Part shown: positions 1-64,000 of the stretch, piece by piece | Numbering within the stretch: position 1 is the stretch's first letter | Layout: the number at the start of each line of letters is the position of its first letter | DNA from: Chloroflexota bacterium | GTDB lineage: Bacteria > Chloroflexota > Dehalococcoidia > Lucifugimonadales > Lucifugimonadaceae | Direction: 5' to 3' | Assembly: GCA_002718415.1 (NCBI GenBank) | Contig: PBEM01000004.1 | Span: 100,140 to 164,139, forward strand | DNA length: 64,000 nt | Position numbers and translations under genes: made by a program | Notes under the pieces: model-generated | Databases searched by the model: none | Told to the model about the DNA's origin: nothing | The model's input: the letters and a program-made list of their open reading frames with translations, nothing else

Positions 1-319
1 CACCGTTTTTCAGTAAATAATCCGTAAATCCTCCTGTAGAAGCACCTACATCTAAACAAATAAAATCCTTTACTGAAAAACCAAAATAATTCATAGCATA
101 TTGTAATTTTTCTCCTCCTCTAGAGACATAGGATTTATTTTTTAGTAAAAGAATATTTGCATCAAAAGATAATATTTGGCCAACCTTAGGGTAATGTTTT
201 TCATCAGGAAGTAGTACTCTACCTGACATAACCAAAGGTAACGATTCTTCTAAGGTATCTACAAAGCCTCTAAGATATAAAGTTTGATCCAAACGTAAAC
301 GAAGATTAAAATTTTTCAA
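1..319 (-). CDS. TlyA-family rRNA methyltransferase / hemolysin A-like, N-terminal part (truncated by window edge)
   Basis: Reverse-strand translation from TTG: LKNFNLRLRLDQTLYLRGF...GRVLL...SRGGEKLQYAMNYFGFSVKDFICLDVGASTGGFTDYLLKNG; S4-like N-terminus plus DVGASTGGFTD SAM motif. Confidence 0.85.
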   Translation of the reverse strand, partial: MKNFNLRLRLDQTLYLRGFVDTLEESLPLVMSGRVLLPDEKHYPKVGQILSFDANILLLKNKSYVSRGGEKLQYAMNYFGFSVKDFICLDVGASTGGFTDYLLKNG

Positions 320-370
320 AGTAATAAAATAATGTAATAATAAAACAAATTAAATCAATAACATTTAAAT

Positions 371-1327
371 ATGTATATAAAAATTTTAGCTGTTATACAA
401 ACGCTCCGCATAAGACAATCATTAAAAAATTTATTAGTTCTAGTTCCACTTTTTTTTACAATAAATATATGGTTCAGCTTAGAAGATTTATCAGGTATGT
501 TAAGTATTTTACTAAAAGCTATTTACACTATGTTAGGTTTCTTTTTACTATCCGCATCAGTATATCTCCTAAATGATTCAATTGATATAAATAATGACAA
601 AAAACATCCTTTCAAAAAACATCGACCGATTCCTAAAGGTGATCTTTCTATTTTTTCAGCACGAATATGGGCTATAACGTTTTGTTTATTAGGTAATCTA
701 ATTTGTTATTTAACAAATCCACTATTACTTTCAATAAGTATTTCTTTCACTATATTAAATATTTGTTATTGCATCATCCTAAAAAATATTGTGATAATTG
801 ATGTAATTACTATAGCTATAGGTTTTATTCTTAGAGCTGTAGCGGGTTCTATAGCAATAAATCAATCTAAAATTTTAATAAATGGGAATATAGAAACTCT
901 AGAATTATCAGTATCATCATGGTTATATGTAGTAACTGGACTTGGAGCTTTATTTATAGCTCTGTCAAAAAGACGTGGTGAGTTATTAGGTATGAAAAAT
1001 AACGTTAATAGTACTAGAAAAACTTTGGAACAATACACTATTCCATTTCTAGATAATTTAATAAATATTGTAGCAACAGCTACCTTATTCGCTTACACTT
1101 TATATAGTTTCAGTTACCTTTCACCTAATAATAATCTACCAAGTAATAATTCTATGATGTTGACTATCCCTTTTGTTTACTATGGAATATTTAGGTATCT
1201 TTATTTAATACAGAAAAAACAAATTGGTGAAAAACCTGAAGAAATATTTGTTAATGATTTACCTCTATTAGCTAATATTATTTTATGGTTAATAACTTCA
1301 TCATTAATATTATTATATGCTAGGTGA
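371..1327 (+). CDS. UbiA-family prenyltransferase, decaprenyl-phosphate phosphoribosyltransferase-like
   Basis: LRIRQSLKNLLVLVPLFF N-terminus, LNDSIDINNDKKHPFKKHRPIPKGDLS Asp-rich motif, multiple TM segments. Confidence 0.85.
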   Translation: MYIKILAVIQTLRIRQSLKNLLVLVPLFFTINIWFSLEDLSGMLSILLKAIYTMLGFFLLSASVYLLNDSIDINNDKKHPFKKHRPIPKGDLSIFSARIWAITFCLLGNLICYLTNPLLLSISISFTILNICYCIILKNIVIIDVITIAIGFILRAVAGSIAINQSKILINGNIETLELSVSSWLYVVTGLGALFIALSKRRGELLGMKNNVNSTRKTLEQYTIPFLDNLINIVATATLFAYTLYSFSYLSPNNNLPSNNSMMLTIPFVYYGIFRYLYLIQKKQIGEKPEEIFVNDLPLLANIILWLITSSLILLYAR

Positions 1328-1336
1328 CCTTAAATA

Positions 1337-3379
1337 ATGTTTGAGCTACCAGGTAGACCCGACTTTTGGAATATCGGATATCCTTTATTTGGTATATTAG
1401 TTTATCTTTCTGCGCCTATTTGTATAGCGTTTATTTCTTACGGAATAATAAGAAGAATAAAATTATGGAAAATAGGAACAAAAACATTAGAAGACAAAAA
1501 ATATTTAAAAAGAATATCCAGATTCTCTAAAGAAATTTCAATAGGATTATTAACACATAAAAAATTTTCTAGAAAAAGACACATGTATCCAACAATTATG
1601 CATCTGTCGATTTTCTGGGGTTTTCTTATTCTATTTATAGCTACTACTATTGGAGCAATTGAATTTAATTTCCATAAATATTTTGGAATTATTTTCCCTA
1701 CTGCTCCCTACCGAGTAGAATTAGGACTAATTTGGGATATCGGTGGAATAATAGCTACTATAGGAATTGGAATGGCTGTTTGGAGAAGGTATGTGATAAA
1801 ACCATCAAGATTGAATACTATGTTGGATGATACTATGATACTAAGTATCCTATCACTTTTAATATTATCTGGTTTTATTCTAGAAGGACTAAGAATAGGA
1901 GCTACAGAACTTAATCCATCTTCAGATTTATATAATCCCGTAAATGCTAAATGGTCAATTATTGGTTGGTTATTCGCTAAATTTTTAATTCTAATAAAAA
2001 TTCCTACTCCTATAATGGAGATACTCCATAAATCTTTTTGGTGGTCTCATGCAATTTTATTTACTGCAGGATTATCATATGGAGCTATTAAATTTAGTCA
2101 TATCTCACATATGTATATAACTCCACTAAACATGTTTTTTAGATCTTTCAGAAAAACAGGTGAACTAAAACCAATGGGAAACTTTGAAAATCTTGAATCC
2201 TTTGGAGCGCGTTCACTTAAAGATTTTTCTTGGAACGAATTAATGGCATATGATTCATGTACAAATTGTGGGAGATGTGAAGAGATGTGTCCTGCATGGA
2301 ATACTGGAAAGCCTTTATCTCCTAGAAAAGTAATGCAGGATATGAGAAAACATATGGAAGATAATTTAATCTCATCAAATTCTGCTATTACTGATGAAAT
2401 AATTGAAGAGGAGGTTGTTTGGTCATGTTTAACATGCGGAGCATGCATAGACATTTGTCCTGTAAATATTAACCAAGTAGATACCATCGTAGAATTGAGA
2501 AGGTATCTCACCTTAGAAAAAACATCTATACCAGATTCTGCACAAACTGTACTGGAAAATATAGAACAAAGAGGTCATCCTTGGAAAGGTACAGAATATT
2601 CTAGAACATCTTGGATGGATGGTCTCAATATTAAAACAATAGATGAACATCCAAAAGCTGAAATACTTTTTTGGGTCGGATGTACTGGATCTATGACTGA
2701 AAGAGGAATCGAAAGTACTAGATCTATGGCAAAAGTATTACAAAAAGCTGGAATAGATTTTGCAGTATTAGGAAATAAAGAAACATGTACAGGTGACCCT
2801 GCTAGAAGAATGGGTAATGAATATCTATTTCAAATGAAAGCACAAGAGAATATTTCTACTTTTGAAACATATAGTATAAAAAAGATTATAACTACATGCC
2901 CTCACTGTTTTAATAATATAAAAAATGAATACCCTCAATTAGGTGGAAACTATGAAGTCCAACATTACACTTCGTTTGTAGGAGAATTAATTAAAGAAGG
3001 GAAGTTAAATCCTAAAATAGCATTTAATTCAAAAAAATTCACTTATCACGATTCATGTTACTTAGGAAGACATAATGAATTAATTTCAGAGCCAAGAAAG
3101 ATAATAAGTTCAATATCAGGATTAAATTTCGTAGAAATTGAAAATAATAAAAATCAAAGTGCTTGTTGTGGAGCAGGGGGAGGTAGAATTTGGATGGAGG
3201 AGAAAGGTAAAAAGATCAATCATAAAAGAATCGAAGACTTTATAGAAACTGGCGCTGACACTTTGTTAGTTTCATGCGGGTTTTGCGTCCAAATGATGGA
3301 TGAAGGTATTGCATCTAATAATAAAATTAAAGGTAAAAATACTATGGATTTAATTACATTATTAGATAAATCTACCTAA
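1337..3379 (+). CDS. Membrane (Fe-S)-binding oxidoreductase; NarI-like heme b N-terminus, two 4Fe-4S motifs and CCG domains (HdrDE-like)
   Basis: N-terminal TM region; CTNCGRCEEMCP and CLTCGACIDICP; CCG motifs including CCGAGGGRIWMEEKG. Confidence 0.88.
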   Translation: MFELPGRPDFWNIGYPLFGILVYLSAPICIAFISYGIIRRIKLWKIGTKTLEDKKYLKRISRFSKEISIGLLTHKKFSRKRHMYPTIMHLSIFWGFLILFIATTIGAIEFNFHKYFGIIFPTAPYRVELGLIWDIGGIIATIGIGMAVWRRYVIKPSRLNTMLDDTMILSILSLLILSGFILEGLRIGATELNPSSDLYNPVNAKWSIIGWLFAKFLILIKIPTPIMEILHKSFWWSHAILFTAGLSYGAIKFSHISHMYITPLNMFFRSFRKTGELKPMGNFENLESFGARSLKDFSWNELMAYDSCTNCGRCEEMCPAWNTGKPLSPRKVMQDMRKHMEDNLISSNSAITDEIIEEEVVWSCLTCGACIDICPVNINQVDTIVELRRYLTLEKTSIPDSAQTVLENIEQRGHPWKGTEYSRTSWMDGLNIKTIDEHPKAEILFWVGCTGSMTERGIESTRSMAKVLQKAGIDFAVLGNKETCTGDPARRMGNEYLFQMKAQENISTFETYSIKKIITTCPHCFNNIKNEYPQLGGNYEVQHYTSFVGELIKEGKLNPKIAFNSKKFTYHDSCYLGRHNELISEPRKIISSISGLNFVEIENNKNQSACCGAGGGRIWMEEKGKKINHKRIEDFIETGADTLLVSCGFCVQMMDEGIASNNKIKGKNTMDLITLLDKST

Positions 3380-3401
3380 AGATTATTTATCCCAAAATAA
3401 A

Positions 3402-4253
3402 TTAATCGATTTTAGAAATCTTATTTATTATTTCTGAAGATCTAAAAGAATTACAAAAACCATAGGATTCTATTGAAAGTGCCGCTGCTGCAGAGGCATA
3501 ATTTCCAGCTTCAATAATTGAAGATCCAGAATATAGTTTTATTGCCATTGCAGCAGCCCAAATATCTCCAGCACCTGTGGGATCCACAACATCTGGTACT
3601 TTAATTGCAGAAATATTAAATTCATCTCCATTATCGCAAAATATATTAGCTCCATCTGATGATTTTGTTATGCAAATTATTTTTGCCCAGCCTAAAAGTA
3701 ATTCTTTAGACAAATTTTTGGATTCTTCTTCAGATAAAACCATTAAATCCCATTTCTTATTAAATTCGTTATTTGCCATATGGCTAATTATTTCTATAAT
3801 TCCATCATCACTCCATCTTCTAAACCAACCTTGAGGAACTATATATGAAAAATCTGCTTGAAACCAATTAATTGAATCCTTTGGAATTTCATGTAAAACA
3901 GGACCAGCAAAAAAAATTTTAGGTTTTTTCCATTCTTTAGGAATTATCTGTTGAGGTATTTTATTAGAATGTAATAATAATGCCTGATTTCTTTCTTCCA
4001 AATTATAAGTATTCATAAATGTTGTAGTATTTTCACTTGGATAAATAATTGTTTTGGTATCTGGTAATAAAATTTCTATGTCATAATCCTTTCCACAAGA
4101 AGTTACAATACCAGGATTCATTTGATGATCTGAAGCTAACTTAGATGAATAAGCAACGGCTCCACCAGGATTTTTTAAATAAGTTCCATCTCCGTAATCA
4201 TTAATATCGAAAGAAAGTAAACCTAAAGAAATAAAATCAGGAGAATTATACAA
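3402..4253 (-). CDS. PfkB-family carbohydrate kinase
   Basis: C-terminal DVVDPTGAGDIWAAAMA signature of ribokinase/PfkB family. Confidence 0.85.
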   Translation of the reverse strand: MYNSPDFISLGLLSFDINDYGDGTYLKNPGGAVAYSSKLASDHQMNPGIVTSCGKDYDIEILLPDTKTIIYPSENTTTFMNTYNLEERNQALLLHSNKIPQQIIPKEWKKPKIFFAGPVLHEIPKDSINWFQADFSYIVPQGWFRRWSDDGIIEIISHMANNEFNKKWDLMVLSEEESKNLSKELLLGWAKIICITKSSDGANIFCDNGDEFNISAIKVPDVVDPTGAGDIWAAAMAIKLYSGSSIIEAGNYASAAAALSIESYGFCNSFRSSEIINKISKID

Positions 4254-4257
4254 CTAT

Positions 4258-5040
4258 TTAATCTTCAGGAAAAATAGTGATTCTTCTTCTATTACCTTTA
4301 CCTCGAGATTCAGTAACTATTCTAGAATTCCTTGATAAAGATTGATGTACTATTTTTCTTTCATTTGGAGGCATTGGATCCAATTCAATTGGTTCATTTA
4401 GATCTATCACTCTTTTGGCAGTCTTATGTGCTAAATTTTTTATAAAACGATACCTTCTATCTCTATAGCCTTGTATATCAATATAAACATTTGTTTGTCT
4501 TTCCAGTTGTCGCTTAGAAATCATTCTTACTAAAAATTGTAATGATCTTAAAGTTTCACCCCTCCTACCAATTAACAATCCTGAATCTTCTCCATCAATT
4601 TCAAAAATTAAAGATTCTGATTCTTCTTCACGAATATATGTCTCAGCAACAACTCCCATTGCTCCTAGAAAATAATCTAATAATTCACCAATAAGTTTCT
4701 CGGCCTCTTCATCTTTTTCATATTTATTATTACTTTCAAATTTATTGGACGATTTATTTTCAGAAATTTTATTTTTTTCAGAAGAAGAATCATTTTTACG
4801 TGTCTTTCTATTCCGGTTTATCTTTTTGGAAACTTTGTTTTTAGAAATAACTTCATCAGCAAAAGGTTCCCCATTAGAAAGAGAAACTTCAATTTCGGCA
4901 TGTTCTCCTCCAAATCCTAAAATTCCTGATCTTCCAGGGTTTATTACCTTTATATCAAGATCTTCCAGTTCTACGCCTATTTCCTGAAGAGCCGCGCCTG
5001 TTGCTTCGTCTACGTCTTTTCCTGTGAATATCTTCACCAT
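4258..5040 (-). CDS. jag: Jag/KhpB RNA-binding protein (Jag_N, KH, R3H)
   Basis: FTGKDVDEATGAALQEIGV...VINPGRSGILGFGG; KH segment LLIGRRGETLRSLQFLV; R3H segment; located downstream of yidC. ORF track starts at 5052; second ATG (5040) has better SD spacing. Confidence 0.9.
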   Translation of the reverse strand: MVKIFTGKDVDEATGAALQEIGVELEDLDIKVINPGRSGILGFGGEHAEIEVSLSNGEPFADEVISKNKVSKKINRNRKTRKNDSSSEKNKISENKSSNKFESNNKYEKDEEAEKLIGELLDYFLGAMGVVAETYIREEESESLIFEIDGEDSGLLIGRRGETLRSLQFLVRMISKRQLERQTNVYIDIQGYRDRRYRFIKNLAHKTAKRVIDLNEPIELDPMPPNERKIVHQSLSRNSRIVTESRGKGNRRRITIFPED

Positions 5041-5917
5041 GATTATCACCATCCTTTGTATTTAAACTAGTTTCTTTACTAGTAGTTTTTAAATCATTTT
5101 GTTCAATATCAGTATTTTGTTCAATATTATTATTTTGTCCAAGATTTATGAAAGAAAAATTTTTAAACATATCTTTACCTGAAATAAAATATTGTATAAC
5201 TATCCCAACTAAATTTGAGAATAAAATATAAATTGCCAATCCTGAAGGAAATTGCCAAGTAAACACTCCGAACATTATTGGCATCATCCATAGCATCATT
5301 TGATTAGTTTGCCTTTGTCTTGGGTCAGTCGATGGAACAGTGGTCATCTTTTGCATTAACCACATAGATGCACCTACTAAAATGGGTAGTCCAAAGTTCC
5401 ATGGCATTACCGCTGAAGAAACTAGATCTGCAAGATCAATAGAAGAAAGAAAAATGCTACTGAGAGGTATGGATGATATACCAGGATTCCAAGAATAAAT
5501 CAAAACTGATAAATCCGATAATCCTTCTGGTGTTGGGGGAATTGTTTTTATAATTGCTCTGTATAAACCTATCCATATAGGCATTTGTATAAACATTGGA
5601 CCAAGGCAGCCTATAGGACTAACTCCTGCCTCTTTATACAATCCCATCGTTTCTTGAGATAATTTACGTCTATTTTCTTGTGTTTTTTTGTCTTTATATT
5701 TTTCCTGTAATGCTTTCATCCTTGGTTGTATAACTTGCATTTTTTTCATTTGTGTATACTGTCTAACAGTTAAAGGAATCATTAATAATCTTATAATCAC
5801 AGTAAATACGATAATTGATAATCCAAAACTGCCAAATAGAAAATAATAAAAAAATACGAGACTATTTATCATAGGTCGCATAATAATTTCTGTCCATAAA
5901 AGTCCAAAAATTTCCAT
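4955..5917 (-). CDS. yidC: YidC/Oxa1 membrane protein insertase with basic C-terminal tail
   Basis: GSFGLSIIVFTVIIRLLMIPLTVRQYTQMKKMQVIQPRMKALQEKYKDKK...GCLGPMFIQMPIWIGLYRAI; tail RKRRRRSNRRGSSGNRRRTGRS. Confidence 0.95.
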   Translation of the reverse strand: MEIFGLLWTEIIMRPMINSLVFFYYFLFGSFGLSIIVFTVIIRLLMIPLTVRQYTQMKKMQVIQPRMKALQEKYKDKKTQENRRKLSQETMGLYKEAGVSPIGCLGPMFIQMPIWIGLYRAIIKTIPPTPEGLSDLSVLIYSWNPGISSIPLSSIFLSSIDLADLVSSAVMPWNFGLPILVGASMWLMQKMTTVPSTDPRQRQTNQMMLWMMPIMFGVFTWQFPSGLAIYILFSNLVGIVIQYFISGKDMFKNFSFINLGQNNNIEQNTDIEQNDLKTTSKETSLNTKDGDNHGEDIHRKRRRRSNRRGSSGNRRRTGRS

Positions 5918-5947
5918 ATTAAAAATTCCACCTTTTATTTAAATGGT

Positions 5948-7168
5948 TCAGCATGATTTACCTTCTATTAAATCTGTACAACCTCTTAATGACATATCTA
6001 AAGTAGAAAACCAAAATATTTTTCCATCTAAGGTATGTGCATACAACAAATCTTCATATAAAACTGGAGATGATTTAATTGGTAAATCCGTAGAAAAAAT
6101 TCCTGTTTGTTTACCATCAAATAAAGATAAAGAAAAAATATTTTTATCGGCTGAAGGAACAGCTAAAGATTTTTGAGTTACATCTCCTCTTTTCCTATCA
6201 AAAACTACAGGAGAACCTATTACTTTAGTATCTAATTCAACCTCCCACCTTTGGTTACCATTTACATTATCAATTGCATATACATGTCCAGATAATGTAG
6301 AAACATATATTATATCTTCATCAATAATTGGAGCAGCCCATACCCAATTATCGGTTTCAAACACCCATTCTTGCTTTGCAGGAAAATCTATACCTGAAAA
6401 TCTGGATTGAGTAGATAATTTAATTACTCTATTACCAAAATCTCCAAATATTATGGAATCACCGTCGATAAACAACCCGCCTGCAATTGCTCTACCTGTA
6501 TTATATGTCCAAAGTATTCTTGATTCTGGATTAATACTATATTCACTTAAATCTTCTAGATCTATTGCATATATTGATCCATTTAAGGTTCCTAAATATG
6601 CGGTTTTTTTATTTTCATTTATATATATACCACTCCAAGACTCTCCATCCAAAGGAATTTCCCAAGTGGTAAAACCAGATTTACGATCAATAGAAATTAA
6701 TATCCCCTTTGGACTATCGTTCAACTCTGAATTCTTAGGACCCAAAGCCACTAATAACATGTCATCTAGTACTGCTATATTCCCTACCACTCTGCCATCA
6801 ACAGGTATATATTGACCTCCCCAATATGGCATTGCATCTTCTTCATTAACAGCAAAAACCTTACCAGAACAATCTCCTCCTCTACAAGTATATGAAGAAC
6901 CATATATTATATTCTCATATAATTTAACAGAGCCATAAATTGCACCTAAATTTTCATCTCTAGGATATTTCCAATTTGGATTATAAAAACCGTTATCCAA
7001 ATTAATTTTATGTAAATATCCATCTTTACTAGCAATAACCATATTATCGTTTGTAATTATTGGTTGAGACCAGCCTCCTTCAGGATTAAGATCATTCATA
7101 CAACTAGATAAAAAGATAGAAGAAAAAATCAATAGTATGAAAAAATATTTATTCATTATTTTTTCCAT
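5948..7168 (-). CDS. PQQ/beta-propeller repeat lipoprotein (BamB-like fold)
   Basis: Signal peptide and lipobox FLSSC; repeated blade motifs (VIASKDGYLHKINLDNG, AYLGTLNGSIYAIDLED, IYVSTLSGHVYAIDNVNGNQRWEVELD). Confidence 0.8.
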   Translation of the reverse strand: MEKIMNKYFFILLIFSSIFLSSCMNDLNPEGGWSQPIITNDNMVIASKDGYLHKINLDNGFYNPNWKYPRDENLGAIYGSVKLYENIIYGSSYTCRGGDCSGKVFAVNEEDAMPYWGGQYIPVDGRVVGNIAVLDDMLLVALGPKNSELNDSPKGILISIDRKSGFTTWEIPLDGESWSGIYINENKKTAYLGTLNGSIYAIDLEDLSEYSINPESRILWTYNTGRAIAGGLFIDGDSIIFGDFGNRVIKLSTQSRFSGIDFPAKQEWVFETDNWVWAAPIIDEDIIYVSTLSGHVYAIDNVNGNQRWEVELDTKVIGSPVVFDRKRGDVTQKSLAVPSADKNIFSLSLFDGKQTGIFSTDLPIKSSPVLYEDLLYAHTLDGKIFWFSTLDMSLRGCTDLIEGKSC

Positions 7169-7403
7169 TATTTACTTCACCTCTATAGTTTATACCTCTT
7201 ACCGGATCATACCCTCCTGAAAACAAAGGATTACATTTAGCTATTCTAACGAAAATTAAAAAAGTAGCTTTATATATTTTATATTCATGTAATGCATCTA
7301 AAGCATAAGAAGAACAACTAGGAGAATACCTGCATTGAGAACTAAGATATGGTGAAATTATTTTTTTGTAAAAATAAATGATTTTTATTAATAATTGATT
7401 CAT
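7149..7403 (-). CDS. yidD: Membrane protein insertion efficiency factor YidD
   Basis: YKKIISPYLSSQCRYSPSCSSYALDAL...CNPLFSGGYDPV. Confidence 0.95.
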   Translation of the reverse strand: MNQLLIKIIYFYKKIISPYLSSQCRYSPSCSSYALDALHEYKIYKATFLIFVRIAKCNPLFSGGYDPVRGINYRGEVNNGKNNE

Positions 7404-7411
7404 TAATATAA

Positions 7412-7747
7412 CTAAGAAAGCACTCCATTAATTGTAAGAATATTCTTTAGATCAAAAAAAATTTGGTTAAATGTGCGATTTACTATTGAAGGCTTAGCAC
7501 TTATAAATATAATCCATCCTTGATCAGGTAAAATTTTTTTTACTATTTCTTTTAACCTTCTCCTAATTAAATTACGTTTAACGGAATTCCCAACTTTTTT
7601 ACTTACAGAAAATCCAACAATACTATCAAATTGTTTGTTGGGCTTAATCCAAATTGTCATTATTGTAGATGAATGCCTACTTCCTTGAGAAAAGATTTTC
7701 TCAAAATCACTAGGTCTACTCATCATTTGTGACCTATTTAAATTCAT
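7412..7747 (-). CDS. rnpA: Ribonuclease P protein component
   Basis: FSVSKKVGNSVKRNLIRRRLKEI motif; between rpmH and yidD. Confidence 0.93.
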   Translation of the reverse strand: MNLNRSQMMSRPSDFEKIFSQGSRHSSTIMTIWIKPNKQFDSIVGFSVSKKVGNSVKRNLIRRRLKEIVKKILPDQGWIIFISAKPSIVNRTFNQIFFDLKNILTINGVLS

Positions 7748-7755
7748 AAAATTAT

Positions 7756-7893
7756 TTAAACTGTTAAAACAGCTCGACCTTTTTGGCGTCTACGAGCTAG
7801 TACAGCACGACCTCCTACTGTTTTCATCCTAGATCGAAAGCCATGAACCCTAGCACGACGTCTTTTTTTAGGTTGATAAGTTCTTTTCGGCAT
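7756..7893 (-). CDS. rpmH: 50S ribosomal protein L34 (45 aa; absent from ORF track)
   Basis: Translated: [45 protein letters not shown]. Confidence 0.97.
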
Positions 7894-8110
7894 TGTATAA
7901 AGATTCTTTCAATTGTCTATTTATCATAAGAATAAAAAAGGAAATATTACTAAACGGAAAATATTATATAACAATAATACGTCTTAATTTAAAAAATAGA
8001 TACAAAAAAAATCCCCCTGCTAAAGACATATTAAAATAAAAATCATAGAATTGATAGATTCGTTTTTTTTTATACATAGGGAAATTAAATCTTGGAAAGC
8101 GAGTCAGTAT

Positions 8111-8962
8111 ATGTCTGATGATATTAAAGAAATTCAAAATGAATCTACAGAAATACCTTACTCTGTAAAAACTCTCTTCCAAAATTACGTACAAGAAATT
8201 TTTCTGAATAAAGATTCAAAATCACTAAAAAAAGATAGAAAAAATGCTGCTCAATCTGAAATAGGAAGATTTGTTAGGCACATAGGTGGAGAAAGAGACA
8301 TTAAGAGTATTATCCCTTCAGAAATTAGTGAATATTCTGAAGATTTTATAAGAAGAACAGCACAACCTGATCCAGAAAGATTAAAAAGTGTCAAAAAATT
8401 TCTAGCTTACCTTGCTATAAATAATTTCACAGAAGTTAATCTTGCTCAACATTTAAGATTAAGACGTTCAAGAAGAACAAAGATGCTTAAAAATACAGCT
8501 GATAAAAAAGTAAATCTGACTCAAAGTGGTTATAACGACATGACTAAACAACTTAGTCAATTACAAAAGGAAAGAATAAAATTGACAGGGGATATTGAAA
8601 GAGCAGCAGCAGATGGAGATGTTCGTGAAAATGCTCCTTTAGAAGCTGCAAGAGAAAGTCAAGGAATGGTAATGTCAAAGATTAGAGAAATAGAATCCAC
8701 TTTAAAATTAGCAGAAATAATTGATAATAAATCTGATAAAAATAGAGTACAAGTAGGTTCTAAAGTTTTATTAGTACAATCAGATTCAGAAATAGAAATT
8801 GAATATCTATTAGTTGAACCTAGAGAAGCTAGTCCATTACAAAAAAAGATTTCAATAGGATCTCCGGTAGGTGAAGCAATATTAGGTCGTAGAGTTGGTG
8901 ATGAGGTAAGTGTATCTACACCAAATGGTCAAATAACTTATAAAGTCGAAAAAACATCATAA
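8111..8962 (+). CDS. GreA/GreB-type transcription elongation factor with N-terminal SAM-like (recombinase core-binding type) domain
   Basis: C-terminal half LTQSGYNDMTKQLSQLQKERIKLTGDIERAAADGDVRENAPLEAARESQ...GSPVGEAILGRRVGDEVSVSTPNG is GreA-like; N-terminal half resembles tyrosine recombinase N-terminal SAM-like domain. Start uncertain (track start 8051). Confidence 0.82.
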   Translation: MSDDIKEIQNESTEIPYSVKTLFQNYVQEIFLNKDSKSLKKDRKNAAQSEIGRFVRHIGGERDIKSIIPSEISEYSEDFIRRTAQPDPERLKSVKKFLAYLAINNFTEVNLAQHLRLRRSRRTKMLKNTADKKVNLTQSGYNDMTKQLSQLQKERIKLTGDIERAAADGDVRENAPLEAARESQGMVMSKIREIESTLKLAEIIDNKSDKNRVQVGSKVLLVQSDSEIEIEYLLVEPREASPLQKKISIGSPVGEAILGRRVGDEVSVSTPNGQITYKVEKTS

Positions 8963-9045
8963 ATATTTTATAATTCACCGTATAGATGATTTGGAAAAAT
9001 ATTATCATTATAAGAGTCATTATTTAACCTATAAAAAGATAAAAA

Positions 9046-9990
9046 ATGTTTGACTCACTATATATATGGTTAATTTTTAATGTTTTTTTAGCCGTTTTAC
9101 TTTTTTTTGATTTTGCAATATTGTCAAGAAAAGAAAAGGTTATTGAATTTAGACAAGCCGGACTTTTAACTGTTTTTTGGAAATCAATAGCAGCACTCGT
9201 AGGCTTGTGGATATTTTTATACGGTAATACAGAATTAGGCATTGAATACACAACCGCTTTTCTATCTGAACTAGCTCTTAGTATAGATAATTTATTTGTT
9301 TTCATAATTATATTTAATTATTTCTCTGTTCCAGATTCTTTAAAAATGAGAGCTCTAACATTTGGAATTGTGGGGGCGCTTATAGCCAGAGCTATTTTTA
9401 TCGCTGTTGGAGTAGCAATAATTTCTAAGTTCGGTTGGGTAATGATTATTTTAGGAATATTTTTAATTTTTACTGCATATAAATTAGCTTTTAAAAAAAA
9501 TAAAGATCCAGATCCTAAAAATAATATCTTAGTAAAAATATTCTCTAAATTCATGAAAGTTTCTGATAAATACCAAGGATATAAATTTTTTATAAGATCT
9601 AATTCAAAAAAAATTATAGCTACACCATTTTTTCTTACAGTATTAGTACTAGCTTCTACTGATATAGTATTTGCAGTCGATTCAATTCCAACAGTTTTTG
9701 GAATTACCGATAATGCTTTCATTGTTTGGTCCTCTAATGCTATGGCTGTTTTAGGATTAAGGCCACTATTTTTCCTTATTGCAAATATGGTAAACTTATT
9801 TAGATTTTTACAATTTGGGCTAGCAACTATATTATTTTTCATTGGTTCAAAAATGATTTTCGAACATTTACATCATGGCCATATTGTTGGTCCACAATCA
9901 GACGTGTTTATTTCGATGGGAATAATTATTGGAATTTTGTTGTTTAGTATATTAGCATCTATATTATTACCGAATAAAAATAAATTATGA
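9046..9990 (+). CDS. TerC/Alx-family integral membrane protein
   Basis: ELALSIDNLFVF and STDIVFAVDSIPTVFGIT motifs. Confidence 0.93.
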   Translation: MFDSLYIWLIFNVFLAVLLFFDFAILSRKEKVIEFRQAGLLTVFWKSIAALVGLWIFLYGNTELGIEYTTAFLSELALSIDNLFVFIIIFNYFSVPDSLKMRALTFGIVGALIARAIFIAVGVAIISKFGWVMIILGIFLIFTAYKLAFKKNKDPDPKNNILVKIFSKFMKVSDKYQGYKFFIRSNSKKIIATPFFLTVLVLASTDIVFAVDSIPTVFGITDNAFIVWSSNAMAVLGLRPLFFLIANMVNLFRFLQFGLATILFFIGSKMIFEHLHHGHIVGPQSDVFISMGIIIGILLFSILASILLPNKNKL

Positions 9991-12884
9991 CAACATCATC
10001 AATAGATATACAAAATGAACTAAAAAAATATATTTCTGGTGAAATACGTTTTGATGATTATTCAAGACAAATGTATTCAACTGATGGATCTATTTATAAA
10101 ATAGATCCAGTAGGAGTAGTAATTCCACAAAATTATGAGGATGTCATTGCCCTTCATGAATTCGCCTTTAAAAACAAAGTGACTCTCACTCCGCGAGGTG
10201 GAGGAACATCATTGTCTGGTCAAACCGTTAACAATGGTATCGTAGTAGATTTTTCAAAATATCTAAATAATATTATAAAAATTTCACCAGAAGAGAAATT
10301 TGTAATTACTCAACCAGGGATATCAATTGATAATTTAAATAGAAAACTGAAAAGCTATGGATTATTCTTTACTCCAGATCCTAGTACTAAAGCAAGAGCA
10401 AATATAGGTGGAGCTATTGGTAATAATTCTTGTGGTTCACATTCGATAATATATGGTAAAACAGTAGATCAAGTACTTGGACTGAAAACTGTACTATCAA
10501 ATGGAGAACAAATTAATTTATCTGAAATATCACCAGAATATTTAGAAAATAAACTATCTCTTGACTCATTTGAAGGAAAAATATATAGAGAAATATTAGA
10601 TATTTCTTCAAAAGCTTCGCAACAAGTTAAATTACATTTTCCTAAAATTTTAAGAAGAGTAGGTGGCTATAATTTAGACCTAATAGAAAAAAGAGAAAAT
10701 GTTAATCTATCGAAAATTGTAGTTGGATCAGAAGGAACATTAGTATCCATATTAGAAGCAAAATTAAATCTTGTAAAAATACCAAAATACAAAATTTTAT
10801 CTGTTTTTCATTTTAATAATATATCAAACGCGATGGAAGCTACTGTAGAGATATTGACTGAATCTCCTTCAGCAGTTGAACATATTGGAGAAATGATTAT
10901 AAAACAAGCAAGACAATCGTTAGGATTTGCTAAAAATATAGATTTTTTGAGAGGAAATCCTACAGATATTATCGTAGTCGAAATGTCAGGAAATAATCAG
11001 GAAGAAGTTTTATCAAAAATAAAAAAACTTGAAAGAAAAATTATAAAATTAGGTTTATGTGAAGAAATAACTACACTAGAAAAAACTGAAGATCAATCTA
11101 AAGTATGGAGTATGCGTGAAGCAGGTTTAGGATTAATGATGAATATTCCAGGTGATGCTAAACCACTACCATTCGTTGAAGATACAGCTGTATCTCCAGA
11201 AAAATTACCTGAATATGTTAAGAGATTTGATGAAATAGTAAAATCCAATGGAACTGAAGCTGGATATTATGGACATGCCTCTGTTGGTTGTTTGCACGTA
11301 CGCCCTGTGATTAATGTAAAAAATGAAGAAGGTATCAAAAGAATGCATTCTATTGCAGACGAAATATCTGATTTAGTCCTGGAGTTTGGTGGAGCTTATA
11401 CTGGAGAACATGGAGACGGTATAGTGAGAGGTGCTTGGGCAGAAAAAATGTTCGGTAAAAAATTAGTTAAATATTTCAGCGATGTTAAAAAAACTTTCGA
11501 TCCTAATTCGATTATGAATCCCGGAAAAATTTTCAATACCCCACCTATGACCTCAAATCTTAGATATGGAACTGAATATAAAACCAAAACATTTGAAACA
11601 AAATTAGATTGGGCAAAAGAAACTAATTTTAGTAGTGCTATAGAAAAATGTAATGGAGTTGGAGCATGTAGAAAAATGTATAGTGGTGCAATGTGTCCAT
11701 CCTATCATGCTACACAAGAAGAAGAACATTCAACTAGAGGAAGAGCAAATGCACTTAGAGCCGCAATATCTGGGGCATTACCTTTTGAAGAGTTATCTTC
11801 AAAAAGAATGTTTAATGTTTTAGATTTATGTTTGGAATGTAAATCTTGCAAATCAGAATGTCCTTCTAATGTAGACATGGCTAAGATTAAATATGAATTT
11901 TTGAATAATTATTACTCCTCTCATAAAATACCTCTTAGGTCTAAAATGATAGCTAATGTTCATAAGATAAATTCATTAACCTCAAAATTTTTTCCGAAAA
12001 TTATAAATTTTTTAGTTAGGTCATACCCTTCGAGAATGATTTTACATTATGTAATAGGATTAGATAAAAGAAGAATGACTCCAAAAGTAGTATCAAAAAC
12101 TTTTGAAAGTTGGTTCAATAAAAGAAATCCTAATACCACTGGTTCTAGAGGGGAAATAGTGCTATTTCATGATACATTTATGAATTTCAACCATCCAGAA
12201 TCAGGTATTGCTGCAACACAATTATTGGAAGCATTAGGATTTAAAGTATTAATTGTTGATAGAAAATGTTGTGGAAGGCCGATTATCTCAAAAGGGATGT
12301 TAGATCAGGCAAAAATTCTGGCTGAATACAATGTTGATCTTTTATATAATTTCGTCAGAAAAGGAATTAAAATAGTTGGTTGTGAATCCAGTTGTATTAT
12401 TGCTATTAAAGATGATTACCCAGATTTATTAGTAAATAATAAAAAGGCAAAAATTGTTGCCGAAAACACATTTTTAATACAAGATATTTTAAATGAAACA
12501 AGTGGAGATGATAAAGAACAAATCAACTGGGATCCAAAAATTGAAGATATAAATTTACATGTACATTGTCATGAAAGAGCCTTATCTGGAACAGATTCTG
12601 CATTAAAGGCACTAAATTTACCTAGTGGTTATAATGCAAAATTAATTGATGCTGGCTGTTGCGGTATGGCTGGCTCTTTTGGTTTTGAAAAAGAACATTA
12701 TGATGTTTCAATTAAAATAGGTGAAGAAAGACTTTTTCCAGCAATTAGAAAGGCTCCCAAATCGTCTATATCTACAATTACTGGTATATCATGTAAACAA
12801 CAAATTGAAGATGGAACAGGAGTAAATGCAAAATATCTTACCGAAGTATTAGCAGATGCTTTGCAAAATAAAAATGAAAAATAA
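9987..12884 (+). CDS. Fused FAD-linked oxidase / Fe-S CCG-domain oxidoreductase (GlcD-GlcF / D-2-hydroxyacid dehydrogenase type)
   Basis: FAD-binding TPRGGGTSLSGQ, GGAIGNNSCGSHS, GEHGDG; CLECKSCKSECPSNV; CCG motifs KCCGRP and GCCGMAGSFGFE. Confidence 0.92.
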   Translation: MTTSSIDIQNELKKYISGEIRFDDYSRQMYSTDGSIYKIDPVGVVIPQNYEDVIALHEFAFKNKVTLTPRGGGTSLSGQTVNNGIVVDFSKYLNNIIKISPEEKFVITQPGISIDNLNRKLKSYGLFFTPDPSTKARANIGGAIGNNSCGSHSIIYGKTVDQVLGLKTVLSNGEQINLSEISPEYLENKLSLDSFEGKIYREILDISSKASQQVKLHFPKILRRVGGYNLDLIEKRENVNLSKIVVGSEGTLVSILEAKLNLVKIPKYKILSVFHFNNISNAMEATVEILTESPSAVEHIGEMIIKQARQSLGFAKNIDFLRGNPTDIIVVEMSGNNQEEVLSKIKKLERKIIKLGLCEEITTLEKTEDQSKVWSMREAGLGLMMNIPGDAKPLPFVEDTAVSPEKLPEYVKRFDEIVKSNGTEAGYYGHASVGCLHVRPVINVKNEEGIKRMHSIADEISDLVLEFGGAYTGEHGDGIVRGAWAEKMFGKKLVKYFSDVKKTFDPNSIMNPGKIFNTPPMTSNLRYGTEYKTKTFETKLDWAKETNFSSAIEKCNGVGACRKMYSGAMCPSYHATQEEEHSTRGRANALRAAISGALPFEELSSKRMFNVLDLCLECKSCKSECPSNVDMAKIKYEFLNNYYSSHKIPLRSKMIANVHKINSLTSKFFPKIINFLVRSYPSRMILHYVIGLDKRRMTPKVVSKTFESWFNKRNPNTTGSRGEIVLFHDTFMNFNHPESGIAATQLLEALGFKVLIVDRKCCGRPIISKGMLDQAKILAEYNVDLLYNFVRKGIKIVGCESSCIIAIKDDYPDLLVNNKKAKIVAENTFLIQDILNETSGDDKEQINWDPKIEDINLHVHCHERALSGTDSALKALNLPSGYNAKLIDAGCCGMAGSFGFEKEHYDVSIKIGEERLFPAIRKAPKSSISTITGISCKQQIEDGTGVNAKYLTEVLADALQNKNEK

Positions 12885-13608
12885 TAACCCACTATTTACC
12901 AACCCAAAAAATGCTCAATCTGAATTAAATGGACCTTCTATATGGGTAGCAGGAGATCCTGAAGATTTAGAAATATGGTTAAACCGTGGAGCTGTAGGTA
13001 TCGTTACAAATACAATCGTATTAAATGAGATGACAAAAAAATATGGTCAACTCACAGATGTAATAAAAAGATATATAGATATCACAGATAAACCAATTGC
13101 AGTTGAAATTGATGGGCACTCATCATCAGAACTTTTATCTGTAGGAGAAAACTTCACAAAAATGTCTGACCAGATTATTTTAAAAATACCAGCAACTACT
13201 TTCGCTTTAGATGCTTTTATTCAATTAAAAAAGTCAGGAATTCCAACATTTTGTACTACAGTATTTACTCTTAACCAAGCAGTTGCAATTGCCCAGGCAG
13301 GAGCCACTCATATTCTGCCATTTTGCGAACCATTTAATGATGTAGATGGAGATCCAACAAAATTAATTCGAGAATGTAATAAAGTATTCAAAAATTGGGA
13401 TAACAGACCGTTTGTTACAGCGGCTCTAGTAAGATCAAAAGAAACTGCATATAAAGCTTTAAGAGATGGAGCAGATGGAATAATCGTTTTTTGGCCTGTT
13501 TTTCAAGATATGATAAAAAGTAAACTATCGGATGAATGGAATAAAATTTTCTTAGATGAATGGAATTCTATAAATGATGCAGGAAATATGAAAGGTATTG
13601 AAAAGTAA
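12874..13608 (+). CDS. Transaldolase-family protein (fructose-6-phosphate aldolase-like)
   Basis: GIVTNTIVLNEM, IILKIPAT, TTVFTLNQAVAIAQAGATHILPF. Confidence 0.8.
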   Translation: MKNNNPLFTNPKNAQSELNGPSIWVAGDPEDLEIWLNRGAVGIVTNTIVLNEMTKKYGQLTDVIKRYIDITDKPIAVEIDGHSSSELLSVGENFTKMSDQIILKIPATTFALDAFIQLKKSGIPTFCTTVFTLNQAVAIAQAGATHILPFCEPFNDVDGDPTKLIRECNKVFKNWDNRPFVTAALVRSKETAYKALRDGADGIIVFWPVFQDMIKSKLSDEWNKIFLDEWNSINDAGNMKGIEK

Positions 13609-13615
13609 GATTTCA

Positions 13616-14767
13616 CTACCTAAGTAGTTTATTAAGCCTATCAGCAATTATTATTTCTTCTCCTTCCATAACATTTGTCATCACTATGTTTATTTCCCCC
13701 ATATACTCGTACAAGTTAGATCCACCTACTCCTAAATATATTGGTGGATCACCATTAATCATTTCTTCTCTAATTTTTTCTGGAGATTTACCTTTCCAAT
13801 CATTATGAAAATATAAAACAGGTTGAGTACCTTGTCTATCTGTAGGAGTATTTTCTATTTTTATATCTAAATAAGGAATATCTTTTAGCTGATTTTTAAT
13901 ATATTCAGACTTTTCTTTCCACGATTGATACTCCTCTTCTTCATTACTATCTAAATATAGTTCTAACGCTGTAACTAAACCTATAATGTTCTCTTTTGAA
14001 ACTTTCATCGGCCTTCCCACACAAGCTATATTGCTATGAAGATTGAGAGAATTCTTAAAAGCTGAATTTATTAAATCTTCTCTACCAGCTAATATTCCAC
14101 TTGATTGAGGTCCACCAATTCCTTTACCTCCTGAGAAAGCAACCATATCAACTCCCATATTTATAAACCTATGTAAGTTCGATCTAGGTGGTATTTCTGC
14201 AGCTGCATCTAAAATCACTGGTATGGAATTTTTATGTGCAATTTCTATCGTTTTTTCTAAACCAATTCCTGGTTTATAAAAGGGCATAATTACGTATGCT
14301 ATAGCACAGGTTTTATTAGAAATCATGGAAATCAAATCTTCTTCCGTAGCACCTTCTTCCGTACCAAATTCCTTAATTATTGCCCCAGAAGTTTCAAATG
14401 CTTTATCATATCTATTTCTTTGACCTTTAAATATAATTATTTCATTTTTCATGCCTCCTGTATTAGGGAGTTTTTCAACCTTATAGTCATCTTCACCAGT
14501 CATACAAGCTGCAGACATTAATACTTGCGCAGAAGCACAACCATTAGTAACCAATCCTGCCTCAGAATTACAAATTTTCGCTATAAATTTTCCTGCAGAT
14601 TTATTGAGTTCTATCATATCTACAAAAACCTTAGATGCATCATTCATAGCTTCTAATACTTCTTTTCTCATTATAGAACCTCCCAGTACTGTCACCCAAC
14701 TTTGTGCATTAATGACAGGCTTAACTCCCAATTTCCTATAAACTTCAGGCCATTCTAAATAAGACAT
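13616..14767 (-). CDS. SelA-like / DgaE-like PLP-dependent enzyme
   Basis: KPVINAQSWVTVLGGS; VTNGCASAQVLMSAACMTG; VAFSGGKGIGGPQSSGILAGRED Lys motif. Confidence 0.82.
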   Translation of the reverse strand: MSYLEWPEVYRKLGVKPVINAQSWVTVLGGSIMRKEVLEAMNDASKVFVDMIELNKSAGKFIAKICNSEAGLVTNGCASAQVLMSAACMTGEDDYKVEKLPNTGGMKNEIIIFKGQRNRYDKAFETSGAIIKEFGTEEGATEEDLISMISNKTCAIAYVIMPFYKPGIGLEKTIEIAHKNSIPVILDAAAEIPPRSNLHRFINMGVDMVAFSGGKGIGGPQSSGILAGREDLINSAFKNSLNLHSNIACVGRPMKVSKENIIGLVTALELYLDSNEEEEYQSWKEKSEYIKNQLKDIPYLDIKIENTPTDRQGTQPVLYFHNDWKGKSPEKIREEMINGDPPIYLGVGGSNLYEYMGEINIVMTNVMEGEEIIIADRLNKLLR

Positions 14768-14803
14768 AATAATTCCTATCTTTGTTGTAAAAATAATTAT
14801 AAA

Positions 14804-15907
14804 TTATAATTCAATCCTTGATCTAAGTTGGCCACATCCGGCATTTATATCAATACCTTTTTCTATTCTCAAGGTAGAAGGTATATTAAATCTTTTTAAT
14901 TGTTCCTGAAAATTTAGAACTGTAGTAGATTTTGTTCGGTTGTATATTCCCTGCGTAGTAGGATTAACAGGAATTAAGTTTACGTGACATTTAATACCAT
15001 ACAATAATTTACCTAATTTATATGCATGTTCTTCTGAATCATTATGTTCTGATAATAATACATATTCAAAAAATATCCTTCTACCAGTTTTATAAACATA
15101 TTTCTTACATACATTTATTAAGTCTTCAATCGGATAACGTTTATTGACAGGCATAGTTGCTGATCTAGTCTCATTATCTGCTGCATGTAAAGAAACAGCT
15201 AAGTTTATTTGTAATTTTTCTTCTGAAAGTTTCAATATTTGAGGAACTAACCCTACAGTAGAAACAGTAATATGCCTTGCCCCAATATTTAGCCCTAATG
15301 GATCATTCAATATTTTAATTGCTGAAATTGTATTATCATAGTTAGCTAATGGTTCTCCCATTCCCATAAAAACTATATTTGTTACGCCTTGTATTTCACC
15401 TTTACTTCTAAGGTTTTTCGCAATTTCATCCATATCTTCAGATAAAGCTAATTTCCTCATATATAGAACTTGCTTTACTATTTCTCCAAAAGTAAGATTC
15501 CGCCTGAAACCCTGTTGCCCAGTTGCACAAAAAGTACAACCTAACGCACATCCTGCTTGAGTAGATATACAAACTGTTTTACGAGAATTCCTATGTCCAT
15601 CTTCTTTATATCTCATTAATACTGTTTCTATTAATTCTCCGTCTTCTAGCTCAAATAAAGCCTTATCAGTTGAAAGATCTTTGGATGATAGAAAAATTTT
15701 TGTACGCAATAAGTCAATAGATATTTTTTCAGATAATGATGAACGTAAATTATTACTGATATTAGTCATGTCAAAAAAGGATTCTTTCCCTTCATGATAA
15801 ACAGATCTCCATATTTGTTTTGCTCTAAATTTGGATTCCCCTAAATTATCTAAAAAAGTTTCTAAATCACTAAAAGACATATTAAATATGGAATATTTTT
15901 TGTTCAT
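14804..15907 (-). CDS. rlmN: Dual-specificity RNA methyltransferase RlmN
   Basis: CISTQAGCALGCTFCATGQQGFRRNLTFGEIV radical SAM motif; NIVFMGMGEPLANYDN; C-terminal RIEKGIDINAGCGQLR. Confidence 0.97.
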   Translation of the reverse strand: MNKKYSIFNMSFSDLETFLDNLGESKFRAKQIWRSVYHEGKESFFDMTNISNNLRSSLSEKISIDLLRTKIFLSSKDLSTDKALFELEDGELIETVLMRYKEDGHRNSRKTVCISTQAGCALGCTFCATGQQGFRRNLTFGEIVKQVLYMRKLALSEDMDEIAKNLRSKGEIQGVTNIVFMGMGEPLANYDNTISAIKILNDPLGLNIGARHITVSTVGLVPQILKLSEEKLQINLAVSLHAADNETRSATMPVNKRYPIEDLINVCKKYVYKTGRRIFFEYVLLSEHNDSEEHAYKLGKLLYGIKCHVNLIPVNPTTQGIYNRTKSTTVLNFQEQLKRFNIPSTLRIEKGIDINAGCGQLRSRIEL

Positions 15908-16004
15908 AATGTATAAATATCAAACATGTATTTTGTTTTCAAAACGTTAACAAAAACTTAGTAAAATCGCATTCAATAGTTAAATTATAGAGAATTGATC
16001 AATA

Positions 16005-16832
16005 ATGAGTACCGATAATAATCAAATTAAAAGTAAAGAAATTAGCGAAGAAAAAATAATTGATTTTACTAATCCAATAATTGAAATAAATAATTTATCA
16101 GTAAAATATGGAAATTCATTAGCTATAGAAAATGTAACTTTTTCGGTACCTGAAAAGAAAGTTATAGCTCTTATAGGACCTTCTGGTTGCGGAAAAAGCA
16201 CACTAATTAGATGTATTAATCGAATGAATGACCTAATACCAAATGCTAAAGTGACAGGAAATGTTTTATTCGAAGATCAAAATATCTATGATAATAATGT
16301 TGATGCTACTGAAATTAGATATAAAATAGGTATGGTTTTTCAAAAACCTAATCCTTTCCCAAAAAGCATATACGATAATGTTGCATTTGGACCAAGAGTA
16401 AATGGTCTAAATGTAAATTTAGATGAAGTTGTTGAAAATTCATTAAGAAAAGCAGCATTATGGGATGAAGTTAAAGATAGGCTAAACGATTCAGGACTGG
16501 ATATTTCAGGTGGGCAACAACAAAGATTATGTATAGCCAGAACATTAGCTGTAAATCCTGAAATAATCTTAATGGATGAACCAGCATCAGCTCTAGATCC
16601 AATTTCTACACAATCTATTGAGAATCTTATAAAAGAAATTTCCAAAGATGTAACCATCATCATAGTTACTCATAATATGCAACAAGCTGCTAGAATTTCA
16701 GATTATGCATTAGTAATGATGTCAGGAGAAGAAAGAATAGGCAGATTAATTGAATATGGAGAAAATAAACAGGTGTTTGATAACCCTAAAGATGAACGAA
16801 CTGAAGCCTATGTTACAGGCAGAATTGGTTAA
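16005..16832 (+). CDS. pstB: Phosphate ABC transporter ATP-binding protein
   Basis: [63 protein letters not shown]. Confidence 0.96.
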
Positions 16833-16852
16833 TATTTATAAGGAAATAAATT

Positions 16853-17545
16853 ATGGCAAGAGAAGAATTTGATAAAGAATTATCTATACTAGAAAGTCAA
16901 CTCGTCATAATGTCTGGGATGGTTGAAGATGCACTACTTAGGTCAGTTAAGGCATTAAAAAATAGAGATATTGATCAATCTCAAAGAGTAATAGAATTGG
17001 ATGATAGGATTGACTTAATAGAAGTAGAAATAGAAAGATTTTGTGTAGATCTTATAAGAAAAGAAGCACCAATTGCTTCGGATCTACGTCGTATAATTAC
17101 CATTTTACAAATATCTAACGAGTTAGAAAGAATGGGGGACTACGCTGAGGGGATAGGAAAAATAAACATCATGATGGGGCCTGAACCTCTTCTGAAAGAA
17201 TTAATAGACATACCTGAAATGGGAAATATATCAGTAGATATGTTAAAAAAATCAATTAATATCTTCATGAAAAAAGAGATGGAAAATCTTAATGAAACTG
17301 CAACTGAAATTAATGAACTTGATAATAAAGTAGATAGTTTAAACGAGAAAATTGTTACTGAATTACTTGAAATAGTAAAAAATGATTCCTCAAAAGCAGA
17401 AAAAGCAACATATTTAATGTGGGCATCTCATAATATAGAAAGATTTGCAGATAGATCTACAAATATTCTTGAAAGAGCTTTTTATTTAGTTTCAGGAGAT
17501 TCTTTCCATGGAACTACAGAACTACAAAAGCATATAGATAGTTAA
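16853..17545 (+). CDS. phoU: Phosphate transport regulator PhoU
   Basis: Two PhoU helical repeats; directly downstream of pstB. Confidence 0.93.
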   Translation: MAREEFDKELSILESQLVIMSGMVEDALLRSVKALKNRDIDQSQRVIELDDRIDLIEVEIERFCVDLIRKEAPIASDLRRIITILQISNELERMGDYAEGIGKINIMMGPEPLLKELIDIPEMGNISVDMLKKSINIFMKKEMENLNETATEINELDNKVDSLNEKIVTELLEIVKNDSSKAEKATYLMWASHNIERFADRSTNILERAFYLVSGDSFHGTTELQKHIDS

Positions 17546-17546
17546 A

Positions 17547-17945
17547 TTATTTATAATTTCTCAATAACTCTTTCTTAATTTTTGGATTATAAAAAGTAAT
17601 TTTTGGTAATAAATTTAAAGGTAAAATATCTTCCTCAGATTTATCTTGATTTTTTATTATATTATTTCCTGTTTTTATAGATCTTTGTATCGTACGTATA
17701 CTAAGATTATATTGCTTTGAAAGATCAATTATAGATTTGCCTTCAGAATTTAATTGGTAGATTTCTTTGTCTCTATTTAGTTTATTTTTCCCTGCTGAAT
17801 ATTCATCATTATCATATTTACATAATGTAAGATGACAATCAAGACAAGATTTTGATATATCACACCCGTTATCTTTATAGTTAGTATTTTCTGGAAGAGT
17901 GTCTGAGCGAACTTTTTTTAAGTTTACATCTATAAAATTTTGCAT
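17547..17945 (-). CDS. Small Cys-rich protein with HTH (Hin/sigma-70 r4-like)
   Basis: CDISKSCLDCHLTLCKYD (four Cys) followed by HTH IYQLNSEGKSIIDLSKQYNLSIRTIQRSIK. Confidence 0.65.
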   Translation of the reverse strand: MQNFIDVNLKKVRSDTLPENTNYKDNGCDISKSCLDCHLTLCKYDNDEYSAGKNKLNRDKEIYQLNSEGKSIIDLSKQYNLSIRTIQRSIKTGNNIIKNQDKSEEDILPLNLLPKITFYNPKIKKELLRNYK

Positions 17946-18065
17946 ATAGTGGCCTCTTTTGTAAATTTATTTCAAAAATTGAAAATTTATCTCGATAATA
18001 AATAATAATCAAAAAAATTACTTTATTATTTATTTGAAGTTCTTAATCATAAAAAAATATATGGA

Positions 18066-18077
18066 GAACATTTGTTC
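18066..18077. promoter_or_regulatory. LexA/SOS-box-like palindrome GAACATTTGTTC (within AGAACATTTGTTCT)
   Basis: Direct reading; matches Gram-positive-type SOS box core GAAC-N4-GTTC. Confidence 0.7.
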
Positions 18078-18084
18078 TATTATA

Positions 18085-18096
18085 GAACATCTGTTC
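18085..18096. promoter_or_regulatory. LexA/SOS-box-like palindrome GAACATCTGTTC (within AGAACATCTGTTCT), tandem with previous
   Basis: Direct reading; 19 bp from the first box. Confidence 0.7.
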
Positions 18097-18119
18097 TGTA
18101 AAGGTCAAGGAAATTTAGT

Positions 18120-19349
18120 TTGTATTTTAGGTATTTGATAAAAATATTATTAATATGTTCTATCGTATTTATAGCTTCATGTAAAAATTCAAATACAAAA
18201 TCAACTATTTCAGTTACATCAGATATTCCAAATGCTATGGAAACTGTAATAGCATCACCCATACCTATAGCTACATTCATCTCAGTACCGACTGCTACCC
18301 CTGTACCAACTTCGACTCCTGACACAAAAATAATAAGTATAGATCCTATGAATAATCCTGAACAATTTATTTCAGAAATTCCTATTCCTGAAATAAATTG
18401 TCTAACAGAGATATTTAATTCTAAAACAGAAATAATAAACCTTATCACCTCTCCACCAGGACAATATCTAATTGATAATGATTTAGCTAAAAATTCAGAC
18501 GAATGTTTATCATATGATTCAAAAGAAAGAATTATTATTGGCCTATTAGATTTTAGCTCTGGAAAACTAACAGATAAAACTAAAAGTTGTATAAAAGATG
18601 TTGGAGTAGGTAACAGTTCATTTATATATCTATTTGCTAAAGATCCTCCTCCAGAAATTTATCTCATAACTTTACAAAGTGTTTTTTGCCTTAACAAAAA
18701 TGAAAGAAGTATATTTGAAAAAAGTAATTATGGTCAAATTACTTCTTCTATGGGCGGTATAGATAAAATTGAATGCTTTATAAATGAATTGGGTCCTCTA
18801 GGGTTAATAAATTTTGATGAACCTCTAAAATTTATAGGAGGTACTTATACTATTAATCAACTATCACCATCAGTGTTAGAAAAATTTTTATCCTGTGGAT
18901 ATTTTGATAATGAACTAAAACTAATTGGAATCACAATAGATGAAAGTTTATGTATTCTTAAAAACACGAATAGTGAAATAATAAAAAATCTATTTGAAAA
19001 ATCAAGTCAAGGACTTTCCGATAACCATATTATCGAATTAACTTTAGCAACAAAAAAATGTGAAATAAATCTAGAAGAAACAACTATCTCTATAAAAAAT
19101 ATAAATACTCAAAAAGTTCCAAAAAAATTAATAAATACCGAATCTGAAAGAAATAATGGAGATAAAGAAAAAAATAATTCGAAAACAGGAATTGAGGAAA
19201 TATTAGAAATAAATGAAATCAATTGCCTTAAGGAATATATTACCGAAGAACAAATTGAAGAAATACTTACAAAATTATCACCTACTCCAGAATTGTTTAC
19301 AGCAATCAATAAATGTAAGATAAATATATTTGAGATATTATCACGTTAG
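18120..19349 (+). CDS. Secreted lipoprotein with T/P-rich linker and repeated Cys-paired helical modules
   Basis: TTG start; signal peptide with lipobox FIASC; PVPTSTP linker; repeated C-x(~29-39)-C segments. Confidence 0.7.
   Translation: MYFRYLIKILLICSIVFIASCKNSNTKSTISVTSDIPNAMETVIASPIPIATFISVPTATPVPTSTPDTKIISIDPMNNPEQFISEIPIPEINCLTEIFNSKTEIINLITSPPGQYLIDNDLAKNSDECLSYDSKERIIIGLLDFSSGKLTDKTKSCIKDVGVGNSSFIYLFAKDPPPEIYLITLQSVFCLNKNERSIFEKSNYGQITSSMGGIDKIECFINELGPLGLINFDEPLKFIGGTYTINQLSPSVLEKFLSCGYFDNELKLIGITIDESLCILKNTNSEIIKNLFEKSSQGLSDNHIIELTLATKKCEINLEETTISIKNINTQKVPKKLINTESERNNGDKEKNNSKTGIEEILEINEINCLKEYITEEQIEEILTKLSPTPELFTAINKCKINIFEILSR
18255..18323 (+). repeat. T/P-rich low-complexity linker coding tract
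   Basis: SPIPIATFISVPTATPVPTSTP. Confidence 0.6.
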
Positions 19350-19406
19350 TTATTCAATATTGATAAGAAGTTTGATATAAAATTATAAAATACTAAGGAT
19401 AAAGCT

Positions 19407-20456
19407 ATGAAAAGTAGAGCTGCTATACACACAAATACCGGACAACCACTAACAGTGGATACGATTGAAATTTCATCCCCAAAAGAAAATTATGTTAATG
19501 TAAAAATGCTATCAAGTGGAATTTGTCATTCACAATTACATCAAATGGAAAATCCTGAATTTCCTACTCCTGCTATGTTAGGTCATGAAGGTACAGGTAT
19601 TGTAACAGAAATTGGTAAAAATGTTTCTCATTTAAAAGAAGGAGACCTAACAATAGTTACGTGGGTCCCTAGAGATCCAATAGTAGGTAGATGGGTACCT
19701 GAACCTGGTAATATGACATGGAATGAAATACCCTTAAAAGGACCGCAAGCTACTTGGTGCGAAGATGTATCTGTCTGGAGCGGGTATGTTGTGAAAATAG
19801 ATGATGATAATCCTAAAGACATTTCTTCAATTGTTGGTTGTGCTATTTTAACCGGTGCCGGAGCTGTTTTAAATACAGCAAAAGTAAGACCTAATGAATC
19901 AGTTGCAGTTTATGGGGTTGGTGGAGTAGGAATTTCTTCTATAAAAATGGCTTCAATTTTAGAAGCATATCCTATCATTGCCGTAGATATTGACGACTCT
20001 AAATTAGAGTTCTCAAAGAAATTCGGTGCTACACACACTGTTAACTCTCTCAAGACAGACCCGATAGAAGCAATACATGAAATTACTTCAGTAGGTGCTG
20101 ATTATGCTTTTGATGCAATAGGTTTAAAAATAACAAATGAACAAATATTACCTTCCGTAAGAGGAGGTGGTCCTGGAGCGGATAATATTGGTGGTATGGC
20201 AGTAATGATAGGAATGCCAGGAAAAGAAATGACTGTAGACCCATCACATTTTATGTTCCATCAAAGACAATACAGAGGATCTCTAGGAGCTACATACCCT
20301 GACAAAGATTTCAATATGTTTTTACGATGGCATAAAGAAGGTAAATTTCCTTTGGAAGAATTAGTTACCAAACGATATAAACTTGATCAAATAAATGAAG
20401 CATGTGATGACCTAAAAAATGGAAAAATTTTAGGTAGAGCCATAATGGAATACTAA
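19407..20456 (+). CDS. Zinc-dependent alcohol dehydrogenase (MDR family)
   Basis: SSGICHSQLH, GHEGTGIVTEIG, VYGVGGVGISSIKMA. Confidence 0.88.
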   Translation: MKSRAAIHTNTGQPLTVDTIEISSPKENYVNVKMLSSGICHSQLHQMENPEFPTPAMLGHEGTGIVTEIGKNVSHLKEGDLTIVTWVPRDPIVGRWVPEPGNMTWNEIPLKGPQATWCEDVSVWSGYVVKIDDDNPKDISSIVGCAILTGAGAVLNTAKVRPNESVAVYGVGGVGISSIKMASILEAYPIIAVDIDDSKLEFSKKFGATHTVNSLKTDPIEAIHEITSVGADYAFDAIGLKITNEQILPSVRGGGPGADNIGGMAVMIGMPGKEMTVDPSHFMFHQRQYRGSLGATYPDKDFNMFLRWHKEGKFPLEELVTKRYKLDQINEACDDLKNGKILGRAIMEY

Positions 20457-20463
20457 ATAAATT

Positions 20464-21426
20464 ATGGAATACAGAATACTTGGTAAAACAGGAGAGAAAG
20501 TTTCTTTATTATCATATGGAACAGGTGGGCCTTCTCAATTTGGACAGAAAACGGGAGGAACAGATAAAAGTAGAAAAAGATTAATCGATATTGCCATAAA
20601 TCATGGTATAAATTTATTTGATACAGCTCCAGCTTATTCTAATAGTGAAGAATTATTAGGTAATGCATTAAAAGGTATCAATAGAGATTCTTATCTCTTA
20701 GCTACTAAAGTATCTACAAGAATTGAAGACTTGAAATCTAGAGGAGATTCAATAGATCAATTAATGAACCCTTCTTTCCCACGTAAGTCTTTGGAGAGGA
20801 GCCTTAAAAAATTAAATCTTGAATATGTAGATATTTTTCAATTTCATGGTTTATTACAAAAAAACTATGAATCAATAACTGATTGTTTTTTAGATTCAAT
20901 AATAAAAGCTCGTGAAGAAGGTTTGATTAGATATATTGGAATAACAGAAAATATGGTGATTGAACCTAGACATACAGCTATGGTAACAGCATTAAATAAA
21001 CACCCTGAAGTTTGGGATACAATGATGCTAAAATATGGAATCATGAATCAATGGGCTGCAAAAAATGTTTTCCCTATAGTTAAAGAAAAAAATATTGGAA
21101 TCCTTAATATGGCTCCCGTTAGAATAACCTTAACTAAAAATTCAAAACTAAATGAAAGATTTAATGATTGGGGAAAAAATCGACCGGATATTGTTGGAAC
21201 TTTAGAAGATTTGAATTCTTTAAATGACAATAACTCAGAAAATAACGATATTATTTCTCAAGGTTATGCCTTTGCTGGTTCACATAAGTGTGTTTCAACA
21301 ATTATCACAGGAACATCAAACGAAAATCATCTATTAGATAATTTAAAATCTATAAATTCAAAAATGGATCGAAATACTATAAAAAAAATAGTCGAATTAT
21401 TTGGTAATTCAGATTCACCGGATTAA
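20464..21426 (+). CDS. Aldo/keto reductase
   Basis: INLFDTAPAYSNSEELLG, YLLATKV, EYVDIFQFHG. Confidence 0.9.
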   Translation: MEYRILGKTGEKVSLLSYGTGGPSQFGQKTGGTDKSRKRLIDIAINHGINLFDTAPAYSNSEELLGNALKGINRDSYLLATKVSTRIEDLKSRGDSIDQLMNPSFPRKSLERSLKKLNLEYVDIFQFHGLLQKNYESITDCFLDSIIKAREEGLIRYIGITENMVIEPRHTAMVTALNKHPEVWDTMMLKYGIMNQWAAKNVFPIVKEKNIGILNMAPVRITLTKNSKLNERFNDWGKNRPDIVGTLEDLNSLNDNNSENNDIISQGYAFAGSHKCVSTIITGTSNENHLLDNLKSINSKMDRNTIKKIVELFGNSDSPD

Positions 21427-22701
21427 CTATATATTTTGTGATATATCTATATCTTTTTGATAATTATCTATCTTACCTGAAATAACATCTGAGACTTTTA
21501 TTTTAGATTCAGTTAGTCCAGATTCGACTATTGCATAAGCTAAACCTATAGCACTTTTACCTTCAGGAATACCTACTTCAGGTTTTCCTCCATTTTGTAT
21601 AGAAAGAATCCAATCCATATATTCATATGCCAATATCCTAGCATCGGTTTCATGAAAGTCTAAATCATATGAAGCAATTAATGAATTCCCATCCCATAAC
21701 TTGGTTGTCAATTCGTCTAATTTGAAATTAGGCACTAAATCTAAAATTTTATCCCCTGATATTTCCTCTCCATTAAATAAAACTAATTTAATTGGATTAC
21801 CTGATCTACTTTCAGTCCTATATAAAGTACCATTACTCCCTGTAATTGTAGATATCGATGCTTTTTGCCCATGAGAAGCATCTGTGATACTTAGTTGCCC
21901 TATAGCACCTGATTTAAATTTAACTAATGCAAATCCAGTATCAACAGCATCTTGTATTACTAGATCTCCAGTGTTATAACCAGGTTCACGTCTATGTTTG
22001 TACATTTTTGCTAGTTGTGGAGCTACTTCACCCATATCATTTAGGGTCCTTTCAGGTTCTAAAATCCTAGTCTCCGCATAAACTGTATCAGCATCTCCCA
22101 TAAGATAAAGTAACATATCTGCATTATGAACCCCTGCGTCTAATACAATACCTCCTGCTTGATCTTTTTTTGCTCTCCATACAGTACTATGCATAACTGA
22201 TCTATGACTACTAACAATATTTAAATCTAAAGCAAAATATGGTATACCTAAAATTCCTTCATCTAATAATGCTTTAGATAATCTATTAATCGGATCTCTT
22301 CTATAATTTTCTGCTACTGCTATTTCCCTTTGGTTTTTATTCGCAGAATCCTCCATTAACCTGCATGCTTTCATCGTTATACCCATCGGTTTCTCAGTTA
22401 TAACGTGTAATCCATTTTCCATAGCGTATATAGCAATCTTATGATGCATAGGAGTACTTGTTACAACTATTACACCATCTAAATCATTGGATTCAATTAA
22501 TTTTTTGTAATCTGTATATATTTTAGGTTTCTTTAGACCAGATTCTTGAATTACTCTAACTGCTTGATTTGCTACATCTTCATGTAAATCACATACCGAA
22601 ATTAAATCAACATTATCAAAATGTTGACGTAATTTTACATATCCCGAAATATGTCTTCTTCCCATTCCACCACAACCAATTAAACCCATTTTAAAAGTCA
22701 A
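21427..22701 (-). CDS. Gfo/Idh/MocA-family oxidoreductase
   Basis: GLIGCGGMGRRHISGY; VITEKPMGITMKACRLME; DAGVHNADMLLYLMGD. Confidence 0.92.
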   Translation of the reverse strand: MTFKMGLIGCGGMGRRHISGYVKLRQHFDNVDLISVCDLHEDVANQAVRVIQESGLKKPKIYTDYKKLIESNDLDGVIVVTSTPMHHKIAIYAMENGLHVITEKPMGITMKACRLMEDSANKNQREIAVAENYRRDPINRLSKALLDEGILGIPYFALDLNIVSSHRSVMHSTVWRAKKDQAGGIVLDAGVHNADMLLYLMGDADTVYAETRILEPERTLNDMGEVAPQLAKMYKHRREPGYNTGDLVIQDAVDTGFALVKFKSGAIGQLSITDASHGQKASISTITGSNGTLYRTESRSGNPIKLVLFNGEEISGDKILDLVPNFKLDELTTKLWDGNSLIASYDLDFHETDARILAYEYMDWILSIQNGGKPEVGIPEGKSAIGLAYAIVESGLTESKIKVSDVISGKIDNYQKDIDISQNI

Positions 22702-22722
22702 TTTAATTCCCTTTCTAATAAT

Positions 22723-23754
22723 CTAATAAGGTAACATCTTTATAAGTTTATCAATGTGTTTTGGATCTGGATCAAATCCTATACCTAAATCATTTACTAT
22801 ATCTATTATTTCATCATTAAAAGGTGTTGGAATATTTACTTCTCTACCTTTTTCAGAAACATAACCATTGAGAAATTCAATTTCTGTCCTTCTTTTTTTT
22901 AATACATCCTGACCAAAGGACGGTCTACCTGCAGAACCTGATCTTCTAGCTGTTTCACTCAAAGAATTCTCAACAATTTCAATATTTTTTCCTTCTGAAG
23001 CGTCAATAATCTGTTCTGGGGAAAGTGAAAGAACTGAATGTAACTTAAAACCCATTGCTAAAGCTACTCTAGCAGCCTCAGCACCTAATTGTATTCCAAT
23101 TCTTCTAACTTCAGGTATTGTTCTAACCTCTGATGTAGAATATCCAGTTAAACCAGCCAAAGCATTAGCCATACAATTGACCATTAGTTTTGACCATCTT
23201 TCTCCCCATAAATCAGATGAGATTTCTGTCTCAGCAACATTACTAAGGATATTTTTTAAATCTTTAAGTCGATCAGAAATCGAACCATCTTGTTCAGCCA
23301 CCTTAAATCCGAGATGATAATTATCTGTTCTAATAACTTTTCCAGGCTCATAACAAGCTGCACCAATAGTAATTACACTACCTAAAGATTTGTCTTTTCC
23401 AACAATGGAAGCCATTCTATGGTCATTTATACCATTTTGAAAGTCAACAAAATATCCAGTTTTAGGATTAGTATATATTTTCATTAATTGGGTGGCCCAT
23501 TCAGTATCATAACTTTTAACAGCTATAAATGAAGCATCAAAAAAAATTGAGATATTTTGCAATTCAGATATAGACAAAGATTTAGGATATGTATTGTATG
23601 TTTTTTCTTGCGTTTCAACCTTAAGACCATTATTTTTAATAGCTACTACGTGCTCATGCCATTGATCAATTAAAGTAACATCATATCCACTATTTGACAA
23701 CAAACCTCCAACAACTCCTCCGATTCCTCCAGCACCGATTATTCCTATTCTCAT
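22723..23754 (-). CDS. Ketopantoate reductase (PanE/ApbA)-family oxidoreductase
   Basis: MRIGIIGAGGIGGVVGGLLSNSGYDVTLIDQW; WGERWSKLMVNCMANALAGLTG. Confidence 0.85.
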   Translation of the reverse strand: MRIGIIGAGGIGGVVGGLLSNSGYDVTLIDQWHEHVVAIKNNGLKVETQEKTYNTYPKSLSISELQNISIFFDASFIAVKSYDTEWATQLMKIYTNPKTGYFVDFQNGINDHRMASIVGKDKSLGSVITIGAACYEPGKVIRTDNYHLGFKVAEQDGSISDRLKDLKNILSNVAETEISSDLWGERWSKLMVNCMANALAGLTGYSTSEVRTIPEVRRIGIQLGAEAARVALAMGFKLHSVLSLSPEQIIDASEGKNIEIVENSLSETARRSGSAGRPSFGQDVLKKRRTEIEFLNGYVSEKGREVNIPTPFNDEIIDIVNDLGIGFDPDPKHIDKLIKMLPY

Positions 23755-23778
23755 AAATACCTCCAGAAAATTCTTATT

Positions 23779-24915
23779 TTATAATAATCTTTCAATGGTA
23801 AAAGAATTTATACTAAATTTACTTTTACCATTATTTATTAGATTAAACGCTATTTCTCCAATTACAGGAGAAAATTTAAATCCATGACCAGAACAAGGAC
23901 TCAATATTAATACATTCTTATATTCTGGATGGAAATCTATTATAAATTCTCGATCTGGAGTATTTGTATACATACAAACTGCAGATCTAACGGAATCAAC
24001 ATCTAAATCAGGGATATAAGATTTCATTATAGTTCGTAATTTTTTTTCTTCATTTAAATTAATCTTATTTCTATCCAATTTATCGGGATCTACTTCATAT
24101 CCATCATGATGGATGGCAGCCTTAATTCCATCTCCAAAATTTGGTTGAATATAAATCATCTTACCATCTTCATACTCCCATGAATGATTTGGTGAATTTT
24201 GTGGTAAAAATTTTTCCGCATTATTAATCGGATCAAACCAAAACAAAATCTGTCTTTCAATAAATAAAGGTAAATTAATATCTTTTAATAAATTAGGTAA
24301 CCAAGCACCGGAACAAATTATTAACTTATCTCCATAATAGGTATCTCCTGTTTCTGTTTTTAAGGTTACATAATTATCATCTGAAATCCATTTTGAGATT
24401 TTTGTATTGAAATGTAATTCAGCTCCATATTCTTTGGAAAAATTTAAATTTGTATTTATTACATTCTCTGGAAAAACAGCACCACCCATCAAATCTAAAA
24501 CACCCTCCATTTCTTCTTCAGGATTAAAAATTTCCCATCTAGATTTAATATCGTTACTAGTTAGTATTTCGATTTCACAATTATGAACTTCTGAACTATG
24601 TTTAATACCTTCTAAAGAATTAGCTCCTTTTTTGGCAATCATTAATCCACCAATTATTTGAATTATTTCTAAATTAGTTTGATTTTGAAGTTCAAAAAAT
24701 AATTCATATGATCTATTTAATAATGGTACAAAATGAGAACCTTCAGAATATGATTTTCTTATGATTCTTGCCTTCCCATGAGATGAACCCATTGTATGGG
24801 GTGGATTATACATATCAAAACCAATTACACTCATTCCATTTTTAGCAAGATTATATACAGTTGAACTTCCATGAGCTCCTAAACCTATTACTAATACATC
24901 AGCTTTTTTGATAAT
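23779..24915 (-). CDS. FAD-dependent amino-acid/sarcosine oxidase-like oxidoreductase (DAO family); N-terminus extended beyond the ORF-track start, probable non-canonical start
   Basis: In-frame upstream IIKKADVLVIGLGAHGSSTVYNLAKNG supplies the Rossmann GxGxxG missing from the 24834 ORF; SD-like AAAGGA 5 nt before ATT at 24915. Confidence 0.75.
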   Translation of the reverse strand: MIKKADVLVIGLGAHGSSTVYNLAKNGMSVIGFDMYNPPHTMGSSHGKARIIRKSYSEGSHFVPLLNRSYELFFELQNQTNLEIIQIIGGLMIAKKGANSLEGIKHSSEVHNCEIEILTSNDIKSRWEIFNPEEEMEGVLDLMGGAVFPENVINTNLNFSKEYGAELHFNTKISKWISDDNYVTLKTETGDTYYGDKLIICSGAWLPNLLKDINLPLFIERQILFWFDPINNAEKFLPQNSPNHSWEYEDGKMIYIQPNFGDGIKAAIHHDGYEVDPDKLDRNKINLNEEKKLRTIMKSYIPDLDVDSVRSAVCMYTNTPDREFIIDFHPEYKNVLILSPCSGHGFKFSPVIGEIAFNLINNGKSKFSINSFTIERLL

Positions 24916-24993
24916 AAATATCCTTTACTAAATATTCTCTTGCCCAATAGTAAAATAATTTAATAGAATTTAGTATATATATTAATATTAAAA

Positions 24994-25197
24994 TTAAAAA
25001 GAAAATTTAGATGTAAATCTTGCCTTAGATATCTTTAATTCATTATCAATAGCTTCAAACATTTTTTCAACATCACCGTCATCATAATTAAATGAATTTC
25101 TATTAGAACATTGCGTCAATATTCTTATCTTTTCAATTACTGCATTTGTTCTTTTTTCTGCTTGGTTTCTAAAAGCTATTTTCATTTCTTGTTCCAT
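24994..25197 (-). CDS. Small conserved-looking protein (67 aa) with upstream SOS-box-like site
   Basis: MEQEMKIAFRNQAEKRTNAVIEKIRILTQCSNRNSFNYDDGDVEKMFEAIDNELKISKARFTSKFSF; resembles widespread short proteins with RTN-x-[IL]-R-L...SNRxNYxY motif (recalled, not searched). Confidence 0.65.
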   Translation of the reverse strand: MEQEMKIAFRNQAEKRTNAVIEKIRILTQCSNRNSFNYDDGDVEKMFEAIDNELKISKARFTSKFSF

Positions 25198-25247
25198 AAT
25201 TTAACTCCCTAAATTTAATAAGTTAGTAATTAGTAATCATAACCATA

Positions 25248-25259
25248 GAACATATGTTC
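25248..25259. promoter_or_regulatory. LexA/SOS-box-like palindrome GAACATATGTTC (within AGAACATATGTTCT)
   Basis: Direct reading; 50 bp upstream of the 67-aa ORF start at 25197. Confidence 0.72.
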
Positions 25260-25452
25260 TTTATATCTAATTTTTAATGTCGCAGTTTTTCGATGAAAAA
25301 AATTTCTTTAGACGATATAAAAGTAATATTTATATTTTTTTTGGTAATTTATAAAATTTTTTTAACAATTTATTCTTTATAAGATAAAATAATCCTTATA
25401 AAGAAATTACGAAGTTTTAATGCGAAATTAAATATTTACTTTTAAAAACATT

Positions 25453-26214
25453 ATGCGAGTTTTAGTAACAGGTTCTTCAGGACTAATTGGATCAAATATA
25501 ATCAAACTATTGAAAGATAAATTTGATTTCATAGGATTAGATATTACCAAAAATAATCAATCTCCTGATATTCCAACTATATTTTCTGATGCTTTAAATA
25601 TTAATGACATAGCAGATAGTATTAAGAATGTTGATGCAATAATACATCTAGCTGCAAATGCATCTGTTCATACATCATGGGAAAAAGCATTATCTAATAA
25701 TATTTCTTTAACTCATAACATATTTGAAACAGCAAAAAATATTGGAATAAAAAAAATTATTTTCGCTAGTTCAAATCACGCAGTAGGAAATTTTGAAATG
25801 GATATCCCATATTCTAATATAGTAAAAGGTAATTATAAAAATTTATCTCCAGGAAAATACAAATTAATAGATCATAAAGTTCCTATAAGACCAGATAGCC
25901 AATATGGCATTAGTAAAGTATTCGGAGAAGCGACAGGTCGATATTACCATGAATATTATAATATGGATGTATCATGCCTAAGAATAGGAACATTTAACGC
26001 TGAGAACAAACCGAATAATATTAGATCTTTGTCCACCTGGGTTAGTTATAGAGACCTTAGTCATATGATAGAAATGTGCTTAATAAATCAAAAAGGGTAT
26101 GAAATTTTTTATGGTGTTTCCGATAATTTATGGAAGATTTGGGATATAGAACATGCGAAATCTACCATTGGATATAAACCTTTAGACAATGCTGAAATCT
26201 ATAGAACCAAATGA
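25453..26214 (+). CDS. NAD-dependent epimerase/dehydratase family protein, uronate dehydrogenase-like
   Basis: MRVLVTGSSGLIGSNI; SSNHAVG; YGISKVFGEATGRYYHEYYNMDVSCLRIGTF; RSLSTWVSYRDL. Confidence 0.82.
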   Translation: MRVLVTGSSGLIGSNIIKLLKDKFDFIGLDITKNNQSPDIPTIFSDALNINDIADSIKNVDAIIHLAANASVHTSWEKALSNNISLTHNIFETAKNIGIKKIIFASSNHAVGNFEMDIPYSNIVKGNYKNLSPGKYKLIDHKVPIRPDSQYGISKVFGEATGRYYHEYYNMDVSCLRIGTFNAENKPNNIRSLSTWVSYRDLSHMIEMCLINQKGYEIFYGVSDNLWKIWDIEHAKSTIGYKPLDNAEIYRTK

Positions 26215-27176
26215 ATAAATTTGTAATTTCTGTCGATATAGGCGGAACAAATATTAGAACAGGTCTTGTTGATATAGAAGGATCAGGTTCTAATATATCT
26301 TCAATATCCACTTTACCGGAAAAAGGAATTGAAAATGCTGCGGAAAGATTATCAGAATTAATTCAAGAAACTATTAATAATATGATACCTAAATCAGAAG
26401 AAATTACAAATTATATTACTGGTATTGGAATTTCTTCTGCAGGTCCAATTAATCCTTTGGATGGAAAATATAATTTTCCTCCAAACTTACCGACTTGGCA
26501 CAATAAATCCCTTATACCAATTATTAAGAAAAATTTTCATCCTTTACCAGTAATGATTGGACACGATGCCACTCTAGCTGCACTTGCCGAAACAAGTTTA
26601 GGAGAAAACAAAAATATAAAAAACCTAATATATATAACCATATCTACAGGAGTAGGTGGAGGAATAATAGCTGATGGAAAAATGATCACAGGCACCACCG
26701 GTCAAGCTGGTGAAATGGGTCATATTTTAGTCAGATCAGATGGTATTAAATGTAATGTTGGATGTAAAGGTTGTTTTGAAGGTAATGCTTCGGGGCCTGC
26801 GATAACAAAATTAGCTGAAAAAAAATATAAAAATCTTTCTGATAAAAATTCAGTAGGTTTCAGTAATTTCTCTCCTGAAAATATCATACTCAATGCCAAA
26901 CAAGGAAATGCTTTCGCCGAAGAAATAGTTAATGATGTTATAGAAAATATTTCACAAGGTTTGTCTTCAATATTAAATATTTTTGAACCAGAAATTTTAG
27001 TAATTGGTGGAAGTGTAGCATGGGGATTAGAACATAGATTTAATGAAATTATCAAAACTGTATCTCATACCGCTCTTCCAAGATATAGAAAAAATGTACC
27101 TATAAAATATACCACCCTTGGAGAAGAAGTATCTATTCTTGGAGCTGCACAGTTAATTTTTAAAAATACCAAATAA
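26211..27176 (+). CDS. ROK-family sugar kinase (glucokinase-like)
   Basis: VDIGGTNIRTGLVD; GHDATLAALAE; GQAGEMGHILVRSDGIKCNVGCKGCFEGNASG. Confidence 0.93.
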   Translation: MNKFVISVDIGGTNIRTGLVDIEGSGSNISSISTLPEKGIENAAERLSELIQETINNMIPKSEEITNYITGIGISSAGPINPLDGKYNFPPNLPTWHNKSLIPIIKKNFHPLPVMIGHDATLAALAETSLGENKNIKNLIYITISTGVGGGIIADGKMITGTTGQAGEMGHILVRSDGIKCNVGCKGCFEGNASGPAITKLAEKKYKNLSDKNSVGFSNFSPENIILNAKQGNAFAEEIVNDVIENISQGLSSILNIFEPEILVIGGSVAWGLEHRFNEIIKTVSHTALPRYRKNVPIKYTTLGEEVSILGAAQLIFKNTK

Positions 27177-27180
27177 ATAT

Positions 27181-28512
27181 TTAGTTAGAAGATGCTATTT
27201 TCACTCCTGTACATTTTATGGCTGGAATTTTTGCAGAACCATAAACATTTTCAACATCTTTAGATATAGATTCAATTCTCGATAAACACTCATAAACATT
27301 TCCAGAAATCATTGTATCTTTTACTCTACCAACGATTTCTCCATTAATAATCCTGTAGCCAAGAGATAAGTTAGCCTTAAATTCTCCACCTAATTCATTC
27401 CCTTGTCCTGCTCCAAGTAAACTATCTACAATTATTCCATCTTTTACATTCGAAATTAAATCTGAGAAATTTTCATCCCCATTATCAATTTCTATATTGG
27501 AAACAGTTGGATATAAATTTGTAGATATAGATCTTCCTCCTGACCCAGTAGAATTTAAGCTCAATTGAGAAGCAGTTTGTAAATCATAATAAGGCTCTCC
27601 TAAAATACCATTCTGAACAAAATCAATTATTCTTGTTGAAGTTCCTTCATCATCAAAAGGCTTACTTCCTGTTAATTCATTTGAATGTGGATTATCTCTA
27701 ATAGAAAGTTTCTTATCTAAATATTGTTTACCTAATAAATTAATAATTGGAGAGGTTTTATTTAGAAAATTTTTACCATTAAAACCTTCTAACAAAGGAC
27801 CTAAAAAAGTGCTTAAAAAACCTTCTGGAGTGAAAATAACCGGTAATTCACCATTAGAATTTACAGATCTTGATGTGTTTTTAGCCCACTCTAAATTTCT
27901 TTTTATTTTAAAAAATGACTTATCTAATTCGGCTTCAGATAACATTGTATGAGATGAACATCCATTCCAGATATTTAGCATATCATCACCACGAATTAAA
28001 TTAGCATTAGCATAAAAATAAGATTCAGAATAATCATAATTATTATCAAAACCCGAAGAATTAATTATCCTAGTATTTCCAATCACCCAACCGATTTTAG
28101 AGTCCACTAATATATTAGAAGAAATACTTAATAGTTTATCTATAAAAGATTTTATATTCTCTATAATTTTATCTTCACTAACTGAAGATAAAGATTCATC
28201 AAAAATAGGAATATTACTGTATATTGAACCAGAAGGAAAAACCATTTCGGTTTTTGATCCGTAATTAGATAAATTTTTCACATTCTCAATAAGTTGATCA
28301 AATTTTAAAGGGTTAGTAGTGGAAGATAATCCTATTCGATTGTTTTTTATCCCCCTCATAGCAAATCCTGAAGTTTGTTTTTTTGTAATTTCTTTTAATT
28401 TATTTGACTCAAAAGAAATAGGATGATTTTCACTTGTAATCGAATATATTTCATATTGATCAAATATCCTTTTTGATTTATCAATTACTTCATTTATCAT
28501 GATATTAGACAA
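27181..28512 (-). CDS. PmbA/TldE-family metallopeptidase-like protein
   Basis: PmbA-like C-terminal half (LLGAGQGNELGGEFKANLSLGYRI); paired with adjacent TldD. Confidence 0.85.
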   Translation of the reverse strand: MSNIMINEVIDKSKRIFDQYEIYSITSENHPISFESNKLKEITKKQTSGFAMRGIKNNRIGLSSTTNPLKFDQLIENVKNLSNYGSKTEMVFPSGSIYSNIPIFDESLSSVSEDKIIENIKSFIDKLLSISSNILVDSKIGWVIGNTRIINSSGFDNNYDYSESYFYANANLIRGDDMLNIWNGCSSHTMLSEAELDKSFFKIKRNLEWAKNTSRSVNSNGELPVIFTPEGFLSTFLGPLLEGFNGKNFLNKTSPIINLLGKQYLDKKLSIRDNPHSNELTGSKPFDDEGTSTRIIDFVQNGILGEPYYDLQTASQLSLNSTGSGGRSISTNLYPTVSNIEIDNGDENFSDLISNVKDGIIVDSLLGAGQGNELGGEFKANLSLGYRIINGEIVGRVKDTMISGNVYECLSRIESISKDVENVYGSAKIPAIKCTGVKIASSN

Positions 28513-29879
28513 TTCTGTATTCTAATGTGTGGGCTACCATTTGATACCGGTAATGGTGACTGTCCTGATTTACCACATCCTCCACCTTGATTCATTTCTA
28601 AATCATTTGCTACTCCATCAATATTCTTTAATGTTGTAAATAAATTTCCTGATAATTTTACTGGTCTAACTGCTTCTGCAATCTTTCCATTTCTAATCAT
28701 ATAAGATTCTCCAGAAGTAAATGTAAACATTTCATGTTGAGTCATACCTCCATGCCAATTTTTTACATAAATACCATCTTTAATTCCATTAAATAAATCC
28801 TCTACAGTTGCTTTTCCAGGTTCAATAATAGTATTTGTCATTCGAACAATAGGAGGGAAAGAATAACCTATAGATCTAGCGTTCCCAGTAGGTTTTTCAC
28901 CTAATTTTGCTGCTGTTTCTCTTGAATGGAGCCTTCCAACTAACTCACCTTCTCGTACCAAAGGTGAAATTGTCGCAGGAGTACCTTCATCATCATACTT
29001 ATATGATCCTCTTAAAGGATTATTATCAAAATTAATTAATCCACCATCAGTGAAGTTTAAGTGTTCTCCACCAAATTTTCTTCCTAAAAACATTAAATCT
29101 CTTAATTCTTTATTTTCGTAAACATTATCAGCTTCAGACAAGTGTCCAAAAGCTTCATGCACAAAAACACCAGCTAATATAGGATCTAGGACTACGGTTT
29201 TTTCACCTCCAGAAAGAGTTTTAGATTTCAATAAACCTATTGCCTTATCTCTATGTTCCAAAACTAAATCTTCTAAATTCTCAACAAGATCATAATCTCC
29301 TAAAGAACCTATAGAAAAACCAGACTCCAATATATCGTCTCCTATCCTAGTCTGAATTGCAATTCTTGAAATTACATGTGAGTATTCTTGTTCAATATAT
29401 GTACCATCAGAATTTCCAAAATATACTTTTCTTTTCATATCTCCATATATAACGTCTGCACTTGAAATTTTATTTGAAGAAAAAATTAACCCTATATAAT
29501 GTTCCAATAATTCTTTTTTTTCTTTAATGGTTACAAGATTCGGATTCTTTCCCGAAGAATTTACTACTTTATCAATATTAGGTTCAACTTCTGCTAAATT
29601 AGTTTTTGAATCTCCAATACTTTTAGCTTGAAGAAAGGCTTCTGTATGAATATTATTTAAATCTTTTTCTATATCTGACAAAAAATTAAAACTTGAAAAT
29701 CCCCATCCACCTTTGTATGCAGATCTAACATTTCCACCAAAACTAATATTCTGTGAAATATTATCTAATTCCTTACCTTTATAAACTAAACGTGTTGAAT
29801 CTGTTTCTTCAATTCTTATTTCACTATAATCAGAACGATTGTTAAATAAAATATCTGAAAAAAGTTCTTTATACTTCAA
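28497..29879 (-). CDS. tldD: TldD-family metalloprotease
   Basis: HEAFGHLSEAD (HExxxH), EGELVGRLHSRETAAKLGEKPTGNARS; TTG start at 29879 chosen because the longer track ORF overlaps folC. Confidence 0.9.
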   Translation of the reverse strand: MKYKELFSDILFNNRSDYSEIRIEETDSTRLVYKGKELDNISQNISFGGNVRSAYKGGWGFSSFNFLSDIEKDLNNIHTEAFLQAKSIGDSKTNLAEVEPNIDKVVNSSGKNPNLVTIKEKKELLEHYIGLIFSSNKISSADVIYGDMKRKVYFGNSDGTYIEQEYSHVISRIAIQTRIGDDILESGFSIGSLGDYDLVENLEDLVLEHRDKAIGLLKSKTLSGGEKTVVLDPILAGVFVHEAFGHLSEADNVYENKELRDLMFLGRKFGGEHLNFTDGGLINFDNNPLRGSYKYDDEGTPATISPLVREGELVGRLHSRETAAKLGEKPTGNARSIGYSFPPIVRMTNTIIEPGKATVEDLFNGIKDGIYVKNWHGGMTQHEMFTFTSGESYMIRNGKIAEAVRPVKLSGNLFTTLKNIDGVANDLEMNQGGGCGKSGQSPLPVSNGSPHIRIQNCLIS

Positions 29880-29925
29880 AATAAATATTCCCCTAATTAA
29901 ATAAAATCTGAATAATATAACCTTT

Positions 29926-31275
29926 ATGAATATAACATATGAAAATTCAATAAAAAAATTAATGTTCCTAGGAAATTTTGAAAATTTTCCCAACGTTCAA
30001 AAAAGTATAAAATTTGACTTATCTAAAATTAGTAAATTATTAGATTATTGTAATAATCCTCAAAAAAACCAAAAATTCATACATGTCGCTGGAACTAACG
30101 GGAAAGGAAGTACTTCAGCGATAATCTCAAAATGCTTAATAGGATCAGATCTAAAGGTAGGTTTTTTTTCATCTCCATCTATGCATAAAATAACTGAAAG
30201 AATACAAATAAATAATCGTTCAATTCCAGAAAAAGATTTTGCAAATGAATTAAATAATATTTGGCCAATTATTTTAAAAATGTCAAAAGATGAAAATCTA
30301 AAAATATCTTTCTTCGAAGCTATAAATGTTATGGCTCTTAATTATTTTAGGAAAAAAAAAGTAGACATATCAGTGATAGAAGTAGGGATGGGTGGTAGAT
30401 TAGATTCTACTAATATCATTACCCCCCAAATCTCAGTGATTACTGAAATTAGTATGGATCACATGAGCGTTCTAGGAAATAATATAGAAAAAATAACTTT
30501 AGAAAAAGCAGGAATAATAAAAAATAATATACCAGTTATCATTTCTAATCAAATAGATAAAGTAGAGAAGGGGCTAGTACAATATGCTCAAAATATTGGA
30601 GCACCATTACAAAAAACATCTGAATTAGTAACGGTATCTAAAATTCAAAATATGGGCATTAACGGATCAAAAATTTTATTTAATACAACAAAAGGAAAAT
30701 TTAATGTAGAATATCCGCTAATTGGTGAGCATCAAATAAATAATCTATCGACTGCTTTAGCTACTTTAGTGAAATATTCAGATATAAATACTAAATTTAA
30801 CTTAAGTTCTATAACTGAGTCTATACCTAAAGTTAAATGGGCAGGAAGATTTCAGGTATTAAAAAAATCTCCATATTTAATTATTACTGATGGAGCACAC
30901 AACGAAAATGCTGCAAAAGCTTTACTCAAAACCATAAATTACACAGGAATAAATAAAAAAAATATCGTTATAATTTTAGGTGCTGGATATGGTCATGATC
31001 CAAAAATTATAATGAAAATTCTTATAGACTTAAATCCAAGAATAATTCTAACAAAATCAAGACACCCTAAATCAATACCAGTTGATCAACTTAAAAAAAT
31101 TCTAAAAAAGTACAAAAAAAATATTATTGCTGATTTCAATGACATAGAAAATGCCTTATCTTATGGGAAAAAAATAATAAAAAGAAATGAAGTAATAATA
31201 TCTACTGGATCATTATTTATAGCCGCAGAAACTATTGAAACTATTAAAAAAGTTAAAAAAGAATTCTATAATTAA
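29926..31275 (+). CDS. folC: Folylpolyglutamate/dihydrofolate synthase
   Basis: HVAGTNGKGSTSAIIS; VGMGGRLDSTNII; ISMDHMSVLG. Confidence 0.93.
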   Translation: MNITYENSIKKLMFLGNFENFPNVQKSIKFDLSKISKLLDYCNNPQKNQKFIHVAGTNGKGSTSAIISKCLIGSDLKVGFFSSPSMHKITERIQINNRSIPEKDFANELNNIWPIILKMSKDENLKISFFEAINVMALNYFRKKKVDISVIEVGMGGRLDSTNIITPQISVITEISMDHMSVLGNNIEKITLEKAGIIKNNIPVIISNQIDKVEKGLVQYAQNIGAPLQKTSELVTVSKIQNMGINGSKILFNTTKGKFNVEYPLIGEHQINNLSTALATLVKYSDINTKFNLSSITESIPKVKWAGRFQVLKKSPYLIITDGAHNENAAKALLKTINYTGINKKNIVIILGAGYGHDPKIIMKILIDLNPRIILTKSRHPKSIPVDQLKKILKKYKKNIIADFNDIENALSYGKKIIKRNEVIISTGSLFIAAETIETIKKVKKEFYN

Positions 31276-31310
31276 TCAATAAATATATCTTAAGACAAAA
31301 GAAAATAGAT

Positions 31311-32546
31311 ATGAAAGTTGTAATTACGGGTATGGGATTAGTCTCCTGCCTAGGAAATAACGTCAATCAATTTTGGACAAATATAAAAAATGGGATCTCA
31401 GGGATAGATAAAATTTCTTTAGTATCACCTGATCACTTCCCTTGTAAAGTATCTGGAGAAATAAAAGATTTTTCCATAGATCATATTGTATCCAATAAAG
31501 AATCTCGAAGAATGGCTAGATTCACACAATATGCTATACATGCTACTGATCAAGCACTTAAAGATTCTAAACTAAATATCAATGACTATGACCCAAACAG
31601 AGTAGGGATTTTAATGGGAGTTGGCTCAGGAGGCCTCCCTGAAACCGATACACAATCTGAAATAAAAAATAACAAAGGGGTAATGAGGATGAGCCCTTTT
31701 TATATACCTATGATGTTACCTAATATGGCTTCTGCAAATATCAGTCGTATATGGGGAATTACTGGTTACACAAATACTTGTGTAACGGCATGTGCTGCTT
31801 CAACTCAATCGATAGGTGAGGCCGTAGAGGTAATTAAACGAGGTGTCGCCGATATAGTAATTACAGGTGGTTCAGAAGCTGGAATTTGCGAATTGGGCAT
31901 GGGAGGATTTAGTACTATGCATGCTTTATCAACATGGGAAGGAAATCCTAAGGAAGCTTCTAAACCTTTTGATGCAAACAGGGATGGATTTGCTCCTTCC
32001 GAGGGTGCAGGAATTTTAATTATTGAAAGTGAAAAAAATGCTCTAACAAGAAATGCGAATATATATGCAGAAATTATAGGATGGGGAGTATCTTCTGACG
32101 CATTTCACTTAGTACAACCTCACAATGAAGGTTATGGTGCTTCATTAGCTATGAAAAATGCTATCAAATATGCAAATATCTCATTTTCACAAGTAGATTA
32201 TATAAATGCACATGGAACTTCTACCCCAACAAATGATCGTATAGAAACATTAGCAATAAAAAATGTTTTTAAAGAGCTTTCAAAGGAAATCCCAATAAGC
32301 TCTACTAAATCAATGATTGGACACTCTTTAGGAGCATCAGGAGCTTTGGAAGCTATTGCATGTATCAAAACTATTAATGATTCTATAATTCACCCTACAA
32401 TAAATTATAGTGAAAAGGATCCAAATTGCGATCTTGATTATGTCCCAAATATTAAGAGGAAAAAAAAGGTTGATATAGCATTATCAAATAGTTTTGGGTT
32501 TGGAGGTCAAAATGCATGTCTACTCTTAGGAAAGTATTCGAAATAA
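31311..32546 (+). CDS. fabF: Beta-ketoacyl-ACP synthase II
   Basis: CVTACAASTQSIGEA active site, INAHGTSTPTND, KSMIGHSLGASGALEAI. Confidence 0.94.
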   Translation: MKVVITGMGLVSCLGNNVNQFWTNIKNGISGIDKISLVSPDHFPCKVSGEIKDFSIDHIVSNKESRRMARFTQYAIHATDQALKDSKLNINDYDPNRVGILMGVGSGGLPETDTQSEIKNNKGVMRMSPFYIPMMLPNMASANISRIWGITGYTNTCVTACAASTQSIGEAVEVIKRGVADIVITGGSEAGICELGMGGFSTMHALSTWEGNPKEASKPFDANRDGFAPSEGAGILIIESEKNALTRNANIYAEIIGWGVSSDAFHLVQPHNEGYGASLAMKNAIKYANISFSQVDYINAHGTSTPTNDRIETLAIKNVFKELSKEIPISSTKSMIGHSLGASGALEAIACIKTINDSIIHPTINYSEKDPNCDLDYVPNIKRKKKVDIALSNSFGFGGQNACLLLGKYSK

Positions 32547-32555
32547 TTTTTTAAA

Positions 32556-33455
32556 ATGCGATCTATTGTCTTTATTACATCTATTTTATTTATATTGAGC
32601 TTTTTAGGATCTTGCACTTTAAGTAATCTCAATAAATCAGAAGAAAAAATACCTACCTCAAATATCACTACAGAAATTAATAATCCCACTCCAATTCCTA
32701 CAATAACTCCTATTCCCACCCCTACAAATACTCCTATCGCAATAACAGAAAATAAAATCATTAAACCAACTTCCACTAGTACTCCAACAGTAACAAATAC
32801 TCCAGAGCCACCATCTTCTTATACAAATGAAATGGCTAAACTGATTTTTGAAAAAAATATTGACTCAAAACAAATTACCCTTACTTCAGTAACAAAAACT
32901 CTCTGGAAAGACAAATCTATGAATTGCCCAAAACCAGGAATATATTATGAAAAATTTACCCCTCCTGATCACGGATTTATTTATATATTAGAAAGTGATA
33001 AAGAAAAATGGGAATATCATTCAGACTCCACAGGAGAACTAACAATTAACTGCACTGAAGTTAAAAATAATATGACAGACAGTATAAATATTTCTAAAAA
33101 TAACCTATTTGAAAAAGCCATTTCAATAAAAATTTATAGAAATAATCAACAAAAAATCCCTGTTCTTGCAGGAGAAATTACTGATAAAAACGAAATTTTA
33201 TACATCTCTGAATTATTAAATATTCAAATCCCTCTAATAAAAAAATCAAATTGTGAAGCTAAATTTAAAATAGTTTTTAATTTCGATAAAAAAGATAAAA
33301 ATTATGATTGGTTTTGCGAAAATAATAAAAATATGATTAAAGGCTACGGGGACATATGGATAGAATTTGAGAGTGTCGCTCCAAAAGAATTTCAAAATGT
33401 AATCGGAAAATATCTTTCGGGAAAACCATTACCAATAGTCCCTGGAATGGACTAA
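32556..33455 (+). CDS. Lipoprotein with T/P-rich linker and C-terminal globular domain(s)
   Basis: Lipobox FLGSC; PTPIPTITPIPTPTNTP linker; CPKPGIYYEKFTPPDHGFIYILESDKEKWEYHSDSTG domain. Confidence 0.7.
   Translation: MRSIVFITSILFILSFLGSCTLSNLNKSEEKIPTSNITTEINNPTPIPTITPIPTPTNTPIAITENKIIKPTSTSTPTVTNTPEPPSSYTNEMAKLIFEKNIDSKQITLTSVTKTLWKDKSMNCPKPGIYYEKFTPPDHGFIYILESDKEKWEYHSDSTGELTINCTEVKNNMTDSINISKNNLFEKAISIKIYRNNQQKIPVLAGEITDKNEILYISELLNIQIPLIKKSNCEAKFKIVFNFDKKDKNYDWFCENNKNMIKGYGDIWIEFESVAPKEFQNVIGKYLSGKPLPIVPGMD
32682..32816 (+). repeat. T/P-rich low-complexity linker coding tract
   Basis: NPTPIPTITPIPTPTNTPIAITENKIIKPTSTSTPTVTNTPEPP. Confidence 0.7.
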
Positions 33456-34468
33456 TGTTATTATCAAATGGAAAAATACCTAATCCAGTAATTAATAAAT
33501 TAATTTCAAAATTTCATAATAAAGATCCTAGAGTTTTACTTGGACCAGAAATAGGTGAAGATACAGCTCATATTTCTTTTGGTAGTAAAACATTAATCCT
33601 TACCTCTGACCCAATTACATTTGTAGACGAAAATATAGAAAAATATTCTTTACAAATAAATGCTAATGATATAGCTACTTCTGGAGCATTACCAAAATGG
33701 TTTTTAGCGACTGTTTTGTTCTCTGAAAACACTTCAGAAGAAAGTATTTACAAAACATTTAAAAAATTAAATGAAGCAGCAAATCAAATAAATGTGACTA
33801 TAGTTGGAGGGCATACAGAAATAACTAAAGGATTATCACAAACAATCATATCTGGTACTATGATTGGAGAAATAGAAACATCAAGAGCTATAAAAACTTC
33901 GGATGCTAATATTGGTGATGATATTTTACTTTATGGATATATAGGTATAGAAGGGACAAGCATATTAGCAGAAAATTACTCAGAAAAATTAAAGTCTCTT
34001 CAAATTAATCAATCAGTGATAAATAATGCAAAAAAATTAATACTAAATCCAGGAATTTCAATAGTTGAACCAGCAATTCTAGCTTCCTCTACTAATTTAG
34101 TCACTTCAATGCATGATGTCACAGAAGGAGGTATTTGTACTGCATTAAATGAAATTGCAAATGCTTCAAAAAAAGGAATACTAATAAAAAAAAATGAAAT
34201 TCCTATTCTAAATGAAACACAAGAAATTTGTGATAAATTAAAATTAGATCCTTTTGGTTTGATCTCATCAGGAGCATTACTAATAACGACATCCAAAAAT
34301 AATTCCTTTAAAATTATAGAAAAATTAAAGAAAGAAGGATTTGAATTAAAAAAAATTGGGGAAGTTACAAACAACACAGAAATATTGTTTATAGATGAAA
34401 ATGGGTATAAAATTCCTATAAAAAACTTCTATAAAGACGAAATAGTAAAATTTTTTGAATCTGATTAA
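33455..34468 (+). CDS. AIR synthase-related / HypE-like protein
   Basis: GPEIGEDTAHISFG, TSDPITFV, VTIVGGHTEITKGLSQTIISGTMIG; no other hyp genes adjacent. Confidence 0.8.
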   Translation: MLLSNGKIPNPVINKLISKFHNKDPRVLLGPEIGEDTAHISFGSKTLILTSDPITFVDENIEKYSLQINANDIATSGALPKWFLATVLFSENTSEESIYKTFKKLNEAANQINVTIVGGHTEITKGLSQTIISGTMIGEIETSRAIKTSDANIGDDILLYGYIGIEGTSILAENYSEKLKSLQINQSVINNAKKLILNPGISIVEPAILASSTNLVTSMHDVTEGGICTALNEIANASKKGILIKKNEIPILNETQEICDKLKLDPFGLISSGALLITTSKNNSFKIIEKLKKEGFELKKIGEVTNNTEILFIDENGYKIPIKNFYKDEIVKFFESD

Positions 34469-34474
34469 ATATTT

Positions 34475-36655
34475 ATGGAAATTTTAACTGAAATAAATAT
34501 TCCAAAAAATAAATTAAAAACTACTTTGGAATTATACTTAAATCCTACACAAATTGAAGAAATAAATGACGTATTAGATTTCGCTGAAAAAAGTCATAAA
34601 GATCAAAAAAGAATATCAGGAGAGCCCTACATAATACATCCTATCGCTACAGCTCAAAATCTAGCAGAAATGAAATTAGATACTACTACTATCAAAGGAG
34701 CATTACTGCATGATGTTATAGAGGATTGTAACGTTTCATACAATGAAATTGAGAAATTATTTGGTAGTGAAGTAGCATATATAGTTGATGGTGCAACAAA
34801 ATTAAAAAATATAGATAAGATTAATGAAAGTAGCCAAATGGCGATAGAAATTAATACACCTCAAAGAACTCGATCAGCTACTCTAAGAAAAATACTAATT
34901 GCTATGACAAAAGATGTAAGAGTTGTATTAATTAAACTTTCCGATAGACTCCACAATATGCAAACTCTGAAATATTTACCTGCTAGTAGGCAATTAAGAA
35001 TAGCAAGAGAAACTTTAGATATACATGCCCCATTGGCTCACCGATTAGGGATGAATGAAATTAAATGGAAACTAGAAGATGAATCCTTCAGATATCTTAA
35101 TCCTGAAAATTATAAAATGATTTCCAAGCTAGTAGCTAGAAAAAGACTCGAAAGAGAAAGATATGTAAACGCTGCTGTAGAATCATTAAAAACAGAATTA
35201 GAAAAATCTAATATTAAATCATTGATATATGGTAGAGCAAAACATTTATATAGTATTTATAAAAAAATTAACCGGTATCAAGAAATAGGACGAAAATTTA
35301 ATGAAATTCATGATTTATTTGCCTTAAGAATTCTTACCGATAATATAAATGATTGTTACAAAACTTTAGGAATAGTACATTCGAAATGGAGACCTTTACA
35401 AGGTGAATTTGACGATTATATCGGCAATCCAAAAGAGAATATGTATCAATCACTACATACTTCAGTTATTGGTCCAGGTAACTATTCTATGGAGATCCAA
35501 ATTAGGACTAAAGAGATGGAAAAGATAGCACAAGAAGGAGTCGCTTCTCACTGGTCATATAAAGAAGGTGAACAAAACGTAACTAATGGTAATAATTTTG
35601 AACAACAAATTACATGGCTGAAACAAATTTTAGAATGGCAACAAGAATTTACAGAAGATGAAGAGTATTTGTCTTCAGTTAAAACAGATATTTTAAGTGA
35701 TCAAGTATTCGTGTATACTCCAAAAGGAGACGTTATTGATTTGCCGATTGGTGCAACACCATTAGATTTTGCATATCGTGTACATACTGAATTAGGACAT
35801 AATGCTACAAGGGCTTATATAAACAACAAAATAGTAGCATTAAATACAATACTTCAAAATGGAGATTTAGTAGAAATTAAAAAATCTCGTAAAAATAAAG
35901 GTCCAAATATAAATTGGCTAAATCCTGAATTGAATTTTTTATCTTCTATTGGGGCTCAAACTAAAGTAAGACAATGGTTTAATAAACAAAATAAAAATGT
36001 AATTGAACGTGAAGGTAAAAAAATATTAAATAAGGAATTGACTAGATTAAGTATAGATCTATCTGAATCAGAAATAGCAGAAAAGATGGATTTCACCACA
36101 ACGAAAGAATTAATAGAAGCATTAGGATCAGGAACAATACCAATTACAAGAATAGCAGAAGCTATAGACCGCACAGAAAATAAAATAAAAAATAACAACC
36201 CATCTGTTCAACCTGGTGTTTTAGTGGTGATCGGAGAACAAGATCTTCTTACTAAAATAGGTAGATGTTGTAATCCTATTCATGGAGATGAAATAATTGG
36301 CTATCTAACTAGAAATCAAGATGTTACTGTTCATAAAATATCATGTAATAATGCCAAATATTCTTTAAAACCAGAGAAAATAGTTGATGTAAATTGGGGA
36401 GAATATACCACTACATATTCATCTAGATTAATTGTAAATGCCTACGATAGAGTAGGCTTAATTAGAGATATAACAATGGTTGTTTCATCTGAAGGTGTTA
36501 ATATTCATAAAATAACTTCTTCAGAAAACAAAGGTTCAAACGCAGTAAATATTGCAATGACAGTATACACAAGAGGTGTCCAACAATTAAGTAAATTATT
36601 TTCCCGTCTTGAAGCTATACCGGGTATTGAATCAGTAATTAGAATAAACGAGTAA
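34475..36655 (+). CDS. RelA/SpoT-family (p)ppGpp synthetase/hydrolase
   Basis: HD domain YIIHPIATAQNLAEMKLD...HDVIEDC; synthetase YQSLHTSVIGP; TGS and ACT domains. Confidence 0.96.
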   Translation: MEILTEINIPKNKLKTTLELYLNPTQIEEINDVLDFAEKSHKDQKRISGEPYIIHPIATAQNLAEMKLDTTTIKGALLHDVIEDCNVSYNEIEKLFGSEVAYIVDGATKLKNIDKINESSQMAIEINTPQRTRSATLRKILIAMTKDVRVVLIKLSDRLHNMQTLKYLPASRQLRIARETLDIHAPLAHRLGMNEIKWKLEDESFRYLNPENYKMISKLVARKRLERERYVNAAVESLKTELEKSNIKSLIYGRAKHLYSIYKKINRYQEIGRKFNEIHDLFALRILTDNINDCYKTLGIVHSKWRPLQGEFDDYIGNPKENMYQSLHTSVIGPGNYSMEIQIRTKEMEKIAQEGVASHWSYKEGEQNVTNGNNFEQQITWLKQILEWQQEFTEDEEYLSSVKTDILSDQVFVYTPKGDVIDLPIGATPLDFAYRVHTELGHNATRAYINNKIVALNTILQNGDLVEIKKSRKNKGPNINWLNPELNFLSSIGAQTKVRQWFNKQNKNVIEREGKKILNKELTRLSIDLSESEIAEKMDFTTTKELIEALGSGTIPITRIAEAIDRTENKIKNNNPSVQPGVLVVIGEQDLLTKIGRCCNPIHGDEIIGYLTRNQDVTVHKISCNNAKYSLKPEKIVDVNWGEYTTTYSSRLIVNAYDRVGLIRDITMVVSSEGVNIHKITSSENKGSNAVNIAMTVYTRGVQQLSKLFSRLEAIPGIESVIRINE

Positions 36656-36726
36656 CTTTACTGCAAGTAAATAATTATATTTAAGAATATAATAATAAGA
36701 CGTTAAATTTTATTAGGTTATGAAAT

Positions 36727-36966
36727 ATGCCCGCAGCCAAAACATTACGCTCACAAAAAAAAAGAGCTACAAACAATAAAATAGTAAGAACATATACCAA
36801 ATCAAGAATGAAAATGGCATTAGACTCAATTGATTCAAAAGATACTGTAATTTCAGCTATTTCCGCTTTAGATAAAGCAGTTTCTAAAGGGGTATTGCAT
36901 AAGAATAATGCTGCTAGAAAAAAATCTCGTCTAATGAAAAAATTTAATAATAAAACTAAGTCTTAG
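36727..36966 (+). CDS. rpsT: 30S ribosomal protein S20
   Basis: MPAAKTLRSQKKRATNNKIVRTYTKSRMK...VSKGVLHKNNAARKKSRLMKKFN. Confidence 0.93.
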   Translation: MPAAKTLRSQKKRATNNKIVRTYTKSRMKMALDSIDSKDTVISAISALDKAVSKGVLHKNNAARKKSRLMKKFNNKTKS

Positions 36967-37091
36967 TTAACGAAAAATTTAGGTTAAATCCAATTAATTC
37001 TAAAGAAGAAATTCACCAAAATAATCCTTCACGATTTAATTGGAGAATCATTCACCCTTTTATTGAAGAAAACACTATAGCTATTGAAATT

Positions 37092-37427
37092 ATGCCTTGG
37101 AAAGGATTAATCCCTAAATGGAGGTTTGTTTTACCTTCAGAATACAAAGGATTACTTAAATGGGGAATAACTACACCAGGAACAAATAAAATAGATGAAA
37201 ATGTATTAAGACCTATAAAAAATGGCCCAGTCAATTTAGTGGATGGCCCTTCTGTTATATGGTTTGGGGGGCATAAACCGCTATCTACTAAAAGAGCTGG
37301 AATTATAGTATTAAAACAGCCTGTGCCACATTATGTTGCATTCGGTGAATCAGAAGAACCTGAAGGACCACCGAAATCATTAGAAGTGATTTCTTTTGAA
37401 AGTGATAATTTACATCAACATGACTAA
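37092..37427 (+). CDS. Hypothetical protein (reading frame open further upstream without canonical start)
   Basis: ORF; frame continues to 36960 (FNWRIIHPFIEENTIAIEIMPWKG...). Confidence 0.5.
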   Translation: MPWKGLIPKWRFVLPSEYKGLLKWGITTPGTNKIDENVLRPIKNGPVNLVDGPSVIWFGGHKPLSTKRAGIIVLKQPVPHYVAFGESEEPEGPPKSLEVISFESDNLHQHD

Positions 37428-37510
37428 TTTTTATAATATTGCGACAGATATTTTTGTAATTTATTAAGAACGTTGATATTTTTTACTAAGTACAAATAAA
37501 ATAAATAATT

Positions 37511-38188
37511 ATGACTATACTAAGTGTTCGCCAAAAAAAAATAATCGACTTTATAGAAAAATGGTTTGCAGAATATGACTATGCTCCTAGTGTAAGAGAT
37601 ATACAAATAGGATGTGAAATAAGTTCGACTTCAGTAGTACAATACAATTTAGAAAAATTAAAAAAAATTGGAATTTTGAAAAATCATTCTGAGGTTTCTA
37701 GAAGCTTAAGATTAACTCAGCACAATTCACAATTACCTAAATATGGTACAAACAATTTAAATCATAATATAACTGAAATTTTTTCTGTCCCAATGCTTGG
37801 GACTATCTCAGCTGGAGAACCTTTCCCACTACCAGATGAAGAATCATGGTCTGAAATTTACAGTAAAGAACATATTGAATTACCACAATCTATTGCTGGA
37901 AACTCAAGTAATATTTATGCATTAAAAGTTAAAGGTAAATCCATGATTGATGCATTAATCTCTGATGGTGATTTGGTCATAATGCAACATACAAAAATAG
38001 TTAGTAATGGTCAGATGGCTGCTGTAAGAATAATAAAAGACAATACAACAACATTGAAAAATTATTTCCAAAAAGGAAATAACGTACGTTTAGAACCGGC
38101 TAATAAAGATTTCAGGCCGATTTTACTTGAATCAAAAGATGTAGAAATTATAGGAAAAGTAAAAGCAGTTTGGAGAATGCTTAAATAA
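37511..38188 (+). CDS. lexA: LexA repressor
   Basis: N-terminal winged HTH (SVRDIQIGCEISSTSVVQYNLEKLKKIG); SAGEP Ala-Gly cleavage site; GKSMIDALISDGDLVIM Ser and TTLKNYF Lys. Confidence 0.93.
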   Translation: MTILSVRQKKIIDFIEKWFAEYDYAPSVRDIQIGCEISSTSVVQYNLEKLKKIGILKNHSEVSRSLRLTQHNSQLPKYGTNNLNHNITEIFSVPMLGTISAGEPFPLPDEESWSEIYSKEHIELPQSIAGNSSNIYALKVKGKSMIDALISDGDLVIMQHTKIVSNGQMAAVRIIKDNTTTLKNYFQKGNNVRLEPANKDFRPILLESKDVEIIGKVKAVWRMLK

Positions 38189-38197
38189 AATAAATTA

Positions 38198-39379
38198 CTA
38201 TAAAAATGCGTCCCATTCACGTGGAGAAGAAGTTAAACTTTCACATCCATCTTCAGTAACTAATGTAGTGTCTTCTATATTTATACTACCTACCCCTTGA
38301 ACTCTCATAGTAGGCTCCACAACAACAATCATTCCTGGTTCCAAAGGCTTATTAGATCCTTTTACTAAAAATGGAGGTTCATGAACAGTTCTACCTAATG
38401 AATGTCCAGCTTGAGGAGTTAGTGATTCATAACCTTCTTCTTCAAACATTTTCATTGTTAATAGATATAAATCTGATGGTAAAATACCTGGGCGAACAGA
38501 ATCTCTTAATTTCTTGTTCATTCTTAAAATGGATGCATGTGCTTTTTTTGCTTCATCAGAAATTTCTCCATCCCATGCTAATGACCTAGATTGATCAGAT
38601 ACATAACCATTCCACCACCCACTAGCATCTATTCTCAATATTTCTCCTTTTTTTAGAAGCTGGTTAGTAGGTCCAACAAAGTTGGCCCCTTTGGGACCGA
38701 AACCAATATCTGTCCAAAGATGCCGAGATCCTCTTTCAGCAAAAGCTACACCTAAATAATGTTCCAAATCCCATTCGCTCATCCCCTCGAAGGCTACCTC
38801 TTCATAAATAGAATTAATCACTTCACTTGTAATATCTGAAGCTTTTCTTATACGAATAATTTCTTCTTCAGATTTAACCATTCTCAAATCCCATAAAATA
38901 GGCTCTGCATCAACCAATGTAGCCATCGGTAAAAATTCACGTAAATCTTCTGCAAATTTCATTTCTAGATGTCGCCATTCTACACCTATACGACCTTTAT
39001 CGAGATTTTTTTCATATAATACTTGTGCGACTCTTTCTATAGGATTATCAGCAGAATCTATTTGACTTTCTGAACCTGAAACAAAAAAAACAGGGCCCCA
39101 ATAACGAATGTCTTTTATCCACATCTGATAATTTTCCGGATAACCTGTTTGAGTAGATGGTGCTACATAAAAAGGACCAGTATTTTCATCGATAGGAAGA
39201 CCAACAAATGAAGCTGCATAATTTTCACCATCTTCTAATAAAAAATTGTCCTTATTAAACCCTTTCATCCATTCAAAATCTGTAAGGTATTCAACATTTG
39301 GTTTAGTGCCTGCTAGTATGACATCTATATTATGTGAATACATAGACCTAGATAATTTCTCGTAATTGAAAAGTCTCAT
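38198..39379 (-). CDS. M24-family metallopeptidase (Xaa-Pro aminopeptidase/creatinase-like)
   Basis: RIDASGWWNGYVSDQSRSLAW; AGHSLGRTVHEPPFL; VVVEPTMRVQGVGSINIEDT; internal start MRLFNYEKLSRSMYSHNIDVIL preferred. Confidence 0.88.
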   Translation of the reverse strand: MRLFNYEKLSRSMYSHNIDVILAGTKPNVEYLTDFEWMKGFNKDNFLLEDGENYAASFVGLPIDENTGPFYVAPSTQTGYPENYQMWIKDIRYWGPVFFVSGSESQIDSADNPIERVAQVLYEKNLDKGRIGVEWRHLEMKFAEDLREFLPMATLVDAEPILWDLRMVKSEEEIIRIRKASDITSEVINSIYEEVAFEGMSEWDLEHYLGVAFAERGSRHLWTDIGFGPKGANFVGPTNQLLKKGEILRIDASGWWNGYVSDQSRSLAWDGEISDEAKKAHASILRMNKKLRDSVRPGILPSDLYLLTMKMFEEEGYESLTPQAGHSLGRTVHEPPFLVKGSNKPLEPGMIVVVEPTMRVQGVGSINIEDTTLVTEDGCESLTSSPREWDAFL

Positions 39380-39443
39380 TATGATTGTTTGTTTTGAGTA
39401 AAATATTATAAATATTGTATCATTCATTAAGTAACAAATATTT

Positions 39444-39629
39444 ATGGAGAAAAAAATGGGTTTCCTAAGGAATATAGGTCCGTTAGAAATAATACTTATC
39501 TTGGTAATAATTCTAATTGTTTTTGGTGTCGGAAAACTACCTGAAATAGGTTCTGGAGTTGGTAAGGCAATAAAAGAATTTAGAAATTCAGTTGGCTCAG
39601 ATAAAAAAGATGATAAAGAAAAAAAATAA
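39444..39629 (+). CDS. tatA: Twin-arginine translocase TatA-type subunit
   Basis: GPLEIILILVIILIVFGVGKLPEIGSGVGKAIKEFRNSV. Confidence 0.93.
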   Translation: MEKKMGFLRNIGPLEIILILVIILIVFGVGKLPEIGSGVGKAIKEFRNSVGSDKKDDKEKK

Positions 39630-39634
39630 TTCTT

Positions 39635-40378
39635 CTATTTCCTCTTTTTTTCGGTTATCTTAACTAACAAAAGCCCTATTTCAAATAAAAATATTGCGGG
39701 TAATGCCGCTAAAGTTTGAGTTACAGGATCAAATGTGGGAGTAATTATTGCACCAAGTATAAATCCAAATAATATATTCCATACTCTTTGCTTTGATACC
39801 CATTTGGACTTCAATAAACCAGCCTTGCCTAACAAAAACATAATTATTGGTATTTGAAAAATTAATCCCATCCAGAATACCAATGAAGACATCAAAGATA
39901 TATATGATCCTATTCTTGGAGTAGGAGTAGCAATATCACTACCAAATGAAAACAAAAAATGAACTGCAGGAGGAATTAAAATATAATAAGCAAACGCTAC
40001 ACCAATAAAAAATAAAATCGTCCCTCCTGGAATTAAACTATATAAATATTTTCTTTCAGATTTTGTAAGTCCAGGTCTCAAAAACATAACTAATTCAAAC
40101 ATAATATATGGAAAAGCTAAACTAAAACCAACTAACACAGATAATCTAGCTATAGCAGACCATCCTTCAAAAACATCTAGAAAAACTAAAGTTGCAGGAA
40201 TATCAGGGGAAATTTTAGAAAGTGCATCAAGAGCTGGTTTTTGAACAAACTTTGATATTGGCTGATAAAAAATAAAAGATATAATTGTTGAAAGTATAAC
40301 AACTATTGCAATCCTAATTATTCTTCTTTTAATTTCAGAAAAATGAGAAACAATAGAAACAGCCCTGTCATTTGCCAT
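39635..40378 (-). CDS. tatC: Twin-arginine translocase TatC
   Basis: HFSEIKRRIIRIAIVV; YMFELVMFLRPGLTKSERKY; six-TM pattern. Confidence 0.95.
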   Translation of the reverse strand: MANDRAVSIVSHFSEIKRRIIRIAIVVILSTIISFIFYQPISKFVQKPALDALSKISPDIPATLVFLDVFEGWSAIARLSVLVGFSLAFPYIMFELVMFLRPGLTKSERKYLYSLIPGGTILFFIGVAFAYYILIPPAVHFLFSFGSDIATPTPRIGSYISLMSSLVFWMGLIFQIPIIMFLLGKAGLLKSKWVSKQRVWNILFGFILGAIITPTFDPVTQTLAALPAIFLFEIGLLLVKITEKKRK

Positions 40379-40670
40379 TGTTATTATCCTCAGAAGAATA
40401 CCCAGAATCTTGTTTAGGTGTTTTTTTATCTTTTTTTGTTGTTTTTATAGGAACTGGATTTATTAATTCAATATTTTCTTCAATAGCTTCATTTATATTA
40501 TTTTCTTCATCAATTATTAACTCGGTAATATAATCTCTTTGTTCCTTTAACTTGGTTAAAAATTTCTTAAATGTTCTAACCCCTAAAATTAATCTTTTTG
40601 GGCCTACAACTGTAACTCCTATTATCATAACAACGAGCAATTCTAAACTTCCTATCCCCAAAAAATTCAA
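40368..40670 (-). CDS. TatB-like translocase subunit
   Basis: FLGIGSLELLVVMIIGVTVVGPKRLILGVRTFKKFL; overlaps tatC. Confidence 0.85.
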   Translation of the reverse strand: MNFLGIGSLELLVVMIIGVTVVGPKRLILGVRTFKKFLTKLKEQRDYITELIIDEENNINEAIEENIELINPVPIKTTKKDKKTPKQDSGYSSEDNNNGK

Positions 40671-41299
40671 ATTAAATCCTCCGATTTTTTGTACTGTTTA
40701 CATCTAATATTACAATCCAAAATATTAATACTATAATCAAATTTCGAAAGTATGGATTCTAATGTACATAATGGTAACCCTACTATATTTAAATAACATC
40801 CTTTATAAGATTCTACAGGAGAAAAATCTTCATCCTGTATACCATATCCTCCAGCTCGATCAAAAGGAATTTTACTTTGAATATATTTATTCATTTCTTC
40901 TTGAGAAAACTCTCGTAATTTAACTTTGGAAATTCTAGATTTACAAATTATTTGATTATTATTTTTCAATACAATACTTGTCACAACCATATGAAATTTA
41001 GATTTCAATAGTTGTAAATTCATTTTAGCTTCTTCAATATTCGAAGGTTTATTTATTATTGCATCTTTATAAATCACACACGTATCAACAGCAATTAATA
41101 AATCTTGATTGTTGCCTTTCTGAGATTTTAATTTTTCAATAGCTAACATTTTGGGATACGATATAGGTTTAAATTTCTTCAAATCAATAGATCTCTCATT
41201 TATTAGATGATCTTTTTGTATGAATTCTATTCCTGCTTTCTGAAACAACTCTAATCTTCTATTAGACGATGAAAATAAAAATAATTTTCTTTTATACAT
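40667..41299 (-). CDS. Maf-family nucleotide pyrophosphatase
   Basis: LFLFSSSNRRLELFQKAGIEF; LIAVDTCVIYKD; PFDRAGGYGIQ...FSPVESYKGCYLNIVGLPL. Confidence 0.88.
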   Translation of the reverse strand: MYKRKLFLFSSSNRRLELFQKAGIEFIQKDHLINERSIDLKKFKPISYPKMLAIEKLKSQKGNNQDLLIAVDTCVIYKDAIINKPSNIEEAKMNLQLLKSKFHMVVTSIVLKNNNQIICKSRISKVKLREFSQEEMNKYIQSKIPFDRAGGYGIQDEDFSPVESYKGCYLNIVGLPLCTLESILSKFDYSINILDCNIRCKQYKKSEDLI

Positions 41300-42506
41300 T
41301 CTTTAAATTTAAAATAGCAACACATTCTATATGTCTTGTTTGCGGAAACATATCAATTGGGGTTATAGAATCAATACTGTAAAAATCATCGCTAACTAAA
41401 ATATCTAAATCTCTCATCATTGATACTGGATCACATGAAATCATAAGAATTTTTAAGGGCTTAATACGTTTCACAGCCTTCAGTACGTCAATATGACAAC
41501 CCACTCTAGGTGGATCTAGAATTAGATATTTAATTTCTTCGTTAAATTCTAATAAAGCATGCTCTGTTTTTTTTTGAATATATTGTATATTCTTCAAGTC
41601 TCCATTACTTTTTATCCCATCTACAATAGCTGAAGCAGATTCTTCAATACATATTACTTTCTCAACAAAATTTGAAAAAAGAGAGCCGAAGACACCTACA
41701 CCACTATATGCATCTACTAAAGTACCTGACCCATCAAAATTAAGTAATGTTTTTGAAATATTTATAATATTTTCAAGTTGTACAATATTCACCTGAAAAA
41801 ATGATGGAGAAGCTACATTATATTCTCTATCAAATATTCTTTCTAAATAATGTGTTTGTCCCGATTCAAAAGAAAATTCTTTTTCTACTAAGTTAGGTTG
41901 TACTAAAAATGAATCAGTTTTATCAGATCCGCGAATAGAAACTTGAGAAAACCCATCCATATTATCCTGAATTTCAGAAAGAATAGAATTAATTTTTCTG
42001 TTCATTAATAAACATTCACTAATTTTCACAAATTTTCTTGTTGAGGAATTAATAAAACCAACTTCTCCTGGAGAATTCTTGCTTCGAACTGTAAATCTAG
42101 AATGATTACGGTAATTAAGTTCATGGATAGATGGTAATGTTGAATTAACCAAAACCTTACTTAATTTTTCATACCTATTTAATTCATCAATAACAATTTC
42201 TTTCTTTAAAATTAACTGATATTTATAATCAATATGTTGCCATTGACATCCAGTACATTCTAAAAATTTCACACATGGAGCATTTACTCTAAACTCAGAG
42301 GACTCTATTACTTTATTTACAATAGAGATAATTTTGTCAGGATAAATACGTAATAACCTAACTTCTACTTTCTCTTGAGGTATCCCCCCTAAAATCTCAA
42401 CAGGTTTACCGTCTAAATTTGAAATTGATAACCCCATTTTATTAAATGACTTAATATTGAGTGTAACTAAATCATTTTCTTTATAAATAGTATTTTCGGA
42501 ATTCAC
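41292..42506 (-). CDS. TrmA/RlmD-family RNA (uracil-5-)methyltransferase
   Basis: C-x-C-x2-C (CVKFLECTGCQWQH); LVDAYSGVGVFGSLFS; LILDPPRVGCH; MISCDPVSMMRDL. Confidence 0.9.
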   Translation of the reverse strand: MNSENTIYKENDLVTLNIKSFNKMGLSISNLDGKPVEILGGIPQEKVEVRLLRIYPDKIISIVNKVIESSEFRVNAPCVKFLECTGCQWQHIDYKYQLILKKEIVIDELNRYEKLSKVLVNSTLPSIHELNYRNHSRFTVRSKNSPGEVGFINSSTRKFVKISECLLMNRKINSILSEIQDNMDGFSQVSIRGSDKTDSFLVQPNLVEKEFSFESGQTHYLERIFDREYNVASPSFFQVNIVQLENIINISKTLLNFDGSGTLVDAYSGVGVFGSLFSNFVEKVICIEESASAIVDGIKSNGDLKNIQYIQKKTEHALLEFNEEIKYLILDPPRVGCHIDVLKAVKRIKPLKILMISCDPVSMMRDLDILVSDDFYSIDSITPIDMFPQTRHIECVAILNLKNV

Positions 42507-42620
42507 TTATTTTTATGTTTTTAATATAAATGTACTTAACAGTTTATTTATATAATTATGACCCAAGATTGATTTTGTGTTATCTTACATAATAATACTA
42601 ATGCATATTGGAAAATTTAA

Positions 42621-43514
42621 TTGGTTGTAAAACGTAAATTACCTGAGTGGTTTAAAGTAAAATCCCCCGGAAGCGAAAATTTTATATCTTTAAAATCTAA
42701 AATTTCTGGAGCAAGCCTAAATACGGTTTGTGAAGAAGCTGCTTGCCCAAATATTGGTGATTGTTGGGACAGAGGAACTGCAACATTTATGATATTAGGT
42801 GATACCTGTACCCGTGCTTGTTCTTATTGTAATGTCAAGACAGGGTGGCCAAACACTATTGATTTATTAGAACCTCATAGGGTAGCTAGTACTGTAAAAA
42901 AAATGAACTTAAAATATACCGTAATAACATCTGTTGATAGAGATGATTTAGATGATTACGGCTCAGGGATATTTGCTAAAACTATTGAAGAGGTTAGAAA
43001 ATTATCTCCTAAATGTAAAATTGAAGTGCTAATTCCGGATTTTGAAGGAGACTTTGATTCTCTTAAAAAAGTAATAATAGCTAAACCACAAGTATTAAAT
43101 CATAATATTGAAACCGTCAGAAGAGTTTTTAAGAAAGTTCGCCCGAGAGGAAACTATGATTTATCTTTGAATTTAATTAATAATGTAAAAAAAATAAACC
43201 CTAAAATTCCAACCAAATCTGGAATGATGGTAGGTTTAGGAGAAACTAAAGAAGAAATGATTTCTACTATGAATGAACTCGTTGATTCAAATTGTGATTT
43301 ACTAACTATTGGACAATATTTAAGACCTACAAAAAAACACCATCCAATCATAAGATTTTATCATCCAGATGAATTTGAAGACCTAAAGGAACTTGGATTA
43401 AAAATAGGGTTTAAGCATGTAGCATCAGGCCCACTAGTAAGAAGCTCTTATCACGCAGATGAACAACATGATGCTGCAATAGAAAAATTGATAGATCAAT
43501 CAATACTAAATTAA
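42621..43514 (+). CDS. lipA: Lipoyl synthase
   Basis: CEEAACPNIGDCWDRGTATFMILGDTCTRACSYCNV; C-terminal RSSYHAD; TTG start. Confidence 0.97.
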   Translation: MVVKRKLPEWFKVKSPGSENFISLKSKISGASLNTVCEEAACPNIGDCWDRGTATFMILGDTCTRACSYCNVKTGWPNTIDLLEPHRVASTVKKMNLKYTVITSVDRDDLDDYGSGIFAKTIEEVRKLSPKCKIEVLIPDFEGDFDSLKKVIIAKPQVLNHNIETVRRVFKKVRPRGNYDLSLNLINNVKKINPKIPTKSGMMVGLGETKEEMISTMNELVDSNCDLLTIGQYLRPTKKHHPIIRFYHPDEFEDLKELGLKIGFKHVASGPLVRSSYHADEQHDAAIEKLIDQSILN

Positions 43515-43523
43515 TTTTCTAAT

Positions 43524-44351
43524 ATGGGTACATTGTATGTATTATCAACTCCAATAGGAAATTTAGCAGATTTATCTGAAAGAGCAAAAAATATTTTAGA
43601 TAATATTGAATATGTTATAGCTGAAGATACCAGAGTAAGTAAAAAATTATTTAAGAATAATAAAAATAACATAAATATAATCTCTATACACAAATTCTCC
43701 CCCAATTCAAAAATTAAACAAGTTACAAATTTTTTATCTAAAGGTGATACCGTTTTATTATGTGATGCAGGAACACCCAGTATATCTGATCCTGGTAATG
43801 AAGTAGTTAAGCAAGCGATCGAAAGTGGACATAAGGTCACTCCTATCCCTGGACCTTCAGCTATAACTGCAGCTCTTTCTATATGCCCTTGGCCTTCTAA
43901 TCAATTCACTTTTTTAGGATTCTTACCACGTAAAGAAAATGAACGAAAAAACTCGATAAAAAAAATAAATTCTACTAATGGATTAATAATAATTTTTGAG
44001 AGTCCACACAGAATTTCAGAAACTTTTAAAAATCTAGAAGAAATACTTGGTGATAGGTTAATATTTATATGTAGAGAATTAACCAAAATACATGAGGAGA
44101 CATTTATTGGAACTTCATTTGAAGCACGGGAAAAATTTTCAAAACCAAAAGGTGAATTTACAATAATAATCAGTGGTCAAGATTCCAAAATAGAAGAATT
44201 ATCTGATGAAATTATTCTGGAAGAAATACATAATGCAAGATTAAATAAAATGAGTGGGAGAAAAATTGTCGATCATGTTACATCAATGTTGTCTATCAAA
44301 AGAAGTAGAGTTTATAGTTTAGAACTACAATCAAGAAAAGATAAAGAGTAA
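43524..44351 (+). CDS. rsmI: 16S rRNA (cytidine-2'-O)-methyltransferase RsmI
   Basis: MGTLYVLSTPIGNLADLSERAKNIL; AEDTRVSKKLF; DAGTPSISDPGNEVV; PGPSAITAALS. Confidence 0.96.
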   Translation: MGTLYVLSTPIGNLADLSERAKNILDNIEYVIAEDTRVSKKLFKNNKNNINIISIHKFSPNSKIKQVTNFLSKGDTVLLCDAGTPSISDPGNEVVKQAIESGHKVTPIPGPSAITAALSICPWPSNQFTFLGFLPRKENERKNSIKKINSTNGLIIIFESPHRISETFKNLEEILGDRLIFICRELTKIHEETFIGTSFEAREKFSKPKGEFTIIISGQDSKIEELSDEIILEEIHNARLNKMSGRKIVDHVTSMLSIKRSRVYSLELQSRKDKE

Positions 44352-44411
44352 TAAAATGTCTATAATTAAATTTTTGATAGAAAAAATTTTATAAAAGGAT
44401 AAATTTTAGAA

Positions 44412-46076
44412 TTGTCCAAAAGAATATTAGTAGCTGTAGCTTGGCCATATGTAAACGATGAACCCCACTTAGGGCACATTGCTGGGATGAATATCCCTGC
44501 AGATATTTTTGCTAGATTTCATAGAATTATAGGAAATAAAGTAGCAATGGTTTCAGGTTCCGATATGCATGGAACACCAACAGCATTAAAAGCTTCAGAT
44601 GAAGGAGTAGAACCATCTGAAATAGCATTTAGATATCATAAAATCTGGAAAAATTCTCTAGAAAAAATGAACTTTTCTTATGATCTTTACACTCATACAC
44701 ACACTGAAAATCATAAAGAAATAGTAACTAAAATTTTCTTAAAACTGAAAGAAAAAAACTTACTTTATGAGCATACTCAAAAAATGCCATATTCGACTAC
44801 TGAAAAAAGATTCTTACCTGATCGTTTTGTTGAGGGAACATGTCCACATTGTTCATATGAAAAGGCTCGTGGTGATCAATGTGATAAATGTGGAAGAACT
44901 CTAGACCCAATAGAATTAATAAATATTAAATCAATTAGAGATCATTCAACTCCAGAATTTAGAGATACAACTCACCAATTCTTTAAACTCTCAAAATTTA
45001 ATAAAACTCTTGAAGAATGGATCTCTAGTAAAAAATCTTGGAGAAATAATGTCAAGAATCAATCTCTAGGAATGTTAAAAGAAGGTTTAATTGATAGAGC
45101 TATTACTAGAGATATTGATTGGGGCATACCTGTACCTATTGAAAATGGTTATGAAAATAAAAGTATTTATGTTTGGTTTGAGGCAGTAATTGGATATTTG
45201 TCAGCAACAGTTGAATGGGCTAAAAATCAAGGTGATGAAAAATTATGGGAAGAATTTTGGTTAAATGAAAATGCTGAAACTTATTATTTTCAAGGTAAAG
45301 ATAATATACCATTCCATGCAATTATTTGGCCTGCAATATTATTAGGTTATGAAGATCATAATATTCCTACTGATGTTGTAGCAAATGAATATTTAAATCT
45401 AGGAGGATTAGATTTTTCTAAAAGTAAAGGCCATGCTATATGGTTAACTGACTATCTAAGTAGGTATGATCCTGATCCTTTAAGATATTATTTAGCGTCT
45501 ATAATGCCAGAAACTTCAGATTCAGAGTTTACTTGGGCAGGATATTTATCTGCAAATAATAATGAACTGGTGGCAACACTAGGGAATTTAGTTCACAGAA
45601 TCTTAACTATTTCACATAAGAATTTTGATTCTATAAACGCCCCTGATAAATTAAGCGATAATGATAATGTAATCCTAGACCATTGTAATCAAACTTTAGA
45701 TAAAGTATTCAAGTCTTTAGAAAATAGGAAATTTAGACAAGGACTCCAACAGGCGATGAATTTAGCTCAGATAGGAAACAGATATATAGATCAAGAAAAA
45801 CCTTGGAGTACAGTTAAAACTAACAAACAAAAGGCTTCTAATAGTCTATGGATTGGAATAAATATAATTTCTACTCTTAGAACTGTCTTTTATCCATTTT
45901 TACCAAACACATCAGATTTAATACACAATATGTTAAATTTCAAAAATGATACTTTATCAGATGGGTGGAAAAGAAAAGAACTACCAGAAAAAATAATTAT
46001 AAACCCTCCAAAAACATTATTTAAGAAACTTGATGAAAACATAATAAAAGAAGAAAACGATCGTTTAATGAAATAG
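44412..46076 (+). CDS. metG: Methionyl-tRNA synthetase
   Basis: VAWPYVNDEPHLGHIAG; Zn-binding CPHCSYEKARGDQCDKCGR; LDFSKSKGHAIW (KMSKS-equivalent); TTG start. Confidence 0.94.
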   Translation: MSKRILVAVAWPYVNDEPHLGHIAGMNIPADIFARFHRIIGNKVAMVSGSDMHGTPTALKASDEGVEPSEIAFRYHKIWKNSLEKMNFSYDLYTHTHTENHKEIVTKIFLKLKEKNLLYEHTQKMPYSTTEKRFLPDRFVEGTCPHCSYEKARGDQCDKCGRTLDPIELINIKSIRDHSTPEFRDTTHQFFKLSKFNKTLEEWISSKKSWRNNVKNQSLGMLKEGLIDRAITRDIDWGIPVPIENGYENKSIYVWFEAVIGYLSATVEWAKNQGDEKLWEEFWLNENAETYYFQGKDNIPFHAIIWPAILLGYEDHNIPTDVVANEYLNLGGLDFSKSKGHAIWLTDYLSRYDPDPLRYYLASIMPETSDSEFTWAGYLSANNNELVATLGNLVHRILTISHKNFDSINAPDKLSDNDNVILDHCNQTLDKVFKSLENRKFRQGLQQAMNLAQIGNRYIDQEKPWSTVKTNKQKASNSLWIGINIISTLRTVFYPFLPNTSDLIHNMLNFKNDTLSDGWKRKELPEKIIINPPKTLFKKLDENIIKEENDRLMK

Positions 46077-46078
46077 AA

Positions 46079-47071
46079 ATGTCAGATAAATCAATCCAAG
46101 AAAAAATATATGAACCAATTGAGGATGATTTGAATCTAGTAATAGAAGAAATTATTAACGAATCTGAAAAAGTACCTGAGAACGCTTCAAATATAGAGAC
46201 AAAATTAGAACATGTTTTTTCTGCTCCAGGCAAACGTATAAGACCAGCCATTACACTCCTTACTGCAGGATTATGGGGAGAAAATTCTACTAAATTGATT
46301 ATAAATATGGCTGTTGCAGTAGAATTATTACATATAGCTACACTTGTTCATGATGATACTGTTGATAAGGCAGATACTCGAAGAGGACACGCAACGGCAA
46401 GTAATTTATGGGGCAGAAATATTGCAGTTTTATTAGGTGATCATATTTTTGCTACTTCTGCTATGTATGTTTGTGAAACAGGAAATATTCGCCTTATAAA
46501 AAGATTTGCTGAGACTATTTCCGAATTAGCATTTGGGGAACTTGACGAAATTCTATCTACTTGGAAAACAAATACAAGTATTAGTTTATATAACAAAAGA
46601 ATATATAATAAAACTGCAACTTTGTTCTGCACAGCATCTTTAGGTGGGGCAATTTTAGGAGGCGGTAGTGATGAAGAAATTATAAATTTAAGAGATTATG
46701 GATATAATCTGGGAATGGCTTATCAAATTTATGATGATATTTTAGATTACACTGCTAATTCTGAAACATTAGGAAAGCCTTCAGGAAATGATTTATTAGG
46801 AGGAGTTATAACTTTACCCGCAATAATTGCATATGAAAATGGTAGTAAAGAATTAATTGATAAATTTATATCATCAAAACAATCAATCAGAGAAGAAATG
46901 ATATCTGATTTAATAAATGAAATCAATAAAACTGGTGCTGTAGAAAAAACTAAACAAATAGCAGATAAACATATATATGAAACTCAAAAAATATTACTCT
47001 CTCTACCTAATAATCGTAATTTAGAATCTCTGAAATTATTATCTGATTATGTTGGGACGAGATCTTACTAA
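46079..47071 (+). CDS. Polyprenyl synthetase
   Basis: LVHDDTVDKADTRRG (FARM) and YQIYDDILDYTA (SARM). Confidence 0.95.
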   Translation: MSDKSIQEKIYEPIEDDLNLVIEEIINESEKVPENASNIETKLEHVFSAPGKRIRPAITLLTAGLWGENSTKLIINMAVAVELLHIATLVHDDTVDKADTRRGHATASNLWGRNIAVLLGDHIFATSAMYVCETGNIRLIKRFAETISELAFGELDEILSTWKTNTSISLYNKRIYNKTATLFCTASLGGAILGGGSDEEIINLRDYGYNLGMAYQIYDDILDYTANSETLGKPSGNDLLGGVITLPAIIAYENGSKELIDKFISSKQSIREEMISDLINEINKTGAVEKTKQIADKHIYETQKILLSLPNNRNLESLKLLSDYVGTRSY

Positions 47072-47735
47072 AATGAAATTTGATAAGAGTCCTAATTATC
47101 ATAAAGTAAAAAATTTACTTTATATGCAATATGGCGATCTCAAGTGGCGTGATGAAATGGAAACCTTAGATGAATTAATTTTCACAGTTCTTACTCAAAA
47201 TACATCAGATATAAATGCAGAAAAAGCTTTCAAAAACTTAAAATCTAGATATATTAATTGGGATGAAATTGCTAAATCTACAGACGAAAAATTAGAAAGA
47301 ATAATTAGAATTGGTGGTCTTGGTAAGCAAAAATCGATAAGAATAAAAAAAATACTAAAGGAAATATATCTTAGGACAGGTGGATATAATTTATCAATAT
47401 TAAAAGACATGACATTTAACGAAGTTAAAGAATGGCTTATCACTTTACCTGGAGTAGGACCAAAAACTGCTGCTGTAGTCATGTCGTTTGCATTGAAACT
47501 TCCAGCATTCCCAGTAGATACCCATATACATAGAATTTCAAAAAGATTAGGTTATATAAATAAAAATACTTCTGCAGAAAAAGCTCATGAAATTATGGAA
47601 AAAATCATACTTCCAGAAGATAGATTTGATTTTCATATACTTTTAATTACACACGGAAGAAAAATATGTAAAGCAAATAATCCTAAATGTTCCATATGCC
47701 CATTAACTTCATACTGTCCGTCTGTTGCCATATGA
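47049..47735 (+). CDS. nth: Endonuclease III-family DNA glycosylase
   Basis: HhH LPGVGPKTAAVVMSFA; DTHIHRISKRLG; Fe-S loop CKANNPKCSICPLTSYC. Confidence 0.93.
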   Translation: MLGRDLTKMKFDKSPNYHKVKNLLYMQYGDLKWRDEMETLDELIFTVLTQNTSDINAEKAFKNLKSRYINWDEIAKSTDEKLERIIRIGGLGKQKSIRIKKILKEIYLRTGGYNLSILKDMTFNEVKEWLITLPGVGPKTAAVVMSFALKLPAFPVDTHIHRISKRLGYINKNTSAEKAHEIMEKIILPEDRFDFHILLITHGRKICKANNPKCSICPLTSYCPSVAI

Positions 47736-47779
47736 TGTATTCAGTATACTCAAAATAAAATTTATTATAAGATTAATAA

Positions 47780-48802
47780 ATGACAACTAAAATAGGAATA
47801 ATTAATGTTACTGGATATGCAGGTTCTGAAATTGCAAGAATTTTGCATAATCATCCAGATGTTGAAATATCTTCAATAACGGGGAGAAGTTCAGCAGGGA
47901 AAAAAATCGGTGAAGTTTATCCTCATTTAAGTGATATTAATTTAAATATTTCTGATGAAATATCCGGTGACCCAGATGTAATATTTTCTGCTCTTCCTCA
48001 CGCTGCTAGTGCAGAAAAAATACAACAATTAATTAATGATAAAGTTAAAATTATTGATATATCTGCAGATTTTAGACTTAAAAATATTGATGTTTGGGAA
48101 TCCACTTATAATATAAAACATCCTTGTCCTGAAAATATAAATAAATCAATCTATGGGCTTCCTGAAATTTATAAAAAGGAAATAAAAAATACTAATTTAG
48201 TTGCAAATCCAGGTTGCTTTCCGACTGGAGCTATATTAGCAAATGCTCCTTTGATAAAAGAAAAAATCGTTGAACCGACAATAATTAATGATTCTAAAAC
48301 AGGAATATCAGGGGCAGGCAGAACATCTAAACTAGAATTTGGTTATTCTGAAATAAACGAAAATTCTACAGCATACGGACTATCAGGTCATAGGCATCAA
48401 CCTGAGATAGAACAGGAATTGAATAATTTTTCTAATAAACAAAAAGTGAAAGTAACTTTCGTACCACACCTTATACCTATGACTAGAGGTATTTTAGGAA
48501 CAAATTATTCAATGTTAATAAAAAATATTCACCAAAAAGAAATTATGGATTTGTATAGGGATTTTTATAGGGAGTCTCCATTTGTAAAAATTTCTGAAGT
48601 TCCTCCTACAACAAAACAAACATGGGGAAATAACAACTGTATTATTTATCCTCACGTAAATCAACAAAATGGAATTGTGGTAGTAATTACTGCTTTAGAT
48701 AATCTAGTTAAAGGCGCAGCTGGTGCTGCTGTACAGAATATGAATATTATGTTGAATATCCCTGAAGAAACAGGATTGGAACAATTAGCTATTTATCCTT
48801 AA
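47780..48802 (+). CDS. argC: N-acetyl-gamma-glutamyl-phosphate reductase
   Basis: GIINVTGYAGSEIARIL; ALPHAAS; VANPGCFPTGAILA; GHRHQPEI. Confidence 0.96.
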   Translation: MTTKIGIINVTGYAGSEIARILHNHPDVEISSITGRSSAGKKIGEVYPHLSDINLNISDEISGDPDVIFSALPHAASAEKIQQLINDKVKIIDISADFRLKNIDVWESTYNIKHPCPENINKSIYGLPEIYKKEIKNTNLVANPGCFPTGAILANAPLIKEKIVEPTIINDSKTGISGAGRTSKLEFGYSEINENSTAYGLSGHRHQPEIEQELNNFSNKQKVKVTFVPHLIPMTRGILGTNYSMLIKNIHQKEIMDLYRDFYRESPFVKISEVPPTTKQTWGNNNCIIYPHVNQQNGIVVVITALDNLVKGAAGAAVQNMNIMLNIPEETGLEQLAIYP

Positions 48803-48875
48803 TAAATGTTGATAAATGTTTTTTTTAATATCTATCCTATTTATAAAGATATAGAATTATTTAACGAGTGTTATT

Positions 48876-48951
48876 GGCCCCATCGTCCAGCGGCCTAGGA
48901 CACCACCCTTTCAAGGTGGAGACACGGGTTCGAGTCCCGTTGGGGCTACCA
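48876..48951 (+). tRNA. tRNA-Glu (anticodon TTC), CCA encoded
   Basis: Acceptor GGCCCCA/TGGGGCT; anticodon stem-loop CCACC-CTTTCAA-GGTGG; T arm ACGGG-TTCGAGT-CCCGT; ACCA end. Confidence 0.96.
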
Positions 48952-49995
48952 TTGCTTAATATGTACTTTAATAGATCCTGAATCTTTATTGGTAGCAATA
49001 TCAATACCTTTCTGTATATCCTCTAAATTATAAGTATGAGTAACTATGTCTCTATAAGGAAAATAATTCTTCGACAGGATTTCTATAGCTACGTCAAAAT
49101 CATGTCTTTTTTCAATGATTCCATAACAAAGAGAACTAATTATTTTAACTTCTCTTAGAAAAGGTTCAAACATATCAAAAACTAACGGCACCTTAACCCC
49201 ACCTAAATATAACATCGTACCTTGAGCTCTCGTACTAGAAACAGCCTGAGTAAAGGATTTCGTTTGGTGCCCACCTATTGACTCTACTACAAGATCAGCT
49301 CCTTTACTATCAGTTTGAGATTTACAAATTTCTTCAAATTCTCCTTCTTCAACACCTGTAATTATATCTGCGCCCATTTTTTTTGCAGCATCAGCTTGAT
49401 GTTTATATTTTGCAGAAATAATAACCTTTGATGCTCCTAAAAATTTAGCTGCTCCCACACATGCTAAACCTACGGTAGATGCTCCCACTATACCTACAAT
49501 GCTTTTCGGCTTCATTTCTGCATATCTAAATGCATGAACTGCTACAGCAAGAGGTTCAACTAATGCTGCATCTAACCAATCAACATTATCCGGAACTTTG
49601 AACAAACCTGTTGGCCTTCTAGTCATATATTGTGCAAATCCACCTCCAGTGTCTCTATATTGATTTTGACAGTGTTTCCACTGACCATTATTACAATAAA
49701 AACATTTTAAACATGCCCTACCTGCACCTATACCTTCTATTGCTACCCTATCTCCTACAGAAAGATTGTGTTGCCCAGGAGTTATTTCCACAATTTCTCC
49801 AGCTACTTCATGCCCACTAGGTAATAATTTTTTTTCTTTTTTATTCTTTCTGTGAAATTGCAAATCGGAGCCACAAATACCTGTTTGCATAATTTTAATA
49901 AGAGCAGAATCATTAAATTTTTCTGGAATTGGAATATCTTTTATAATATATTTATCTATTCCATCAAATAATGCCGCCTTCATTAAATTTTTCAT
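48946..49995 (-). CDS. Zinc-binding MDR-family dehydrogenase
   Basis: TGICGSDLQFH; SGHEVAGEIVEI; structural-zinc Cys CLKCFYCNNGQWKHC; stop codon lies inside the tRNA-Glu gene. Confidence 0.92.
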   Translation of the reverse strand: MKNLMKAALFDGIDKYIIKDIPIPEKFNDSALIKIMQTGICGSDLQFHRKNKKEKKLLPSGHEVAGEIVEITPGQHNLSVGDRVAIEGIGAGRACLKCFYCNNGQWKHCQNQYRDTGGGFAQYMTRRPTGLFKVPDNVDWLDAALVEPLAVAVHAFRYAEMKPKSIVGIVGASTVGLACVGAAKFLGASKVIISAKYKHQADAAKKMGADIITGVEEGEFEEICKSQTDSKGADLVVESIGGHQTKSFTQAVSSTRAQGTMLYLGGVKVPLVFDMFEPFLREVKIISSLCYGIIEKRHDFDVAIEILSKNYFPYRDIVTHTYNLEDIQKGIDIATNKDSGSIKVHIKQW

Positions 49996-50123
49996 AAATC
50001 ACTCCAAAATAAAAAATTAATAATTGTAATTATAATTTAAGTATTCCTCTTTATAGGTAAACAAGAATATCATATATATATAGGTATATTTAAAAAAATT
50101 AGAATGGACAAAAGGTTATCAAT

Positions 50124-50453
50124 ATGTATGTACTTAGAAGAATATATGAAACTAAACCCGGTATGGCTTCAAAAGTAGCAGCATTAGTTTATCAACAAGC
50201 AAACGTTTATACAAAATCAGGTCAAAGAGGGCCTACGAAAATATATTTTAATGGTGGGACTGTTCCAGGAACAAAAAATATTGTTGTGATGGAATGGCAT
50301 GATGAAAATATACAATCTCCTTATCGAGGAGGAAATAAAATACCTAAAGAAGCATTAGATATAGGTGGAAAAGCCAGAGAATTTGTTGTCGATCAATATA
50401 TCGAGTTTTTCGAATTACTAACTGAAGAAAAATACGAAAGATTTAAAGACTAA
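50124..50453 (+). CDS. Hypothetical protein, possible dimeric alpha/beta-barrel (NIPSNAP/ABM-like)
   Basis: 109-aa ORF beginning MYVLRRIYETKPGMASKVAALVYQQ; fold suggestion only. Confidence 0.6.
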   Translation: MYVLRRIYETKPGMASKVAALVYQQANVYTKSGQRGPTKIYFNGGTVPGTKNIVVMEWHDENIQSPYRGGNKIPKEALDIGGKAREFVVDQYIEFFELLTEEKYERFKD

Positions 50454-50460
50454 ATCCATA

Positions 50461-52080
50461 GTGATTCATATAAAAAATATTAATAAGAAGATTATCTTAT
50501 TTATAGTGTTGTTTTCTGTTTGTGTTTTTTTATATGGATGTTCTCAAGAAATAGAACCTACTCCCAATATTGAAGCAACTATAAAAGCAAATGTTGAAGT
50601 TCAAGTAAATGCTACGAGAGTTATTGATGATCTGATTGCAAAAACTGTAACTAGTTATTTAGATAAACAAAAAAATCTTGAAGCAACAAAAATAGCTAAT
50701 TTTACTCCAACTCCAACAATCACTCCTACTGCCATTCCTACAGCTACAAATACCCCATTACCTACCGCAACATCCATACCTGAGCCCACACTTGTCCCAA
50801 CCGCTACACCTGCACCAACTGCAACACCTATAATTTTACCTTCTCCCATACCATATCCTACTCCAATTTCTACTCCCACTCCTGTAGTTTTACCATCCCC
50901 AATCCCTACTCCAACACCAATAATACAAATCTCAAATGTCATAAAAGATGTTAGGCCATCAGTAGTTAAAGTGATAAAAGGACAATCTTCAGGATCTGGA
51001 GTAATTATAGAGTCTAATAATGAATCTGAAATTAATAAATCTGCTCTAATATTGACAAATTATCATGTAATTGATTCTACAGGAACCTTAACTATAGAAA
51101 CTCATACAAATTCATATGATGGAACTATTCTAGGATATGACTCCGGAAGAGATCTAGCTCTAGTAAGAATTAACTGCCGATGTGAAGAAGAATCTTTTCA
51201 ATCTACAAAATTTTCTAATGAAACAAATATACAACTTGGTGAACAAGTAATAATTATGGGTTTTCCTTTAGGGGTAGATACAGTAAGAGCCTCTACTGGA
51301 ATTATATCTGGGAATCTTTTTTCAGAAGAAAAAAATCGACAAGAAATTCATACCGATGCGGCTATAAATCCAGGTAATTCAGGAGGGCCTATGTTTTTAA
51401 AAGATGGCACATTAGCTGGAATAAATACTTACAAAATACATAGTACACCTTCAAGTGGAGGCGACATAATTACAGAAGGTTTCGCTTTTGCTGTTTCACA
51501 TATTACAATAAATAAAATTATCCCTAAATTAAAAGATGGTTTTAAGGGATCTGATGCCCCTACAACTATAACTCAAGATCCTCTTGCTCCAAACGGTATA
51601 TATAATCCCGGTCAAAATTATTATATTGATGTTTTACCAGGATGGAAAATTAATGAAGATGCTGTGACTCCTTCAGCGTTAGATACAGTAATAATTAGAA
51701 ATAGTAGTCAAATGGAAATTACAATAGAAATAATTGTAAACGATGCTAAAGGGTATTCATCTATAGATGAATATATTAGTGATTGGACTCTTGGGCGTGT
51801 GTTAGGTGCAACTAACTGGATAACTAACAATGAAGGAATGATTTTTAGAGATGAAAAATCAAGCAACAAAGAAATTAAAGGATATGAGTTTGAAAATACT
51901 TATATTTATGATGGAATTCAATATAAGAGATTTACCAGTTGGTTTATAAATTCTGAAAAACGTTTTTCAGTAATACTAGATCTCCCTTCAAACATTTGGA
52001 CAACTCCAAATGATGTAGAAAATGGAAAAATACTTAAATCTGAATCATTATATTCATATTCATCATTTACCCCTTCATGA
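50461..52080 (+). CDS. Membrane-anchored trypsin-like serine protease (HtrA/S1C-like) lipoprotein with long T/P linker
   Basis: Lipobox FLYGC; linker; TNYHVID, GRDLALVRI, NPGNSGGPMF catalytic motifs. Confidence 0.88.
   Translation: MIHIKNINKKIILFIVLFSVCVFLYGCSQEIEPTPNIEATIKANVEVQVNATRVIDDLIAKTVTSYLDKQKNLEATKIANFTPTPTITPTAIPTATNTPLPTATSIPEPTLVPTATPAPTATPIILPSPIPYPTPISTPTPVVLPSPIPTPTPIIQISNVIKDVRPSVVKVIKGQSSGSGVIIESNNESEINKSALILTNYHVIDSTGTLTIETHTNSYDGTILGYDSGRDLALVRINCRCEEESFQSTKFSNETNIQLGEQVIIMGFPLGVDTVRASTGIISGNLFSEEKNRQEIHTDAAINPGNSGGPMFLKDGTLAGINTYKIHSTPSSGGDIITEGFAFAVSHITINKIIPKLKDGFKGSDAPTTITQDPLAPNGIYNPGQNYYIDVLPGWKINEDAVTPSALDTVIIRNSSQMEITIEIIVNDAKGYSSIDEYISDWTLGRVLGATNWITNNEGMIFRDEKSSNKEIKGYEFENTYIYDGIQYKRFTSWFINSEKRFSVILDLPSNIWTTPNDVENGKILKSESLYSYSSFTPS
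50704..50922 (+). repeat. T/P-rich low-complexity linker coding tract
   Basis: TPTPTITPTAIPTATNTPLPTATS...PTPISTPTPVVLPSPIPTPTPI. Confidence 0.8.
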
Positions 52081-52137
52081 TCGATTATTTAAGGTGTATC
52101 ATTCTAAGAATTAAAATCTAAAAAAAGGGAATTTATC

Positions 52138-52878
52138 TTGAGTCAACATGGTTCTTATAAATTAAAAAGACGTATAAAAAATAAAGAACAAATCATTGGT
52201 ATTTCTATACCTATGACATCAACTGTTGATGAAATAGAAAGGTTCGTAAATAAAGGAAATTTTGATTTTATAAGTACTGATAGTCAACATAGTGCATTTA
52301 ATGAAGAAACATTAGTAGCTTTTTGTGAAAATGCCAATAAACTAGGTATACCTGTAAATTTCCGTATCAAAAACACAAAATTAACATACCTAATTGGAAA
52401 TTTCTTAGATTTAGGTCCTTCTGGTATAGAAGTACCTCAAGTAGAAAACCTCTCCACTGTAATAGATGCTATAGATAATTTCTATTTCCCTCAAAAAGGA
52501 AAAAGAAGTTGGGGAGGACCACCAAAATTTTTGTCAGAAAAAAATTTAGATCGATTAGAAGCTGCAAAATGGTGGAATTCACATGGTGTTTTATGGATGC
52601 AAATTGAATCCCTTAATGCTGTAATTTCTGCAGATAAAATTGGAAATTTAGAAGGTATAGATGTAATTTCTTGGGGTCCAAATGATTTGGCATTTGATTT
52701 AGAAGCTAATCCTAACCACCCTTTAAAAACTGATGAAGATTGTTTAAAACATGTACAAAAACTGCTTTCAAAGTCAGATACTCAGCTTTGTGTTCGTTCA
52801 TTTAATTTAAATGATAAACAAAGATACTTAGATATGGGAATTAATATGGTTTTGGAATCGGGATTAATATATAAGTAA
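52138..52878 (+). CDS. HpcH/HpaI-family aldolase
   Basis: DFISTDSQHSAF; GVLWMQIESLNAV; SWGPNDLAFDL; TTG start. Confidence 0.88.
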   Translation: MSQHGSYKLKRRIKNKEQIIGISIPMTSTVDEIERFVNKGNFDFISTDSQHSAFNEETLVAFCENANKLGIPVNFRIKNTKLTYLIGNFLDLGPSGIEVPQVENLSTVIDAIDNFYFPQKGKRSWGGPPKFLSEKNLDRLEAAKWWNSHGVLWMQIESLNAVISADKIGNLEGIDVISWGPNDLAFDLEANPNHPLKTDEDCLKHVQKLLSKSDTQLCVRSFNLNDKQRYLDMGINMVLESGLIYK

Positions 52879-52907
52879 TTAAAGAATAAAAAATAGTAGG
52901 CGACAAA

Positions 52908-53765
52908 ATGACAATAATAAATAATGAAGATTTAAAATATTTCGTTGGAGGATTTATTGGAGGCGGTCTTGATCATCCTGAAGGTATCGCAGCAGGTAAA
53001 GATGGAGAAGCTTATGCTGGAGGCGAAGATGGACAAGTGTATAAAATCGACACAAAAACCAGAACATTCTCAGAAATTGGAAATACAGGAGCTTTCGTAG
53101 GAGGATTGGCACAAGATGGAAATGGTAACGTTTATTGCTGTTGCGGACCAGATATTGTTAAAGTAACACCTACTGGCAAAACATCATCGTATCAAAATTC
53201 TAATTCTTCAATTCTTGAATTAGCTAACTATCCTGTGTTTGATCAAAATGGAAATCTATATGTATCAGATTCAGGAGGATGGAAAAAAGACGATGGTAAA
53301 ATTGTAAAAATTTCTAAAGATGGAAAAATTGATGTTTGGTCAGAAGAAATATCATCATTCCCTAATGGTATGGCCCTACATCCAAATAGAAAATATCTAT
53401 ATGTAATCGCTAGTTTAAACCCTCCAAGAGTAGAAAGAATAAAAATTAATGAGGATGGAACTGCCGGGAAAGCAGAAAAAGTTGTTGATCTTCCTGATAC
53501 AGTCCCTGATGGTTTAGCATGGGATGAAGATGGTAACCTTTATATTTCTTGTTATATCCCTAGTAAAATATACAAACTAGATACAAAAGATAATTTAGAA
53601 CTTTTAGTTGAAGATCCTGAACACACAATGCTTGCATCGCCAACAAATATAGCCTTTTGTGGAAATAATAGAGATATCTTACTAAGTGCAAATCTTGGAA
53701 GAGGGCATATTACAGAAATAATGACTGGTGTAGTAGGATCTAAACTGGAGTATCCAATAATATAA
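52908..53765 (+). CDS. SMP-30/gluconolactonase/strictosidine synthase-like beta-propeller
   Basis: GGLDHPEGIAAGKDGEAYAGGEDGQVYKID; NLYVSDSGGWKKDDGKIVKI; PDGLAWDEDGNLYISCYIPSKIYKLD. Confidence 0.85.
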   Translation: MTIINNEDLKYFVGGFIGGGLDHPEGIAAGKDGEAYAGGEDGQVYKIDTKTRTFSEIGNTGAFVGGLAQDGNGNVYCCCGPDIVKVTPTGKTSSYQNSNSSILELANYPVFDQNGNLYVSDSGGWKKDDGKIVKISKDGKIDVWSEEISSFPNGMALHPNRKYLYVIASLNPPRVERIKINEDGTAGKAEKVVDLPDTVPDGLAWDEDGNLYISCYIPSKIYKLDTKDNLELLVEDPEHTMLASPTNIAFCGNNRDILLSANLGRGHITEIMTGVVGSKLEYPII

Positions 53766-54539
53766 ATGAATCTTAAAAATCGAGTTGCAATTGTTACCGG
53801 TGGTAGTTCAGGTATTGGAAAAGGTATTTGTTTAGAATTTGCTAAAGAAGGAGCAAAAGTTGTTGTAGCAGATATTTCTACCAAACCTAAACAAGGAAAA
53901 TTTTTTGAATCAAATCAATCGATTCCTGTCGATAAAGAAATTAAATCTTTGGGGGGAGATTCTGCTTTTATTAATACAAATATTTCTTCAGAAAATGATG
54001 TAAAAAATCTCATTAATTCAACAATTGATTTATATGGAAAAATAGATATTTTAGTAAATAACGCAGGAATACACATTCCAGGAACAACTCAAGATTTATC
54101 AATTGAAGATTGGGATAAAGTTATTGGTGTAAACCTTAGAGGTCAATTTTTAACAGCTAAAAGTTGTATCCCCCATCTAAAGAAGTCCAAATTTGGAAGA
54201 ATTATTCAAATTGCTTCTATACATTCATTTGGAGGCGGATTAGGACCAGCATATCCACCTAGTAAAGCCGCATTAATAAATTTAGTAAAAGATTTAGCTA
54301 TTGAATTAGCTCCGAATGATATTACTGTAAATGCAATATGTCCTGGAGCTATTGAAACTCCAATTCAAGATTATCTAACAAAAAAAATGATCGATGATTA
54401 TAAAAAAACCATTCCTCTGAGAAGATTCGGATTACCAAAAGATATAGCAAAAGCAGCAGTTTTTTTTGCTTCTGATCAATCTGAATGGATCACCGGAACC
54501 TCTCTCACAGTTGATGGTGGACATACTGCAAAAGCATAG
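53766..54539 (+). CDS. SDR-family oxidoreductase
   Basis: VTGGSSGIGKGI; NNAGIH; S-x-YPPSK; CPGAIETP; GTSLTVDGGHT. Confidence 0.95.
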   Translation: MNLKNRVAIVTGGSSGIGKGICLEFAKEGAKVVVADISTKPKQGKFFESNQSIPVDKEIKSLGGDSAFINTNISSENDVKNLINSTIDLYGKIDILVNNAGIHIPGTTQDLSIEDWDKVIGVNLRGQFLTAKSCIPHLKKSKFGRIIQIASIHSFGGGLGPAYPPSKAALINLVKDLAIELAPNDITVNAICPGAIETPIQDYLTKKMIDDYKKTIPLRRFGLPKDIAKAAVFFASDQSEWITGTSLTVDGGHTAKA

Positions 54540-54550
54540 GATAAAACATT

Positions 54551-56080
54551 ATGGAAAATAAAAAAGAAAATGCTCCAAATATTATTTGGATCCAATCAGA
54601 TCAACATAATCCAGCTGTCATTGGTGCTTATGGAGATAAAGTTGTCGAAACTCCTAATTTAGATAAATTAGCAGAAAATGGAACAATAATAAAAAATGCC
54701 TATTGTGCATCTCCAATATGTGTTCCTTCAAGAATGTCCTCTATAACTGGTAGATTCCCTCATGAAACACAAGTTTGGACCAACGATCAAACACTTAATT
54801 CAGCATTTCCAACTGTCGCTCATTCTCTAGGATCTGTCGGTTACAATCCTATTCAAATTGGAAGGATGCATTTTAATGGTATTGATCAGTATCATGGATT
54901 TGCTAAAAGATTCGTAGGAGACCATAGCCCAAATTACCCTGGAAGTCCTAGACAAGTTGACCATGGAGCATTAAGTGGAACGACTGGTCCTAATAGATCA
55001 AGTTTAGAAAAATCTGGTAAAGGACAAAATGCTTATGAAGTTCATGACGAAGAAGTAGCAGAAAGAACAGATTCCATACTAAATGATATTAGAAAAACTA
55101 ATGCAGGAAAAAAATCTCCTTTATATATCTCTATCGGTTTAATGTTACCGCATCAACCTTTTGTAGCTAGAGAAAAAGATTTTGCTAAATATGAAGGTAA
55201 AGTACCTTTACCGACGATTCCGGCTGAATCATTAGAAAAATGTCATCCATATATTAAATGGTGGAGAGATAGAACTGGAATTAATTCTGTTACTGAAGAA
55301 GAAATACTTAGAGCAAGAACTGCATATTGGGCACTATGTGACAGAACAGATGCTTTAATTGGAAAAATTTTATCATCACTTAAAAAAAATAATTTATTAG
55401 ATAATTCAATAATTATTTATACCTCTGATCATGGAGAACAAGTTGGAGAGAGAGGTTTGTGGTGGAAACAAACTTTTTACGAAAATTCTGTTAAAGTTCC
55501 AGCAATAATTTCGTGGCCTGGAAAATTACCAAAAGGTCAAGTTTTAGATAATGTTATAAATCAATTTGATATAAATTCAACACTACTAGATATAGCAGGA
55601 GCACCCCAACTACCAAGATCTCATGGTAAATCGATGTTAAGCATGCTAAATAATAATGGTGAGAAATGGGAAAATACTGCTTTTTCTGAATATTGTATGG
55701 ATGATTCTGATACTAGTCGTTCTTTTTCAGCAAATTTAGGAGGTATAGATATACATGCTAAATCAGGCGGAGTTCAAAATAGAATGATAAGAAAAGATAA
55801 TTGGAAATTAAATTATTATCATGGATACGATCCAGAATTATTTAATCTTCAGGAAGACCCTTTAGAAATAAATAATCTATGGAAAGATAAATCATTATCA
55901 GGAATAAAATCCTCTCTAATGGATAATATTCTTGAAGGATGGGATCCTAATTGGATTCAAAATCATATGCGAGTATTAAAAAACGAACAAACTATTATGG
56001 AAGATTGGGCTTCTAAAATTGATCCACAAGACGAACTTAGATGGGATCTTAAATCTGAGTATGACAAATTAGAAAATTAA
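54551..56080 (+). CDS. Sulfatase (Cys-type, formylglycine-dependent)
   Basis: CVPSRMSSITGR matches C-x-P-x-R-x4-T-G; NIIWIQSDQHNP; TSDHGEQVGERGLW. Confidence 0.92.
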   Translation: MENKKENAPNIIWIQSDQHNPAVIGAYGDKVVETPNLDKLAENGTIIKNAYCASPICVPSRMSSITGRFPHETQVWTNDQTLNSAFPTVAHSLGSVGYNPIQIGRMHFNGIDQYHGFAKRFVGDHSPNYPGSPRQVDHGALSGTTGPNRSSLEKSGKGQNAYEVHDEEVAERTDSILNDIRKTNAGKKSPLYISIGLMLPHQPFVAREKDFAKYEGKVPLPTIPAESLEKCHPYIKWWRDRTGINSVTEEEILRARTAYWALCDRTDALIGKILSSLKKNNLLDNSIIIYTSDHGEQVGERGLWWKQTFYENSVKVPAIISWPGKLPKGQVLDNVINQFDINSTLLDIAGAPQLPRSHGKSMLSMLNNNGEKWENTAFSEYCMDDSDTSRSFSANLGGIDIHAKSGGVQNRMIRKDNWKLNYYHGYDPELFNLQEDPLEINNLWKDKSLSGIKSSLMDNILEGWDPNWIQNHMRVLKNEQTIMEDWASKIDPQDELRWDLKSEYDKLEN

Positions 56081-56091
56081 TAATATTATTT

Positions 56092-56274
56092 CTAATTTCT
56101 ATTTTTAATACCTAGTAGCACTAGTATAAATCCGATTAATATCAAAACAGTTATCATAGTAAACACTATAATAAATGGTGATGGTAAAGGTAAAGATTCT
56201 ATAAATTTCTCTATTTGAACCCAAAGTTCGTTATCTATAGGATCAGGATGATGAAGTATAGTTTTAGGAAACAT
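56092..56274 (-). CDS. Small single-TM protein (60 aa)
   Basis: MFPKTILHHPDPIDNELWVQIEKFIESLPLPSPFIIVFTMITVLILIGFILVLLGIKNRN; 2 bp after MFS stop on the same strand. Confidence 0.55.
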   Translation of the reverse strand: MFPKTILHHPDPIDNELWVQIEKFIESLPLPSPFIIVFTMITVLILIGFILVLLGIKNRN

Positions 56275-56276
56275 TA

Positions 56277-57560
56277 TTAAATGGTATTAGTAACATATCT
56301 TAATGAAAATTTCTTTTCTTTTATGGCAAAAGAAACTATACCAGCACCCAATAAAGTAATAGCACCAATCAGAAAAGGTATATTGTAATCACCGTATAAA
56401 TCAAATGCATAACCGAATAAATAAGTTGCTAATGCCCCTCCGATTTGATGAGAAAGAGTAGCTAGACCAAAAAGAACACCTAAATTTTTTACCCCATATA
56501 TATCTGCCGTAAGAGACGATGTAAGAGGTACCGTTGCTAACCAAGACATTCCTCCTAATAAAGCAAAAATCCATACAGCCTGATAACCTGGGAAAATTAT
56601 TAAAGTTACGAACGCAAAACCTCTTACTAAATAAACCCAACCCAACATTTTTCTTCGTTCTAATTTATCGGCATAAATACCAACTATAATAACTGAAATA
56701 ACATTCACTGCACTTAATATTCCAAATGCTAATGCAGCAGTATTAGTTGAAACATCTTCACTAACAGCCCATCTAATATAGTGTACACCCATCGAAGATG
56801 TAGTTATTCCACAAACAAAATAGCCTGCAGATAATTGCCAAATAGGCCAACTTTTTAATGAATCTTTCCAATCTTCAACAAACAATACCCCTTTATTAAT
56901 TTTATTTGAATCAGAGTCGTTAGAATTTTCTATATTTTCTCCATCCGCCTTCATATTTAATTCTCTAGGATGATTTTTTACTAAAATCCAAATAATAGGA
57001 ACAGAAAATAGACCCAAAATAGCTATGGCTACCCAAGCTACTCTCCAATTATAAATTAACATTAAATATGCCATTAGAGGTACACAAATTAACCCTCCAG
57101 CCGAACCTCCCGCAGCTAATATACTTAAAGCTGTGCCTCTACGTTTATTAAACCATCGAACAATTACAACACCCACAGTTGCAGGAGATAGGCCAGCTGA
57201 AGCTATAGAAATTACAACTCCATAGCTAATTATTAAATAAATAACTCCATTAGCAAGTGCAATTCCCATTCCACCAATTGCAAGTACAATTAATGAAATA
57301 AGTGCAACTATTTTTCCTCCATAAATATCAGCCAATCTTCCTAAAATAGGTTGAGATAATCCATTAATCAACCAACCGATAGATGCTGCAAGTGATATCG
57401 ATGCAGTGCTAGCAACAAATTCTTTTTCCCAAGTTTCAACAAAAATACCATAACCATTTCTTACTCCACCTTGCATTAAGAAATTAGCTATAAATAATGC
57501 TCCAACAATATACCAACCGTAAAAAATTTTTTTCCTATATAAAATCTTCATCAGAATCAA
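56277..57560 (-). CDS. MFS transporter (OFA/monocarboxylate-like)
   Basis: FYGWYIVGALFIANFLMQGGVRNGYGIFVETW; GRLADIYGGK; 12-TM pattern. Confidence 0.9.
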   Translation of the reverse strand: MILMKILYRKKIFYGWYIVGALFIANFLMQGGVRNGYGIFVETWEKEFVASTASISLAASIGWLINGLSQPILGRLADIYGGKIVALISLIVLAIGGMGIALANGVIYLIISYGVVISIASAGLSPATVGVVIVRWFNKRRGTALSILAAGGSAGGLICVPLMAYLMLIYNWRVAWVAIAILGLFSVPIIWILVKNHPRELNMKADGENIENSNDSDSNKINKGVLFVEDWKDSLKSWPIWQLSAGYFVCGITTSSMGVHYIRWAVSEDVSTNTAALAFGILSAVNVISVIIVGIYADKLERRKMLGWVYLVRGFAFVTLIIFPGYQAVWIFALLGGMSWLATVPLTSSLTADIYGVKNLGVLFGLATLSHQIGGALATYLFGYAFDLYGDYNIPFLIGAITLLGAGIVSFAIKEKKFSLRYVTNTI

Positions 57561-57657
57561 TTTCTTCTATTTTTTTAGATTTAATTCCTTCTCTTCTTCC
57601 TATCCAGAAAACACAAAAAATCACTCCTAGAAAAATAAATATCAGTAATTTGAGCAT
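57535..57657 (-). CDS. Small single-TM protein (40 aa), overlaps MFS start; absent from ORF track
   Basis: Translated: MLKLLIFIFLGVIFCVFWIGRREGIKSKKIEEIDSDEDFI*. Confidence 0.5.
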   Translation of the reverse strand: MLKLLIFIFLGVIFCVFWIGRREGIKSKKIEEIDSDEDFI

Positions 57658-57665
57658 TTTTTAAT

Positions 57666-58559
57666 TTAATCTACTTGAAGAATATCTAAAGCATCCCTGT
57701 TTATAATACCTTCTATTTCGTCTTCAGGAATTGTAGGTAGATTATGATCCTTAGCAAATTTCGGTAGAAGTCTTAAATGTTTAATATTATCCTCAGGTTT
57801 AGTAACTGGCCAATCCGAAGCAAAAAGGATTTTACTGGTGCAACCCCATTCATAAAACAAACGCATGCCCTGCCAAAAAGAGTAAGGTCGATAAAATTGA
57901 GCAGATACATCAGCCCAAACATTTTTATGTTTCCTTACCACTGAAAGACAATCCACCTGCCATGGATGTCCTAAATGTGCTAAAACTATTTTGAGTTCAG
58001 GAAAAGCCATAGCAACTTTATCAGTTGTAAGAGGATGAGCATATGTAAGAGGAGCATCGGGCATTGGGCTCGTACCTTGATGAAAAATTACTGGTATCTG
58101 ATCTTCTTCTAATCTTGAAAATAATTGGAAGGCTTCAACACCATTTGGATCAAAATTTTGATAATTTGGACCTAGTTTTATACCCTTACAACCTAAATCT
58201 CCTACACATCTATCATATTCATTTTTCCAATTCGGATCCATAGGGTGAAGACTCATAAAAGGAATAATCTTATCTGGAGCTTTTTGAGCGGTTATATGTG
58301 CTACATCGTTATGGTTTAAGGAATCATCCCAACCTATTCCTGCACCAAATATTTCTTCTGGATTTTTATCAGCCCAAGGTCTAGGAGCAATCCCAAATAA
58401 AAAAGCTTTATCTAAAATTTCAATATCGCTTAAATAATCATCTATACTGTTTGTTAGCCTTACCGTTTCTCCCGATCTCATAGTTTCTTCTGTATATATT
58501 TGATCTGGAGGAACTTCACTCATATGAGTGGGCAAATGAGTATGTGCGTCAACTATCAT
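57666..58559 (-). CDS. Amidohydrolase 2-family metal-dependent hydrolase
   Basis: MIVDAHTHLPTH; KGIKLGPNYQNF; PVIFHQGT; KIVLAHLGHPW; ILFASDWPVTKPE. Confidence 0.9.
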   Translation of the reverse strand: MIVDAHTHLPTHMSEVPPDQIYTEETMRSGETVRLTNSIDDYLSDIEILDKAFLFGIAPRPWADKNPEEIFGAGIGWDDSLNHNDVAHITAQKAPDKIIPFMSLHPMDPNWKNEYDRCVGDLGCKGIKLGPNYQNFDPNGVEAFQLFSRLEEDQIPVIFHQGTSPMPDAPLTYAHPLTTDKVAMAFPELKIVLAHLGHPWQVDCLSVVRKHKNVWADVSAQFYRPYSFWQGMRLFYEWGCTSKILFASDWPVTKPEDNIKHLRLLPKFAKDHNLPTIPEDEIEGIINRDALDILQVD

Positions 58560-58659
58560 ATCTTTCCATTCTTAACAATTTTTTTGATTAATCTTAGTTG
58601 ATGTAATACTACTACCTATATTTAATATTTGAAAGGAGATTATTATTTTAAATGATAAA

Positions 58660-59670
58660 TTAATCATCTCCAAAATCACCTTCCCCTAAATAAGTATCTA
58701 AATCTAAAGTAAGCTTCCTTGAAACAAAATTTAACTGATTTAAATGCTCTTTAGATAATACAATTTCTGCTGCTTTTGAAACTTCTTTAATTTGTGAAAC
58801 AGTATCAGATCCTGATATAGCTAAAGTAATTTCATCATGAGATAAAACCCAAGCTATAGCAACTTGTGACATAGTTAAATTTAATTCTTTAGATATTTCT
58901 TTTAATTTTAAAATGGTATCTGAAACATACCCTTTCATATATTTTTTAAAATAATTTTTTCTGATTGTTGCCCATAAAGAACCTTTTGGAGGAGGTTGTC
59001 CAGGAATATAATCTCCACTTAATAAACCAACACCTAAAGGACTATAAGCCATAATGCCAACATTTGTATCTCTAGCCATAGGAAACATTTCAAGTTCAAT
59101 TTGACGATTAAGTAAATTATATGGATTTTGAGCAGTAATTAATGGTTGGGCACCAATCGAAGCTTGTACCCCCATAGCTTTAATAATCTCCCATGCTTGA
59201 TAATTACAAACCCCAACATACAAAATTTTTCCTTGATTGATTAGATGCTCCAAAGCTCTAAATTGTTCTTCCATTCCTGAATCAGGATTAATTGCATGTA
59301 ACAGATAAACATCTATCCTATCGGTTTCCAATCTAGATAAGGATTTTTCACATTGATTAATAATATGATACCGTGACCCACCATAATCATTAGGACCATC
59401 TCCCATTTCACTAGAAACTTTAGAAGTAATAACTAATGAATCTCTAGAATGTTTAATGACTCTACCTAATAATTCTTCCGACTTCCCAATATTTTTTCTG
59501 TCATCACCAAATCCATAAACATTCGCACAATCTATAATATTAATTCCATTATCAATAGCTGTATTGATAACTTTTATTCCTTCTGCAGGATCATACTGTC
59601 CTCTAAATCCCAGCCCTAAAGCAATCTTTGAAACTTTCATACTGGATAGACCAAAATTTACATACTTCAA
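58660..59670 (-). CDS. Aldo/keto reductase
   Basis: INIIDCANVYGFGDDRKNIGKSEELLG; RLETDRIDVYLLHA; TTG start at 59670 gives LKYVNFGLSSMKVSKIALGLGFRG. Confidence 0.9.
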   Translation of the reverse strand: MKYVNFGLSSMKVSKIALGLGFRGQYDPAEGIKVINTAIDNGINIIDCANVYGFGDDRKNIGKSEELLGRVIKHSRDSLVITSKVSSEMGDGPNDYGGSRYHIINQCEKSLSRLETDRIDVYLLHAINPDSGMEEQFRALEHLINQGKILYVGVCNYQAWEIIKAMGVQASIGAQPLITAQNPYNLLNRQIELEMFPMARDTNVGIMAYSPLGVGLLSGDYIPGQPPPKGSLWATIRKNYFKKYMKGYVSDTILKLKEISKELNLTMSQVAIAWVLSHDEITLAISGSDTVSQIKEVSKAAEIVLSKEHLNQLNFVSRKLTLDLDTYLGEGDFGDD

Positions 59671-59761
59671 TAGCTCTCTCCATATTAAATAAATGTTCAC
59701 ATTACTATAACATTTATAATTTATAATAAGTATAAATTTTTTTTTATCATTTCATAAACTT

Positions 59762-62524
59762 ATGAAAAATTATTCTACACACAATTTTTTTAATTGGGCT
59801 TTGGTTAAATCCAATTTAATTTTTTTATTAGTAGGTATATTTACTCTTTTATTACTTGTCCCAAGTTATTTAATGGAAAAACCACCGGCTGCTAGCTTGG
59901 ATCCATCAGGAAAAATTTTTGACCTTATGGATAAAATTGGAGAAAATTTTTCTCCAAGAACACACATTCAAACTGCTATTCTTGAAGCAAAAAATGGAGA
60001 TGCTTTATCACCTGATGTTTTAAGGGAATTATTAATAAATGAACAAAAACTTATTGAAGCTGATAAAAGCTTTCAGCTTACTCCTGATAATTTAGAAAAA
60101 ACTAATTTCTTATATAAATATTTTAACCCCCTCACAAATAAAGAAGTACCAGGAATCTTTAGTGTAGCAGCAGCAGTAGAAAGTATGTTAGTTACTCATC
60201 CAAAATTAAAAACATCATTATTAGAAGCTACTGAAGAACAAGTTAAATTTGCAATTGATGCCATTATGAAAACTGAATTCTCTTACATCATAACTGATGC
60301 TATTTCTATTGAATCAACCAGTAAAAAAATAATCGTACTTGGAGAAGAAATTGATTGGTGGATATCTCCAGCATTATTTATTAACGTATTTAGCGATAAT
60401 GAAAAATTAGGTGGTGGCGTATACTCTATTGGAATAAGTTCTGACGAATCCACAATTAATAAAGAAGTTTTAGATAGAAAAATACAAGATTTCCTAAGGG
60501 GGCAACAAAATACCTATAATTTATGGAGTATTGCGATAGATGTAAACTTAGAGTCTGAGGAACAGGGTACTCAATCAGCTATATATATCACTTTCACTGT
60601 AATCGTTGCATTAGGAATTATGGGGTTAGCCTTAAGATCATATTGGGCAGTAACGCTAACTGGAATTGGTATAGGAATATTAATTATTTGGTTAAAAGGT
60701 TTATCAATTCTATTTAATATTAAAGGTGGATTAACCATTGATATGATTGTACCCATAGCTATGATTTCATTTGGTGTAGATTTTGCTGTTCACACAATAC
60801 GTAGAATACAGGAAGAAGAAAAAATCAATATAAGAAAATCTTATATTTTTGGAATGTCAGGAATAATTACAGCAATTATCCTCGCATTTTTATCTAATAA
60901 TATTGCTTTTTTAGCAAATAGTATTTCAGAAATTGAATCAGTGAAATATTTTGGTTTTTCAGCGGCTATAGCTGTAACATCTGCATTTTTTATTCTAGGC
61001 TTTATTGTCCCACTTGCTTTTGCCAAAATAACAGAAAAAATAACACTACATTGGAAAAATAAAAAAATTGAAAAATTAATTAATTTTTCTCTTGGATCTC
61101 TTGTAGCAATAGGTACAGGTTCTGCAATAATAGTTATGATAGCCTTGAACTTAATCTTAGGAACAGTGATTTTGATTTCAGTTGGTTGTAGTGCAGTAAT
61201 TTTACCTATACTTTTTACATCAAAAGGAGAAAAAGTTACTAAAGAGGATCTGTCTGAAAATTCTTCTCAACAAAACAATTTTTCTATATTATTACAAAAT
61301 ATTATTATTGGCCTTGCACAATATAAATTTATAACTGTAACTATATTTACATTCATTACAATATTTTTTGGTTGGTATGCAGTAAAACTAGAAGCTACAT
61401 TTAATGTCGAAGATTTCTTTGATCCTGATTCTAATATAGTACAAGGTTTAGATAAAACTGATTTACATTTAGGGGAAAAAGGAGGAGAGCCAGGAATTAT
61501 ATATATAGAAGGTAAATTTGGAGATGATAAAACTTTTATCGATATCAAAGATCTATTATTGAAACTTAGTCAAAATGAATCTATTGGGAGAAACTTAAAT
61601 GGATCACCAACATTTTTCCCTCCACATATTATATCTATATTAGAAATCATATCTTCATCAAATTTTTCAAAAAATGAAATCTTAGTAAATACAGGTATAA
61701 AGATTACAGATGAAGATTTAAATGGCATACCCGATAATGACGAACAAATAAAACAGGTTCTTAATTATGCTCTAGAAAAAGGAATCTTCAATAATAACGG
61801 TGAATTAATTTATACTAAAAATAGAGTTCAAGATGTTTTAAGAATTAAAGATAATTATTTTTATACTCAGATTTCTTTTGCTATTCCTGGAACTAGATCA
61901 CTAGAAAAAACGACTTATGCATGGGAGTCTCTAAATAAAGATATCCTAATAATTAAAAACACTCCAAATTTAATAGATTATGGAATAACTGGATCACCAT
62001 TTACTAGAAAAGCAGGATTAGATGCAACAACTAAATCATTACAGTTATCTATCCCTATTGCAACACTGGGGACATTTTTATTATTGATGATCTTTATGAG
62101 ATCTTTTAGATATTCTTTAATAACTGTTATCCCAATTTTATTAGTTGTAATATGGTTATATGGAACTATGTATCTTATGAGCTATGGTTTAAATCTTGTT
62201 ACAGCCACTATAGGAGCAATATCAATAGGTGTAGGTATTGACTATTCTATACATATGACACAAAGATTCCGAGAAGAATTAAATAAAAATTCAAATAAAT
62301 ATGAAGCTCTTAAATTTTCAACTAAGGGCACTGGAATGGCTTTAGCAGCGTCAGCCGCATCTTCAATTGGAGGTTTTTTAGTAATGTCTCAAGCACCAAT
62401 GCCATTATTTTCATCATATGGATTAATTACCGCAATAATGATAATTATGGCTTTTTCAGCCTCTGTACTAGTGTTACCATCACTACTAATGATCGTATCT
62501 AAAAATAAAACAGATATAAAATAA
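59762..62524 (+). CDS. RND/MMPL-family transporter
   Basis: Two SSD-like halves: IVPIAMISFGVDFAVHTIRRIQEE and IGAISIGVGIDYSIHMTQRFREE. Confidence 0.9.
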   Translation: MKNYSTHNFFNWALVKSNLIFLLVGIFTLLLLVPSYLMEKPPAASLDPSGKIFDLMDKIGENFSPRTHIQTAILEAKNGDALSPDVLRELLINEQKLIEADKSFQLTPDNLEKTNFLYKYFNPLTNKEVPGIFSVAAAVESMLVTHPKLKTSLLEATEEQVKFAIDAIMKTEFSYIITDAISIESTSKKIIVLGEEIDWWISPALFINVFSDNEKLGGGVYSIGISSDESTINKEVLDRKIQDFLRGQQNTYNLWSIAIDVNLESEEQGTQSAIYITFTVIVALGIMGLALRSYWAVTLTGIGIGILIIWLKGLSILFNIKGGLTIDMIVPIAMISFGVDFAVHTIRRIQEEEKINIRKSYIFGMSGIITAIILAFLSNNIAFLANSISEIESVKYFGFSAAIAVTSAFFILGFIVPLAFAKITEKITLHWKNKKIEKLINFSLGSLVAIGTGSAIIVMIALNLILGTVILISVGCSAVILPILFTSKGEKVTKEDLSENSSQQNNFSILLQNIIIGLAQYKFITVTIFTFITIFFGWYAVKLEATFNVEDFFDPDSNIVQGLDKTDLHLGEKGGEPGIIYIEGKFGDDKTFIDIKDLLLKLSQNESIGRNLNGSPTFFPPHIISILEIISSSNFSKNEILVNTGIKITDEDLNGIPDNDEQIKQVLNYALEKGIFNNNGELIYTKNRVQDVLRIKDNYFYTQISFAIPGTRSLEKTTYAWESLNKDILIIKNTPNLIDYGITGSPFTRKAGLDATTKSLQLSIPIATLGTFLLLMIFMRSFRYSLITVIPILLVVIWLYGTMYLMSYGLNLVTATIGAISIGVGIDYSIHMTQRFREELNKNSNKYEALKFSTKGTGMALAASAASSIGGFLVMSQAPMPLFSSYGLITAIMIIMAFSASVLVLPSLLMIVSKNKTDIK

Positions 62525-62525
62525 A

Positions 62526-63068
62526 TTGACGGACGCTATAACAATTATTTTTACAACCTCTACTTTAATCTCTCATATATTAATAGTTATCATATTATTA
62601 CTATTAATTTTCAAGAAGATTTTTAAAATCAAATTATCTAGGATAAAAACTAATGAATTTAGGTTTTTTTCTTACTCAATCTTAGGATTTATAGTAGCCT
62701 TTATTTCTACTATTATCAGTCTTTATTATTCTGAAATTGATAATTTCACACCATGTAAATTATGTTGGTTTGAAAGGATAGCTATGTATCCTATAGTTCC
62801 ATTATTGTTAATAGGTTCAATTACAAAAGATAAATCGTTTATCAAATGGATTCCTATTTTCTCTATTTCAGGAATACTAATTTCTAGTTACCATTATCTT
62901 TTACAAATTAATATTTCTAAATCAGAAATCTGTTATTCTGATATCCCATGTACTGAAAGATGGGTTTGGGATTATGGATATATTTCAATACCAATGATGG
63001 CTATTACAGCTTTCTTGGTAATTACTATGATTTCTATTTATGGATATTGGATAAAGAAAGAAGTATAA
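62526..63068 (+). CDS. DsbB/BdbC-type disulfide bond formation protein
   Basis: TPCKLCWFERIAMYPIVPLLL; second Cys pair SEICYSDIPCTERW; four TM segments; TTG start. Confidence 0.88.
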   Translation: MTDAITIIFTTSTLISHILIVIILLLLIFKKIFKIKLSRIKTNEFRFFSYSILGFIVAFISTIISLYYSEIDNFTPCKLCWFERIAMYPIVPLLLIGSITKDKSFIKWIPIFSISGILISSYHYLLQINISKSEICYSDIPCTERWVWDYGYISIPMMAITAFLVITMISIYGYWIKKEV

Positions 63069-63070
63069 AT

Positions 63071-63679
63071 TTGCATCACCAAAAAAAAATTTTCATTCTA
63101 ACTATAATAATCTTATCTACAATTGTTAATTTAGTAGGTTGTAGTAGTGATAATTTCAATCATTCAGATTTTGAAATTGAAATTTCAGGAAAAAAACTTG
63201 AAAAATTACCTAAAAGTGGTTTAGATACGGTTATCGGTTTAGATGCTCCTATAGTATCAGGTAAATCTTTTATTCAAGAAAATATAAAAATTTCTTCGGC
63301 AGGTAAACCTACAATAATTTTATTCCTTGCTCATTGGTGTTCACATTGTCAAGCAGAGGTTGATATGCTTGGGCCTTGGATCAAGGACAATCCAGTATCA
63401 GATGATTTAAACTTTTTTTCTATAGCAACAAGCATAGATAAATCAAGACCGAATTATCCGCCTAATACATGGTTAGATAAAGGAGTTTGGCCAGTACCTA
63501 CATTAGTTGATGACAAAGACAGCTCAGCAGGAAAAGCGTTTGGATTAACATCTTTTCCGACATGGATAATATTAGATAGAGACGGAAAAGTAATTAACAG
63601 ATTTAGTGGTAGTATTACTACAAAAGATTTCATAAATTTAACAGATTTTCTATTAAAAGAAGAAAGTATTGAAAAATAA
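63071..63679 (+). CDS. TlpA-like thioredoxin-fold lipoprotein
   Basis: TTG start LHHQKKIFILTIIILSTIVNLVGCSS (lipobox); AHWCSHCQAEVDML CxxC; PTWIILDRDGKVINRFSG. Confidence 0.88.
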   Translation: MHHQKKIFILTIIILSTIVNLVGCSSDNFNHSDFEIEISGKKLEKLPKSGLDTVIGLDAPIVSGKSFIQENIKISSAGKPTIILFLAHWCSHCQAEVDMLGPWIKDNPVSDDLNFFSIATSIDKSRPNYPPNTWLDKGVWPVPTLVDDKDSSAGKAFGLTSFPTWIILDRDGKVINRFSGSITTKDFINLTDFLLKEESIEK

Positions 63680-64000
63680 TACAAATAATATAGTAGAAGT
63701 AAAAAATCTTTCAAAAAATTACGGAAAAATAAATGCTGTTGATGGAATTTCATTTGAAGTAAAAAGTGGAGAAGTATTTGGTATGTTAGGACCAAATGGA
63801 GCAGGAAAAACAACCACTGTGGAGATAATTGAGGGAATAAGACAACCAGATAAAGGGGAAACATTTATTAATGGATTAAATACTATTATAGATAATAAAC
63901 AAATCAAAAAAATTATTGGTGTACAACTCCAGCAAAATGCATTTTTTGATTATCTTAATATATATGAAATTATCGATTTTTATTCAAAACTTTATGGAAA
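63669..64000 (+). CDS. ABC transporter ATP-binding protein (truncated by window edge)
   Basis: VEVKNLSKNYGKINAVDGISFEVKSGEVFGMLGPNGAGKTTTVEIIEGIRQPDKGE Walker A. Confidence 0.92.
   Translation, partial: MKNNTNNIVEVKNLSKNYGKINAVDGISFEVKSGEVFGMLGPNGAGKTTTVEIIEGIRQPDKGETFINGLNTIIDNKQIKKIIGVQLQQNAFFDYLNIYEIIDFYSKLYG

Follow-up and report, generated by a model that had tools for sequence, protein, structure and literature searches.

In Bacillus subtilis and other Gram-positive bacteria, the LexA box has the core GAAC-N4-GTTC (PMC3323433); this palindrome lies over the core promoter and is bound there by LexA. A further point of comparison is Streptococcus thermophilus, in which cinA-recA is controlled by HdiR (PMC8565304). 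Open-licence papers on LexA together with Chloroflexi, SAR202 or Dehalococcoides contained no account of the box described below. We analysed a stretch of 64,000 nucleotides from a Chloroflexota bacterium (the whole stretch is called the window here) and found three palindromes that are very probably LexA operators, belonging to an SOS regulon whose box is of the GAAC-N4-GTTC type. They have the same core, the same palindromic form and the same placement over a core promoter as the Gram-positive box, but are extended to AGAACANNTGTTCT or TGTGCT, and the window species carries the box at an uncharacterised HTH gene and at a 67-aa gene rather than at recA or lexA. The likeness to the HdiR system lies in the placement of cinA under what would be an SOS-type repressor. 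In contrast to that system, the box here is of the LexA type, cinA is divergent from the HTH gene and not part of a recA operon, and cinA appears to have been lost in the window species.

Three intergenic palindromes share one extended motif

Perfect matches to AGAACATNTGTTCT occur at three places in the window, with variation confined to position 8. The genome of the window species (G000; 1.06 Mb in 15 contigs) contains no further perfect copy, at a completeness of 74% that leaves about a quarter of the genome possibly missing.

18065-18078, no strand: putative LexA operator A, AGAACATTTGTTCT, directly 3' of the -10 element of the leftward promoter; tandem arrangement kept in G001 and G002
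18084-18097, no strand: putative LexA operator B, AGAACATCTGTTCT, between the -35 and -10 elements of the leftward promoter, at a distance of 19 bp from operator A
25247-25260, no strand: putative LexA operator C, AGAACATATGTTCT, a perfect palindrome, kept in G001

The first-pass annotation had reported these three copies as intergenic and as differing in the central base, and on both points it was correct. No credible gene overlaps any of the palindromes, the sole overlap being a mechanical 122-aa open reading frame on the minus strand that spans 18084-18097 and is without support. The first-pass argument against chance, built on the 8-base core, proved too weak, as the bare core GAACNNNNGTTC occurs eight times genome-wide compared with five times for a reversed control. 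With genome-wide enrichment not clear, we rejected the bare core as evidence. For the complete AGAACATNTGTTCT motif, base composition predicts 0.0026 matches per strand in a 64-kb window, and 300 dinucleotide shuffles produced zero matches. Near matches inspected elsewhere in the genome were nearly all within genes; the one-mismatch sites that we considered and set aside numbered three, two inside genes and one intergenic, before a 475-aa gene. The significance of the palindromes derives instead from their 13 specified bases, their conservation in G001 and G002, and family-wide tests.

Two members of the same genus retain the sites. G001 has both the tandem pair and the single site in the same layout, with a tandem spacing of 19 bp and approximately 7.18 kb to the single site, and G002 has the tandem pair, again in the same layout and with 19-bp spacing. 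The boxes stand out as islands of identity amid diverged flanks in these genus members. Across 60 relatives, AGAACANNTGTTCT was found at 46 places compared with 7 for a control pattern, and the association of the box with its neighbours across the family spans genomes of about 27 to 65% GC; the relatives share ancestry, and counts of sites or loci given here and below are not counts of independent events.

The putative tandem operators straddle a promoter-like sequence directed towards a Cys4-HTH gene

The surroundings of the tandem pair contain the following features.

18079-18108, minus strand: promoter-like TTGACC-18-TATAAT directed towards the HTH gene, with an 11/12 consensus match and the same geometry in G001, G002 and relatives
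17547-17945, minus strand: gene for a 132-aa Cys4-HTH protein, the likeliest target of the tandem pair
16853-17545, plus strand: PhoU gene, a kept neighbour convergent with the HTH gene, included for context only
18120-19349, plus strand: gene for a 409-aa lipoprotein-like product with a TTG start and a lipobox-like IASC, to the right of the tandem pair in the place that cinA occupies in relatives; a weaker candidate target

The gene served by the tandem pair is most likely the HTH gene on the minus strand, not the one to the right of the pair. A search at the protein, not the DNA, level found the Cys4-HTH gene in 57 of 80 genomes, and the 30 loci fetched for the box test are the best-scoring of those found by protein homology. 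All 30 of these best loci carry a box, in 26 cases as a tandem with a spacing of 17-24 bp; the regulon described as local by the first-pass annotation is part of a family-wide one. By comparison, shuffles gave 2.5 loci with a box and no tandem, and control loci of pol IV-type Y-family polymerases gave 4 of 27 with a box, also with no tandem. The best -35/-10 pair around the boxes of the 30 HTH loci points towards the HTH gene in 25, is tied in 5 and points away from it in none.

The usual layout in relatives is cinA, tandem boxes and HTH gene, with cinA divergent. A single gene of 172 to about 250 aa sometimes lies between the boxes and the HTH gene, and phoU and pstB often adjoin the latter. 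In genus g7 (L051:1548-2066 and L124:7820-8338), this intervening gene matches NCBIfam NF052413 (E 1.5e-91), the NOV1T2S5 family, which is named as terpene biosynthesis-related; in L051, lexA adjoins the operon of tandem boxes, NF052413 gene and HTH gene. The order in G002 is boxes, cinA, lipoprotein and dehydrogenase, and in the window and G001 it is boxes, lipoprotein and dehydrogenase; CinA was not found elsewhere in G000 or G001. We infer that the window species and G001 lost cinA, and that it was the HTH gene that kept the boxes in place.

The lipoprotein gene deserves consideration as the main target of a LexA-bound tandem pair, for instance if its product were an envelope or division factor induced in the SOS response, as its start lies 23 bp (window) and 17 bp (G001) from the pair and divergent cinA occupies its side in relatives. 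We nevertheless regard this as improbable: neither in the window nor in G001 did the promoter scan recognise a rightward promoter leading to the lipoprotein gene, the only good promoter found in the window faces the HTH gene, and G007, G026 and G034 keep box and HTH gene with neither cinA nor the lipoprotein gene adjoining. LexA could also repress both sides of the tandem pair.

The single site precedes a gene for a small protein

Operator C is associated with two features on the minus strand.

24994-25197, minus strand: gene for a 67-aa small protein, a predicted helical hairpin, 50 bp downstream of operator C
25242-25270, minus strand: weak promoter-like TTAGAT-17-TATGGT around operator C, read from the sequence and below the scan threshold

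In G001, the single site also precedes the 67-aa gene at the matching place, and there the promoter scan recovered TTGGAA-17-TATTAT. The helical hairpin was predicted from one sequence (pLDDT 83). Scanning the genome collection with the 67-aa protein returned one match, in the G001 contig; three distant homologs from other families lack a box upstream.

The same box accompanies SOS genes in relatives

A one-base variant of the motif, AGAACANNTGTGCT, was found at 28 sites in the 60 relatives compared with 4 for the control, and translated comparison placed 15 of the 28 upstream of recA and 3 upstream of lexA. Many family members have AGAACANNTGTGCT before recA and AGAACATTAGTGCG or a close form before lexA. 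The symmetric form precedes umuD-umuC in G053 and imuB or DUF72-imuB in G005, G013, G015, G022, G028 and G031, and it is also found before cinA and before an ftsZ paralog. Furthermore, a matrix built solely from boxes of recA and lexA, used with a threshold of 15 bits, has the three sites as its top-ranked and only window matches at or above that threshold, where 0.12 were expected. The first-pass annotation had taken the motif for a LexA/SOS box and had proposed looking for it at SOS genes of the genome and its relatives; in the relatives the variant is present at recA and lexA, and umuDC, imuB and cinA carry the motif itself, in agreement with that reading. The three intergenic sites, with their GAAC-N4-GTTC core and with operator B inside a promoter spacer, are palindromes of the LexA-box type. 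Loci of pol IV-type Y-family polymerases showed no box excess and were rejected as targets.

Several further boxes were observed in relatives. In G053 (L126:4444-5581), a divergent FtsZ paralog that scores below the TIGR00065 cut-off has a box 48 bp ahead of it, and in G051 (L058) a box is near another FtsZ paralog; the SOS response may thus be linked to cell division. Two genomes of genus g5 (L038, L040) have a box between dnaA and a divergent methionyl-tRNA formyltransferase-like gene.

The constant linkage of tandem boxes to the Cys4-HTH gene raises the alternative that the Cys4-HTH protein itself, and not LexA, binds the boxes as an autoregulator with further targets. This is very unlikely because lexA, umuDC and an ftsZ paralog all carry boxes in G053, a genome in which no Cys4-HTH protein was detectable; box placement at recA and lexA in distant loci also speaks against it. 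Chance palindromes can be dismissed almost completely: although the 8-base core by itself shows no clear excess in this genome, position and spacing are kept within the genus in diverged flanks and the association is family-wide.

LexA is encoded in the window, and recA and lexA lack a recognisable box in this species

The candidate repressor is encoded on the same stretch of DNA, at the place already named in the first-pass annotation.

37511-38188, plus strand: LexA repressor, TIGR00498 at 156.8 bits (cut-off 110.95), aligned with solved LexA structures

The product is, by sequence, a full-length LexA repressor and the sole LexA homolog found in G000. Its A-G cleavage site and Ser/Lys dyad are in place, as judged from the sequence and the alignment with LexA structures. 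The stretches upstream of recA and lexA in G000 contain no recognisable box, and a canonical SOS regulon was not found there. The box upstream of recA is AGAACATATGTGCT in G001 and AGAACATATGTACT in G002, and upstream of lexA no recognisable box was found in any of the three genus members. A Y-family polymerase was not found in G000, at its 74% completeness. With recA and lexA lacking a recognisable box, the classical SOS core is therefore not visibly under LexA control in the window species.

The Cys4-HTH protein may be a second-tier regulator

Across 16 sequences of the Cys4-HTH protein, D25, G27, C28, C34, L35, C37, C42, D45, R58 and an S-R-T-R pattern in the HTH are invariant. The four cysteines are suggestive of a site that binds a metal or an Fe-S cluster. 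The 132-aa protein matched no Pfam family and gave weak matches only, to phage late activators and to HTHs of the LuxR and other types; a single-sequence structure prediction was unusable (pLDDT 35.6). It is probably a DNA-binding protein that holds a metal or an Fe-S cluster and acts as a second-tier regulator, a role that we infer.

The weak similarity to phage late transcriptional activators (phrog_836, phrog_532) extends over 37 residues of the HTH of the 132-aa protein (E 0.0035) and leaves the Cys4 part uncovered; for a same-class Cys4-HTH homolog located before a portal gene, the match reaches E 1.3e-5. The same-class homolog had no match among 50,697 phage records. There are no phage genes beside the 132-aa gene in the window, whereas same-class homologs have a phage context. 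Given the weak 37-residue match and the lack of phage context in the window, we did not assign the 132-aa protein to the phage late transcriptional activators, for which a full-length family match and a phage late-gene context would be expected.

At the same-class loci L241-L243, L245-L250, L254, L272, L273 and L275, a single LexA-type box is followed by a Cys4-HTH homolog and then by a phage portal gene, and L272 and L273 have a second box before a terminase-like gene pair pointing back. The arrangement at these loci is possibly an SOS-controlled prophage remnant or a gene-transfer-agent-like cluster. Genera g4 and g9 (L133-L135, L056 and L057) have a perfect box in front of a cluster that encodes a prohead protease and a major head protein; the small genomes of genera g1, g5, g6 and g7 lack this head protein. 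A tentative idea, which we hold to be less probable than its contrary, is that the class has long had the Cys4-HTH protein as a second-tier regulator induced in the SOS response, perhaps a domesticated activator of a prophage or of a gene-transfer-agent-like cluster, and that in streamlined genomes like that of the window species it has outlasted cinA, any phage genes and LexA control of recA.

Proposed mechanism and implications

The geometry of the tandem pair suggests how LexA might act at this locus. Operator B fills the -35/-10 spacer of a leftward sigma-70-type promoter and operator A covers its probable start site; as the operators straddle the promoter in this way, two LexA dimers at the tandem pair would block RNA polymerase. 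RecA filaments would induce LexA self-cleavage, the promoter would open and the 132-aa Cys4-HTH protein would be made. Operator C would likewise repress the gene for the 67-aa helical hairpin. LexA binding at the sites and induction by damage are predictions drawn from sequence.

These results define a probable LexA box for a marine Chloroflexota family, one of whose most constant companions is an uncharacterised Cys4-HTH protein and not a repair gene. In the window species, an accessory regulator seems to have stayed under LexA while recA has escaped it, and the box gives a direct and testable way into how uncultured ocean bacteria respond to DNA damage.
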